Positions 1-64,000 of a DNA stretch of 64,000 bases are shown in pieces. The position numbers and the translations under genes are program-made. Positions within the stretch are counted from its first letter, which is position 1; every line of letters begins with the position of its first letter. A model generated the notes under the pieces. It was not told the DNA's origin, ran no database searches, and saw nothing but the letters and a program-made list of their open reading frames with translations. The stretch is from NCBI GenBank assembly GCA_021292105.1, contig CM037861.1, forward strand, positions 57,457,245-57,521,244, in the 5' to 3' direction. The DNA comes from Anadara kagoshimensis (lineage: Eukaryota > Mollusca > Bivalvia > Arcoida > Arcidae).

Positions 1-1757
1 CTAAATGTATTTCTCTGAATGGCATCAATTTTTAATCATGTATTTCTCTTAATGTCATTAATTTATCATAATTCCAGTGGTGGAATGAACTGACTTGATT
101 TCTTGTTAATTAATGGAATTCTTAATTTCACTATTTCAATGAGAGGTTTGTTAATTTTGAATGATTTATACAAACAAATTCTTTTGTAAATAGCACAAAT
201 CTCGTGTATACATCTATATGTATGTGTGTTTGTATATATACGTATGACGAAGGCAGCAATTATTTGTAATTAATAACTTTTGAATTTTTAAAATTGTGTC
301 TGGTCAGCAAGAAGTTTTAAGCTACTGGTATCCATTTTGGACACTTTTTAAGCTTTTCATGATAAGGACATCTTGTGAATTGACTGAATTTAATGTCCCA
401 GTCAAGATATTTCACTATATTATATGTAAACTGACAGAAATTTGTACCTTTGCCGTTCACTCAGGACTATGCGCCAGAAGGGCTTTTTAGCATGCAATGC
501 CTAATGTGACATGGGACATCAGTTTTTAAGGTCTCTTTCGAAGCATGCTGTGGATTTCATTTCCAAATGCAGTGAGTTTTGCAAAAGAACAGTTACTACC
601 TATTTTCAAACTTTGGTCATACCTGTTCAGGTTTCAAACATCAACCTCTCATATGCAAAGTGAGCACTCTACCAACTGAGCTACCTTATTGGTCAGTAGG
701 AAAATATAATGGAATTAATGGAATACAACTGGTCTGATTAAAAAGTTTAGACCTCAGTTCTGCTGACTGGCCTACAATTTGAACCCCGAGTGTGTATAGG
801 AAGACCTAGAGAAAGGGGTTTCAAATACTAGTAAACCATAATTTAAATCACAGAAATAGCACATGATGGCACCATTCTTTAAAATGGTTTCAGTATGTGC
901 ACGCAGTAGATTATTTCATTTCCAATCATACATAGGCTACATCAATGTTCAGGGCTCACATTGTCATTCACAAATGTTGCAATTTGTGAACTTTTTAAGT
1001 TGTGACAAAAAAATTCATCTCTATATAGAAAATATGTTCTAGAAGACTTAAAATTTCTACTTTTGTTTAAACTTTGTGACAAAAAAATTTTGAGCCAGTG
1101 TGAACCCTGATGTTATTGATATCCTTTTTTCATCTGTTCCCATCATTTTCATCTTTTTCTCATTGTACATGCCATTGTTTCTGATTTTAAACAACTTTGT
1201 ATTTTAGATTATTTTTTTCATTTTCATTTGTAAAAATCTATAGGATTCATTCCCTTTCATTTTCCATTATTCATCACAACACTTGTTTTTAAAGGTTTTA
1301 AATTGTTCTTCGTTTTCTATGTACACCATTGATTTTCATTTTCATCTGTATATTTTAAATCTTCACCTCAATGTAAATCTTTATATGGACATATTTTTAA
1401 ATAAGGTTGGAGTCATTTTTGTTGTATTCAGATATTCAATTTCAATTTTCACATGTATCCTAATTTAATTCGATTTTTGTGTATACCATAATTTTTTTTA
1501 ATAATCTACAAGCACATAGTCACATACTGGCATTTCCAATTTTATTACGTGTATTACTGTTTTTGTAGAATACAAGTATGTATTGGTGTTAGTATTTTAT
1601 CCATTTAGTGTGATTAAGAATTTGGAATTTGGATTTCACAGAATATTTTGCATTTTTGTGCAATGTAGGATAATACAGCAAACTCTTGAATGAGACTGAT
1701 CCTTCAATTTTTAGAAGGCACAACATGTTTCTAAAGGATAAATGATCACTTATTAGT
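1..1757. other. Intergenic, no gene seen
   Basis: AT-rich sequence with no ORF that looks coding. About 1130-1490 is low-complexity DNA dominated by imperfect TTTTCATTTTCATCT-like runs, which explains the short ORFs there. The only structured item I see is the SINE-like remnant at about 391-688, listed separately. Confidence 0.6.
391..688 (-). mobile_element. tRNA-headed SINE remnant (family B)
   Basis: Read on the minus strand, the right end begins with a tRNA-like box A (GGTAGCTCAGTTGGTAGAGT) followed by a degenerate box B. It ends at the left with a tail like CTTGACTGGGACATTAAA. The same arrangement recurs at about 11330-11625, 25845-26185 and 54045-54398. This copy is diverged and has small indels. 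Confidence 0.6.
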
Positions 1758-1759
1758 TA

Positions 1760-2665
1760 CAGTTGAATCTCGTTATCTCGAACTCGGATATCTCGAACTA
1801 CCGGATATCTCGAACTTTTTTAAAAAGTCTGAACAGAGTTGTTCTTTATTAAACCAAAATCACTCCGGTTATCTCGAACTCGGATATCTCGAATTATCGG
1901 ATATGTCGAACAATATTTTCGTCCCCTTGAATGAAAATCCTAGGAAAATTACACTCGTTAACTCGAACAAAAAATTTAGGAAAATTAAATTTGTTAACTC
2001 GAACAAAAAAATTAGGAAAATTAATTTGTTAACTCGAACAAAAAATTTTGAGAAATCAAATTTTTCAGCGCCTACAGATTTTTTGGTAGAAAAAACACAT
2101 TCCGACACAAATAAAATATTTGACTGTCGGCCTCGTGTTGATTTTAAAATTACAACTTTGCACTGACCTTCCAATTTCCTTAAGCCCTTAATTATTATCC
2201 TTGCATAAGCAATTAAACCATCAAGGGGATTAGCAGGTGTTATAATTACTGCCAAGCCGAACATGGCTTCCGAAAACGTGTGATGTGAACATTACTCAAT
2301 ACAACCGGAAGCTTGGGATGATTAAAGTACACAAAGCGAAACTGGTATGGAGACCAAAGCGGACTCCACTATTTGTCGGCTAATAACAAATAACAGATAA
2401 TCTCCCGATTTTTTATATACTACATTCTCAATTATAAATACAAATAATAAATAATGCAGTTTTTTATATATCATGTTTTAATAAATACGATATAGGAGAA
2501 ACCGGCAATATACAGTTTGACAAGATAAAACCGGAAGCGACTTCCGGTAGGCGTGTACGAGTTACTTCCCTTTTGTTGTCGTTTTTAACATCGGTTATCT
2601 CGAACTCCGGATAAGTCGAACTTTTTGCATTTCCCCGTCGAGTTCGAGATAACGAGAGTCAACTG
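1760..2665. mobile_element. Non-autonomous pogo/Tigger-type element (906 bp)
   Basis: The ends are inverted repeats. The left end reads CAGTTGAATCTCGTTATCTC and the right end, reverse-complemented, reads CAGTTGACTCTCGTTATCTC. The match continues through GAACTCG, and the element is flanked on both sides by TA. Termini starting CAGTTGA with a TA duplication are characteristic of pogo/Tigger elements in the Tc1/mariner group. The interior repeats CGGATATCTCGAA motifs near both ends and has no intact transposase, so it is a deletion derivative. The 131-codon minus-strand ORF (1869-2264) is made of internal repeats and is not credible as a gene. Confidence 0.8.
1955..2065 (+). repeat. Three tandem ~36-bp units inside the pogo-type element
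   Basis: The motif GTTAACTCGAACAAAAAA followed by TTTAGGAAAATTAAATTT occurs three times in succession, the third copy diverged. The units share the CTCGAA core with the element's termini and so may be reiterated transposase-binding sites; that role is inference. Confidence 0.7.
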
Positions 2666-3179
2666 TATTTAAAAAATTCCTTTGAATTGTTTATATATAG
2701 GTAAACAACATTGACCTGTCTGTTGACCTTTGATATGTACAGTACACCACACCTGTATAGGGAAAACAGGTGCTCCTTTTCCTTGTATCAAAGGAAACAT
2801 GCATGATGTATGTATAAACTGAATCCAGGGGTCCTTCCATTCCTATATTTTCCTATAATTTTGCCACTTTCCTATATAATTTGAAAAAACCTCCTTTATT
2901 TCCTATATTTTTGTTTCTGGTAGCTTCAGGAATTCAGAATGGGGACATTTTTTTCCGCATTTAGGAAGATTAACATTTGTGTATTTCTAAAGCAGTAAGT
3001 GGACATTGCAGTTGCCAATATTTTATGTTTGTTAGTAAAAGAAAGAAAGGGAATGACAGACGCTATGAATGTATATTATATTTGTAAACTATTTTAAAAA
3101 TTCTTATAATTTTGACCCCATATATTCCTATTTTTCCTGTATAATGGACTCCCAAACTGGTAGGACCCCTGTGAATCCC

Positions 3180-4334
3180 AATACTACCTGTGTATTGACA
3201 CTTTGACAGATCATCATATAATACTACCTGTGTATTGACACTTTGACAGATCATCATATAATACTACCTGTGTATTGACACTTTGACAGATCATCATATA
3301 ATACTACCTGTGTATTGACACTTTGACAGATCATCATATAATACTACCTGTGTATTGACACTTTGACAGATCATCATATAATACTACCTGTGTATTGACA
3401 CTTTGACAGATCATCATATAATACTACCTGTGTATTGACACTGACAGATCATCATATAATACTACCTGTGTATTGACACTTTGACAGATCATCATATAAT
3501 ACTACCTGTGTATTGACACTTTGACAGATCATCATATAATACTACCTGTGTATTGACACTGACAGATCATCATATAATACTACCTGTGTATTGACACTTT
3601 GACAGATCATCATATAACTACCTGTGTATTGACACTTTGACAGATCATCATATAATACTACCTGTGTATTGACACTTTGACAGATCATCATATAATACTA
3701 CCTGTGTATTGACACTTTGACAGATCATCATATAATACTACCTGTGTATTGACACTTTGACAGATCATCATATAATACTACCTGTGTATTGACACTTTGA
3801 CAGATCATCATATAATACTACCTGTGTATTGACACTTTGACAGATCATCATATAATACTACCTGTGTATTGACACTTTGACAGATCATCATATAATACTA
3901 CCTGTGTATTGACACTTTGACAGATCATCATATAATACTACCTGTGTATTGACACTTTGACAGATCATCATATAATACTACCTGTGTATTGACACTTTGA
4001 CAGATCATCATATAATACTACCTGTGTATTGACACTTTGACAGATCATCATATAATACTACCTGTGTATTGACACTTTGACAGATCATCATATAATACTA
4101 CCTGTGTATTGACACTTTGACAGATCATCATATAATACTACCTGTGTATTGACACTTTGACAGATCATCATATAATACTACCTGTGTATTGACACTTTGA
4201 CAGATCATCATATAATACTACCTGTGTATTGACACTTTGACAGATCATCATATAATACTACCTGTGTATTGACACTTTGACAGATCATCATATAATACTA
4301 CCTGTGTATTGACACTTTGACAGATCATCATATA
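3180..4334 (+). repeat. 40-bp satellite array, about 29 units
   Basis: The unit reads ATACTACCTGTGTATTGACA followed by CTTTGACAGATCATCATATA. From about 3640 to 4334 the roughly 17 units look identical at strict 40-bp spacing. The left third contains variants: two units lacking TTT (near 3440 and 3560) and one lacking two bases near 3615. The 64-codon minus-strand ORF overlapping its left edge is a by-product of the repeat. Confidence 0.97.
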
Positions 4335-5404
4335 TGAATACTCCCTATGAAAGGTCAAGCAGACAGGTCAATGCCCTTTAACTATACATGTATTGTTTTA
4401 AAAAAGTATACCTTGTACTTTCAATTATTAGATATACATGTATCATGTGTATTATGTTTTAAGAAATGAGTTTGTGTTCTATGATTTAGATGTATTACAT
4501 CTGGGACCAATATTTTATCATGAATATGTTCCAAACAAACTCAGGATTTCTGCATACTCAGGAAAACTACATCAAAGCATATTTTTCTTAATAAAAATAC
4601 ATTGTAAGTCTATACAAGTTGTGTGGTACTACTATGAGAGTATCGGGATTAAAAGATGTACTATTACAAGCAAATATTACACAGCACAGAAAACACTGGA
4701 ATCAAGCATAGTAAATTGTTCAACAATTTTTGCATCTTAATAAATTAAAGCACTGATTTTGTCCAAAATTTGGCTTCTAAAATTCACTATTTCAAGTACA
4801 TTTATTCCTTGTGGTAAGACTTTTCCACCTGATGACCTTGAACTTTAACCTTGACTTTACCTAAACAACTGCTGAAGGCAGGCATAGTGTTTCACAAACA
4901 GACTGTGTGTAGTACAGATCAGCTTATGTCAGAACCCATGCAGCAAATAGTGCTACGTTTTTTATGGACTTGACTTGCAGGGAATCTTCTGACTGCTCTT
5001 GATTAAAAATATTAAGCAGTTTTTGATTAAGCAATGTTACTAAATAACTGGCCATTCTTAAAATTCATTCCACTTTGTAATAAATTACAAAATTTCAATT
5101 ATCAAAAATAAAAAGAAAACCAACACATTTTGTATATAATGGTATATAATATTAAATTGAACCATGTACAATATTGTAAATTTTTATGGTTTGTTGAGCG
5201 CATGTTGTATAAATAAGTTAAGTTTCTCTTTGTCCGATGGATTGATTTTATGAAATCATTATTTTAATTAATTATCATGTTTTATGTTTGGATGCATATG
5301 TTAATTGTATGATGACAGTGTTAACTAATCTTCATCTTAATTGTCATCTGAAATAAATTCAGTATTTCTCTAGAGACATTTATTTTTTAATCATTTAAAA
5401 AAAT
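4335..5404. other. Intergenic, no gene seen
   Basis: Unique-looking AT-rich DNA between the satellite and the first retroelement tail. The longest ORF (4438-4740, plus, 100 codons) has no recognisable domain, a composition typical of AT-rich noncoding DNA and no convincing splice context. Confidence 0.5.
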
Positions 5405-5557
5405 GAGTGTAGCTAGCTAAACAGGAGGTGCTTAACCTTCTGGATCACCCCACCTCACTTCCCTGGTGGAAGTTCACATGTTTTAATTTGATTTGGCAGT
5501 TACAAAGTTTAACTTTGCTTTGTGATTTGTACATGGATGGGTATCTTTGTTCTTGAT
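5405..5557 (+). mobile_element. 5'-truncated retroelement tail (family A)
   Basis: Begins at GTAGCTAGCTAAACAGGAGG and ends near TTTGTTCTTGAT, matching the 3' part of the family whose longest copy is at 46024-46570. Copies share the 3' end but start at different points, as expected for target-primed LINE insertion. Confidence 0.75.
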
Positions 5558-5904
5558 GAGCAACACATGGTTGGTTCAATGTGCAATATGCATACTAGTG
5601 TAAACATCACTGCCCAGTGTTTAGCGTTTCTTTTGCTTAGCACCTAGATTTGTAATTGGGCTATGCTATATTGCATTGTATAGCTAGCTGAATCTATGGC
5701 ATGAAGCATTAATTGTCCAGACAATTAGGCTTGGTGGTCATTAACATGGTTAGGTAAAGCCATCTTGCATAGTCAACAAAATATAGATTATGAAGCAACA
5801 GTTGTTGGGTCAGTTTGGATGGGCTTGGTCATCTGGTTGGCTAAACTAGGTCATCTAGTCAGCTGAACTTAAGTGAATGAGACTTAACATCAGTCAAGAT
5901 TATT

Positions 5905-6125
5905 CATCTTACAGATCGCAGTGCCTCTCACTACTAAGGTTTGAATCCCACTCGTGCGAATTTTGTTGTGAGAATAATTGTTAGTTCATTTGCCAAAGGT
6001 CAGGATATTTCAGAAATTCAGGTTCCCTCCACCATCCAAGAATGAACCATAATTCTTTTAAAATATAAGTGAAAGGATCTTGATTTGGGTGTACAACACC
6101 ATTGCTGAACTCCACTCCACAATCT
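5905..6125 (+). mobile_element. Degenerate SINE with tRNA-like box B
   Basis: GTTTGAATCCCACTC near 5940 resembles a tRNA box B. It is followed by a body (GTGAGAATAATTGTTAGTTC and TTCCCTCCACCATCC) similar to the SINE body at about 9345-9500 and to tails at 11800-12005. It abuts the left end of the MITE at 6130. Confidence 0.45.
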
Positions 6126-6129
6126 AATA

Positions 6130-6759
6130 CTGTATAACTGGTTATTTTTGCGGGTGCAAATTTTTGCGTTTTCATACCAAAAGTGGTGCTTTTATTTTTT
6201 GCGTTTTTAATTTTTGCGGATCAAAGCTTGAAAGGGGCCCTCATAATCATAACACATCTAAACAATCTAATGCAAAAAATTAACATTTAATTTCACCATC
6301 ACTATTTAAAAAGTTTTTATATTTTCCTCTCTCTTTCAGTGTTTTTGGGGAATTTAAACATGTGGAAACTTTTTCATTACACTCCGTTATTTCCAATGGT
6401 GACAAGCTTTTACTTAAAGGTCCAGAAGGATCGGGAAGATCGCCGGAATTTTTTTTCACTAAATATTTCAGTAAAGCCACCCTTTCTCAAATATGGCTTT
6501 AACTAAATAAAATCATTAATTAGAGCACAATTCACCTGGTTAAATCGTGTGATATTACAGGTAACAAAATGGTGAGAGTATGTCTATAAATAGATAAGTA
6601 GGTATGTCATGCAAGTTATCGATTGATACAGAGGTACTCAATGGGGAATACTTTTACGATTAAAATATGTTTTGTAACAATAAAAATTTGCGATTTTAAT
6701 TTTTGCAGACAATTCTATCCGCAAAAAATAGCTTCCCGCAAAAAATAGCAGTTATACGG
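6130..6759. mobile_element. Tc1/mariner-like MITE (630 bp)
   Basis: The left end reads CTGTATAACTGGTTATTTTT and the reverse complement of the right end reads CCGTATAACTGCTATTTTTT, each followed by GCGGG and flanked by TA. TTTTTGCGG motifs recur inside both ends. A minus-strand ORF at 6280-6480 (66 codons, beginning MALLKYLVKK with PDPSGPLS following) resembles the N-terminal segment I associate with some metazoan transposase-related proteins. The element may therefore be an internally deleted autonomous copy; that reading is tentative. Confidence 0.75.
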
Positions 6760-8031
6760 TAGTCTCAAACTGATTTGACTGAATATTTCCGGCATTTACC
6801 ATTCCTGAATAGACTTTCTCAACATAAATGAAATAATCTAGATTGGCATAAAACACCATTCAAATTAAAGACATTTCATTTATAGCTAGAATGAAACTAA
6901 TGATACAATATATCTTGTTTAATAAGTAGGTGATACTATTATCATAATGTGTTATATTTTAATTTGATCAACCATGCTAATGCTTTGCATTTACACCATG
7001 ATGAACTTATAATTTTTCCTTTCCTCACAGTAAAAACACCTGAAAGGACTTGCATCTACTTCATATTGGAATGATAAGCAGGACATGTTTATTTATGTCT
7101 CCTTCCTATATAAGAAGGTCGGTGGTTTTCTTTGTCCACTCCAGTTTCCTTCTCCATTCCTGAACTGAACATCTTGATATACATGTACATGGAAAATTCT
7201 TAACTAGGGGGCAGTCTATTACTCCACTATCCTCCTATATACTAAGTTGACCTGACGTGCACAGAATGCCTGATTGGAAAGTACTCATTCGAGTAGTTCC
7301 TTATCAGCAAGTACACCTCTGATGGTGGTTCTTCAGTGACCTGGTAACACAGTTGTCTGTCTGAATATGCTGCTGAAGAAGCCTGAAGAGAAAGAACACC
7401 TCTGGTGGTGGTTCTTTGGCATCTACACACATCTGAATATGCTTGACCATGCTATGGCTAAGGTAGCCTGAATGGATATAACATATTTCTGATGTTTCAC
7501 TGATCTACAAATGTTGAGGTTATTTTCCAGATTTCCTGAAAGTAAATTTCCAGATACATGTACTTTATTTAAAAGAAACAAATGACATGCCATCATGCCA
7601 TACTGAGCTTTAGAATATTCCTGATTCAATTACTAAATAAGGTTCTAAAAACCTACAAACCTCAACACTACCTGTACTTTTATAGGGCTTGTTCCCTGAA
7701 AGCATGAAACTACACCCAATAAGTGATGGGTAATAAAAAGGCCTGTAAACCAACAGTGTTTTTGCAATTCAACAGGCCCCATTTTCACAATCATTCTGCA
7801 AAGTAAATTATGAATATTTTTGCTATGAAATACTAAGGTATATACCGGTAACAAGATTAAAGGATTGAACCTAATGAATCTTGCATTTTAGTTATTTCCA
7901 AAAGTCTAATTTAGGGCACCATACATTATATTAATGTTCTGTGTAGAAATATGATTGCTGGCCCAAATTATATCACATCACTATTTTCAAAAGGTATTAG
8001 ATTCAAAGCATTAGCATTTTTCTTGTTGCTA
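6760..8031. other. METTL22 3' flank, no gene seen
   Basis: Downstream of the minus-strand METTL22 stop codon. It contains a small internal duplication around 7310-7440 (the GGTGGTTCTT motif twice) and SINE-tail fragments near 7115-7200. A minus-strand AATAAA (plus-strand TTTATT at 7564-7569) could serve as a distal polyadenylation signal but is about 0.5 kb from the stop. No credible coding exon. Confidence 0.45.
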
Positions 8032-8081
8032 AGGTAATAGTAACAATAATAATTTTAAGACATACTGATGTACTTTGTGTT

Positions 8082-8262
8082 TTAGGGACTAACCATTTCC
8101 TTAGTTCTTTTGTATTTGAAGTACTGTGGGAAGTCAGTACTTATCTGACTATAACTGTACTTTAATCCATTATCATTCAGTATCAACAGATCCTTAAGGC
8201 ACTCACAGAAGTGTGTATATGCTGGAGTAACGATGTCAAGGTCTGTCACTGTAAAAACAAAT
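8082..8262 (-). CDS. METTL22: METTL22 terminal exon 8
   Basis: The acceptor CTATTTACAG precedes the exon. Its first base completes the Arg codon split from exon 7 (CG|A). It encodes FVFTVTDLDIVTPAY and the family's C-terminal strand region, and ends KEMVSP then TAA. The adjacent decayed duplicate at about 8325-8520 lacks the coding integrity of this copy, so this is the exon used. Confidence 0.9.
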
Positions 8263-11200
8263 CTGTAAATAGATCAAAAAAATAATTGTCATAACTGAAT
8301 TTGATAAACACATATTGGTATTTTGTGTTGCTATGGTAACAATAATAATTTTAAGACATGTATTCAGTAGATTCTGAAGGCATTCACAGAAGTGTATGTA
8401 TGCTGGAGTAACAATGTCAATTTAAGGTCTGTCACTGTAAAAACATACCTGTATGTGTAAATAGATGGAAAAAATGTCATTACTGAACTGGATAATTTTC
8501 AAACACACTGGTTTATTCTCACCAAATACTGCTTTAAGAAACAAAAGTAATTTTTGTGACATCTTAAATGCTGATATCTAGAGTATGTGGTATGATAGAA
8601 ACTTAAATATAGAAATTGCCATAAATGCAAATAAAGGTTATATGGCTGGTTGTAACGTTGTTTAATACTGCATCAACAATTTTTCACAAAAATATCAAGT
8701 TTATTTATACCTAAGGTTAACCTAAGAACAATTTTGTGTGTGTATGTGTGTGTGATGTAGAAGTGCATATACATCCACATAAGGGCGATTTTAAGGTGCT
8801 GGGTCACAGAGTCAGTACACTGCATACAAGCATGTCACTCTCCCATTGACATTATACTCATACTGGGTGAACCAGTCGATACTCAGTCCTCTTATTACCA
8901 AGCACATAGCAAGGCAGTATCTGAAATTTTAAAGACTTATGTACGAGCCATCTTGGGTTTGAAACCACAACCTCCTACTCTTACATTGGACACTCTACCA
9001 CTGAAGCTGTTTTAGAAGATGAATGTGTAAACAGTCAAAAAAACATACAAGAAGTACATGTATTATGATTATCTTTCAGTACTTGCCGTTTCTCCAGGGT
9101 AACATATAATGTTTTTGGGGGTTTCCTGGACATCAGTTTATGCACAGTTCTAAAAAATGCTTCAGTGATGTCTTCATCATATACAACTGTAAATATAAAC
9201 GTAAAATTTTAATCAATTACCGGTACTTTAAAATATCAATTAAGCCAGCAAAAACAATCAAAGTCATGACAATGAATCCAAAAAATAGACAATTTGTTCT
9301 ACATAATTAATGTTCCAACCATAGATCCTAGTGACCAACTAGATAAAAAGGGCCTCAGTGGCTAAGTGGTCTAGGCACACAGGGATCACAGTGTCTAAAA
9401 CTCTCTAGATTCGAATCCTACTTAGTACAGATCCTAGTGTGAGAAAGTTTGTCAGTTTGCTTGCCGAAGGATGGTGATTTTGGGATGGAGGAGAAAATCT
9501 GAATGCTTGCAGAATACAATCATTCTTCTGCATTCTGCATGCTGACCAACAAGACAGAGGTGTGTGTGTGTGTGTGTGTGTTTTTCCGCTAGTGTTGATA
9601 AACAGGGAAATATTAATCATTTAATCTTGTAACAACATAAAATAGATATATAATGTCACCTACCATCAGCTGCTATGATTATATCAACATTTTTTATTTC
9701 TTCAATTTCCTCCTCAGTAAGACTAAATGTTCCTAAACCTGTACGAAAATACAATGAATTGACTGAACTCTACATTGTTCATTCACACGATGGAGAGCCT
9801 CATTTAATATTGAAATGGTTTTTTTCTTTTGTATGACCAAGTACAAAGGTTTCTGCTAATTTTATATTCCCAACACTATGATACACCATGATGTAGATAC
9901 GCAATTACAATCTACAACCAGTATCCCGAGACTGATTAAAAATGTCATGAAAAATGTACATTTACATAGAAAGTGTTAGGCATACTGAGTCCATTTTCAT
10001 TACTGCTTACTCTTTAAATCATAATTTGTGATGTACATTTAAGTTGCCGTTAGTAAAAACTTTTTTTATTGCTCTCTTTCTTGGGATCTGGAAAAGGGTC
10101 ATGTGACAACTAGCACTTCTGTTTTATACAAATTTTTAAACTGTAACTATATGGTTTAAATAGTAGTGTCTCATAGGCCAAATTTGACCAGTATAAAATG
10201 TTATTGTATTTTATTTTCATGTATTAATGCTTTAGTTATTTTATGCGTGACATGGAAATAAACTATTTTATTATTATTATAATTAAGCCTACATATAAAG
10301 GCTCTTTATAATGTAATATACAGTGTATATCAATTCTACGGCGTCAAAATGAGGAATAACAATAGTGATCTTCATGATTTAAGATGACGTAAAATATATT
10401 ACAAATGGTCTTTATGGTCTGGTGCATATTTAAAATATACCAGAAATGGTCACTACAGGTTCATTCAGTGCTGTCCTGTCGAAAGTTTAACACCGAGTTA
10501 GCGAAAAGGAATCAATGCTTGGCGACCGAGTGGGCAATATATGGATAGCTAGTGATTAAAAAGCTGCCAAAAGATAGGTTAAATGCTTCTGAAAATCTGC
10601 TAAGATATTTATAACAAATGGCATTCCGATTCCGTTTTATTTTGTTAGCTCAAGTGTTAAACTTTTGACAGGCCTGTACTGTATATATTTACTGTATCAG
10701 TTTATCAACAGTAAGCACTAGTCTGTTACTATAAAAGGTATGAAGGGGAATAACTCCTATTCCATTCATTGATATGTTAGTGAGAATAACTGAAAATTAG
10801 GAAATTTTGTGTCAGTTTAATTCTATTGAGATGCGACATGTCAAGTTATGTGCATACTTTTATTTTCGAACCATTTAATGACAGTCAGTGCAAATGCAAG
10901 GGAATCATATCACAATTAATTATGCATTAAATTTTTATTGCATGTTATTACATGTTAATCACACAAATTTACACAAATAAATGAAAATTTCCCATTTTAC
11001 AGTCCTATAATTCACCATAATACTTATACCTGCTTTAAAGTCATCCTGGAACCAGTCAATCTCTCTTACAACATAATTCCTTTTCAGGTCATTACTAATA
11101 GTATAACAGTTGGAATCCAAATTGTGTTTTGCAATTTTCAGTATATGTTCACCAATATCTAATAAATAATCAATCATAAATTAATAATCTTTCTAAGGTC

Positions 11201-14200
11201 ACTTAGAATTACAACATTCAACTTGTAGCTACAAGTTAAAAATGTTTACCATTTGTGATAACACCATTTACATTAGTATTAATTTCAAAGGCAAACCTTT
11301 TTTCTCATAAAATTGCAAAGATTGATTGATTGAATTGTGTTTTAAATCCCAGTCAAAAAATATTTCACTTATATCGAGATGTTACCTGCTATAGGTGAAG
11401 TGGCAGCAATTTTTACTTTTGCAGTGTGCTAAGGGGAATGAGCAGGGATGGTTCTCTAACAGGCAATGCCTGCCATGACAGAGGGAAATGGTTTTTAAGG
11501 TCTCTCCATAAGGACCCAATGATTTTCATTTCTAAATGCAAAGCTTATTTTCAAGTGCCAGCCTAGGTTTGAACACATGACCTTCCACATAGGAAGCTAG
11601 CACTCCACCAACTGTAGTGGTAACATTGCAAAGAAAATGCATTTTAAATTTTAGCAAAAGTATGGTTAAATCAAAATAAGTCAAATCTTGATCTTGAAAA
11701 AAATACCTATTCTTTTGACAGAAACCAGATTTAGGGATTTGTACATATGATTTGAAGGAATTCTTACCTAGGAATTGACTAAGCTTTAGACATTTCACTT
11801 GCTGAAGATTGGTGATATTGTCCAGGCACTCCAGTTTCCTCCACCATCCCTGAACTGACCACATTGATTTAAGTGAAAGAATGTTGAATTGGCCATAAAA
11901 CTCCATTAATTTTCTCTAGACACTCTGGGGTCCTCCACCATGCCAGAACTGACCACCTTGATATAAGTGAAACAATCTTGACTGGGAGTTAAACTCCACT
12001 CCACTAAGCTTTAGACAGACTTAACTCATAATATATTATCTAGGTTTCATACCAGTACAGTAAATCTTCTTGCAGAATAAGGCTGCTATAACACTTGTCA
12101 GACCAGTTCCTGATCCAAGGTCAAGGACAGTGGTGTCTTGTAGATGTGACCGAGTATGGATTAAGTAATCTGCCAGAATGAGAGCTCCTCTCCACACCTT
12201 CAAATTAAAATGTTATATATAAGAATAATTAGTTCCATAATGTTAAGAATTAAAAGAAAGAAATCCGCAACTGAAAAATGTGTATTTGATAAAAAACAAA
12301 CATACTAATCCATGTCCACATCACAATCTAGAAGATAAAAAGTAAAAAGTAAAAACTTTGAAACTGACAAGTTAGGTTCCACCATGGAAGTTAGGCCAGG
12401 TGCCCCAGAAGGGTTAAAGCACCTCCTGTTTAGCTAGCTACATCTGCCATGTATGTAATCAAAATTGAGTGAAAGGAACATGTAACCATGAGATGTCAAA
12501 TTTGCAATTAAGAACATGATACAATATAAATTAATGATGAAACATTTAAACAATATAAGAAATTACAAACTCATATAGAGATCATAGATTGCCAAATTCT
12601 TAACTTTGGACAGGTATTGGAATAAATGTCAAGAGGTGTTTCCTTTGGACAGGCATTGGAATAAATGTCAAGTGGTGTTTCCTTTGGACAGGCATTGGAA
12701 TAAATGTCAAGTGGTGTTTCCTTATCACTCCAGTTTCCCCCACAATCTAAGAACTGACTACCTCACTATAAATGGATCTAAGAACTGACCACCTCACTAT
12801 AAATCGATCTAAGAACTGACCACCTCACTATAAATGGATCTAAGAACTGACCACCTCACTATAAATCGATCTAAGAACTGACCACCTCACTATAAATCGA
12901 TCTAAGAACTGACCACCTCACTATAAATGGATCTAAGAACTGACCACCTCACTATAAATGGATCTAAGAACTGACCACCTCACTATAAATGGATCTAAGA
13001 ACTGACCACCTCATTATAAATGGATCTAAGGACTGACCACCTCACTATAAATGGAAGAATCTTGATTAGGGGAATAAAACAGCATTTGTAATTTGCAGGT
13101 TACCTTTATTTAGAGGTTTAACAATCTGAAAACATGTTTACTACATGTATCCATGTCCATTGTTTGGTATGTGGAAACCACTTACATTATTTAATCAAAA
13201 TTCAATAAAATGTAACTGATATAACTGACCTGTTCTCCAACATTCAGCAGTTCTGTGGCTAAACTGTGCTCTATAGAGGTTAAACAAAAATGTAATAAAA
13301 TGTTGAAATATTTATACTGCAGAAAAATTAAATATTTTAAAATATAAACATGTCCATCTTTTGTTGTTGGGGAATTTTTAAAAAAAATCTTTTGTGTTAT
13401 ATAATTCACAAAATGACAACCCTGTGTCTGGAATGTTGCAAAGTATTTTGTCACATCAGAAATTTTTCAGCTGTTTGTAAAGAGATAATTTTATTACCTC
13501 AAGGAACACAAGCTCCTACATTTTTTATTTGTTTCAAGTTTGTACTTGTGCACATTTATATCAGTCTTTGTAGTGTTTGTTAGTTTGTCTACAATGCAGT
13601 AGATAATGCTAAACTATGTTGTAGTGTAGACAAGCAAGACCTTTAATTTAAACATTTATTATGGACCAGTCGTTTATGTAAAGGGAACACTGGTATTTAT
13701 GTCGGCCTCACTTCCCTGGTGAAAGTTCATGTGTCTAACCTAACTTGTCAGTTCCAAAGTTTTTACTTTGCTCCTGGATTGTGATTCGGACATGGATTAG
13801 TATGTATGTTTTTGATCTTAACACTACCCATGTATTGGGTCAGGACCATCATATGACTGTTCTAATGGACAGGTCAATTGTGCTTCCCTATGTAATATTG
13901 TATAATTTGTGAATTATCTGATACCTATTGTTATTATGTAAATATCCTCATCAACTTTGTACTTTCTTGTCACCTCTAAGTCACCATCCTTATCAACTGG
14001 AGTTACTTCTAAGTCACCATCCTCATCAATAGGAGTTACATCTAACTCCTGTCTCTGCCTCTTCCTTGGAACTTGAACATCAGTATCAAAATCACCGTCC
14101 TCATCAACTGGAGTTACTTCTAACTCTTGCCTCTGTCTCTTCCTCAGAACTTCAACTTCAGAACCATCTTCTTTCTCTAGCAGTTTTCTTTTCACAGCCA

Positions 14201-16557
14201 GAGATGAATCATCTATAATGTTTCTATCAATCCTAATGGCTTCTTCCTTGGTTATTTCATGTTGTGATCTTAAATTGATATGTTCTTTTGATTTTTTCTT
14301 ACTACTTGATAGTCTAAATTGAAACCTAGAAACTGAGAAATATGTATCAATCAATTATCAATTTTTAACTTGTTTGAAAATTGTAAAAACAAAATTAAGA
14401 AGCAAAAAATCTTTGCTTACATGGCTAATGAATGTACCTAGTCATATAACAGGATAGAGAACTATGCAGGGAAAACTACTAATGTTTTAGGGGGTGAAAT
14501 CAGCCGGCTGCTGGCACTTAAGGAAACCACTATGTATGGCATAGGTTCTATACAATTTACAGGTGAGATGTCAGTTTATCATGTTACTTAACCAGTGTAG
14601 TGGCCTGAGTAGTTCCTTACTGTAAGTTACTGTACACGACACCACTGTAAGACTTCATCTTCTTAAGGTGCTTCTATTTGTGTTTCAGCTCAATTATTTT
14701 TCTTCTGATTGTGCACATAATTACTCATATTTCATTTGATTAGACAAAGTCTTACCAAAATATTTTTAAAAGACGCTGTGGTGACCTAATGGATAAGATG
14801 TCAGTCTACAAATCCAGGGTCTCTCATGGCTGTGAGTTCGAGCCCTGCTCAGAACACATGTGGGAAAGTGAATTTTCCTTGTCGTTGGCCTTTACTGGTT
14901 TACCTAAACCATGTCAGCTCTTAGTTTTCGGTACTCTAGAGTTGGTAGTCCAAATTTTTATCCTTAGTAGAGTATTTGCTTATAAATGCATGCTAATTAC
15001 ATGTATAGGCGTGGTAAGTTTTGACCCAGGTCAAAGTTTAATGAGTAGTGTGGTCCTTAAAAAGGGTTTACTGACAATTTCAACCATGTAAAAGTCCATC
15101 GGGGAAGGTATTTTTGTGTGATTTCTCTCAAAAATTGTGGTGGGGGTTGATTTTTAATTCTTCACACAGTTTCCATACATACATTCCATGCTATTCCTAA
15201 CATTCATCAACGACATGCCCGAAGTAACAGAATCTGATGTCCGACTGTTTGCTGACGACTCACTACTGTACAGGAAAATTAGATCTACCTCTGACACTGA
15301 TGTGCTCCAAAAAGATTTAACATCTCTAGAACACTGGGAGAATCAATGGCAGATGGAATTCAATCCTGAAAAGTGTACAGTTATCCATGTCACTAACAAA
15401 AGAAGACCAGCTATTACCAAGTACCAGCTCCATAATCATGTCTTGGGTGTAGAACACTGCAGCAAATACCTGGGAGTCACCATTAGTGAAGATCTACGAT
15501 GGGACAACCATATCAACGCCATCAAAAAAAAGCAAATCGGGCCCTTGGTTTCATCAAGCGGAATCTAAGAGATTGTAAACCAGCCATTAAATCCTCTGCC
15601 TACCAAGCCGTAGTTAGACCAACGCTTGAGTATGCTGCTTCCGTGTGGGACCCACATACACAAAAGAACATCCAGGCCATAGAACAAGTTCAACGACGAA
15701 CCGCTAGATTTGTCACCAACAACTACTCAGACTACACCCGAGGTAGTGTCACTAAGATGATAGAATAACTGAAATGGGATCCACTTCAACTCAGAAGATC
15801 CAAGAGCAGGCTTGCGATGCTATATAAGATCAAGCACGGCCTAGTGGACATTCCAGGAGACAAATATCTAATAGCAAGCGACAGTCGAACTAGAGGAGGA
15901 CACAGATACAGACAGCATCGTACCAACAAGGACTGTTACAGATACTCCTTCTTCCCCAGGACAATACAACAATGGAACAGACTCCCATCAGAGGTTGCAG
16001 CAGCTCCATCAGCAGCAGACTTCATGCTCTTACTGGATAGGCTACCAGTAGACCATCCTACATTCCACTAAACCTACAGCTGTTTCCTAATTTTAATTGT
16101 AAATAGTGCCTTATGAGGTTTTTAACCATCCATCTCATGCTTGAGTAAGTGTTACACTCCAGGAGGAGGCCTACTCAATAAACGGAAGAAGAAGAAGAAG
16201 AAGATTCGACATATCGATTATTGAGCTCTGGTCACACAAAACATAGGGTCACTTAAAATTAGATATATTCCAAATATTTTTTCTATACAACACAATAATA
16301 AAATAAACTTTATTTATATTCGATACAATTTAACAAACAACATGAGCTCTGTAGAGCTTTTACAATTGACTTACATAAATTACATAGCACACTTATTGGT
16401 TTAAATTTGTACTTTTTCTGTAGTGGGTCGGAAGCTCATTTCAATATTCTCATTCTATATATACCATACCTGATCGATTTGATTCGGGAAAAGTGTGATA
16501 CTTAGCATCTACATGTACATCTGACAAATACAAATCTGCTTCATCAGAAAGATCCAT
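8082..16557 (-). CDS. METTL22: METTL22-like protein-lysine methyltransferase, eight exons
   Basis: Exons in transcript order are 16557-16470, 14332-13925, 13270-13230, 12197-12053, 11158-11030, 9738-9664, 9186-9087 and 8262-8082. They join in frame to 388 codons plus stop; human METTL22 has about 404. The start ATG begins MDLSDEADLYLSDVH, matching the family's SDVHL-type N-terminus. The class I methyltransferase domain starts at about residue 180 with VWRGALILADY. The SAM-binding motif I is VLDLGSGTG (203-211), followed by REIDW and the post-I motif ADVVYDED (294-301) typical of the MTF16 lysine methyltransferases. The C-terminus (FVFTVTDLDIVTPAY onward) also follows the family. The known human enzyme methylates KIN17. 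The acidic, basic-patched N-terminal region suggests nuclear localisation (inference). All splice sites are GT-AG except a GC donor after exon 7. Divergent with the fucosidase gene. Confidence 0.93.
8325..8520 (-). pseudogene. Decayed tandem copy of METTL22 exon 8
   Basis: The blocks 8020-8320 and 8325-8520 are duplicates, sharing TTGCTA.GGTAA, ATAATAATTTTAAGACAT, the exon segment and the intron edge TGTCAT.ACTGAA. The extra copy carries a 5-bp insertion (TAAAT) after the ACAGACCT sequence, which shifts the frame, and lacks the 3' half of the exon. It lies between exon 7 and the real exon 8. Splicing to it would give a truncated C-terminus. Confidence 0.85.
8760..9012 (-). mobile_element. Degenerate SINE-like repeat in METTL22 intron 7
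   Basis: The right end reads on the minus strand as a tRNA-like head (GGTAGAGTGTCCAATGTAAG), with a degenerate box B (GGTTTCAAACCC) inside. The rest is unalignable by eye to the other SINE families here. Low-confidence assignment. Confidence 0.4.
9087..9186 (-). CDS. METTL22: METTL22 exon 7 with GC splice donor
   Basis: It encodes VYDEDITEAF through TLYVTLEKR. The exon ends in the first two bases of an Arg codon and is followed by GCAAGT rather than GT. The flanking context (AACG|GCAAGT) is otherwise a strong donor, and the frame runs cleanly into exon 8, which supports a GC-AG intron rather than a misplaced boundary. Confidence 0.88.
9345..9580 (+). mobile_element. tRNA-headed SINE in METTL22 intron 6
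   Basis: GCCTCAGTGGCTAAGTGGTC resembles box A and AGATTCGAATCCTACTT resembles box B. The body (TCCTAGTGTGAGAAAGTTTG, GATGGTGATTTTGGGATGG) recurs at about 17845-17955. A (GT) run of about 20 bp at 9559-9580 ends the copy. Confidence 0.65.
11330..11625 (-). mobile_element. SINE (family B) in METTL22 intron 4
   Basis: Shares CACTTATATCGAGATG, TATAGGTGAAGTGGCAGCAA and the antisense tRNA-like head (CACTCCACCAACTG) with the copies at 25845-26185 and 54045-54398. The tail ends in a GATTGATTGATTGAA run. Confidence 0.7.
11785..12008 (-). repeat. Two tandem SINE-tail fragments
   Basis: The block CTCCACCATCCCTGAACTGA followed by CCACATTGATTTAAGTGAAA occurs twice (about 11820-11905 and 11930-12000) with roughly 80% identity by eye. 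The same tail appears near 7115-7190. Confidence 0.55.
12293..12500 (-). mobile_element. 5'-truncated retroelement tail (family A), minus
   Basis: Starts with AAACATACTAATCCATGTCC (reverse of the family 3' end) and contains CACCTCCTGTTTAGCTAGCT. It lies in METTL22 intron 3 and carries a short internal AAAGTAAAAAGTAAAA duplication. Confidence 0.75.
12604..12720 (+). repeat. Three 39-bp tandem units
   Basis: The unit starts TTTGGACAGGCATTGGAATA and continues AATGTCAAGTGGTGTTTCC. Three consecutive copies give a spurious 60-codon ORF with repeated RHWNKCQVVFP. Confidence 0.93.
12749..13055 (+). repeat. 31-bp minisatellite, about 10 units, in METTL22 intron 3
   Basis: The unit is AAGAACTGACCACCTCACTA followed by TAAATGGATCT. 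Units alternate irregularly between ATGGAT and ATCGAT, so two sequence classes are interspersed. The unit resembles the SINE tail GAACTGACCACCTTGATATAA, which suggests the array grew from a SINE 3' end. Confidence 0.95.
13701..13816 (+). mobile_element. 5'-truncated retroelement tail (family A)
   Basis: Starts GGCCTCACTTCCCTGGTGAA and ends GGATTAGTATGTATGTTTTT then GAT. It lies in METTL22 intron 2. Confidence 0.75.
13925..14332 (-). CDS. METTL22: METTL22 exon 2, repeat-rich acidic/basic linker
   Basis: It encodes residues about 30-165. After a Lys/Arg-rich stretch (SSSKKKSKEH) it contains two PRKRQRQEL-like basic blocks and four copies of a VTPVDEDGD-like acidic block, ending DEDIYIITI before the EHSLATELL motif of exon 3. 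The human protein has a single comparable DEDGDLDV patch here, so the repeats look like a lineage-specific expansion. The RKRQRQ blocks could act as nuclear localisation signals (inference). The boundary phases (2 bases in, 1 base out) match exons 1 and 3. Confidence 0.88.
14774..14945 (+). mobile_element. tRNA-headed SINE in METTL22 intron 1
   Basis: TGACCTAATGGATAAGATGT resembles box A and GTGAGTTCGAGCCCTGCTC is a good box B, about 45 bp apart, as in tRNA-derived SINE heads. The downstream body does not match the other families here. The 100-codon ORF through it is spurious. Confidence 0.7.
15182..16076 (+). mobile_element. 5'-truncated Jockey-like LINE, reverse transcriptase C-terminal part
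   Basis: Translation gives the C-terminal half of a non-LTR reverse transcriptase. It begins in the palm with FINDMPE and LFADDSLLY (the FADD catalytic box), continues with W..QWQMEFN..KC and YLGVTI, then runs to RPTLEYAASVWDP and the ending NRLPSEV. The frame is broken once at the A-run near 15525-15533, consistent with one missing base, and once by TAA near 15765. It lacks everything upstream of the palm, so it is a dead insertion in METTL22 intron 1, antisense to that gene. The (GAA)n run at 16183-16203 is probably its 3' repeat tail. Confidence 0.9.
16183..16203 (+). repeat. (GAA)n tail of the LINE
   Basis: GGAAGAAGAAGAAGAAGAAG follows the LINE 3' UTR (CTCAATAAAC) directly, as the short 3' microsatellite typical of some non-LTR elements. 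Confidence 0.75.
16470..16557 (-). CDS. METTL22: METTL22 exon 1
   Basis: ATG at 16557-16555 opens MDLSDEADLYLSDVHVD. The SDVH motif is shared with vertebrate METTL22 N-termini. The exon ends TCA G before the donor GTATGG. The single leftover G pairs with TT of exon 2. Confidence 0.88.
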
Positions 16558-16703
16558 TTACTTGCCAGTACTTAACAACCGGAAGTGTTTACAGAAAACC
16601 GAAAGTAGAATTACGTCCCCTTGACCAGGTGCGCAGTAAAACGTTTTATATTGATTGTTTTGGTCTTGTGACTGAAATCATTGATACGTGAAAAAAGCAA
16701 ACA
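16558..16703. promoter_or_regulatory. Probable bidirectional METTL22/FUCA promoter
   Basis: Only 146 bp separate the two divergent start codons, so both transcription starts must lie in or very close to this stretch. It contains CCGGAAGT at 16579-16586, a consensus ETS/GABP-type site common in bidirectional housekeeping promoters, and an E-box-like CAGGTG near 16626. I see no TATA box clearly placed for either gene. Promoter function is inferred from position. Confidence 0.6.
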
Positions 16704-17056
16704 ATGGTTTATACTTGTAAAATGGCTACGTTTTTGGCATTAATCTCTTTATTAACACTTTCAAACGCAGTTAAATATGAGCCTAACTGGAAATCGTTAG
16801 ATTCTCGACCACTACCGGCATGGTATGACAACTCCAAAATTGGAATATTCCTTCACTGGGGTGTATTTTCAGTACCCGCTTTTAACGGTGCTTGGTTCTG
16901 GTTCTATTGGAGAACACAGAAAAAGAAGGCATTTGTTGATTTTATGGCAAAGAACTATCCTCCAGGTTTTACGTATGCAGACTTTGCCAAAAGTTTTAGA
17001 GCAGAGTTTTATAATCCGGATGTGTGGGCAGATATTTTCAGCGCATCAGGAGCAAA
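16704..17056 (+). CDS. FUCA1: Fucosidase exon 1 (signal peptide and first GH29 motif)
   Basis: Contains the signal peptide, the [14 protein letters not shown] motif and [11 protein letters not shown], and ends GCA AA before the donor GTTAGT. The split Lys codon is completed by the first base of exon 2. Confidence 0.92.
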
Positions 17057-20000
17057 GTTAGTATTTTTTAAAATTTTAGTTTACACTGTGAACATTTTGA
17101 TATATGATATACGAATCTGTCTGCCATGTGCAACATGCATGCATAGCACAGTATCAGGGTAAAAAATAGACCAAATTATTTCTGTCATCGCCTTTTCGTC
17201 GATGAAATAGGGAGACGTGGGTCTCAAGGTCAAAACTAAATATTTATGCATATGGGCAATAGATTTTTGAGCATCTTCATATATTACTGCAAATATAATT
17301 TTAAATTTTGTCTTCCCTCTTGCCAGAGACATAAAGTTAGTCACTCACTTTTCAAAGGTCATTGGTTTTCTCATGGCACTGGTTTCCGATCAATCTAGAT
17401 TAGCTTAATGTAAGTAAAAATTTCTTGACAGTGGCATAATATTTCATTACTCCACTAACAAAAGAACTTTACCTGCTCATTGCCCTGAGTGCACTGCAAA
17501 GGTAAAAATTTCTGCCACTTCACTTATAGCTGGTGACATCTGGGTATAAATGAAACATTTTTGACTGGGACATTAGACCCCGTTCAATCAATCTTTATAT
17601 TACAGATATGTGGTATTGGTGAGTAAGCACCATGAAGGTTTTACATTATGGCCATCTAAATACTCCTGGAATTGGAACGCAAAAGATGTGGGACCAAACA
17701 GAGATTTAGTGGGTATGTATTTATATATGTATGTAGTTTGATTACTCATACTCTATAAGTGAATCATTAATTATATGGCCTCTTTCTTTTTTGATCGCTA
17801 ATAGCTCTCCTGCACAAAATGCTAAGCAGTCTAAAGCACTGTTACAAATAACAAATCATGGGGCTGCTTACCGCCTAGGTTGGAACCACACTGATGCAGT
17901 TCCTAGTGTTAGAAAGTTCTTCAGTATGCTTGTTGAAGAGTGGTGGTTTTCTCTTAGTACAGTCCAACTTGCCTCAAAGGCCACCTCTGTATAAGGGCCA
18001 CATGCTTATAAAGGCCAGTAGCATTGTATACCAATTGTTCTTTATTCATATTATTTAAATCTGTATATAAAGGCCACCTGCCCATAAAGGCAACTTTTAC
18101 TGGTTCCCTTGGGTGGCTGTTATAGACAGGTTTGATTGTATTCTGATTTTCTCCACCATCAACTGATGGTTTTCAAATTGTGTTGCATTACTTGAGTTAT
18201 AATTGAACAAACAAACAATTGATATTTATATCAGTTACCGACCTAGAAATGCTATTTAAATTCCTCTAGATCTGTTATATAAAATAAAAACAAAAATGTT
18301 TTTATATGTAAACATTTAACCAATGCTCAATCTGGATGAGACCCTTGCATCATTGACCCCAAAATAAAAAACTTTGTCCCACAAAATTACTGTCTCTTGG
18401 TAAAAAAGTGACCTATGTTTGAGTTTAGTATAAATCCAGTTTTTCTTCTTTTTAATTAACAGTCAACCTGTCTTAAAGATCACCTCAATATAAGGCCCCA
18501 CCACTTTAAAAGGCGGGAAAACATAATCCCAAATGGCTCTTTATTCATATCATTTGAACCTCTATATAAAGGTCACTGAACCATAAAGACCACTTTCACT
18601 GGTTCCCTTAGACAACCTTTATAGACAGCTTTGACTGTATATTTTTTCTTTGACTTAATACTGATCTTTTAAATTAATTATTTTGACCCAATTTATGAAA
18701 ACAGGACCCCTGATTTTTCAGGGCTTGGTGCCAGAATGACCCCTCCAATTACATTTCTGAAAATTGAATACTTCTCAATATTTTCAGATTTTCCAAAGTA
18801 TGTGCACCTATAATAGAAAATAAAGAAATATTGACTTGGGGATTTGAATTAACGATTAGATCCATATTTGAAACTCGATGAAAATATACAGCTCACATTG
18901 ATATACGATAACAGACCAAGATATTTTAAAAGTGTTTATTTTTTATTTATAGGAGATCTGGCTACTGCTGTGAGGAAGAAATCATTACACTTTGGGATGT
19001 ATCATTCTTTGCTTGAGTTCTATAACCCATTGTACCTACAAGACAAAGCTAATGGTTTCAAAACACAGACTTTTGTTGAGGTATGCTTAATGAAGTGCAG
19101 TATGATGTAAATGCATCTATATTGCTTAGTTAAGTTTAACCCATTGGTATGTAACAAGAAAGGGAAAATGCAGTGGCCAAACCAGGACTTGGACCAGGAA
19201 CCTTCCCAATGCTAGTGGGACACTCTACCCACTGAGCTACCTGACCACCTATCGAGTCCGGCCTGCCACATTCCTCCCCCCCCCTTTTTTTTTTTTTTTG
19301 GTTCAAATCCCTTGAAACGTCCCCCTTGGACCAACCTGTTGGTCGGCCACTTCCCAGGGTGGGACGAGCCCACAAATGTAACCTATTCAATATTAGCAGT
19401 TCGATCTATCCACTGAGCTACCTGGCCACCTATTGAGTCCAGCCCGCCACAGGTATCCACATACAATCTCGAACAAATATTTAACCTGTATGTATGAAAA
19501 ACTTAAGAAACAGAAATTTTTGAAAATAAAAATGTCATTTGAACTAATTATTATAACCAATTTTTGTGTCATATATATTTTTTTGTCTTTGTTTTTGGTT
19601 TGTAAAATAATTGAAACAAAAAAAATAACCAAAAAATCTTTGGAAGACTAATTTTTATGGGTTGTAATTATTTTCATATTATATATGTATTTGTACTGAT
19701 AGATTTACTAATGTGTACCTGAAGTTTAATTTTTAAAGCAGACCCTAACAGCGGAATATAAAACATAGCACCATCTGTCAGCAAAATGTGCGTAAGTTTG
19801 CACACGGCACTGTACTTCACAGAAAGAAATCTAAGAATCCTCGATACTAGCGTTTGTTATACCCGTTAAAATAAAAAATAATTAAAATATTAACGTAAAT
19901 TCTATATAGAATCAATTAAATACACCTGCCATTTTGTTTTTTAATGAAATATTATAATTTTAAGGTCTTATCAATCAATTATTGTAAAAGACATCATAGG

Positions 20001-21615
20001 ACGCAAACTTCCGGGAATTTCCATTGTAACAGGCATCAATTTCTAATCCAATGAAATTCATCGATAACGTCACTTCCTATGGTAACCCTGAAAAAAAATG
20101 TGTTTGATGTTGAATCTGTATGCTGACAGAACTTGTAACATATTATTTTTTCAACCGAGAATGTTTAATTTAACAACTTTCGCTTTCAAAAAAATTAAAG
20201 CTCTTGATTGATTTATGGTTTTATAGAGTTTACTTGAAAAGTATGATAAATATGCATAATCAAACTTGTCCTAATGATGCAAATATAAAAACGTAAATAG
20301 TAACCGCCCAGCGGATAATGTCATTGTAGGGTTATTTCCTCCAGAAATTAGCGCTTTAATGTTCACCAATAAACTGTGGTTAAATCATTGAATAAATGGT
20401 TAATTATGTGTAGCACTGTTCGATTTTAAACATGTAGATGAATTCGGCAGCGTACATGTGTCGCGATCAAATGATAACTGCACCCCACATATTCCAGAAT
20501 TGCCGATACTGACTGGAGAAAAGTGGTTTTCATTCATTTAGGTATTTGTTTCACACATCTGATTGACTATATTTCGATTGGACCTGGTTACCAAACGATG
20601 TGTAATCGATCAAATAAATAAGAAATTAAAAGTTGTGTCTTATATGTAGCAGCAAGGTCAATTATCTGTACAATGTTGTACCAGGGTTTGAATCATTTAA
20701 AAGACTTGGGGTAGCAGTCAGTCTGAGTCAGCCAGAGCGGTTGGTAAGCAGCCACCCTAACTGCTAACGGTCGCCCGAATTAAAAAAATCCTTGTCTACA
20801 ATGAATGACATCCTCGGGAACAAAAAAATCACCAAAAATTGTTAAGGGTCATCTAAGTAGGAAAATTCAAGTGAAAACCATTTGGTTGAAAAACGTGAAA
20901 GAGGGGGTCAATTATGAAATTACCTACACAAGTGTGAAGGTTTATAAATAAAATTAAAACATGAATTGATAATTTAAGAATTTTAAAATATTTGTTGCAT
21001 TTTTATGGAAATTGTGCAAAAATACACGTTCTAAAGAAAAATAGTTTCATCTTGTGTAACGATTAATTTAAAAAGTGAAAAGATATTAATATATTCAACG
21101 CTGTAGAGCAGTGCATAGGGGCCAGAGTTTGTTAAAGAAATACGAGGTTTTTGAAAACTCGACTGTTGAAGTGTTCTACGATTTATTTTCCTTTAAAAAA
21201 TGCGTGTACCAGTAATTCATAAAAAATCTGGTGGTGATAACATCTGCTGCCGATAATGATGATGATGATGTGATATGGGGAGTTATGATGATGATGATGA
21301 TGAGTGATAATGATCGTGATGATGATGATGACGATGATGACGTCACCATGTTGATGATGATTTAACATGAGAAGTTATGATGATGATGGTGATGATGATC
21401 TGATGAAGATGATAATGATGGTGGTGATGATATCTGCTGCTGATGATGATGTAATATGAGAAGTTATGATGATGATGATGTGATATGAGGAGTTATGATG
21501 ATGATGATGATGATGATGATGGTGATGGTATCATGTTGGTGGTGGTGGTGACACGAGTTCTGTTGCTGTCGATGATGATGATGATGTCACAATGTTCATG
21601 ATGTGACATGAGGAG

Positions 21616-21649
<34 letters not shown>

Positions 21650-24600
21650 AACGATGATGATGATGATGATGATGATGATGTTACTAGTAAATGATGTGAC
21701 ATGGGGATATATGATGATGACTGGTGGTAGTGGTGGTGATACGAGTTCTACTGTTGCTGCAGCTGATAATGATGATTCATGATGATGATGATGATTGGCA
21801 TGAAGATTTGTGATGATGTATAAAAATCAGACAAGAAAATTGAAGTCTAAATCATTTGCATTAAAATCGAAACCAGATTTCTTTGTTACTTAAATTTAAT
21901 TAAATGGCAGACAACATAAGACAATGCATGTGAGGATGAGATGTATTGTAAACTGCATTGTTAAAAATTAGGAATTGTTAAAAATATAGGATGTTTTATA
22001 ACAAGCATCAATTGACATTTCTTCTTCCACTGTCTTGACTAGAAATTAAAATTCAGGATTTTGATTCTCTTGAAAGTTTTGTTTCCTTACTGTCCAGAGA
22101 AACTACTACCTGTATGTTAAACCATATAAAAATTTTTGTGTGTATGTTATTTTTTCCATTATTTCAATATTGAATTAAATAAAATGGATTGATACACAAT
22201 AACCAATAATTTCTTTTCAGTCTGAGGTTCTTTGCAATCAATGAGCCATCTGCTTCAGTACTTTCAGTACTTTGATTTAGATTTTTTCTAATGCTTTTTT
22301 ATTTGATAGAGTAAGACATGCCAGAGCTTTATGAGATTGTAAACAAGTATAAACCAGAAGTTATCTGGTCTGATGGTGACTGGGAAGCCAAGATACCTAC
22401 TGGAATTCTACCAACTTCTTAGCATGGCTATACAATGAAAGGTACTTACTGTTAACCAACTTATTTTTGCGTTTTCGGAGTATGCACAAGTTCACAATTC
22501 TCAAGTAAGTGATTTTAACAGTTCATCGCCGATGTTACGTGACATAATAAAATGATAAGTGGGGGGGAGTGCGTCAGCTTAAATCAAAGACATTGACATT
22601 TAAACAATTTTGACAATTAAACGTAGGGTAATTAAGCCTTATTATTGAACCAGTACCTATATTTGCCAGGGAGTTCCTAATTTTGCCATCTTGGCTATGT
22701 TTAGAGCTGTCTTATCTCTTTTGGTACTTGGTCTAAAATCCTTGGAATGGCAAAAATTGGTATTTTTCAATCAGTTTTGTGAAAAAATCTAAATGGAAAT
22801 ATATATTATAGGAAATTTGTAAGTTATAACTTTGTATTTAGTTTATTTATATTTACCATAGTTAGGGAAAAATACAGGTTTTCAGCTATGGGAATGGGGC
22901 CATTTTTTACCCCAAACTAGGCAGATTACCGTATTTGTCCTGACATATTGTCTCCAATTCCAATTTCACGTCAATCAAATCAACTGATTAGAACTATAAA
23001 AACTGAAATATGAAATTGATGGCAAGAAATAAGATCCATTACCAAGATGGCTAGATATGTTTTATCATTTGTTTATACACTTCTTATGGGATACTTAAGA
23101 CTGTCTGAAGAATGTTATTGAGTGTAGATGGAATTTACTTCCCTTTACAAGTGAATCATTGCTACAGTATGAACAGGTGCCAGGTAAAATTAGTCTTTCA
23201 GAATCTTATATCTGGTCAGCGATTATCACTGTTCATGACATAAGGGGGACAGAGAGTGCAATACTACCCATTCACCCCCACACCAATGTTAACTCTTAGC
23301 ATATTAGCTAGTACTCATTCATTTGATAATTGAGTGGACTAAAGTCATTTGAAGTTAAAATTGTAGTAAACAGCTTGTTGTTTTGAGTGGAGTGTTTTAC
23401 ACCACAGCCAAGTATTCTTTGAAGAAAATGCGGGTTTCTGGCAGCATTTTGACTATCTTTCTCTCACTAGAACCTACCAAGTGGAATTTGACCTAGGTAC
23501 TGAGAAGGCGCAGTGAGGGCACACTTTGACCACTTGGCCACTAAGGCTTAATTGTCTTTTGAGGTAATGATGGTAATATTTGTTCTCTTACATCATCAAA
23601 TGGATTTTACAAGTGCACCATGTGATCAATACCACTTAACTGTTGTCCGAAATGTTTCAGAAAACATTTTACAAAGTAAGTTACCTCATTTTGCTCAAAT
23701 GTTAGAGAAAATCACATCATGATACTTGTTGAAATCCATTGTGGAGTATTTGAATAAATGAGGCTTACACACTCAATTTTAAAAAAATAATGATAAGGGG
23801 TTTCTCTTAATGAAAATATATTATTTGATATAAAGACTTCTTTAAATGAAAAAGGAAAATTTACATTTTTATCATTTTTATAGCCCTGTTAAAGATACAG
23901 TTGTAACCAATGATAGATGGGGAAGTAACACAGAATGTAAACATGGTGGATTTTGGAATTGTAACGACAGATTTAATCCAGGTAAATTGAAGAGAATTAA
24001 AAATATATTAGTTTTTAGCTCACCTGAGCCAAAGGCTCAGATGAGCTATTGCAATCTATCACCGTCCGTCGTCCGTCGTGTGTCGTGTGTAAACTTTACA
24101 TTTTAATCTTCTCCTCCAAAACTACTGGGGCAAATTGATGAAACTTGGCGATTATCATGCCTGGGTAACAGCCTTTAAAAATTGTGTTCAGGGTTTGGCC
24201 ACGCCCAACAAGATGGCCGCCATTACTAAAAATAGCAAAAAGACAAAAAAATCTTCTTCTCTGAAACCAAAAGGTGCAGGCAAATTTTGATTAGATATTT
24301 AGATTCAGCATACCTGGGAACATCAAAATTGTGTTTTTCATGAAAATTGAACGAAAAATAGGTTACGCCTTTTTTGCGTAAAATTATGTAATTTTGAAAA
24401 TGAGACATTTATTGTTATAACTCAATAACGGCTGAAGATAATTGTATGGAGTTTTCACTGTTGATCTTGTCTTGCTATTTTCTTCCAAAAGATGTCAAGG
24501 TCAAAGGTCAAGGTCATGTCCCTGTTTTTGACCTTTGATAAAAAATGCTATTTTTTAAACATTTCTTGTGATAATGGCATGGGATTTTCAGTTAATTGTT

Positions 24601-25570
24601 GGTATTGACATGATGATCATTTTGATACATAGATCAAGGTCATGAGTTCAAAGGTCAAGGTCAAGAATGCACAACTATTGCCGTTATAGTTGATTATCTG
24701 CAAAACTATAAACTTTTTGTATAGACATGTATATTACAATATTGTAGGTAATGGCACAATGGTCATTTTGATATATTAATAAAGGTCATGGGTTCAAAGG
24801 TCAAGGTCACAGATCCAAAACAATACCGAAATGGTTAATTATCTCGAAAACTATAAACTTTTTGTATAGACATGTATATTACAATATTGTAGGAATTGAT
24901 TTAACGATCATTTTGGTATGTAGATTAAGGTCATGGGTTCAAAGGTCAAGGTCACAGATGCAAATCAATACCTAAATGGTTAATTATCTCGAAAACTTTT
25001 AACTTTTTGTATAGACATGTATATTCGAATATTGTAGGTTTTTATTCAATGATCATTTTGATATATAGATTAATGTCATGGGTTCAAAGGTCAAGGTCAC
25101 AAATGCGAAAGAATACTGAAATGGTTAATTATCTCAAATACTATAAACTTTTTGTATAAACATGTATATTAGAATATTGTAGGTTTTGATTTAACAATCA
25201 TTTTGATATATAGATTAAGGTCATGGATTCAAAGATCAAGGTCACAGATGCGAAAGGATACTGAAATGGTTAATTATCTCAAAAACTATAAACTTTTTGT
25301 ATAACATGTATATTACAATATTGTAGGAGTTGATTTAACGATCATTTTGATATATAGATTAAGGTAATGGGTTCAAAGGTCAAGGTTACAGATGGGAAAG
25401 GATACTGAAATGGTTAATTATCTCGAAAACTATTAACTTTTTGTATAGGCATGTATATTCGAATATTGTAGGTAATGGCCTAACAATCATTTTGATATAT
25501 ACATGAAGGTCATAGTTTCATACTTTTGTTTTTACTTTTTTAGCTGTTTATAAATAATGTATTGTAGCTA

Positions 25571-25639
<69 letters not shown>

Positions 25640-28600
25640 TATTATAATATATTATATGTAGCAATCTCGGGACAAGGTATGATTAATTTGCAAAAATCCT
25701 TGCATTTAATTCTGCCTTACTGCTGAAAATTAGGAGTTCTCTTTAATAATTGACCATTGAACCTCTGCATGAGATATGTACTTAGCCTCAGGTGAGCGTT
25801 AAGGCCCATGGGCCTCTTGTTAATGAAAATAAAGTTTGAGTTTGATCGATTGATTGAATGGGGTTTTATGTTTCAGTCAAGAATATTTTACTTATATCAA
25901 GATGACACCAACTATAGGTGAAGCGGCAGAAATTTTGAATTTGCAGTGTGTTTAGAGCAATGTGCAGAGAAGGGGTTTTAATGTGTCATGCATGCCAGAC
26001 ACGGATATCCCCCCCCCCCGACACTCTGAAGGACCTCATGACTTTCTTTCTTAATGCTGAGCGCTTGGTGAAAGAATAGTCGCAACCTTTTACGTCTTGA
26101 TCAGACCCCGACCAGGGTTAGAACCCATCACCTCCCCCACATAAGGAATCAGCACTCTACCAACTGAACTACTGATAACCTACAAAATGAAATTAGTTTT
26201 TAAATGTATTTTTTTTGTTATTACTTTTAGGAAAGGTCCTGGCTCACAAATGGGAGAATTGCATGACAGTAGATAAACATGCCTGGGCTTACCGTAGAGA
26301 TGTGGACTTAAATGACTTTTATACTATTGAAGAATTACTAGCTGTGTTAGCACAGACAATAAGGTACATACATTACAGTAGTGTAGCATTCCCCCACTTG
26401 AGGCAGTCTGTGTAAGAGTCTGGCAATCCCATAGAAATCCTTAAGCAACTGACATACTTTCTGACGCTAAGATTTGCTGCCATTTTTGACCTCTTTTCCT
26501 CAGCTGCTGAAGCATTACAGTATTTAAGAATGCAATAAAACCTCCATTTTCTTCTATTATCAATTCAGTCAAATTTATGTATACTGTAAATCAGGACATT
26601 TTTAATAAATATTTTATTATCTGTCATCATGGTCATCCATGGTGCCATTTATTTATAATCAGTCATCCATTTTTTCATTTTAATGTATCCATGGTGCCAT
26701 TTGTAATCAGTCATCCATTTATTCATTGTAATGTATCCATGGTGCCATTTATTTATAATCAGTCATCCATTTATACATTGTAATGTATCCATGGTGCCAT
26801 TTATTTATAATCAGTCATCCATTTATTCATTGTAATGTATCAATGGTGCCATTTATTTATAATCAGTCATCCATTTATTCATTGTAATGTATCAATGGTG
26901 CCATTTATTTATAATCAGTCATCCATTTATACATTGTAATGTATCCATGGTGCCATTCATAATCAGTCATCCATTTATTCATTGTAATGTATCCATGGTA
27001 CCATTTATTCGTAATCAGTCATCAATTTATTCATTGTAATGTATCCATGGTGCCATTTATTCATAATCAGTCATCCATTTATTCATTGTAATGTATCCAT
27101 GGTGCCATTTATTCATAATCTGTCGCTCATTTATTCTTCTTCATGTATCCTGTTGAGGCCTGCAATGTGTCAGACATGGAATCTGGGCCTTTGATAACTT
27201 TTAATTCGATACTTTAGGTATTTAATGTCAAGGATACTTTTACTGTAAAACACTTTGTAGAAGTTAAATGCTTATTCAATGGAGTCAAACTGGACCAATG
27301 GTCTGAAAATGTAAATATACTTTTATTAATTTTAATTTATAATCTGTGTTCTGTTCTATAAAATTAAAAAAAGACAGCATTATACTGGTCTAATATTTGT
27401 GGATATTTATTAATCTTCTACATAGTCATATATTAATTACATTTAATCTGGTTTTTTTAACAGCTGTGGTGGTAATTTACTGCTCAATGTTGGTCCAACT
27501 GCTGACGGTCGTATTGTTCCTATATTTGAAGAAAGGTTACGTCAGATGGGGAAATGGCTGGAAGTAAATGGAGAGGCAATCTATGAATCTAAGCCATGGT
27601 CTCAATGTCAGGATAATGTCACTAACACTACTTGGTAAGGGATGTGATTGTAGCGGTCTTGGTAGCTCTGTGGTAGAGAACTCACCTATAGTGTGAGAGG
27701 TCCTGGGTTCAATCCCCGGTCCGACCCTGCATTTTTTCTATTTCCTGTTACATTTTGGGGGCTCGTCTGACCCTGGGAAGTGGCCAACCAACAGGTTGGT
27801 CCCAGGGTGGAATGATAATTAAAAATTGGTTGAATAGTACTACAGGCAGTTTAAGTGTTTATACTGAATCAGAAATAAACAATGTACATTATGAATAGAA
27901 TTATATAAAGGTGTTTAACTTAAAGGAAACTGGCATTGTAACAGACATTATTTGAAAATGGCAACAATAATTGTTTGTTCTTAGATACCGATGGATACAA
28001 TTTCAACTTTTTTACCAAATTGGAATATTAATATGGATCTGTCTGTCCCTCCATCTGTCTGTATGTCCCTCCATCTGTCTTTATGTCCATCTGTCTGTCC
28101 ATCCATCTGTCTGTATGTCCATCTGTCTGTCTGTCCAGCTGTCTGTCCATCCATCTGTCTGTATGTCCATCTGTCTGTATGTCCATCTGTCTGCCCATCC
28201 ATCTGTCTTTATGTCCATCTGTCTGTCCATCCATCTGTCTGTATGTCCATCCAGGATATTGGTGCACATCATGAACCAAAATGTGTTTGTGTCAGGTGAA
28301 CTTTATGCTTTTTGGGAGACTTGTTTCTCCTTCCTTCTTTCCTTTTGAAGTATCCCCTGTACCACATTAGTGTCAGTGCCATAAAGTGCTTAACCAAGAT
28401 ATAACTTTATGAAACTTTACCCATGGTTTCGTATTTTGCTACATAATCAAGATGATATTGACTTGGCTTTAATCCCACTTCATTTACTTATACTTTTAGC
28501 TTCTGCTGTCATTATATCAGTGAAAAGGGAAAAGATGTTGGCTATTATAATAAATCACGTTTTTACTTGTTCACTGTGTCACGTTTTTTTTTTATTTATT

Positions 28601-28886
28601 CAATTACAATTACAGGTATACCACAAAGAATGATGGAACCAGCAAAACAGTGTATGCCATTGTGTTGAACTGGCCAAAAGAAACAGCCAATGGATATATT
28701 CTCTCACTTGGACTTCCCCAGCCAACCTCAGCAACAACAGTCAAGATGCTTGGTTACAGTAATTACTTCAACCATACACCACAAAAAGGAGGTGGTATCA
28801 ATATAGAGTTTCCATTGATACCATTCAAGAAAATGCCTACTTTATGGGCATGGGTTTTGAAAATAGAAGGCTTGGAAAATGCATAA
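16704..28886 (+). CDS. FUCA1: GH29 alpha-L-fucosidase, eight exons, exon 4 frame broken
   Basis: Exons: 16704-17056, 17606-17712, 18953-19080, 22310-22441, 23884-23981, 26231-26363, 27464-27634, 28616-28886. Apart from exon 4 all phases agree; allowing for two missing bases the product is 464 residues (human FUCA1 466). An N-terminal signal peptide ([17 protein letters not shown], if the second Met at 16722 is used) predicts secretion or lysosomal targeting. Family landmarks are [28 protein letters not shown] with [10 protein letters not shown], the nucleophile motif IWSDGDWE in exon 4, [19 protein letters not shown] and [11 protein letters not shown]. The enzyme hydrolyses terminal alpha-L-fucose from glycoconjugates. 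The start at 16704 has A at -3 and G at +4; 16722 is nearly as good. In invertebrates FUCA1 and FUCA2 are usually not separable, so the symbol means FUCA-like. Confidence 0.92.
17440..17585 (+). mobile_element. Truncated SINE (family B) in fucosidase intron 1
   Basis: Carries the family B body in sense orientation (CACTTATAGCTGGTGACATC, TTTTTGACTGGGACATTAGA, then CAATCAATC) and lacks the tRNA-like head. It ends about 20 bp before the exon 2 acceptor. Confidence 0.65.
17845..17957 (+). mobile_element. SINE fragment abutting a MITE
   Basis: GTTCCTAGTGTTAGAAAGTT and GAAGAGTGGTGGTTTTCT match the body of the SINE at 9345-9580. The copy stops exactly where the MITE at 17960 begins. Confidence 0.55.
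17960..18138. mobile_element. TA-flanked MITE copy 1 (179 bp)
   Basis: The left end CAGTCCAACTTGCCTC pairs with the reverse complement of the right end CAATCAAACCTGTCTATAAC, with TA on both sides. Internal sequences are ATAAAGGCCACCTG and CTGGTTCCCTTGGGTGG. It shares sequence and length with copy 2, 320 bp downstream. Confidence 0.82.
18460..18637. mobile_element. TA-flanked MITE copy 2 (178 bp)
   Basis: The left end CAGTCAACCTGTCTTAAAGA pairs with the reverse complement of the right end CAGTCAAAGCTGTCTATAAA; TA follows on the right and the left flank is AA. Contains CTCTTTATTCATAT and CACTGGTTCCCTTAG as in copy 1. Both are Tc1/mariner-type miniature elements in fucosidase intron 2. Confidence 0.82.
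19140..19455 (-). mobile_element. Two tandem tRNA-headed SINEs, minus strand
   Basis: On the minus strand, heads reading GGTAGCTCAGTGGATAGATC (right copy) and GGTAGCTCAGTGGGTAGAGT (left copy) each follow a GGCGGGCTGGACTC/GGCAGGCCGGACTC lead. The right copy has the core CCCTGGGAAGTGGCCGACCA then ACAGGTTGGTCC, shared with the SINE at 27652-27830. A long A-run and G-run (on the minus strand) separate the two. Confidence 0.8.
19660..21180. other. Fucosidase intron 3, no feature recognised
   Basis: AT-rich intronic DNA with no convincing exon or repeat structure that I can name. Near 20730-20770 there is a short SINE-like CAGCCAGAGCGGTTGGTAAG segment with no clear box B. Confidence 0.45.
21246..21800 (+). 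repeat. (GAT)n trinucleotide-rich region, intron 3
   Basis: Several hundred bases of imperfect GATGAT repeats interrupted by related longer blocks (ATATGAGGAGTTATGATGAT, GTGGTGGTGATACGAGTTCT). The blocks themselves recur about three times, so this is a compound minisatellite. ORFs encoding His/Ile or Ser runs here are artefacts. Confidence 0.95.
22310..22441 (+). CDS. FUCA1: Fucosidase exon 4 with two single-base deletions
   Basis: Bounded by acceptor GATAG and donor GGTACTT. It is 132 bp where frame continuity needs 134. Relative to the conserved protein, one base is missing at about 22317-22318 (before [20 protein letters not shown]) and one at about 22389-22391 (after GDWEA, before [16 protein letters not shown]). 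Read literally, the frame hits a stop after ten codons. Both lesions can be explained by one missing A. The exon carries the nucleophile Asp of IWSDGDWE. Confidence 0.85.
22442..23883. other. Fucosidase intron 4
   Basis: No coding signal. A degenerate SINE-tail-like stretch lies around 23370-23550 (GAGTGGAGTGTTTTACACCA; ACTTGGCCACTAAGGCTTA reads on the minus strand like a tRNA head). Nothing else recognised. Confidence 0.45.
23884..23981 (+). CDS. FUCA1: Fucosidase exon 5
   Basis: The acceptor TTTTTATAG precedes it. Its first base completes the Ser codon from exon 4. It encodes [13 protein letters not shown] and [16 protein letters not shown], matching the FUCA disulfide-containing loop. Confidence 0.92.
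24600..25515 (+). repeat. About six 145-bp tandem units
   Basis: Each unit contains GGTTCAAAGGTCAAGGTCAC, TGGTTAATTATCTCGAAAAC, AACTTTTTGTATAGACATGT, AATATTGTAGG and ATCATTTTGATATATAGATT. The GGTTCAAAGG landmark falls near 24790, 24934, 25080, 25225 and 25368, a spacing of 143-146 bp, with an earlier partial unit near 24645. Confidence 0.93.
25572..25640. repeat. (TA)n microsatellite
   Basis: More than 30 consecutive AT dinucleotides followed by degenerate ATTAATATATTATAATATAT, inside the CTCACCTGAG element. Confidence 0.97.
25845..26185 (-). mobile_element. SINE (family B) in fucosidase intron 5
   Basis: The antisense tRNA head is at the right (CACTCTACCAACTGAACTAC). The box B region (AGGGTTAGAACCC) and body (TCAAGATGACACCAACTATA) match the copies at 11330 and 54045. 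It ends on the left in GATCGATTGATTGAATGG. A C-run of nine lies at about 26010. It is inserted just downstream of the CTCACCTGAG element and 45 bp upstream of exon 6. Confidence 0.8.
26231..26363 (+). CDS. FUCA1: Fucosidase exon 6
   Basis: The acceptor TTACTTTTAG precedes it and the donor AAG|GTACAT follows. It encodes [20 protein letters not shown] and [12 protein letters not shown], aligned to the family's KWE.C.S.D..SWGYRRD region. Confidence 0.92.
26634..27150 (+). repeat. 52-bp minisatellite, about ten units, intron 6
   Basis: The unit reads ATCCATGGTGCCATTTATTT then ATAATCAGTCATCCATTTAT and TCATTGTAATGT. Variants have CCATGG/CAATGG, ATTCAT/ATACAT and occasional deletion of the TTTATTTA block. 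ORFs here are repeat artefacts. Confidence 0.95.
27464..27634 (+). CDS. FUCA1: Fucosidase exon 7
   Basis: The acceptor TTTTTTTAACAG precedes it and the donor CTTG|GTAAGG follows. It encodes [20 protein letters not shown] and [20 protein letters not shown], the most conserved C-terminal block of GH29 animal enzymes. Confidence 0.93.
27652..27830 (+). mobile_element. tRNA-headed SINE in intron 7
   Basis: The head reads GGTAGCTCTGTGGTAGAGAA, and CTCAC-CTATAGT-GTGAG forms a perfect five-pair anticodon-like stem. GGGTTCAATCCCCGG follows as box B in a near-perfect T arm. The tail contains GGGCTCGTCTGACCCTGGGA then AGTGGCCAACCAACAGGTTG, shared with the minus-strand copies at 19140-19455. It begins about 17 bp after the exon 7 donor. 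Confidence 0.85.
28036..28256 (+). repeat. (CTGT)-rich simple repeat, intron 7
   Basis: Alternating CCATCTGTCTGTATGTCCAT and CTGTCTGTCCATCCATCTGT blocks. It has open frames on both strands in several phases (Cys/Leu/Ser/Val-rich on plus, Asp/Gly/Arg/Trp/Thr-rich on minus), all artefacts of the repeat. Confidence 0.95.
28616..28886 (+). CDS. FUCA1: Fucosidase exon 8 and stop
   Basis: The acceptor CAATTACAG precedes it. Its first base completes the Trp codon of exon 7. It encodes [20 protein letters not shown], the beta-sandwich C-terminal domain, and ends IEGLENA then TAA. Confidence 0.93.
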
Positions 28887-29310
28887 TAGAAAAAAATGTA
28901 TGAATTTTGTCTGAATTCAAAGTTCTAAATTTTTCATGAATTTTGAGTTTTACATTTTCAGAATGAATCAAAATTTTTCAGACAAAATTCAAAATACAGA
29001 TTAAAATGTTTAGAAAACTTCAGACACTCATTTTTGGTGCATGAAAAATCAAAATAATTTCAGATATTTATTTAGAAATATTCAGACAAAATTCAGAATT
29101 TTTGTTTCATGAGGAAGAACGCTGAAGTAATTTCCTGATTCACATTCAGGCTCAAGAATGTTTATAACTTGAATGTAGTAAGTGTGAATGTGATCATTTT
29201 TAAATTACTAAAGTTGATCAAGTTTGACTAAGTTTTTGATTTGAGCCCAGTTGTCAAAGAAAAGTATAATCTAGAATATTGAACGTTAACCATTTAACTA
29301 TAGCAATAAA
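28887..29310 (+). promoter_or_regulatory. Probable fucosidase 3' UTR with AATAAA
   Basis: The first canonical AATAAA after the stop is at 29305-29310, about 420 bp downstream. The intervening sequence has repeated TTCAGA/AAAATTCA motifs (28905-29110) but no coding signal. A later AATAAA at 30266-30271 is an alternative. Confidence 0.5.
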
Positions 29311-30425
29311 ATTAACACCCTATATATATTTAGAGATTTTAACAGAAATTTTGTAATATTTTATCCTTTTCATTAACCATTTTATTCTAGACAATCTATA
29401 TTTTTATTGTTGTGGATATATATTTGTAGCATGTACTAATTAAGTACATTAATACTGTGATCAGAATAACTTAATTCAAATTACAAAACTGCTTGAACCA
29501 GGGTTAAGTTTTACATTTACATTTATATTTGCTTGGATATTTTATGATTTTTGAAAAATTTATTTTTTATTTTCACTATGTTTTACTGATTTTACAATAT
29601 TGTCCCTTTTTCTCAAATATTTCTAGTGTTACCTAATGTGGATTGTTTAATTGGTTTTTTAATTTGTGTTAAACAAAACTAGCTTTATAGCTGTCTTTTT
29701 TCTCTACTTAAGTTGGAATGAATTTTTTATATTCTTAAGTTGGATTGAATTATTTTATAAACCATATTGAAGTTAGAATTATTTTTTTACACTTATATAC
29801 TATAGATATTTGTTGTTCACAGTAGATGGAGTATAAACATTAGATTGAGATTCCTTATAGATAGAGGTTGTTTTACTCCATTTCTGCTTATGTGAGATAA
29901 TGTTTCATGTCATGTGAGATGTGCATAAACCATTAGTACATGACCATTTGTGATATCACTATCCAGACATTGTCACATGGCCTCATTAAGTGGGAAACAT
30001 TACATCATCTTGAAAATGACTGCCAGGTAGCTTTTAAAATGTAGGAAATTTTAATGGGTTTCAAATGTTAATACTTGGATTTAGAATTTTTGCATTTTTA
30101 AATTTTTGTTTTCTAGATTATACTTTATACACCAATTTTGCAGTGTTCTTGATGGTCAAGTTTATTTTGATGAAAATGTTGAATTACAAAGTTAGACTTT
30201 GCAAACATGGCATCAATATTTAATATATAAAACATATATGAAGCCAGAAATTGGCATTAAAATGGAATAAATCGAATCTTTTATGAGTTTATCCATATAA
30301 GATAGAGAAATCTTACCATCAGGTTTGAACACTTAAGTAAGAGACTCGACAAGTCCCATTTTGGGCTGAAATGTTCAACAGTCTAGGTGAGTTTTCCTTA
30401 TCCTACATGAATGAGTATAATGAAT
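29311..30425. other. Intergenic, no gene seen
   Basis: AT-rich DNA. GTTGGAATGAATTTTTTATA-like phrases recur loosely around 29700-29790. No ORF worth reporting. Confidence 0.5.
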
Positions 30426-30429
30426 TCTT

Positions 30430-30640
30430 TTAGTCGCCTGGTGACTATAGTCTTTTTAAGGCTAGATATTAGATTGAGATTCTTATAGAGGTTATTGTCT
30501 CGCCAGACGACTATAGTCTCTTTAAGACTTGATATTAGAATGAGATTCTTATAGAGGTTATTGTCTCGCCAGATGACTATAGTCTCTTTAAGACTTGATA
30601 TTAGAATGAGATTCTTATAGAGGTTATTGTCTCGCCAGAT
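30430..30640 (+). repeat. 66-bp tandem repeat, about three units
   Basis: GTCTCGCCAGATGACTATAG, TCTCTTTAAGACTTGATATT and ATTCTTATAGAGGTTATT recur; the GTCTCGCC landmark is at 30497, 30563 and 30629, exactly 66 bp apart. Because 66 is a multiple of three, it produces a repetitive minus-strand ORF (30398-30685) that I do not regard as a gene. Confidence 0.95.
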
Positions 30641-30821
30641 GACCCCAAGGCGAAAGCTAACATTAACTTTTCTGGTGTTTGACATGTTGTTTGAATTTCA
30701 AATTGTGAAAGCTGTATGATAAAATTGGTTTTCACCCCGTTTTAAACCTTGTTGTGATTCCAAGTGCAAGGCAAGGCGTGTAATTCTATGAGATAATTCT
30801 TGTTTTGAATTAAAACTTTGT

Positions 30822-31075
30822 GCCATATCACAAGTACTGTGCCATATCATAAGTACTGTGCCATATCACAAGTACTGTGCCATATCACAAGTACTGTGCC
30901 ATATCACAAGTACTGTGCCATATTACAAGTACTGTGCCATATCACAAGTACTGTGCCATATCATAAGTACTGTGTCATATCACAAGTACTGTGCCATATT
31001 ACAAGTACTGTGCCATATCATAAGTACTGTGCAATATCACAAGTACTGTGCCATATCACAAGTACTGTGCCATAA
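30822..31075 (+). repeat. 19-bp tandem repeat, about 13 units
   Basis: The unit is TGTGCCATATCACAAGTAC, with variants TCATAAG, TTACAAG, GTCATATC and GCAATATC. The repetitive His/Lys/Tyr/Cys ORFs across it are artefacts. Confidence 0.97.
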
Positions 31076-31258
31076 ATTTTGTTAAGATATATTTTATAAA
31101 TACTTCATTTTAACATCATCCTACATAGGAAAATGAACTAGAATTGAGTATTTATTTGATTTCTCTGTTGGGAAATTTTTGTGATGAAAAAAACATGATC
31201 AAATTATGATATGTTTTATTTTTTGCTATTGTTAGGCTTCTGTACAAGCACTTGTGTA

Positions 31259-31259
<1 letters not shown>

Positions 31260-31304
<45 letters not shown>
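31260..31304. repeat. (CA)n microsatellite
   Basis: About 22 uninterrupted CA dinucleotides. Confidence 0.97.
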
Positions 31305-31306
<2 letters not shown>

Positions 31307-32211
31307 TATCACAATAGTACTGATGAACAATTTTTGATATTGGGCTTGTGCTTGTTGATATTTACAGGTTAAACCAGTAAGTTTAGTGCCTCAATTTTTA
31401 ATATAATATATTAGCAATGTTAAAACAATGATCTTTAAAGAATCAAATGTGATGAAACATTCATTTTTATGAAAAAAATCACTATTCCTAACATTTCCTT
31501 TAAATCGAAGTCCTAGAATTTCAGTTAATTATGATTTTACTACTTGACTTGGTAGTAAAATTAAGACAGTGGTTAGAAATGCAAAGTAATCCAAATAACA
31601 GCCAGTCCAACATTCGAAGACTAGTGACTTTTTGGAAGGACTCATTACTTTTTCAATAGTCTCCCATCTCATGTTGTATGTACCAAAGTAGAAAATGTTA
31701 CCAAGACAAGAACTTTGAAAATTTTGACTTATTTTTTACATCTTTACATAAACCAGCTAAATGAAACAATTCACATTCTTAAACTTTCTGGGTGGATCTG
31801 TATATGGTGTTAACAATAAGTCTATATAGTCTTGAATCTCACATGGTCTTTGTTACTGTTTCTTTATAAATGTATATTTAATTGCTGTTTGAGATTATAT
31901 ATTTTTTATGACTGCATTTCTTTATATGTAATATTTTCGAGGGATTTTCCTAATGAGATTTGGTTGATGTTTTTGCAATTTTGTAATCGTAGTTTTTCAC
32001 TAATGGGGAATATATATTATGGAATTTTAATTTTATAATAGATTTATATTGGTATATGTTTGTAGAACCTTTTTAGTTAATATTTGTATGTATGTTGTAT
32101 TTTGAAACCAGCTAAGCTAAACCTGAATACTAGATATTAGTCTCGTGTAAACATTACAAGCTTATAGACCAGTATCCAGTACTGACATCCTCTGGACATG
32201 TATCTGGTATA
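31305..32211. other. Intergenic, no gene seen
   Basis: AT-rich unique-looking sequence; the ORF at 31832-32038 has no recognisable features. Confidence 0.45.
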
Positions 32212-32296
32212 TGCATAACCTTATTTGTCAGTTTCAAAGTTTTGACTTTGCTTTGGGATTTTGATTTGGATATGCATTAGTATGTTTGTTTTTGGA
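32212..32296 (+). mobile_element. Short retroelement tail (family A)
   Basis: TTTGTCAGTTTCAAAGTTTT and GCATTAGTATGTTTGTTTTT match the extreme 3' end of the family; only about 85 bp remain. Confidence 0.65.
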
Positions 32297-33035
32297 TATC
32301 ATCAGTGCAATATTAACCACATGTACTCACAATATATCTCCAAACCAAGTTATTTTTTTTTTAGATTCACCGGATAGCATATTGTATGACTTCTATATAA
32401 AAATGGGATTGTGAGGAAATTATGCAGATTCCAGGCCTAAACACAGAAATAAGCATAAAACTGTTCACATACACCAAGGAGGGTTCTAGGACTTCTCACG
32501 TTATTGCCTTACAACTATTCATAAGGTGCATGCTTATTTTCTTGTCTGTGACAAAATTGCTTGGTTGTACATTTAATTATTGCGTTAATTATTATTTCCC
32601 TTTCTAAACAGGTCAGTGCTAAATTTAACACCCTTTGTTGTTGTTTTTTTAACTATTAAGGAAACTTATTGTGTGTAATGTAAAGGAAGTTTTTTGCAAG
32701 ATAATAATAGGGGACTTAGATTAAATTTAAACAGATTAATTTATGATGCTAGAATTCTTACTCGGGCTACATCAGATGTTTGTGTGTAATACCAATTTGC
32801 ATTCGACAGGTTAAATCTAAGTTAAGATCTGAGATTACACATCCTTTACATAATGGGGATTTAGCTTATGCAGGTTGAATTGTAATGTTTGTTATATTTT
32901 TTAACTGTTTGTTTAGAATTAGTTACGTATATCAAGACATTCCACTAATTGTTTGTGTAATAAAATAGTAATAATGCATATTTATTGTTTGTTTTCAACT
33001 ATTTCTTTGTTCCTTCTTTTTTCTTTTACAGTGGG
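32297..33035. other. Intergenic, no gene seen
   Basis: AT-rich DNA; an ORF at 32422-32607 has no family resemblance I can see. Confidence 0.4.
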
Positions 33036-33180
33036 TATTGGATGCTAAAGAACCCTCTCCTTGCACATTGCTCTGAGTGCACTGCAAAGGTCAAATTATC
33101 TGCTTCTTTACATGTAGATTTAAATGTCCACATATATTTGACTGAGACTTAAACTCCATTCATGTTGATTCATCAATCCT
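33036..33180 (+). mobile_element. Truncated SINE (family B)
   Basis: CTGAGTGCACTGCAAAGGTC and TTTGACTGAGACTTAAACTC match the body and 3' tail of family B, in the same orientation as the copy at 17440. The tRNA head is absent. Confidence 0.6.
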
Positions 33181-33489
33181 GTACTATACGGCTTAAATAA
33201 TAGGATTGGGACTTGAATATTTTAAAATTGTTTCTGCATGAGGCAGAGTTTATACAGAACTATATCATATTTTGAGAGAAGACTCCCCAATTCATTCAAC
33301 TCCATATACAGACATATATATATGGCGTTCTATCTCTTCATAATCTTAAATTTGGAGACTGAATCTATACTAGTGAGCTTAAAGCAAAAGATACAACACA
33401 ACTAATTCTTTTGGTTCTGCTTCATCTTTGGACTTATTTCCTCAATTATGACACCTGCGAAAGACTTCATCTGAAGTTGTATGCCAAAC

Positions 33490-33905
33490 GTGATGAATTC
33501 AGTTACCTATTGTCAACTTTCCTTTTCAATGCAGCAATATACCTGCATCTCCTGCGTATGGGTATTGTTTCACAGTGAATACGATATGCTACTACTTGTT
33601 CAAAGAACCTATATATACCATGAAGCAACCTGCTTACAAAAAGGTTGTGGCAGAGATATTGCAAGCCAAGGCTTAGCAATACCCTCAAAGCATTTTATGG
33701 CCATCATCACAATACTGTTGGTAAGTATGATGTCACTGTATTCAAAATATTTCCAGATATATTTCCATGTTACTTTCATTATTTCAATTTTGATTACGCA
33801 CTTGGCGAGGGTAGCTTGATAAAAAAGATATGCTTATAATGCCTGAGCACCGACTTTCTTGGTGGAAGTTCAATTTTAATCTGAACTGGTATGTTTCTTT
33901 TTGAT
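33490..33905 (+). mobile_element. Longer retroelement copy (family A) with broken coding part
   Basis: Translation in two frames gives pieces such as YCKPRLSNTLKAFYGHHHN and VGKYDVTVFKI, homologous to the protein end read from the minus strand at 46172-46594 (YCKPRLISALKKFYIRHHS). It continues into the family 3' tail and ends ATGTTTCTTTTTGAT. Several frame breaks make it a dead copy. Confidence 0.75.
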
Positions 33906-33929
33906 TCTTAAATATTTTGATGAATTGTT

Positions 33930-34120
33930 ATCACATAACATATAAAGAAACCAGTACATCTAACAATCTTCAGATTTACAATGACTTTAAAACAGAAGAC
34001 ATTTGGAACTGAAAACATGTACATGTACGCATTATCACATAACATATATCTAACAATCTTCAGATTTACAATGACTTTAAAACAGAAGACATTTGGAACT
34101 GAAAACATGTACATGTACGT
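33930..34120 (+). repeat. 90-bp tandem duplication
   Basis: TAACAATCTTCAGATTTACA begins at 33961 and again at 34051. The copies run through ACTTTAAAACAGAAGACATT and end in ACATGTACATGTACG with almost no differences, so the event is recent. The mirror ORFs on both strands derive from it. Confidence 0.95.
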
Positions 34121-34216
34121 GACAAGTGCAAACACAACAAAGAACAATGCAAGGGTGTCCAAACTGCAAATGACAAACGTATATTGGACAGAAAATAACG
34201 TTTTTATAGAGTCAAT

Positions 34217-34490
34217 CAAAAACAAACATACTAATCCATGTCAGATTCACAATCTAAAAGCAAAGTAAAAACTGACAAGTTAGGTTTACACGTGAACTTG
34301 CGCCTGGGAAGTGAGACCGGTGATCCGGAAGGGTAGGCACCTCCTGTTTAGCTAGCTACGCTCGTCACGTGTGTAATTAAAATTGGGTGAAATGATAATG
34401 GAACTATGGGACGTCAAAAACATCCAGGGCAATCCTGAACACCGAGGCATCAAACTTATCAACAATACTGTGATGACGGCCAAAAGGCTA
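34217..34490 (-). mobile_element. 5'-truncated retroelement tail (family A), minus
   Basis: Starts ATCAAAAACAAACATACTAA (reverse of the family 3' end), contains GGCACCTCCTGTTTAGCTAG, and extends to AATACTGTGATGACGGCC, the end of the coding part. Confidence 0.8.
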
Positions 34491-35332
34491 AAGGAATCTG
34501 CTTTAAGTTTTTAATGTCTCCTTGTGGATGGTTTTTACCATACACTAATAAAAATGAAAGGCCAACTTGATAAATAAAATATAATGCATTAATTAATTTT
34601 GTTTTTTTGTATGAGTTACCTCTCCTGTTACTGTAAACCTTTAGGGTTGCAAAATTTTTTACTATATAAACTGTTCTTTAAAATAATTAAGTTTTAACTA
34701 ATTGTCAACTTTCTTTTAATTTCTTTGATGAAGTGTGTTTAAAACAATGTACCTTACTTCAAAGACCATATGTCGTATTACATAATCTATATACATTTTG
34801 TCAAATCGTACAAGTACCCAAAATAGGATTTTATTCAGTCATTTGTAGTAAACAATCGTTTAACAGCTTCAATTTTTAGTGAAGTTAAGTTCTCAAAACC
34901 TTTTTAATTGAAGAAACCCCCCCCCCCAAAGAGTTTAGCGGTATGTAGTACAATAAGAACACTGTACATAGAAACAAATTGTCTAGAACTGTTTTTATTG
35001 GAGTAGTAATGACTATTTGTTTACGTACATGTATGTAATTTGTTGTTACATAACTGTATAAGAATAACATTTCTTACAGGCCTATAACCTCAGTATTTAC
35101 TGTTACATAACCGTGATGGACCATTTAAGTTATATGTATTAATTTGATACTTCGTAACCAGTGCTTATTTGCGATGTAATATATGTCTCAGATATGATCC
35201 TAGAATTTGTTTGCAATAAATGGTGATATTTGTGCATTATGCCAGGGCCTTAAAGATGACAGACATGATATTTGTACATCTACATTTATTACTAATGGAA
35301 CGGTCTGAACTAAGAAGACATATCAGTTAGTC
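34491..35332. other. Intergenic flank of the transposon
   Basis: AT-rich DNA with a C-run of nine near 34918-34926; no gene or repeat recognised. Confidence 0.45.
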
Positions 35333-35360
35333 TTAAGGCCAAGTGGTACAAATGGGCACT

Positions 35361-35650
35361 ATCCTACAAGTTTCTGATTTTTTCCATATATGTAAAACGT
35401 TTTGAGGCGCATCTGAAAATGTAAAAAAATATAGGGGTCACCTTTTTACTTTTTTAGCTATAAAGCGTCAAAAATGTCAAAAATGCCGGGATTTTAACAT
35501 AGGATTAATGGGAAATTGCATTTTTTCAGGCTCTGAAAAATTGGGAAAAGTGTAGAAAAATAACAGATTGTCCTACAAGTTTGTAAAAAACTAAGATTAT
35601 GTAGTTCTGAATTTAAATTTTCTGAAAATGTAAGGAAATGCATATGTCAC
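35361..35650 (+). repeat. Two degenerate subterminal repeats
   Basis: TCCTACAAGTTT ... CTGAAAATGTAA ... GGTCACC (about 35362-35442) recurs as TCCTACAAGTTT ... CTGAAAATGTAA ... TGTCACC (about 35571-35651), spaced by about 209 bp, near the left end of the TTAA element. Confidence 0.6.
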
Positions 35651-36514
35651 CTTGATTGATTTTTCGGTTTAAATCTTTAAAGACGAAATTTGATGCGAAA
35701 ATGTGACCAAAACTAACAATAACGTCATGATTTTTGACGATATTGCTAAAGGATCGGCAAACTTGCAAAATTTAACGTTATCGTGTCGTAAACTAGGAGT
35801 GATGTGTTTGTGCTTCTCGCTGTTATAGTAAATATATTAATTTTATTATTTGTATACAAATTACTTCATCAATTAGATTATTTTATATTCTAGTCACTAT
35901 GGAATAATAATTATGATAGAAATAATAATATTCAGAAACATTATTACTTCGAATATCAGAAGAACAAGGCCTTATCATCCGAAATAAGAGTCAATGATGA
36001 TACTTCGAAAATGCAAGAACAAGGGTTATTCAGAGTCAAGGAAATATTATCAATGGCTACATTTGAAACATGAAAAAGATATTGAACTACTGAGACAAAA
36101 TCTTGACTAGAGTGAAGAAATCATTATAATTCAAATCATTTTATTTGGCCAAAGTGAGTTACTGTTAAAAGACCACCGAGATCGAAAATACGTCACTCAG
36201 AAACTCCGTACGCAATTCTGCAAATACACCCCGTATATCGGTATAAATTTTCATGACGTCGTTGCAAATAAATTTTAAAAGTCATAGTATATGAAAAATA
36301 TGAAAATTTTTAATTTTTAAAATCTGAAAGAATTTTGAAAATCGAAACAATATTAAAAAAGTTATCATCAATTAAATTTTGTGAAAAAAACGTCTTTATC
36401 AATAGGCAAATCTTCAGTGAATCACTGGTATCTAGATCTGTTGAATTTATCCGTGTATCATATTTATGATACTTTTCTTGTATATTTTCATTAATATTTT
36501 TAATCGATAAATAT

Positions 36515-37455
36515 AGCCCAAGAGCTAGTGGGGTTTGAAATATGTGTCAATGGCCAAAAGCTTTGAAGGTTGTTTCTGATAGAAAAATGTCTGTAGTTTT
36601 CGAATTTGGGCGTCTTGTGAATGAACTCGTTTCCGATTTTTTTCAGACGCGAGTTTTTACACTAGAATCGCATTTTTCAGCCGGTTTTTCGGTAATTTGA
36701 TAATTCTGCATTATGGACGCGATATGGCCTTAAAATGTCTTATTACTGATGCGGTTATCAAGAATTATGATCATTGTTGACATTTAAGTTAAAAACTTCT
36801 TGATACATTTCAGATTTTTTTTTAAAATAACTATTTTAGGAAAAAAATAGACCAAAAATTTTGCGTTTTTAATATTTTGCCCTCTTTTATGTCTTATAAA
36901 AAAATAATAAAAGCATTTAAGTGAAATGTTTTACCATATTGTCACAGCCTAATGTGTTTTGCATTCAATAAAAGTAGCTGCATATCATTTGGTAGGAAAT
37001 TGCGGCACCCACAGTGGAAAAACTTTCCCCTACCCCAAAAATTGCAAATTTCTCAAAAAATCGATCTTTACTACAAATTTTGCTATTAGTTGCCATACTG
37101 ATTGTTATACCGTGTAAGCTTTAATACTTGGGTGACAACATTGAAGACCTCTAACTAAAAACTTCTTGTTAAGCATTCAATCTCAATTTTGTGGCCAATT
37201 TTAAACAACCGAGTTTTGCGTTTTTACTTAATCTTTATTCGTTAAAGTCTTGTAGCGCATTCAAAAAAAGCCTGATTATCAATATACTATTTTATTTAGA
37301 ATCCCTGATGTTTGTGCTTTATTGTGCAAGTATAATGTATAACACAATCGTCACACAAACCCTTTCACCACAATTTATTCTTCCCCCTACCCCATATGCA
37401 ATAAATAAGCGAGTTCGCGAGATATTGATTTTACACTTGTGCGTTCTCAGGCAGT
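36515..37455 (+). repeat. Left inverted arm
   Basis: Reverse complement of 42620-43563. It is near-perfect up to about 37350 (through GCTTTATTGTGCAAGTATAA) and diverged thereafter. The ORF 37191-37457 (MANFKQPSF...) has a mirror twin in the right arm and is not an independent gene. Confidence 0.92.
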
Positions 37456-37954
37456 GAGATTTTAAACACGGTAGAGTGTTATAACGTAAATTTGTACTTG
37501 AAACATATAGTAAATTACGCTGTTAGCTTGTTTATTCAATGCTTTGATTTTTTGTATTATTAAGCAATGATAGTGCCACGCCCTTTTGTATGACTCGGCA
37601 GATGGCGCTGCGCAAAGCGTTTGTGTTACGTTTTCTGTCATTGCAAATCACACGTGGTTGCAATTATAGATACTTTCATATGGTTGTTGTTTATGATAAG
37701 TAAGAAAAAACTATTCACCCCTTTTTTCTATTGTTTTGTTACCGTTTATATTTCGTGTGAACAAGTTGATTTTATTTAATATTTGTTTTTAAAAAGAATC
37801 CGTGTTCACAATAGAATCAATGAAGTTTTGACGCAGATAAGTAATCTGTTTGTTAATTCTATTTGATTCCGTGACTGAATTAAAATCACTGTAAATAATA
37901 TTTTGCGATTTGTTTGTGATAACTCATTGTCATTTCAATTAGAAGTGTTGCAAA

Positions 37955-40900
37955 ATGGCCAGCACACGGCTGGATACATCTAAGGGGAAACAGATATTAC
38001 AGGGCGATAGCACAGATGAAACAAATCTTGTTTGTTGCCTTCATGTCGATAAACGTTTCCAAGATATAGAAATTAAACCTTTTGATGAAACAACATGGAG
38101 TAAAGTGGCAAAAGTTGCTGAATATCGTCTTTCGAAAACAAAATCCCACAAATATAAACAAATTTGTCAAGATCTTCCTCAAAACTTTGATCCTAAAACC
38201 AATGGTTATCACAGAATGTGTTACAAGAACTTCACTGCTGTCTCAAAAAAAACTAGAGTCTTTTTCCACTGTAGAAGTAGAAGAAGTTTCTTACACTTTA
38301 AGATCCCACACTGAACATTTATCGGACGAAACTTCCTCCTCCGGTATTTTTCTTCCCGTATGTTTGTTTTGTGGCCTCCTGACGAAGGGTAAGAAAAGGG
38401 AACAGTTAGGCAATTGTGAAAGTTTGGAAGCGGGAGAAAAAATAAAAATGCTGCAATGGTTCTGGGTGATACAGATATGATTGCCAGAGTTTGTGATATA
38501 GATTTTGTTGCTAAAGAGGTTAAATATCACCATAGCTGCCGAAAACATTACTTAAATCTTTCTGAGAGGTGTATACCCGGGTCTGCTAAGACAGAATATG
38601 GCAACATTAGGCTAGGACACGAAAAAGCATTTAAATGGTTGACCGAATACATAAATAAAAACGTTATAGCACAAGGTCAAGCTGTAACAATTGCCTCCTT
38701 GTATGAATATTACACTACAATGCTGATGGACATTGGTCTTGATTGCTCCTCATATACCATCCAGACTTTAGAAGTAAAACTTCTAAATCACTTCAAAGAT
38801 GATATTTGCATGAGTAAAATAGGTAAACGACAAGGCAAAATATTATATCCAAGCTTTCTAGATACAGATCAGATTATAGGTTTCCATAATACGTTTTTAT
38901 TAAATTCCAAAGTCACTGAAGCTGCATACCAGTTGCGAAATACAATATTAGAAATGTCAAAGACATGTCCCCAATTACAGAACCCATTGACTGTAAATGA
39001 AATACAGAAAGGCCAAGCTAACCCCCCAGACATACTTATGCAGTTTTTTAAAACTCTATATACAGGGTCTTCAACAAAAGAACCTTCTGAAAGAATGAAT
39101 AGATGCATCAGTTCAGCAGCAGATGATGCTTTGTTTGCTGTAACCAATGGCGAAATAAAGCCATCAAAACATTTATGTCTTGGACTGGGTTTTAAAAGTA
39201 TGACTGGTAGTAGGAAAATTATTGAAGTACTAAATCATTTAGGGCACTCAATAAGTTACCATGTTGCGGAGACACTTGAAACTGAACTTGCAATGACAAT
39301 ATCAGACAGGAATCAGCTAACTCCTGATGGATTACTGAAAATTCCAAACTTGTCAACCGGAACGGCTTGGGATAATTATGATGAAAACACCGAGACTTTG
39401 TCTGGAAGCGGAACTTTGCACGACACAGTTGGAATATGTTACCAGAACACTCCCGACGAACAACATTCAATGGGGGACTCTCTAGGAATTCCACAAGTAT
39501 CCACTACACAAACAAAGTCATTGAAACGTAAACGCTCTTTAGATATTGAGGACCCTATTTTAGAATCTTACAGAAAGCGTCCAAAAATAACAAAATTTCA
39601 ATATCCCGTAAAAGCAATTTCGGACCCCTCTAATTTAAATGAGACCAGAAAAAGGGATTTAACATGGGTGATTTGTCACCATTTATTTTCTAATATACCC
39701 ATGTGGTCAGGATGGAATTCTCTAATCACAGTAGATCATCTACCAGAGCAAGTGATAGGCTATATGGACAATATAAGTTTGCCACCGACCCGATTAGATG
39801 TGGTGTCGGAAACATTACGTCGATCGCAGATTGTGGCACGGGAATGTTCTGATAACACAGCAATTGTCCACTATGATCTTGCCATAGCTAAACCAGCGAT
39901 GCAGATACAATCGGAAGAATCACCAAAGTACGACAATATTTTCATATGTTTTGGTCCTTTCCATATAATGTTGGCATATTTTGGCGCTCTTGGTCACTTA
40001 ATTGAGGGCTCTGGCGGACCATATGTGCTAACCGAGACCAAAGTTCTGGCAGAAGGGTCTCTAAATGGGTTCATAAAAGGGAAGCATTATAACAGATGTC
40101 AGAGAATGCATACTATATTATCTCTTTCTTTCCGTATTCTCCATTTTCGGTCTTTTCTGGAAGAGCATGGTCAGATATCTGAATCTTTATACGAGCAGTT
40201 AGAACAATTCATTACAAATACTTCTTCAGAAGAAATGCAAAACGTTCTAGAGCAAGAAAATTTAAAATCTATTTTTGATATGTATGAAGCCTTTTCCAAT
40301 GACACAAGAACTGGAAACCATGGATCAACAGCACAGTATTGGTTTATGTATATTGAATTAGTTGAACTTCTGTTACTTTTCAGTAGATCTTGTCGAACTA
40401 ACGATCTACCTTTATTTACTTACTGCTTAGGAAAAATGTGTCCAGTATTTTTTGCAGCTAATAGACCAAACTATGCAAGATGGATGACACGCTATCACTT
40501 AAATTTACTTAACATTGATATAAGTCATCCACAAGCAAGAGCAATGCTTGAGAATGGTGGTTTGTCTATAAGACGCTCGAATAAATCATTTTCCAGAATT
40601 CCAGTGGACATGACACTTGAGCAGACAATCAATGCTGATGCTGCATCTCGTCTAACTGGCATTTCTGCATTCAGCCAGTCATATACGGCCAGGCGAAGAT
40701 GGATGATTACACGAAGTGTCCGCAGTGCTATCGTTGGTGCTCTTCTCTCAAAAACTGGAATCCGGAAAAAGGGGGATGTGAATCAAGAGCTCAAGCCGTC
40801 GCGAATTCAGAGAGATAATAAAGATGTAAGTAGTTTGATCGACTGTATTAAAGCAACTAAGAATCCGTTTGATACAGAGATAAGAAATGAGGATCTCCTG

Positions 40901-42589
40901 TGCATATCAACTGGTAACAGAGTCAAAGATGATGTGAAAAATGAGATACTTAGTTGTGTAAAATATGGCGAGCAATCTTTTCACGACTTTAGAAATGGCT
41001 GTTTTGCAGATCCCTCTAGATTTGAAAAACCTATTACAAGAAACAAATTGCGCACTTTTGCATCTTTGGCACTTAAGGTTCGGGTTGAGGTGAAAGCAAA
41101 GAAAATCATACAGCTACAGTGTTCACGTGATCTATTTGGTAGGCTTTTGTTTTTGGCAACGACAACAGATATAAACTTGCAGAAAGTTTTTGAATATCCT
41201 CTCACTCCCGTGCCGCCAGCTCTTGCACAAATTGACGGGAATATGAATAAAACCGACAAATCAATACTTATGAAAATGTTAGAGAGCAAGGCTCATTCTG
41301 ATCCTCCAGCTGCAAATCAAATTGATGCTTATGTCGTTGATGCCATGTTCCTTATACAGTTGCTGTCAAACCTACCAGATACTTTTGAAGGTGTAGCCAA
41401 AACCATTCTCAAGCTATTATGTAAACTGGCAAAAGAAATACACTTTGTTTGTGACACATATGTCCATCCATCCATCAAAGATATTGAAAGAGATATGCGA
41501 GGAGAGAGCAGTGGACCAGATATTGTAGTAATGGGCCCAAAACAAAAGCGACCTCATGATTTCCGTTCAGCTTTGAAATCTGCTAATTTCAAGAGGTCAT
41601 TACTATCGTTTTTGCTACAAGAATGGAAGAATGATAACTATGCTGACATTCTTGCAGGCCATACATTATATTATGCAACAGAGGACCACTGCCATCAATT
41701 CTATTGCGAAAATGATGCAACAGTAGTGTGCAGTGAAGTGTCCAATCTTGCCTGTACCCACGAGGAGGCAGATACCAGGATCACCTTACATGTGCAATAC
41801 ATTGCCTCAAGGTCCGATTCTCCTAACGTAGTGGTTAGAGCAAATGACACGGATGTAATGGTTATTTTATTGTATCATTGTCACCAAATACATGCAAACA
41901 TATGGATGGATTCAGGCACTGACGGCACCAATACTAGGCGATTTATTGATCTAACAAAACTGTCCAATGAAATTGGGATCGAAATGTGCCAAGTTCTTCC
42001 AGCTATCCATGCTTTCACTGGATGTGATTATACTGCAGCATTTCTTAGAAAAGGTAAAATTAGGCCTTATAATATCGTTGAAAAAAGTGCAACTTTCAGA
42101 AGCGTTTTCTCAAATATTGGAACAAATCAAAGAGTTAATGAAAGAGATATGAAGGTAATGGAATCTTTTGTCTGTGAAATGTATGGCAAAAAAAACATTA
42201 AAACAGTAAATGAGGCACGATTTGCCATTTTCAGAGAGAAATACGCTCCAACAAATCAAACTGACCCATTAGAAAAGCTCAAAGGAGCCGATCCGAGTTC
42301 ACTACCTCCTTGTAAAAGTGTTCTTGTTCAGAAAATCCTCCGAACAGAATATGTTGCATATTTTTGGAAACATGCCAATTGCAGTTGTCCTACATTAAAT
42401 ACTCCACAAGAAAATGGATGGAAAAAAGAAAATAACAAGTATGCGATTCACTGGTTTGAAGGTGAACAGATTCCGAAAGATATAAGACTGAAGATGGACA
42501 GTACAACTTTTACAGAGGATGACATGGGAGAAGATGAGGATGTACGTGAATCCGACAGTAGTGATAGTGAAGACACTGATGATGAATGA
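37955..42589 (+). CDS. Giant transposon-encoded protein with Cys/His clusters and FEN/PIN-like acidic motifs
   Basis: An uninterrupted frame of 1377 codons runs from 38456 to 42589. The protein clearly starts earlier: a same-phase segment from 37955 is linked through a middle segment in another frame (to about 38445). The frame changes fall at an A8 run (38245-38252) and an A-rich stretch (about 38437-38449), one base extra then one base short; the whole is about 1545 codons. Cys/His clusters occur in pairs (YHRMCYKNF; CLFCG ... KYHHSCRKHY). Numbered from 38456: a basic patch KRKRSLDIED, a central block with FFAANRPNYARW near residue 670, then HEEADTRI (1102-1109), RANDTDVMV (1128-1136) and HAFTGCDYT (1185-1193), and an acidic tail. 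I recall similar proteins, many per genome, as uncharacterised predictions in molluscs, cnidarians and fish. The HEEAD/NDTDV/GCDYT order resembles XPG-I/FEN1 active sites. Role as transposase is inferred from the flanking arms. Confidence 0.82.
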
Positions 42590-42619
42590 AATTATAATTC
42601 TGAATGAATACGAGTTATT

Positions 42620-43563
42620 TTGAACCAGCCTGTCTAAGAGCACTAACACAGTATATCCCGTGAATTCGCATATCGTTAGCATATTGGGGTAGGGGAAGAA
42701 TAAATCGTGGGTAATGGGTTAATGTGACGATTTTGTTACACATTATACTTGCACAATAAAGCACACACATCAGGGATTCTAAATAAAATAGTATATTGAT
42801 AATCAGGCTTTTTTTGAATGCGCTACAAGACTTTAACGAATAAAGATTAAGTAAAAACGCAAAACTCGGTTGTTTAAAATTGGCCACAAAATTGAGATTG
42901 AATGCTTAACAAGAAGTTTTTAGTTAGAGGTCTTCAATGTTGTCACCCAAGTATTAAAGCTTACACGGTATAACAATCAGTATGGCAACTAATAGCAAAA
43001 TTTGTAGTAAAGATCGATTTTTTGAGAAATTTGCAATTTTTGGGGTAGGGGAAAGTTTTTCCACTGTGGGTGCCGCAATTTCCTACCAAATGATATGCAG
43101 CTACTTTTATTGAATGCAAAACACATTAGGCTGTGACAATATGGTAAAACATTTCACTTAAATGCTTTTATTATTTTTTTATAAGACATAAAAGAGGGCA
43201 AAATATTAAAAACGCAAATTTTTGGTCTATTTTTTTCCTAAAATAGTTATTTTAAAAAAAAATCTGAAATGTATCAAGAAGTTTTTAACTTAAATGTCAA
43301 CAATGATCATAATTCTTGATAACCGCATCAGTAATAAGACATTTTAAGGCCATATCGCGTCCATAATGCAGAATTATCAAATTACCGAAAAACCGGCTGA
43401 AAAATGCGATTCTAGTGTAAAAACTCGCGTCTGAAAAAAAATCGGAAACGAGTTCATTCACAAGACGCCCAAATTCGAAAACTACAGACATTTTTCTATC
43501 AGAAACAACCTTCAAAGCTTTTGGCCATTGACACATATTTCAAACCCCACTAGCTCTTGGGCT
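42620..43563 (-). repeat. Right inverted arm
   Basis: Pairs with 36515-37455. The outer roughly 840 bp are nearly identical to the left arm; the inner part (GTTCTCAGGCAG versus GCTCTTAGACAG) is diverged. Minus-strand ORFs 42615-42887 and 43297-43536 are arm-derived. Confidence 0.92.
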
Positions 43564-43709
43564 AATATTATGTATTTTATTCCCTGCAAGATATTTATCA
43601 AAATTATTACAGTCCCTTTAAGTTATGACTTAGAATAATACCATCAAAGTGCATAGATTTGTACACGCCGTGCGTAACGTCAGCATCCATTTGTACCACT
43701 TGGCCTTAA

Positions 43710-44286
43710 AGCAATGAGAATACACTGCAATTTGGACAATACCAGACAGATATTTACTTAAAAAAGACACTCATCTTGATATAATTTCTATTTTTTATTT
43801 ACAAGACTCATAGTTTATTTATTTTATTGGTATTCAAAATACGTATTAGACATTTCAAGTTAAGAGGGACTTTCATATTACTTATAAGTTATTAATAATT
43901 CCGAAACAGAAAATGTCAAACCAATTAAAAAAACTATAAAAACATACATTTATCAAGGTCTTAAACACATAACAACCTATAACACTCGTTTTATTTTGTA
44001 TCATATACATGTTATTTTTAATATTTGTAGTCTTATTTGAATGTTTGTTTACAATGACAGGGCAAGGGCGACAGAAAAAAAGTCAAAATGTTGAAGTAAA
44101 CCATAAATCTAGTCGAAAAGAACATATTGATACAACAAGAATGGTTCGTTTATGATCGTAGATAAAATAGGCGATCGTATCTTGCTATGAATTAAATATA
44201 ACGATAAAGTAACCGTGTGTATTACTTTCAATATACAAAATGATGTTGAAAAGTGGAAAAAAATTAATACCTCAAGTACCCAATCA
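43710..44286. other. Intergenic, no gene seen
   Basis: AT-rich right flank of the transposon without recognisable features. Confidence 0.45.
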
Positions 44287-44405
44287 TCAAAAACAAACAA
44301 AATAATCCATGTCCAAAACACAATTCCAAAGCAAGATAAAAACTAAGAGACGAGTTAAACACGTGAACCTCCACCAAGGAAGTGTCGGGTGCTCCGGAAA
44401 TAAAG
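44287..44405 (-). mobile_element. Retroelement tail (family A), minus
   Basis: ATCAAAAACAAACAAAATAA to GTGCTCCGGAAAT; about 120 bp of the family 3' end. Confidence 0.7.
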
Positions 44406-44947
44406 AATAAAACAGTGGTGTATTGTCACAACTGCATTACCCTGACATTGATAAAAGGTTGTAATATATGTATAATTTCTAGATAAATGTAAATTTGTTG
44501 TTGAGAACTAGCAAACATAAAAACGATTGAAACACACTACTACATAAAATTTCTTACCATGCAAAATGCTTCTCATGTTTTTCTTTTATATCTTTGCATA
44601 TATATATCATTGATAATATTGACTGAATACATTTTTTTCTAGGAAGTAATATGAAATCTGTATAATGTTAGACAAATTGCCGATTCTCATTGGCCTTTTA
44701 TCTACATTGGTATCATGTATTGAATACAAATATGTTTGTCATGTAACTTTTAAGCCTAGTCAGTTTGAATTCCATATCCACTGTCAACGATGCTAATATA
44801 TAGATTATATATTGTCAATCAAGATGATGTAATACGTAATACTGAGGTTATTTGGCATTAAGATATGTAATTGTTGTATAATTACCTCATTTAACTTTTT
44901 GTAAAATCATATGTAGAAATAAAAATCGTTAATGAAAAAAAAAAAAA
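44406..44947. other. Intergenic, no gene seen
   Basis: AT-rich sequence between two retroelement tails, ending in an A-run of about 13. Confidence 0.4.
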
Positions 44948-45168
44948 TACAGTCCATGTCTAAATAACAATTCAAAAAAAAGAAGAAAAAAAACCCGGAA
45001 AAACTTTGAAAACTGACATATTAAGTTATACATGTACACATAAATTCTAAAAGGGGAATAAGGTAGGATGTTATGGAAGGACAAGTACCTACCTTTTGTC
45101 TAGCTAGCTGGCTACATGGATCTCGCGTAAAATTAAAATGGAATATGGTACAAAAACATGTCCATGGT
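44948..45168 (-). mobile_element. Diverged retroelement tail (family A), minus
   Basis: CAGTCCATGTCTAAATAACA, AACTTTGAAAACTGACATAT and TTTTGTCTAGCTAGCTGGCT align to the family; more diverged than the other copies. Confidence 0.6.
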
Positions 45169-45889
45169 TATTTTGGATATAGAGACAAAATTCAATTGCG
45201 TGCGATGTATTGTACGAGTTTGTTTTAGCATGGTGCTTATAATAATCATGTCAATTTCTCTATCTCACTTCAATATTCTACTGTTCACATGTTTAGTAAA
45301 AATATAAATTATTGTTATACTTCAGATCCATATCATTTTATTTCGAGTATGATGTATAATCTGGTAATTGTTTATTTATTCTTTATAATGACAACTATTA
45401 CTTGTTGCTGTAACAACTTGTTTAAATGCGTAACTTGGACACCGACGTCGCAATACAAACAAACGCAGCATGTAAATTATTTAAAAATTAAAAAATAGTA
45501 TGAGATTTTGTTTAAAGCTTTCTATCTATTCTAGTGTTGCTGACAAATATCGGCGCCATAATTTATAAACGTACAACCATCTGTTTTACACGCATATGTA
45601 CAATAAAACATTAATTGCAAATAGCTTTTAACTCGAAATTAATACACCGTTTTGGAAGTAACATGATTTCTGATAAATAATTGATGATGTCATGAAATAT
45701 AGACTTGAAATAGAATGACAAGCTTCTTAAAAATGATTTTAGCAGACATGCCCTATAAATGTCAATCGTTTACATTGATGCATGTAGTCGTTATGAAGCA
45801 TGCAATGAAGCAAAATCAGCCCTTATATGTGCCCAGACGCATTCTTATTTACTGCAATTTAAGTGGTATTATAAAAGATGAAATTATAA
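45169..45889. other. Intergenic, no gene seen
   Basis: Two short plus-strand ORFs (45289-45498 and 45715-45957) have no recognisable domain; the second runs into the retroelement tail and an A-run, so it is not credible. Confidence 0.4.
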
Positions 45890-46022
45890 AAAACAAAAAC
45901 ATCAGTCCGTATTCATCTTACAATCCAACAACAAAAAAAAAAAAAAAAAACGTTTAAACTGACAAATCTAGTTCAAAATGCGAACTTCAACCAGGGAAGT
46001 CAGGCCGGATGCCAAAGGAAGG
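45890..46022 (-). mobile_element. Retroelement tail (family A), minus
   Basis: ACAAAAACATCAGTCCGTAT to CCAAAGGAAGGT; it abuts the next copy directly, giving a head-to-tail pair. Confidence 0.65.
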
Positions 46023-46023
46023 T

Positions 46024-46594
46024 AATCAAAAACAAACATAATAATCCACGTCCAAATTACAATCCAGAAGTAAAGTAAAAACTTTGGAACTGACAAGTTA
46101 GGTTAGACACGTAAACTTCCGCCAGGGAAGTGAGGCCGGGTGCTTCGGAAGGGTAAGCACCTCCCGTTTAGCTAGTACACCCGCCACGTGTGTAATAAAA
46201 ATTGTGTGAAAGGAACATGGAACTGTGAGACGTCAAATATATCCAGGGCAATCCTGGACACAGAGACATCAAACTTATCAACAATACTGTGATGACGGAT
46301 ATAAAACTTTTTGAGGGCACTGATAAGCCTAGGCTTGCAATATCCCTGAGTCAACAATTTATTTGCAAGCAGCCTACTTCGTTGTACAAAGTCCCCGTAG
46401 TGGAAACCAGCTCTACCATAGCGTATTAATTGGGAAACAAATACACCCCATTCAAAGGGTATGAAGAGTTCAGGTTTTAAATGTTTTCTGAACATACCCG
46501 TGTTATAACGGTTGGCAAGACAAAAATCGTGCAATGCAAGAAGAATGGTTAAACTATTACAGACTGTACGTGTTAAGGTATAAAGTGACCTCAA
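46024..46594 (-). mobile_element. Longest retroelement copy (family A) with C-terminal coding part
   Basis: The minus-strand ORF 46594-46172 (140 codons) includes GVFVSQLIRYGRAGFHYGDF, SRLLANKLLTQGYCKPRL and ALKKFYIRHHSIVDKFDVSV. I associate this pattern with the C-terminal region of reverse-transcriptase proteins abundant in bivalve genomes (recollection, not checked). It is followed by a 3' UTR with ACACGTGGCGGGTGTACTAG and the common 3' end. The ORF upstream of the segment is lost, so the copy is 5'-truncated. Confidence 0.75.
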
Positions 46595-46974
46595 TTACTA
46601 TTTAGCTTTTACACAGCATAAAACATGAATATATCTTTTCAAATAATCATATCTTTTACTTCAATATTCTGGAAACATTCTCGAAAAGTACAAATAGGAT
46701 AGCTGTAAAACATCTATACATTAATGCTTTATTTATAAGCAGTTTTGTGGTCGCTCTTTACAACGGTAATATTTTGGACAATTTATCAAGTAATCAAGTT
46801 CATCTTGTCATAAGGTAAATTAATTTCCAGGACAACACACAACAATAAAATATTCCCAAATCATAATTGATTGTTATTATTTATCGCTTTGATTGAAAAT
46901 TGCGTAAAGCAAAAGTCTATAATACTTATTATTATACCTTTTGTAAATTTCTCGAAATTTGATAGGGTAAATTT

Positions 46975-47021
46975 AATGTCACCCTCGAATTTCAGAATAT
47001 TTGACGTCACAGGGTGACATT
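46975..47021. repeat. Inverted repeat enclosing a CRE-like site
   Basis: AATGTCACCCT (46975-46985) and AGGGTGACATT (47011-47021) are perfect inverted 11-mers. TGACGTCA (47002-47009), the CREB/ATF palindrome, lies between them and TTGACATTACG follows. Confidence 0.7.
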
Positions 47022-47296
47022 ACGTGAGCGGTTGACATTACGAAAATATCACATGCGCAGAAAAACTGCGTATGCAGTTCGAACGATTTTCTTAAGTAAT
47101 GTTAAAAATAATGATTTAGCGTCTCACAAGTTGCTTATAGACGACAGCTGACTGTCATGATTTTTAATCCAGTATACTTTGGTTGCACAGCATAGGAACA
47201 CCAACAATCGGTATAATAAAATAAATATTACATTTCTGATAGATAAAGATAAATGTGTCACTTTTTATTTGTACCTGCTAAAAGCCTATAGTGCTC

Positions 47297-47430
47297 ACCA
47301 AACACAAATTTACCAGTCCGTGTCCAAATACAATGCTAAATGTAAAGTAAACTCTAAAAACTGTCAATTTCAGTTAAAGACGTGAACTTCCACTAACGAG
47401 GTCGGATGCTCAGAATGGGTAAGTATTTGC
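47297..47430 (-). mobile_element. Retroelement tail (family A), minus
   Basis: CAGTCCGTGTCCAAATACAA, AAAAACTGTCAATTTCAGTT and GGTAAGTATTTGCTGTTTAG align to the family; diverged. Confidence 0.6.
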
Positions 47431-48451
47431 TGTTTAGATTCATTTACCCACCGTTATTAGTATAAGAAGTCGGAATATATCGTAAAATTGTTTGATTCAT
47501 TTGTTTATTTATACAGTATTTGTTGTAACTGTTATTCTCCAATTCATGTTATTCAGTTTTCAGATACAAAGTGAGTGCTTCATCTTAACATCTTCTATTG
47601 AATTGAGAGATTCTTTATTAAAATATGTATAGCAATATTTTGATTTAAGATTTTTCTCCAACCAAAAAATCTTAAAATTCTTCCTACAAACTTGAGCAGC
47701 AATTAGTGTAGAATCTGCTTCCAAAATATATCTTTAAAAAAAGCATTAAGCAATTAGGCGAATATCGAATCATGAAGGATGCAATTAGACACTGAAACTA
47801 CTAGCAATAGAAAGGAAACGCGTCAGTCTAAAAGACTTCATTAAAACACCAGGTACGCCATAAAGGAAGATACATTGCACGATTTAATCCGCTTTTCAAT
47901 TACCACAGCATGTACATCCATAGTAAGTTGGTTGTGAAGATTAAAAGATGACGTACATAGAAGTTAATAAAGCTAACATTGATGTATCATAGGATAACAT
48001 TATTAAAAAAGTTAAAAAAGATACACACTATTAATAGAGTCACGTTAGTCCTTTTTGCACTCACTCTGAAGTGATAAGAAATACATAAAGCACAAGTGAG
48101 AATCTGATATGTGTTTTTGTACAAGCAGAGATAATACATCATTGACAAATAAAGTTATATCTGTCTCCCATACATGAACATGGAACTATAAATACTTAAT
48201 CCAAATGTCTGAGATATCAAGCTGATTCTGTGAAGTTGTTCACAACATAGAATATTTTTTTATTTTTTGATAACTTTTATCAATAGTTTATAAATACAAA
48301 ATCGAAAATAAATAAAATAAATGCTCAATGATACATTTACTATATACAATACTCTTCATAACAAAAGTCAGAATGAAAGCTTTAATTTTGATGACGTCAC
48401 AAAATTGACGTCATTCGAATGAGCGTGATTAACTATCATCAGATTTATTGG
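47431..48451. other. Intergenic, no gene seen
   Basis: AT-rich sequence; I find no ORF, tandem repeat or transposon end to report. Confidence 0.4.
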
Positions 48452-48665
48452 TAATCAAAAACAAACATACTAATCCATGTCCGAATCACAATTCAGAAGC
48501 AAAGTAAAAACTTTGGAACTGACAAGTCAGGTTAGACACGCAACCTACACCAGGGAAATCAGGCCCGGTGCTCTGGAAGGGTAAACACCTCCTGTTTTGG
48601 TAGCTATACCTGCCACGTGTGAAAAATTGTGTGAAAGGAACATAGAACTATGGAGGTCAACAACT
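48452..48665 (-). mobile_element. Retroelement tail (family A), minus
   Basis: AATCAAAAACAAACATACTA, CAAAGTAAAAACTTTGGAAC and AACACCTCCTGTTTTGGTAG; well conserved. Confidence 0.8.
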
Positions 48666-50059
48666 TAAGATAATTAAAATCCTTAGAAATTAATCACATT
48701 CATCTGGTCGAACAAGTGTTGAAGACAATTTGTATATAATGACCACCTGTTTATGAAGGGGCTTTATAATTTTTCGAACCAGTTTATTCTTTATCGCACC
48801 TTTTTCTAAAGGCCATTGTCTAACCGTAGTGGTATCCAACCCTTTTGGCACAACATTGCTCTTGATAGAAGTCACTACTTAATCATACCTTATTATATTT
48901 TTAATTTTAGTTTGTGAAAAAGATGCAATTACTTATCAGTAAAATACGTCATCTAATTTTACAATTTGGTGATATGCAAAGGTTTAAGAAAGATATAATG
49001 AATATGATTAAAACAAAGAAATAAACAAAGAAAACCATTACATTTTCGAAAAAAGTCCAAACCGTTATTAATTTGAACATGATAATATTACGCATATTTT
49101 ATCATTACTTCAAAAGAAATTAATGACACAAAGATGTTCATAAAATAAGACAAGTCTTTAATTAGTAACTTTCCTTTGTTATCTCAAACCTTTGATAAAA
49201 TTGCAGCCAAACATTTTTTACCTATCTTTATAATTATTTCCATATGAAATATTTTTTAAAAATGACTGTAAATTAAAATTGGTATGATAGTTAATAGTTA
49301 ATTGTGTTTGATCTAAAAAAGAAAAACATTAATGATGACCAACTGAATTTTTAACGAATAACAAATTTGGCATGTTCTAAATACTTATTAAATATCTCTA
49401 CAAAGTGGATTTCCAAATCTATATATAAAGACAAGCTGTCTATATACTAGTAGGAAACTTTTGTTATTTTTCGTACGTGGTCTTGTATACAAATACAACC
49501 GCACCCTAATTAGTTGACACAAGTTTAAATAGAGACGTTGAAAAAGTATATAGACAGTTAGCATTAATATTTTTGGGCATTTATACTTAAAATAAAAGAT
49601 AATTTGTTGGCGAATTTGTATAAAAAATTTCAGCATTACTCCGAAATTAATTTTAGATTTTTTTTGGTAAGGTCTAACATATTTCCTTATATAATTTTGA
49701 ATTACGAAATAAACATCGTTATCATATTGACCACCACTGTTAAATATTTTTGGAACTTTATTTGACCATAAACTTATTCTCCAACATATTTATTTGTTTA
49801 GAATTTGAATTTGAATTTGACAATAAAATGGTTAAACTGTCTTTTAATGTTTTGATTTTGCAGGTTAAAGGTGGTAAATATGTAGATGTAGAATGACCCC
49901 CGTCTTGAAAAATCTTTTGCCATGGTCCTTCTTAGATTCGGTGTTCGATCCAATGTTTTATTATCAGTCATGTCAATATATATGGTTGTGTACACTTACT
50001 TCGTTCATTTGTAGTTTTTGTTCCTAGTTAGATTGATTATTTTCAACTATATCTAAGTT
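48666..50059. other. Intergenic, no gene seen
   Basis: Short minus-strand ORFs (48690-48875, 49388-49636, 49798-49995) show no recognisable domain and are isolated. No tandem repeats. Confidence 0.4.
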
Positions 50060-50160
50060 CATTAGAAAAATTGGTTTTACAATTTTGGTCAAATCACATC
50101 TGATGTAGAATAGTATTCTAAAACGGCTGTCTAGTGATGTAAATTTAACACTGGTATAAT
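50060..50160 (-). repeat. Third, decayed copy of a coding-like segment
   Basis: Minus-strand translation reads KFTSLDSRFRILFYIRCDLT then KIV, aligning with the better preserved copies at 58330-58450 (minus) and 60455-60540 (plus). Confidence 0.55.
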
Positions 50161-50548
50161 AAGTAACTAAATAGGGATATAATTAAACAGTATTTAATCT
50201 ATATCGAGGACAAACTGATTGTATTATTTTTAGCTACGAGTTAACATTATGATTAAACACACCTATCCAAGTTTATAAGCACTTATGTTTGTTCATGGCC
50301 CAAACTATATTTACCATCCTATTTACAAAATGGTCCCTTTGGGTTAGTGCGTAAGTCACGTAATCAGCATGTTAAAGAAGGTTAATTTTATAAACATGAT
50401 ATAATTGATTAGAATCCGAACAGTGCTTTGAATTCAAATTACACATCTAGAATATTTATAAATAAACCCTATAATTATGTTCTTTATTCGTAAATTGTTT
50501 GAATCGAACTTTGATTAAAAACGAAATCTGATAAAGAAAATAGATTCT

Positions 50549-50606
50549 TATATATATATATATATATTATATATATATATATATATAATATATATATATT
50601 ATATAC
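50549..50606. repeat. AT-dinucleotide tract
   Basis: Imperfect (TA)n with TATTATA interruptions. Confidence 0.95.
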
Positions 50607-52195
50607 AGTTGTTATTTAAGTATTCTGATCTCGCGTACAAGACACTCAGCACGTGATCAACATATCCTTAGTAGACTTATAATCCGCATGAACTCATTAT
50701 TTACAATGACACCAAAATGAAGCTATTTGTGTCTTTTATCCGAGCAGGTAATTGCTTAGATATTCGTTGATGAAATAAATTTGCTTTACATGATAACAAG
50801 AAATGTTTTAGAAGAATTATGAAAGTTACCGATAGATTTATTGATCACTATTTTTTTAATTCTAAACAGGATATGCACTTCAATTAAGTAAATAATATTT
50901 GGAATTTTATCGTTTGTCAGAATCAAGAAACAGCAATAACGACTACATCTAGTTGCCTAAATCAGTTCTCGGTAACTAATACAAAAAGTGGGAAATAGGA
51001 ACAAACAACATATAATGTCCAAAAATGTATCTAACAAACATAATTCTGCGCTTTGATAATCTGTTAAATCTGACCCGACAAAATTTGTGCATAGAAATCT
51101 AGTTCTATAAGGGGACTTCACGTCATATCGACTTCATCATGACTAACTAAATGGACACCTACAATCTAACCAGAGATGAAAAAGGTTTTGACCGATATTT
51201 GTTTCGGTTTTGGCATGTATCTCTTTTTTAATCATTTAATCCAGAGTAGATTGTTTTCTTTATTTTTTCCCTGGCGTCAAGTCTCTTATATGCAATGTAT
51301 AAATTTTCTTATACTTAAAAAGGTTTTGAAATAAGTGTTTGGTTTAACTGTTATGAACGATGCGAAACAACTATTAGCCATTAAGAGACAGATGTCTGTG
51401 ATTCCATTAAGATTAAAACTCATAGACATTCTTTGTAAATAAGGTGGTTTTTATAAATAAATACTGGACACTTCAGAAATATGAGCTGTTAATGTAATAA
51501 ATAAAAAGCCATGGCTCAAATAAGACAATTTATGTTGTACTTCTCACCTGATGTCAAATGTCTATTATCTGTAAGTAAGTATGGTGTATAATAGATGTAA
51601 GTAGCGTAATGGTAGGTCAAACATTAAAAGTACATTGAAGATGATTGTGGGTTATTTTAACACAAATCCAACAGAGACTGTGGGTGTTTCTTGTCCAAAC
51701 CAATAGTATGAAAAGATACTTCACTAGAAGAGTCTTTCGAATGAGACTCAGTCCTCGTGTCCCGGTGTAACCTTGAAGAGAATATTCACAGAATTTGAAT
51801 ATTGTAAACAATTTAATTGAAATAACATAATTGTTTACCATCATTACATAGCAGAGAATTATATATTTCAAATTAAAAAAGATCAATTATAAACTTTGAT
51901 TTATTTCAAGTGCTTTGTGTTTATATGTCTTTTTGCGATTAAGAATTTAACAAATAATAACGATATTCATTTCCTTCAAGTTATATGTGTTTCGTATATC
52001 TAAACACGGCGTAAACACCTAAAAACCTGTTTTGTGAAATTAAACTCTTCTGTATCTCTGTATCTCAGAGCCGTTATCTCTGCTGGTGGGTGTTTCCCCG
52101 AGGATATCACAAACTCAGTAGGGTAAAATTGTTAAATTTTGTCACAAATATACTATTGTCTAAATTTGCTGCTAGTTATAATTTGAAATCAAGGA
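50607..52195. other. Intergenic, no gene seen
   Basis: AT-rich DNA; the 89-codon minus-strand ORF 51617-51886 has no family resemblance that I can identify. Confidence 0.4.
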
Positions 52196-52328
52196 TTGCA
52201 CACGTGGCGGGTGTAACTAGCTAAACAGGAGGAACTTAGTCTTCCAGAACATCCGGAGGGGATTTACGTGGTTTTTACTTTGCTACTGGTTTGTGATTCG
52301 GACATGGATTAGTATGTTTGTTTTTGAT
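52196..52328 (+). mobile_element. Retroelement tail (family A)
   Basis: CACACGTGGCGGGTGTAACT to TTAGTATGTTTGTTTTTGAT; the last 130 bp of the family. Confidence 0.8.
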
Positions 52329-53304
52329 AAACTGAGTTAAACATTTTTATATGACATTTTGTCAATAAAACACATGTAATGTTAATATTTATTGTCCTAA
52401 ATCTAGATCATATTTTTGCGTTAAAATTTGATAGGAGACTCCATGAAGATGAACTTATATCATAGGAAAGGTTAATCAACGAGTCAAATAATTTCAAGAG
52501 GGATTTATTTGCATTTGGGATAGGATTGATATTTATGGTTTGATAGCGAACAAAACGGTTCTTTTGTAAAAACAATCAACTTGTTAAATTATCACTTTGT
52601 GAGCCATCAAATACCAAGAAAATTGTCTCCAATGTCACTTTCAAGGAGTTTTTCTTTGTAATGATTTCTTTTATTATATTATATTTTTTTTATCAAGTCA
52701 TTGTTTTTGTTTTTTAAGGTATTAACAGTGAATTGCCATTTATAAGCTTGTTTGCAGGCTTCATTTTAAAGAAAGTAAAACAGGTCATCTACAAATAACA
52801 TGCTGCCTATTTTTGATAGATTGTTATCCAAGAAAAGAATGTATGAATTGTGATAGTGACGTTAACATTAAGGTAGGTATCGATGTCCTAATGGCATATA
52901 TTTTGGACAAAGAAGCAAAATGAAATTAATTTTTTATAATGCAACAGTTATAACAATATAATTTACCGAGCACATGCAAGACAAGAAGTTGTATTTCTTA
53001 TTTAATGGAATTGGGTGTCGGTGAATTATAAAATTATTTATCGGCATTTCTCTCATTTATTGACGTTGTTGTGCGAGAAGATCTATATCATATGTTTGCT
53101 TTAGTTCCATTACATCTACAACGCCATCAGGAGCTAAATATAGCTATGTGATTAATAACTTATATCAATCATGTTAATTAAATTTATGTAATTGTTGCAC
53201 TGATAAAGCTTCAAATATTTATATTGTGATGGTAAAAATACATTTTATTCTGCAGTAATTTGTGTTGCGACACACAAATATGTAAATGATAAGAGATGGT
53301 TTTC
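52329..53304. other. Intergenic, no gene seen
   Basis: AT-rich DNA without recognisable features. Confidence 0.4.
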
Positions 53305-53690
53305 TGATATTGCAAAGCCTGGGCTTATCAATACCTCAAAACGTTTTATGGTTGTTTGTTATCACAATATAGTCGATATGTCTTGAATTCTCTTAGATAT
53401 AAATACACCCTTACAATAAAGGTTTCTGACAGTATTGTTGAAAGTTTTTTTTGTCTCTGTGTCTAGGATTGTCCTGGATATATTTGACGTCTCATACTTC
53501 CATGTTTCTTTCGCCCAATTTTGATTACACACGTGGTAGGTGTAGCTAGCAAACAGGGGGTGCTTACCCTTCTGAAGCACCTGGCCTCGCTTCCCTGGTG
53601 AAAGTTTACGTGTTTAACCTAGCATGTCAGTTTTAATTACTTCACTTCTAGATTGTGATTTGGACATGCATCAGTATGTTTGTTTTTGAT
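53305..53690 (+). mobile_element. Retroelement copy (family A) with internal rearrangement
   Basis: Begins in the coding part (TATTGCAAAGCCTGGGCTTA, AAAACGTTTTATGGTTGTTT). About 75 bp of unrelated sequence follows, after which the family resumes at GTCTCTGTGTCTAGGATTGT and runs to the 3' end ATGTTTGTTTTTGAT. The stop-filled coding part shows it is dead. Confidence 0.75.
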
Positions 53691-54044
53691 TTCTGGCCAA
53701 GTTTCAAATCTTTTCTCCAGAGGTTATTGTGACAAAACGTTTGTAAAAGTATACTTGGTTCTGTAAATTAACAATGAAAAAAGGGCGTTAAAAATGCTAT
53801 TGCATCATTCATTCAGATCAGTTTAGAAAGGACATTTTATTGAGTAAATGACACAAAATGCATACACACTAAATTGTAGAAGAGTTTTAGTAGAATCTTC
53901 AGCAAGTCCCTCGATAACGTTGTCACTTTACTTATTGTCACAGTATTTTGTAGTCTGAAAGTTATTTATTTTTACTTTTTACGACTACCTCGATAATCAC
54001 CATCCCTTTTATAACGCCGATATCTGTCTAAACAAATGGTAGCG

Positions 54045-54398
54045 TTGAATAAGTTGAGTTGAGTAATGGTGTTTAACGTCCCAATCATGAATATTTCACT
54101 TATATCGAGACGTCACCAGCAATAGGCGAAAGTGCAGAAATTTTGACCGTGCATTGTGCTGATGACATTATACAGCAGGGTCTTTAGCGTACCAAGCCCA
54201 CCGTGATACGAGACCTCGTTTATTTTAAGTTCCCATCCGAAAGAACCGTGACTTTCATTTCGTAAAGCCGAGTGCTTGGCAAAAGAACAGTCACTAACCA
54301 CTTTCAAGTCTTAAGTCAGACACGCCCGGCTGGGTTCTAACTTACAACCTCCCACTTGCGGAGCGAGCACTCTACCAACTGAGCCACCGCAGTGGTAA
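54045..54398 (-). mobile_element. SINE (family B), most complete copy
   Basis: The antisense head is at the right (GAGCACTCTACCAACTGAGC), the box B region is GGGTTCTAACTTACAACC, and the body contains TTCACTTATATCGAGACGTC and AGCAATAGGCGAAAGTGCAG. The left end reads GTTGAGTAATGGTGTTTAAC. A 30-bp GGTA.AGTAGCGTTGAATAA phrase occurs just outside both ends (about 54030 and 54395), a possible target duplication (TAGCGTTGAATAA). Confidence 0.8.
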
Positions 54399-57300
54399 AG
54401 TAGCGTTGAATAAATGTTTACGTTAACTGAATAACATGTACTTGCATTGTCAAAAGTACGTTATTTAAATTGGTTAAAAATATTATATATTTATCTTTGT
54501 AGACATTAGATTTTAAAGATTCTAATTATAATTTTGCCATCGGATATTATCCGAACAAATGAGGATGTTTTAATCAAGCATGTAATGTAACATAGTTGAT
54601 TTGATACGTTTGAAGTTTGTTATCAATTACGAAATTCTTTAAAATATCGATCGATGATATCTTAAGATACCGTATTAACCAATAAGTTTTCTTTATAATA
54701 AAGTTTTATACTCAGTTATTAGAAGTTTTCAATCATTTTCTTATACAAAGACCAACAATGCTAATTCTAAATATCCATCTTGATTTGTATTCTTTGTGCT
54801 CTTTTGGCTATTGGCATTACATATAGAAAAAAAACTTGTTTTGAAGCATTGAATTGGAAAGTGTGGATTTTTATTATTATGATTATAATCCTTATAAAAT
54901 GTTTAATACGATTCTTAAAAAAATTAAGGGGTTATAAATAAAAGTAAGAGACAATATTTGTATTTACCAAGTTGAAGACGACGAGTTAACCATCAATGTA
55001 CATGTACATTAAATGGTAACACTATAATACAACTTTCTTAAATTTATAAGTGATTGTGTCCCCATCGCCATGCTAGGTATTTAAGAGTAGGAGAGCGGTG
55101 GAATGAAAGTAGCATGAGAATTATTACAGCTAGTTGCGGTTAAAACAAATATTAAGTATATAACGTATAAATTGAAATAAATTGGCAAAAAAAAGATACA
55201 TTACATCATTTTGGAATCTAAACGGGTTGCCCTTATTAATATGAGGTAACACGGCTGTTATAGCAAAGGTGAAAAAGTGTTAATTTGTTTATGTTACAAT
55301 AACCACAAAATTAAAAAAGTCAGGCCATATATGTTAAATAAAATTTAAACGGTTTTAAATTTAAATTGAATGGTACAGTCAATTATTCTGTGCAAAATAC
55401 TTGGCGAACTTATGGCATAGTTTCTCTGTATAACATGCTATTTTATATTTTCAAATCATTTCTAACGCGAGTTGTTTTACACATTTTTTTTAATCCAAAA
55501 GAAGAAACCACTAATAGCATTGATAAAATATTATATGAATATAACATAGCTGACTGATAGCGTAACAACGGATTTTAAAAAATGAACATTTTAATGATGC
55601 CCGCTCATTCATCTTATATTTTTATTACATAGAATGTTTATACTCAATTTTTCCTAGCATCTATCACTTTTATTAATCTTTTAAAATCTTCAATGGAAGC
55701 AGACTTTGCAGTTGTAGCTGCTTTTTGATAGCTAACATAAACTTTTCTCTGTAGTAATAGGTTTTAACGTGTGTTTGATGCAAATTGATGTGCATTTGAC
55801 CTACTTCTGTGATTAATCCGAGGATGTTACAATTAAAAATTACCCACTTATGTTACCCTGGAACAGGTGAATATTTCACTTTGAATGTGACATTGACCTT
55901 GTAACTTGGCAGTCAACCAAGCAGATTAAAGGTGTATTAAAATAAAATTGGATTGTTAGACTTTTGACTTATACTATTAGCACATTTGATAATTACACAC
56001 AACATTGAATTGTCGTTTCTATTGAGGCCACTTTCATTACACAAATAAAATGTCGATATCATATTTTCTAGCTATTTTGATTAAACGTACAAGCTGTCGA
56101 TTCCATGTATTTAAACCTGTCGACGTAGTGACTTTGAACTTGAAAGCTGTCAATAACGTCTGTCGAAATAGGTCATGAATTAACATTTTAAATTCGTTGA
56201 TACGTTGATATTCATTTAAAAGGTGTTGATTCCTGATTCCGAAAGTTGTCAACATAATTTGTCCAAGTTCTAGCTCACAAATATTTGTGCCCATGTAGAA
56301 AATTTATTTGAATGGATAGAACTGAACTAGTTGTGATTTGAATCATCATAATCGAACTTATCAATGCCCTAAGTCAATATACTTGCATGAAGGTACAAAA
56401 CGGAGTACCTTTAGAAAACTACAGGTCTTCAAGAAAATGCTTTCAATTGTTTTTCAGCATCTGAAAAATATTTTTGATAAAAACGCTCGACTTTGCTGTA
56501 AGATCTATCGCACACATCAATGGTGAAAAAGATATTGAACCTAAGGGACATATTTCGAGAAGCTTTGCATTGTTTAACTGTCAAAGTTTTATAAACTATA
56601 TTAAATGCCTGTTTACATCTTTGACCTTTTATGCTCCATTTAAATGATGTTTATATTCATGTTTCAGTTAGACCAAAATGTTGTGAGATTTCTCATTGAC
56701 ATTACATCTTTACATTTAGTTTGACGTATAATAAGGGCAATGAGAATCTATACAATAACATGGTGCAAATGTCTATTGTAATTTTCACGTTTTAGTTGAA
56801 GTCAGTTCATTTAGGACATAACTATTCTGTTATTAAATTACATGATTGTTAATGTTCATATACGTATGTATGGGCCACTGGTTGTGAAAAATGATAATAA
56901 CTAAACAAATATGAATATATTATTGAATAACCTATTCATGCAAAGATTGATGTTTCATTGTTTGACAAAATAAGGCTTATTTTGAATTTAAAAGTACGCA
57001 TTAATCGTTACTCCTTACAAACTTCTAATAGTGATTATAATGCAAAAACCTCATCACTAGACACTATACCAAGTGTTCGTCTAAATCCGGAAATGTTAAT
57101 CTGTAGAACCAATTTGTGTTTGGCTTCATTTGTAATGTCAAAAACATATTCTGTTTCAACATTAACTTGTGTTATTTAGTGTTCTTAAACTATCTGGCCT
57201 TTACCAAGACAATATTATTTTATTTTCTTTCTTTCCATAGCTGTGAGATTTCTCATTGGCATTAGTAATCTTTTGTAGCTTTACGTATATATTACTTCAA

Positions 57301-58329
57301 AATTGTTAACTTTGTAAATTGCATAATCCATGGGTATCGGACCTGGTGTTAATGTCTTTAGGTTCAAGCTAAACGTATTGGGTTCGTTATCCTCTGTTAT
57401 TGTACTACACAATATGTATTGACAGTCATTAAAAATGTCAATTAAGGTATCACCGTCATAATAATATTCTACAGCTGAATCGTAAGGTGATTCATGAGAT
57501 CTTAATCCAACCACTTAGAAGTGCTAGATCAAACGTCCAGTGACTTTCTCTATATTTATATATCTTTTATAGCTGGTATGTATGTGGCTATCACATCAAC
57601 GGCTTACCTGTCACAATGGATAATGGTGTTCAAATATATTAATTAAGAAAAAAATATTGAATCGCACATAAACAATCAACCTAATCTCCTAATAGTAACA
57701 TGTTCTCTGCTGACCGACATAACTTTCTCTTAATTACTTGTGTCGCATTGACGAATAACTACTTATCGATAAACTAAATTGAATCCTATTTTCAGGAAAC
57801 TTCTATCTTCAAAACTTTATTTGTATCTCAAGATGCTAAGCTGATCATAAAGTTAATGTTGTTAATTGTAGCCATGAATGCGCATAAATACAAGACAGAC
57901 TTTAGCATTATATACATGACCAACCGTGGTCACATCAGGGTAGCCTCCTTTTATCTGGCTGTGACAAGAGTAGAAAAATTAAAGAATTTCCTGTATATGA
58001 TTTAGGCTTACTAATTGGTGTCTTATATAATACATTGTTTAGCATATATGTATTTTGAAATTTCACATAACACATATTTACATTACGTTCTGAATCAAAC
58101 TCTATCTTATGGAACAAGTGTTCGTGTATTTTCACTACAGGAAGAGTGTAGTTAAAGAATACTTTGAATTAGTTTGGTATTTTTAACTGTATCGACTTAC
58201 AACGTCAAAATGGGATATTTGAATGTCACTTTAGGGATTAACATTGTTGGTACGATAATTTTGGAATTGTACATTTTAGAAATCCAGTTGTATATATGGC
58301 TACTTAGTATTTAATAACTGTAAAAATCG
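54399..58329. other. Intergenic; scattered short minus-strand ORFs, no gene supported
   Basis: Minus-strand ORFs at 56037-56294, 57281-57514 and 57935-58135 read somewhat protein-like but show no recognised domain, are in different frames, and lack a splice chain that I can defend. A short duplicated phrase, GTGAGATTTCTCATTG(A/G)CATTA, occurs at about 56691 and 57244. Confidence 0.35.
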
Positions 58330-58450
58330 GTTCAAATTTAACTTTATTAAAAAAATTACAATCTTCGTCCAAGCACTACTGATGAGGTATTGTATTCCGA
58401 AACGATTGTCTAGTCCTGTAAAATTAAAATTGGTATACTCTGTAATTAGC
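58330..58450 (-). repeat. Coding-like repeated segment, copy 1
   Basis: The minus strand reads FNFTGLDNRFGIQYLISSAW then TKIV, immediately preceded by an acceptor-like TTTTAATTTTACAG. Closely similar to 60455-60540 on the opposite strand. It could be a duplicated exon of a gene family or a transposon fragment. Confidence 0.55.
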
Positions 58451-58484
58451 ATATTTGTAACCTTTGTATTTTTTAAGCAACTTG

Positions 58485-58870
58485 GCGACTCTCTTGTATA
58501 GATTGTTCCCACTACGGGACCGTTATACAACACGACACACTGCTTACAAATAAGTTGTTGACTCTAATATATTGCAAGCTTAGGATTTTCAAGCAACTCA
58601 AAACTTTTATGGCCATCACCACAATATTGTTGACAAGCATGATGTCTCTATATCCAAAATTCTGTTAGATATATTGACGTCGAAGACTTTCATGTTCCTG
58701 TCATTATAAATTTTGATTTCACACTTTGTGGATGTAGCTAGCTCAGACGTAGGTGTCTTTCCCTTGTCAGATCGCCAGATTTTACTTCCCCACTTCCCTC
58801 GAATTTCCCATACTTTACTTAATTTTGTCAGTTTTTAAGCTGTTTGGCTTGTAATTTAGTCATAGTTAAG
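58485..58870 (+). mobile_element. Retroelement copy (family A), diverged
   Basis: CACTACGGGACCGTTATACA and CTGCTTACAAATAAGTTGTT match the coding part upstream of the KPRL motif. It continues through ATATTGACGTCGAAGACTTT and GATGTAGCTAGCTCAGACGT into a degraded 3' end. Confidence 0.7.
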
Positions 58871-60006
58871 TTTGGTTTTGCTTAATTGGAAATATACATT
58901 TATATCATGGATTAACAAATTAAATAGCAAAAGATTATAAATTAAACTTGAATAATTTGCCACTGATGGAGCTCAAACACACACCTACTCGCCTAACATA
59001 AAAATCAACCTCGATTTGTGATACCATGACAAATACATAAAACAATCTCAAATGCGGCAGGTGATACTAAACATGTACTCTTTTGCCACAGATGACTCTA
59101 TAATGCCCAAATATTTCCTTTATGTAACATTCAATTCAGCTGAAAAATAAAGAAATCTAGAACAAATCATAAACACGTCAATCCATGTATGGGTTATGTG
59201 TTTAACCTATATTAAGATAATAACCTGAATAGAAATAATAATAGTACTGTCACAAGGATAATGTGCTTATAAAAGACATTTCCTTGGAATGTAAGTATAC
59301 ATGTGAAAATGACAAACTGTTATATTTGGATGTTTTATGACAATTATGTATCTTTCAAAAATTTTATTGTTATAATAAGATATTTCAGTATTAAATGATT
59401 TATGAATTTCTTTTTAACATATTGATAAACATATTTCCATGACCTCAGAATAGTCATACATGTACTTATATATAACAGTAGTAATCTAATTGTCTAACAT
59501 AAAACTTAAACTATAGTCGTTGCCTAAGTATTAGCTAAATCCATTAATGTTAGTGATATAACACAAACGGAAAACAATTTTTCTAAACAGATATTTATTT
59601 GATACAGATTGTTAGTTCAAGGCTAAACATAAAGATATGCTATTTGGTAGAAAAGCAATAAATCAGTGACTTATCATTTTAACTAGATTGATTAGGCTTT
59701 TAGACCGACTATATCATGATCTTCATTTAATATGAATATTTGCACATTAAAACGTATGATTTTCCAATAGAAACGCGACCAGAAACGGAAACGATGAGAC
59801 AGGAATTAGTAAAAAAAGGTCAACTATATATGTTAATTTTACGAGACAATTACAGTTTCAATATCAGCATGGCTTTGTGAACGGAAGGATGTTTCAGATA
59901 CTGGTTCTGTTTTATGTTTAGGGGTTGGTCAAAATAGAACAAAGGATTATTTACTTGACACATGTCCTTGACAACAGCCAACGCAACTCCGAACACGACA
60001 CGGTAC
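58871..60006. other. Intergenic, no gene seen
   Basis: AT-rich DNA, nothing recognised. Confidence 0.4.
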
Positions 60007-60080
60007 AGTGAGTGAGTTAATTATTGTTTAAAGCCGCATTAGCATTATTGCAGCTATTCGCGGCTAGAAAAAGTAAAAGA
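60007..60080 (+). mobile_element. SINE-like fragment (GTGAGTGAG/CGGC type)
   Basis: AGTGAGTGAGTTAATTATTG then AAGCCGCATTAGCATTATTG and CAGCTATTCGCGGCTAG resembles a SINE 3' region that I associate with molluscan genomes; a related GCAGCTAGTCGCGG-like phrase lies near 55120-55145. Identification is from memory and tentative. Confidence 0.4.
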
Positions 60081-60454
60081 TACAATAGTATCAATAACAC
60101 AAACTATTAAAATGTAAAACTAAAAATAACAATACATAAGTTTTTAATAAAACTATTGCTAGACTGATAAAAAACAGTTATATCACAGACAAGTAGTAAA
60201 TAAAACACTAGATATTAAACAAAAAAACAATTATATTTTAGTTAACAGGTTGATTTCTCGAAGGAAGTTAAAAATTTGATGTCCACTGACATTGCTAAAA
60301 GTACAACACAGTACAAGTACATTACTTAAAAATACAATCAATATAAGTAAAGTTGGAATAAACATATATCGTGACCATGAATAACAACATTTCTACCTTA
60401 TATGAACACTGGGGTAAATGTCAGTAAATTGGTTATAGTACATATTATACAAGT

Positions 60455-60540
60455 TATAATTTTACAGCAATAGACGGTCGTTTCGGAATTCAATTTCTCA
60501 TTATTAGTGCTTGGACCAAAATTGTGAAACTATTTTTTTC
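60455..60540 (+). repeat. Coding-like repeated segment, copy 2
   Basis: The plus strand reads NFTAIDGRFGIQFLIISAWT then KIV, preceded by ATAATTTTACAG. Differences from copy 1 are largely at third codon positions. Confidence 0.55.
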
Positions 60541-61759
60541 AAGATGTTGAAAAGATATACGAAGAACAAAAACATATTTTACCAAATAAATAATCAATAG
60601 AGATCTATGTGCTGTCCCAATCAACGGTCCACAAATATCTTTCAATTTTATTCAAAAAGTTTACATATACATATATCTATATAATATGGAGTCCTGAATC
60701 CTTGGCGATAAGTTACATTAACATAACTGTATGTATAATTGTCCGTTACTTTTTTTAACTATAGAAAAATTAAGAACACTTTATATCATGGTCAAGGTGA
60801 TAGTTCTCTAAAAAACGTGACATCATGTTGAGAGTTATAAAAAGGAAATTATTCCTGAATAAAATAACATTAGCAACTGTGATTCTCGGAAATAAGCATA
60901 AGTGATCTACCAAATGTGTTACACAGGATCAGATATATTTGTATTAAAATTGTCTTAAAATCGCTATTCAGGACTTACTGTCGTCAAAAACATTAGTAGA
61001 TCAATATTGTTTTTACTGAATGGTCTATTTATAACCAAAGGTCACTCCTCATGACTACACATATAAACGATGCAACAAAAATCATTTTGGCTTTCAGAGT
61101 TTTACGTCTTTTCTGATATTGGTCAGGCAAGATAAACGTTTCCAATAAACCTTCTCTAAATTTTACATTATATATATTATATATATATATATATATACTA
61201 ACCACTTAAACACAAAACTTTTAATAAATGAATTGAGTTGTATTCACACTTTATATAAAATGAAACATTTGCATTCTTATTAAGTTGTAAAAATTAACTT
61301 CCTTTCCATCACTGGACAACACGACTTAATGTTAATGAATTGAATTTTATAGGGTTAGATTTAATGAGCTGTTTGGTTTATAACATCATTAAGTCGTCCA
61401 AATGAAATTTGGCGACTTATTGTTTTTGTTATCTGTGCATTTGAGTCATCATTTTTTCTATCCGCTTTTTGGATTATTCAAGTGCCACATTCATATTTTT
61501 AAAATACAAATTACATATTTATTTATGCCTGTAAAATTTCCATTATGATGATACATTATTTTGTGGTCACGTGACATCATGCAAAACACGCTGCTAAATA
61601 GAAGCCATCGAATGATATATCTGCTGGACGTATATTATTCTACGATATTTAACACGGGTAAATATTGATTATTTCAATTCTTACATGGCTTAAATCAAAA
61701 TCATTGAAATAAACGCTGCAAACTTTTTTATGGAAAGTATATTGCACTATTTATTTACA
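60541..61759. other. Intergenic, AT-rich
   Basis: Contains a short (TA)n tract at about 61170-61197; no gene recognised. Confidence 0.45.
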
Positions 61760-61832
61760 ATTGAACTTCCAACAAAAAGTGAAGACAGGTGCCTTGGAAA
61801 GGTTAGCAAGCTACAGCCACGGCATGTGAAAT
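61760..61832 (-). mobile_element. Small retroelement fragment (family A)
   Basis: TTGAACTTCCAACAAAAAGT to AGCTACAGCCACGGCATGTG; only the middle of the 3' UTR is recognisable. Confidence 0.5.
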
Positions 61833-62329
61833 AAAAAATATATTGAATATTAAATATACTAAAACAGAAACAGCTCGGAGTTGCAAGTTCTTTATATTTA
61901 TTATAAGTTATTAAGTTTGAGATAACGTTATTCTTAAGATAAAATTTTAGAATTTAATATTAGCTTTCTAAAATGGAAATTAAAATGCTGCATAAGGCAA
62001 ACCAAGTTATACTTTCCGATCGAAATTCAATTAAAAAAAACAATTATCTCTTAAAACACATGCTGACTTTAATTAATGAACTCAACTTGTGTTATTAAAA
62101 GTCGCCTAATTGTGTAATTGATACAAAGGTTGATTAGGTTTATTTCAGCTGTCTTAGAACGTCTATTAGGTTTATCATGTAATAAGGTACGTTTCGGAGT
62201 TCTTTAAAACTCTATATTCTACGATTTGCAAATACTATTATCTTAACATTAACGAGGATATGAAAGGACTGAAAGAGGAAAAAATACAAAATAAGTGTTT
62301 CTACTCGAGATTAGAAAATAGCAATTTTT
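61833..62329. other. Intergenic, no gene seen
   Basis: AT-rich DNA without recognised structure. Confidence 0.4.
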
Positions 62330-62440
62330 AATCAAAAGCAAAATTTTCAATTATGTCCAAATCACAATCAAGAAAAAGTAAATACTAGTATGTTAAACGC
62401 GTGAGCTTTCACCAGCAAAGTGAGACCTGGTGCCCTAGAA
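62330..62440 (-). mobile_element. Retroelement tail (family A), minus
   Basis: AATCAAAAGCAAAATTTTCA to GGTGCCCTAGAA; about 110 bp, lacking the internal AACTTTGGAACTGACAAG block. Confidence 0.65.
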
Positions 62441-62574
62441 TTTTAAAAAGACAATAGCAATCATTGATGAACTAGTCATAAAACGAAATATGTAATTCAA
62501 AACACTATGTACATTTACATTTGTATTAGCGATGTTTGCCTAGTCACTATTAAACCTTTAATATAACTTAATAA

Positions 62575-62905
62575 TAAAAAATACCAATGTATGTCTGAAT
62601 CACAAACCAATAGCAAAGTAAAAACATTGAAAGTGACAAGAGAGGTAAACACGTAAACTTCCACCAGGGAAGCGACCGGGTGCTCTAGAATGGTAATGTT
62701 TAGCTAGCTACACGACACGTGTCTAATTAAACTGGAGTGAAAAGAACGTAGAACTACGATGGACGTCAAATATATCCAGCACAATCCTGGGCACAGAAAC
62801 ATCAAACCAATACTGTGATGACGGGCATTAAACTTTTTCAGGGCTTTGATGAGCCTAGGGTTACAATATATTGGGTCAACAATTCATTTGTAAGCATACA
62901 ATGGT
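62575..62905 (-). mobile_element. Retroelement copy (family A), minus
   Basis: AAAAATACCAATGTATGTCT, AAAACATTGAAAGTGACAAG and AATACTGTGATGACGGGCAT; it reaches into the coding part (TTGATGAGCCTAGGGTTACA). Confidence 0.8.
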
Positions 62906-63157
62906 ACAAGTATTACAAAGGATACTTACTTTAGTTTAGTATCCACAATGGCTGCACTTTAAAATCCCAATTTAAGCAAGCGACAAAATGTCCGCTAGCC
63001 AAACGAGTTGAACAATACTATAAGCAAAACATAAAATAATTCAACATGTCCGGTAGATTTACGAACAGATAACATCAGATCAAACAGAAACGGTTTTAGG
63101 ATAAGTATTAAACTGGGTCAATTGAAATGTACATCTCGCTGGATCTGTGTTTCCAGG

Positions 63158-63690
63158 AGCCTCCAATTTGATTCTTATTGAAAAGAAGCAATATACATTT
63201 CGAGGGCTTAGAGGTGAAAGGTGCTATAATAAACATGTAGCCCCTTTTACCTCTAAGCCCTCGATTTGTAAGTGAATATTCAATATGACTATTTGAGTAG
63301 CATAAGGAGTTTTTACTTACATTCTTTGAAACGTGTTGAAGGAAATGATAAATAACACAAGGAAACAAAAATTATTTTACAGACATTGTTGTATTTGGAA
63401 TTTAGATTAAAAACACGAGTGTGAAATAGGTAAATACATGAATAATTTGTACTTTGATTTTTATTGAAAGAAGCCTCCAATTTGATTCTTATTGAAAGGA
63501 AGCAATATACATTTGTATGTGATTATTCAATATGACTATTTGGAGTAGCATAAGGAGTTTTTACTTACATTCTTTGAAACGTGTTTAAGAAAATGATAAA
63601 TAACACAAGGAAACAAAAATAATTTACAGACATTGTTGTAGTTGGAATTTAGATTAAAACACGAGTGTGGAAGTAGGTTTTTTTGAACTA
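63158..63690 (+). repeat. Tandemly duplicated ~215-bp block (63158-63430 and 63471-63690)
   Basis: Both copies begin GCCTCCAATTTGATTCTTAT, share GACTATTTG.AGTAGCATAA and TTCTTTGAAACGTGTT, and end AGATTAAAA.CACGAGTGTG. They differ by scattered substitutions and by a 63-bp insertion present only in the first. Confidence 0.95.
63201..63263. mobile_element. 63-bp hairpin insertion with ATTT duplication
   Basis: CGAGGGCTTAGAGGTGAAAG at the left pairs with CTTTTACCTCTAAGCCCTCG at the right (one mismatch), leaving a short loop. ATTT precedes (63197-63200) and follows (63264-63267) the insertion, while the twin block shows a single ATTT at 63511-63514. Confidence 0.85.
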
Positions 63691-63881
63691 ATAGAAATAC
63701 ATGGATAATTTGTACTTTGTCAAACTTTAAGATAGGCTTTATATCTTCGTTTTTCCTAATAATATACCACTATATATGTCGTTTACATTAATTTTTACGT
63801 CTGTGCTAAAATGCAGAATATCATTTCATACACTTAGTTATGGGAAACTTCTTTTGAATTTTCCATTTATTGAAAATATAT

Positions 63882-64000
63882 CGGGGTTTGTATATTATTG
63901 AATGTGATGTATAACTGTAAGACCGGGGTTGGCATATCATTGAATGTGATGTATATCCTTAGCACCAGGGTTGGTATATCATTGAATGTGATGTATATCC
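63882..64000 (+). repeat. 42-bp tandem array running off the window edge
   Basis: GGTTGGTATATCATTGAATG then TGATGTATATCCTTAGCACC; the landmark GGTTGG is at 63927 and 63969, with a diverged first unit (GTTTGTATATTATTGAATGT). The array is at least 2.7 units and continues beyond 64000. Confidence 0.9.

Follow-up and report, generated by a model that had tools for sequence, protein, structure and literature searches.

A transposon of about 7 kb, with long inverted arms around a single giant gene, lies within the 64,000-nucleotide stretch of Anadara kagoshimensis DNA analysed here (the window), and the question it raises is to which kind of mobile element it belongs. The original prediction, made from the letters alone, left its type unassigned and saw no DDE-type protein in it. 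Our analysis instead describes a complete, recently amplified copy of a transposon with terminal inverted repeats (TIRs), one which resembles the AcademX lineage of Academ in its workings and is very probably a member of it. In other words, the element is most likely young and of a class already known, and not a novel kind of transposon. In its single giant protein, a core resembling a transposase appears to be joined to a flap nuclease of the DNA-repair type.

Copies, ends and target-site duplication

The searched genome, in 36 contigs, totals 1,115,223,567 bases. It contains the 11-nt end AGCCCAAGAGC at 224 forward and 267 reverse places (control, 15 and 21). The exact 24-nt end, by contrast with its control of 0 and 0, recurs 205 times forward and 205 times reverse in this 1.1-Gb genome, so that the search for further copies by shared ends, suggested in the original prediction, places the arms far beyond chance. 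Among the first 100 listed 11-nt places, on contigs C1 to C3, 80 form 40 inward-facing pairs, of which 39 span 7.0 kb and one spans 5.4 kb; shorter derivatives that keep both ends are rare there. The 5.4-kb copy (L009) is devoid of window positions 36852-38520 and retains both ends and the duplication. Its internal deletion runs from inside the left arm into the start of the gene, with the 3-bp duplication still matched. The other 20 of these places are single, and seven of them fall inside a 49-bp minisatellite (C3:58582200-58584300; L030), fetched as 43 copies over 2.1 kb, eight units of which contain the 11-nt end by chance. The surplus of reverse 11-mer places was considered as a sign of solo ends and rejected, since it comes partly from this unrelated minisatellite and the 24-nt counts are equal on both strands. 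In a protein search of the genome, the best 34 of 1,187 candidates were scored; all were listed at 100% identity, 24 of the 34 hold an open frame of 1,549 codons, and no older copies were seen among them in this best-first order.

For closer comparison, the window copy was joined by the 20 inward pairs that head the listing (13 on C1 and 7 on C2), giving a set of 21 copies. The sharp-edged inverted arms of the original prediction were confirmed by blastn (Table 1), 897 of 919 aligned positions (98%) being identical between the arms of the window copy. In their outer ~0.8 kb the arms differ in nothing except homopolymer lengths, and the mismatches lie in the innermost ~110 nt. The switch from identical to diverged sequence is abrupt, near position 37312. 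The limits first given, 36515..43563, are one base too narrow on each side: in 21 of 21 copies a T precedes AGCCC and an A follows GGGCT, and the element ends read TAGCCC...GGGCTA.

With this terminal T and A assigned to the element, a 3-bp target-site duplication is found in 21/21 copies and a 4-bp one in 0/21. The duplications read in different copies are TAA, TAT, TTA, ATA, TAC and TTG. Without the terminal bases, a 5-bp duplication matches in a single copy of the 21, which is the window copy. Lengths of 9 and 10 bp match in 0/21 each. The AATAT duplication of the original prediction is consequently rejected as a coincidence of locally AT-rich sequence. The flanks thus show no consistent 5-bp duplication among copies, an outcome that the same prediction had named as counting against it, because the real duplication is 3 bp long. 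Tabulating the flanks did reveal a duplication in each of the 21 copies, as had been anticipated, but of 3 bp rather than 5.

In the neighbourhood of the insertion, frames at window positions 16692-17162 and 28554-28886 look, by eye, like the initial and terminal exons of a gene for alpha-L-fucosidase, and the transposon lies ~7.6 kb downstream of them. A frame with a FADDS motif at 15158-15568 resembles, also by eye, a piece of a LINE reverse transcriptase.

Table 1. Features of the transposon in the window (positions of the 64,000-nucleotide stretch)
Feature	Position	Strand	Basis or remark
Whole transposon	36514..43564	+	7,051 bp; ends and flanks compared in 21 copies
Left target-site duplication, ATA	36511..36513	.	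3-bp duplication seen in 21/21 copies
Right target-site duplication, ATA	43565..43567	.	3-bp duplication, 21 copies compared
Left terminal inverted repeat, ~0.91 kb	36514..37425	+	blastn of arms
Right terminal inverted repeat, ~0.91 kb	42653..43564	-	blastn of arms
Transposon gene	37955..42589	+	1,545 codons in intact copies; window copy interrupted
Longest open frame of window copy, P0001	38420..42589	+	1,389 codons
Cys/His-rich N-terminal region, two finger-like motifs	38027..38590	+	translations, by eye; putative DNA binding
Putative DDE/D transposase core	39137..40819	+	alignment A1 and conservation scan; putative catalysis
Conserved acids (P0001)	D318 39371-39373; D321; D486 39875-39877; D730; E734 40619-40621		
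Weak DUF6589 (PF20231) match	39911..40630	+	E 2.7e-4 to 2.9e-5, below curated cut-off
FEN/XPG (Rad2)-type nuclease domain	41258..42409	+	AlphaFold2 model, fold comparison, motifs, conservation

Age of the amplification

The 21-copy alignment contains 51 substituted cells in 146,351 bases, 10 of them isolated from gaps and from one another, and the substitution level is 0.7 to 3.5 per 10,000 bases, sequencing error included. None of these substitutions is common to two copies, which argues for a recent burst. If neutral sequence gains a few changes per billion bases each year, the isolated changes alone would correspond to an age no greater than some tens of thousands of years. Substitutions are outnumbered by short length differences, of which there are 5 to 32 runs per copy relative to the window copy; many of these runs would represent sequencing error. 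With ~200 very similar copies, this is a very young transposon family.

The original prediction had also claimed recent activity, and a recent amplification is indeed what the 21 copies support. Nevertheless, its argument, which was the near-identity of the arms, holds only in part, as the burst is real but arm identity is a poor clock for it. The number of arm-to-arm mismatches is exactly 17 in 15 of the 21 copies, 10 to 20 in five others and zero over 338 bp in the deleted copy. The arm differences must be older than the burst, because those 15 copies have exactly the same number while the copies barely differ from one another. The abrupt change near 37312 suggests that the arms were homogenised with each other at an earlier time. 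Together, the rarity of short derivatives (1/40 pairs) and the unshared variants give the family the look of a very young and clean invasion.

A single protein with three regions

One coding region fills the middle of the element, as originally predicted, but its ~1545 codons are not continuous in the window copy. There, an ATG at 37955 is followed by a stop after 119 codons; this ATG is upstream of the longest frame and in the same frame as it, with the reading out of frame between the two. Judging from the frames, the interruption would lie at roughly 38250 to 38450. An uninterrupted frame of 1,545 codons is present in five of the 21 copies (L011, L019, L025, L026 and L027) and was not seen in the other 16, the window copy included. 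Compared with the protein of L025, those of L011, L019 and L026 have no amino-acid difference and that of L027 has one. In L016 there is an open frame of 1,570 codons, the start of which was not located by the anchor used. The intact copies are probably autonomous, in line with the original prediction.

A pattern drawn from relatives of the protein occurs at 45 places in the genome (control, 0). Twelve of them were fetched (L031-L041 and L043; L042 lies upstream of L035), and 11 of the 12 match the window protein with E values no higher than 0.01, while L032 matches only the L036 piece. Together with its neighbours L044 and L045, L041 makes up an element of 6,859 bp with arms of ~0.77 kb that are 94 to 96% identical, ends TAGTCCCAGAGCTC and a 3-bp duplication, CTA, a 4-bp one not matching. 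Thus, long arms, similar ends, a 3-bp duplication and a large protein are common to two families. By eye, a Cys-rich C-terminal tail is seen in the distant relatives L035, L037, L038 and L043 and is absent from the window family and L041. No relatives were found in scans of viral contigs or in a scan of genome contigs; one viral contig (L029) was rejected as a relative because its tblastn scores were at chance level and the motif lay amid unrelated frames.

The N-terminal region is rich in Cys and His, and no zinc-finger family matched it above the Pfam threshold; a sub-threshold match to PF11054 was taken as chance. In the middle region, DUF6589 is the sole Pfam match. Its E value is 2.7e-4 for the long frame and 2.9e-5 when the middle is searched by itself, and its scores of 20.2 to 23.4 bits are under the curated cut-off of 27. 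The same family is matched weakly by the relative L036 and by four of the nine pieces of alignment A1 at E up to 10. In this alignment, D318, D321, D730 and E734 are kept in 4/4 groups covered and D486 in 5/5, and E604 and D662 are likewise conserved. The catalytic D, D and E are likely to be D318 or D321, D486 and E734, the last two being separated by a helical insertion. The predicted structure of the middle region is of low confidence (pLDDT 44.5, pTM 0.36), too poor for judging an RNase H fold. Sequence searches of the element's protein against solved structures gave chance-level matches at most (best E 0.55; none; best E 0.074). In the literature searched, DUF6589 is not mentioned and no paper combines the whole words Academ, XPG and transposase. 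The weak DUF6589 match and the conserved order of D, D and E nevertheless speak against the view that the element has no DDE-type protein and is of unassigned type.

By its predicted fold, the C-terminal third is a nuclease of the FEN/XPG type, and this answers the check for PIN/FEN folds that had been proposed. Its AlphaFold2 model has a pTM of 0.74, and of the 50 matches listed in the fold comparison, 49 are named Exo1, FEN1, XPG/Rad2, GEN1 or XRN, the remaining one being a chain of the NER dual-incision complex. All five nuclease motifs (VDAM, VCDTY, HEEADTR, NDTDV and GCDYT) are present in the window protein. Across loci, counting L035 and L043 as one family and including some broken copies, the metal-binding acids are kept at D1012 in 7/7, at E1115 in 6/6 and at D1203 in 6/6. 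Conservation is weaker at D974 (4/5), D1143 (6/8) and D1145 (7/8): the D of the first motif is kept in 4/5 loci, and in NDTDV the first D is kept in 6/8 and the second in 7/8. The exception in the first motif is L041, with N for D, and this locus also reads GSD for GCD (within 3321-4704). Nuclease residues may thus vary among families. Sequence comparison gives the nuclease part no Pfam match, and a search with its profile ranks an unrelated ribosomal protein (E 0.38) ahead of Exo1 (E 0.6).

Mechanism and place among known transposons

The nuclease of AcademX elements is of the XPG type. Duplications of 3 or 4 bp are given for AcademX and of 9 or 10 bp for AcademH in PMC10045372 (citing Kojima 2020), which relates these lengths to the encoded helicase and nuclease. 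Other papers list Academ with the superfamilies having a DDD/E transposase (PMC9587614), mention a RecQ helicase in Academ (PMC3627910) and, among the molluscs studied, describe Academ as nearly confined to bivalves, with 100 curated bivalve elements of 5,565 bp in mean length (PMC10294476). The present element agrees with AcademX in duplication length (3 bp in 21/21, 4 bp in 0/21), in having a nuclease, by predicted fold, and in its TIRs (arms of 0.91 kb, and of ~0.77 kb in the relative). Membership in Academ would follow from this architecture and duplication length, Academ being compared by description. It is rather unlikely that this is a DDE/D TIR transposon with a FEN/XPG nuclease from a superfamily close to Academ but distinct from it. 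Such a separation is allowed by the set of features compared (3-bp duplication, arms and nuclease fold) and by the use of Academ descriptions only. Against it, the trait pair of a nuclease and a 3-4 bp duplication, as published, is found here, and the many relatives in the genome (45 places) are as expected for bivalves with expanded Academ (PMC10294476).

In the proposed mechanism, one protein of 1,545 amino acids would perform the whole transposition. Its Cys/His-rich N-terminus and the ~0.9-kb arms would bring protein and ends together. The putative DDE/D core in the middle would then cut the TAGCCC ends and join them to a target with a 3-bp stagger, of which the observed duplication would be the trace. 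Finally, the C-terminal nuclease, of predicted FEN/XPG fold, might trim or cut flap, bubble or hairpin intermediates. It is a further and unlikely step to suppose that the family entered recently, rose to ~200 copies and is currently mobile, with its chemistry split between a DDE-like core and its own FEN/XPG nuclease, the latter cutting a strand either during excision or when the 3-bp gap is repaired. If this were true, the FEN/XPG domain would do the strand cut that other transposons leave to the host.

That the FEN/XPG nuclease is instead the main strand-cutting enzyme of a non-DDE transposon, with a structural or DNA-binding middle, is very improbable. The nuclease fold is well supported and that of the middle region is not, the Pfam match of the latter being weak and to a family without assigned function. 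Nevertheless, a fixed 3-bp duplication together with TIRs is the usual mark of DDE/D integration, the order of D, D and E is conserved across 4-5 diverged groups, and L041 deviates from the nuclease motifs at two places. An assembly artefact behind the near-identical copies is scarcely credible, for although their scattered short length differences could be sequencing error, every one of the 21 lies between different flanks with a matching duplication of its own, and matches to the element are spread over many contigs.

To our knowledge, there are few Academ-type elements for which a live state is evident. The ~200 copies, with several intact frames and matched duplications in 21/21, are natural material for the study of a nuclease-bearing, transposase-like protein and would allow testing what its FEN/XPG nuclease is for.

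Among known systems, some can be set aside. Polinton/Maverick elements have several genes, including polymerase B and integrase, whereas the present element has one long coding region with no Pfam match to either, and so the original prediction of a large TIR transposon other than a Polinton is borne out. The duplication of Kolobok is TTAA, in contrast to the 3-bp duplications read here. AcademH, by its description a lineage of the same superfamily, has a helicase and a 9 or 10 bp duplication; it was rejected, as neither length fits any of the 21 copies and the transposon protein has no Pfam helicase match. DUF6589 shares a weak match of 240 residues in the middle of the transposon protein, with scores under the curated cut-off wherever displayed, and is a family without assigned function. 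The predicted fold of the nuclease is that of the FEN1/Exo1/XPG (Rad2) family, but identity is 8 to 15% in the rows listed, and the nuclease here sits within a transposon protein without a Pfam match by sequence. AcademX, compared by its description, is alike in being a TIR DNA transposon with a 3-bp duplication and an encoded nuclease. Compared with it, the present family has as its particulars ~0.91-kb arms, one 1,545-aa protein and ~200 very similar copies, at a length of 7.05 kb as opposed to the 5.6-kb mean given for curated bivalve Academ in PMC10294476.
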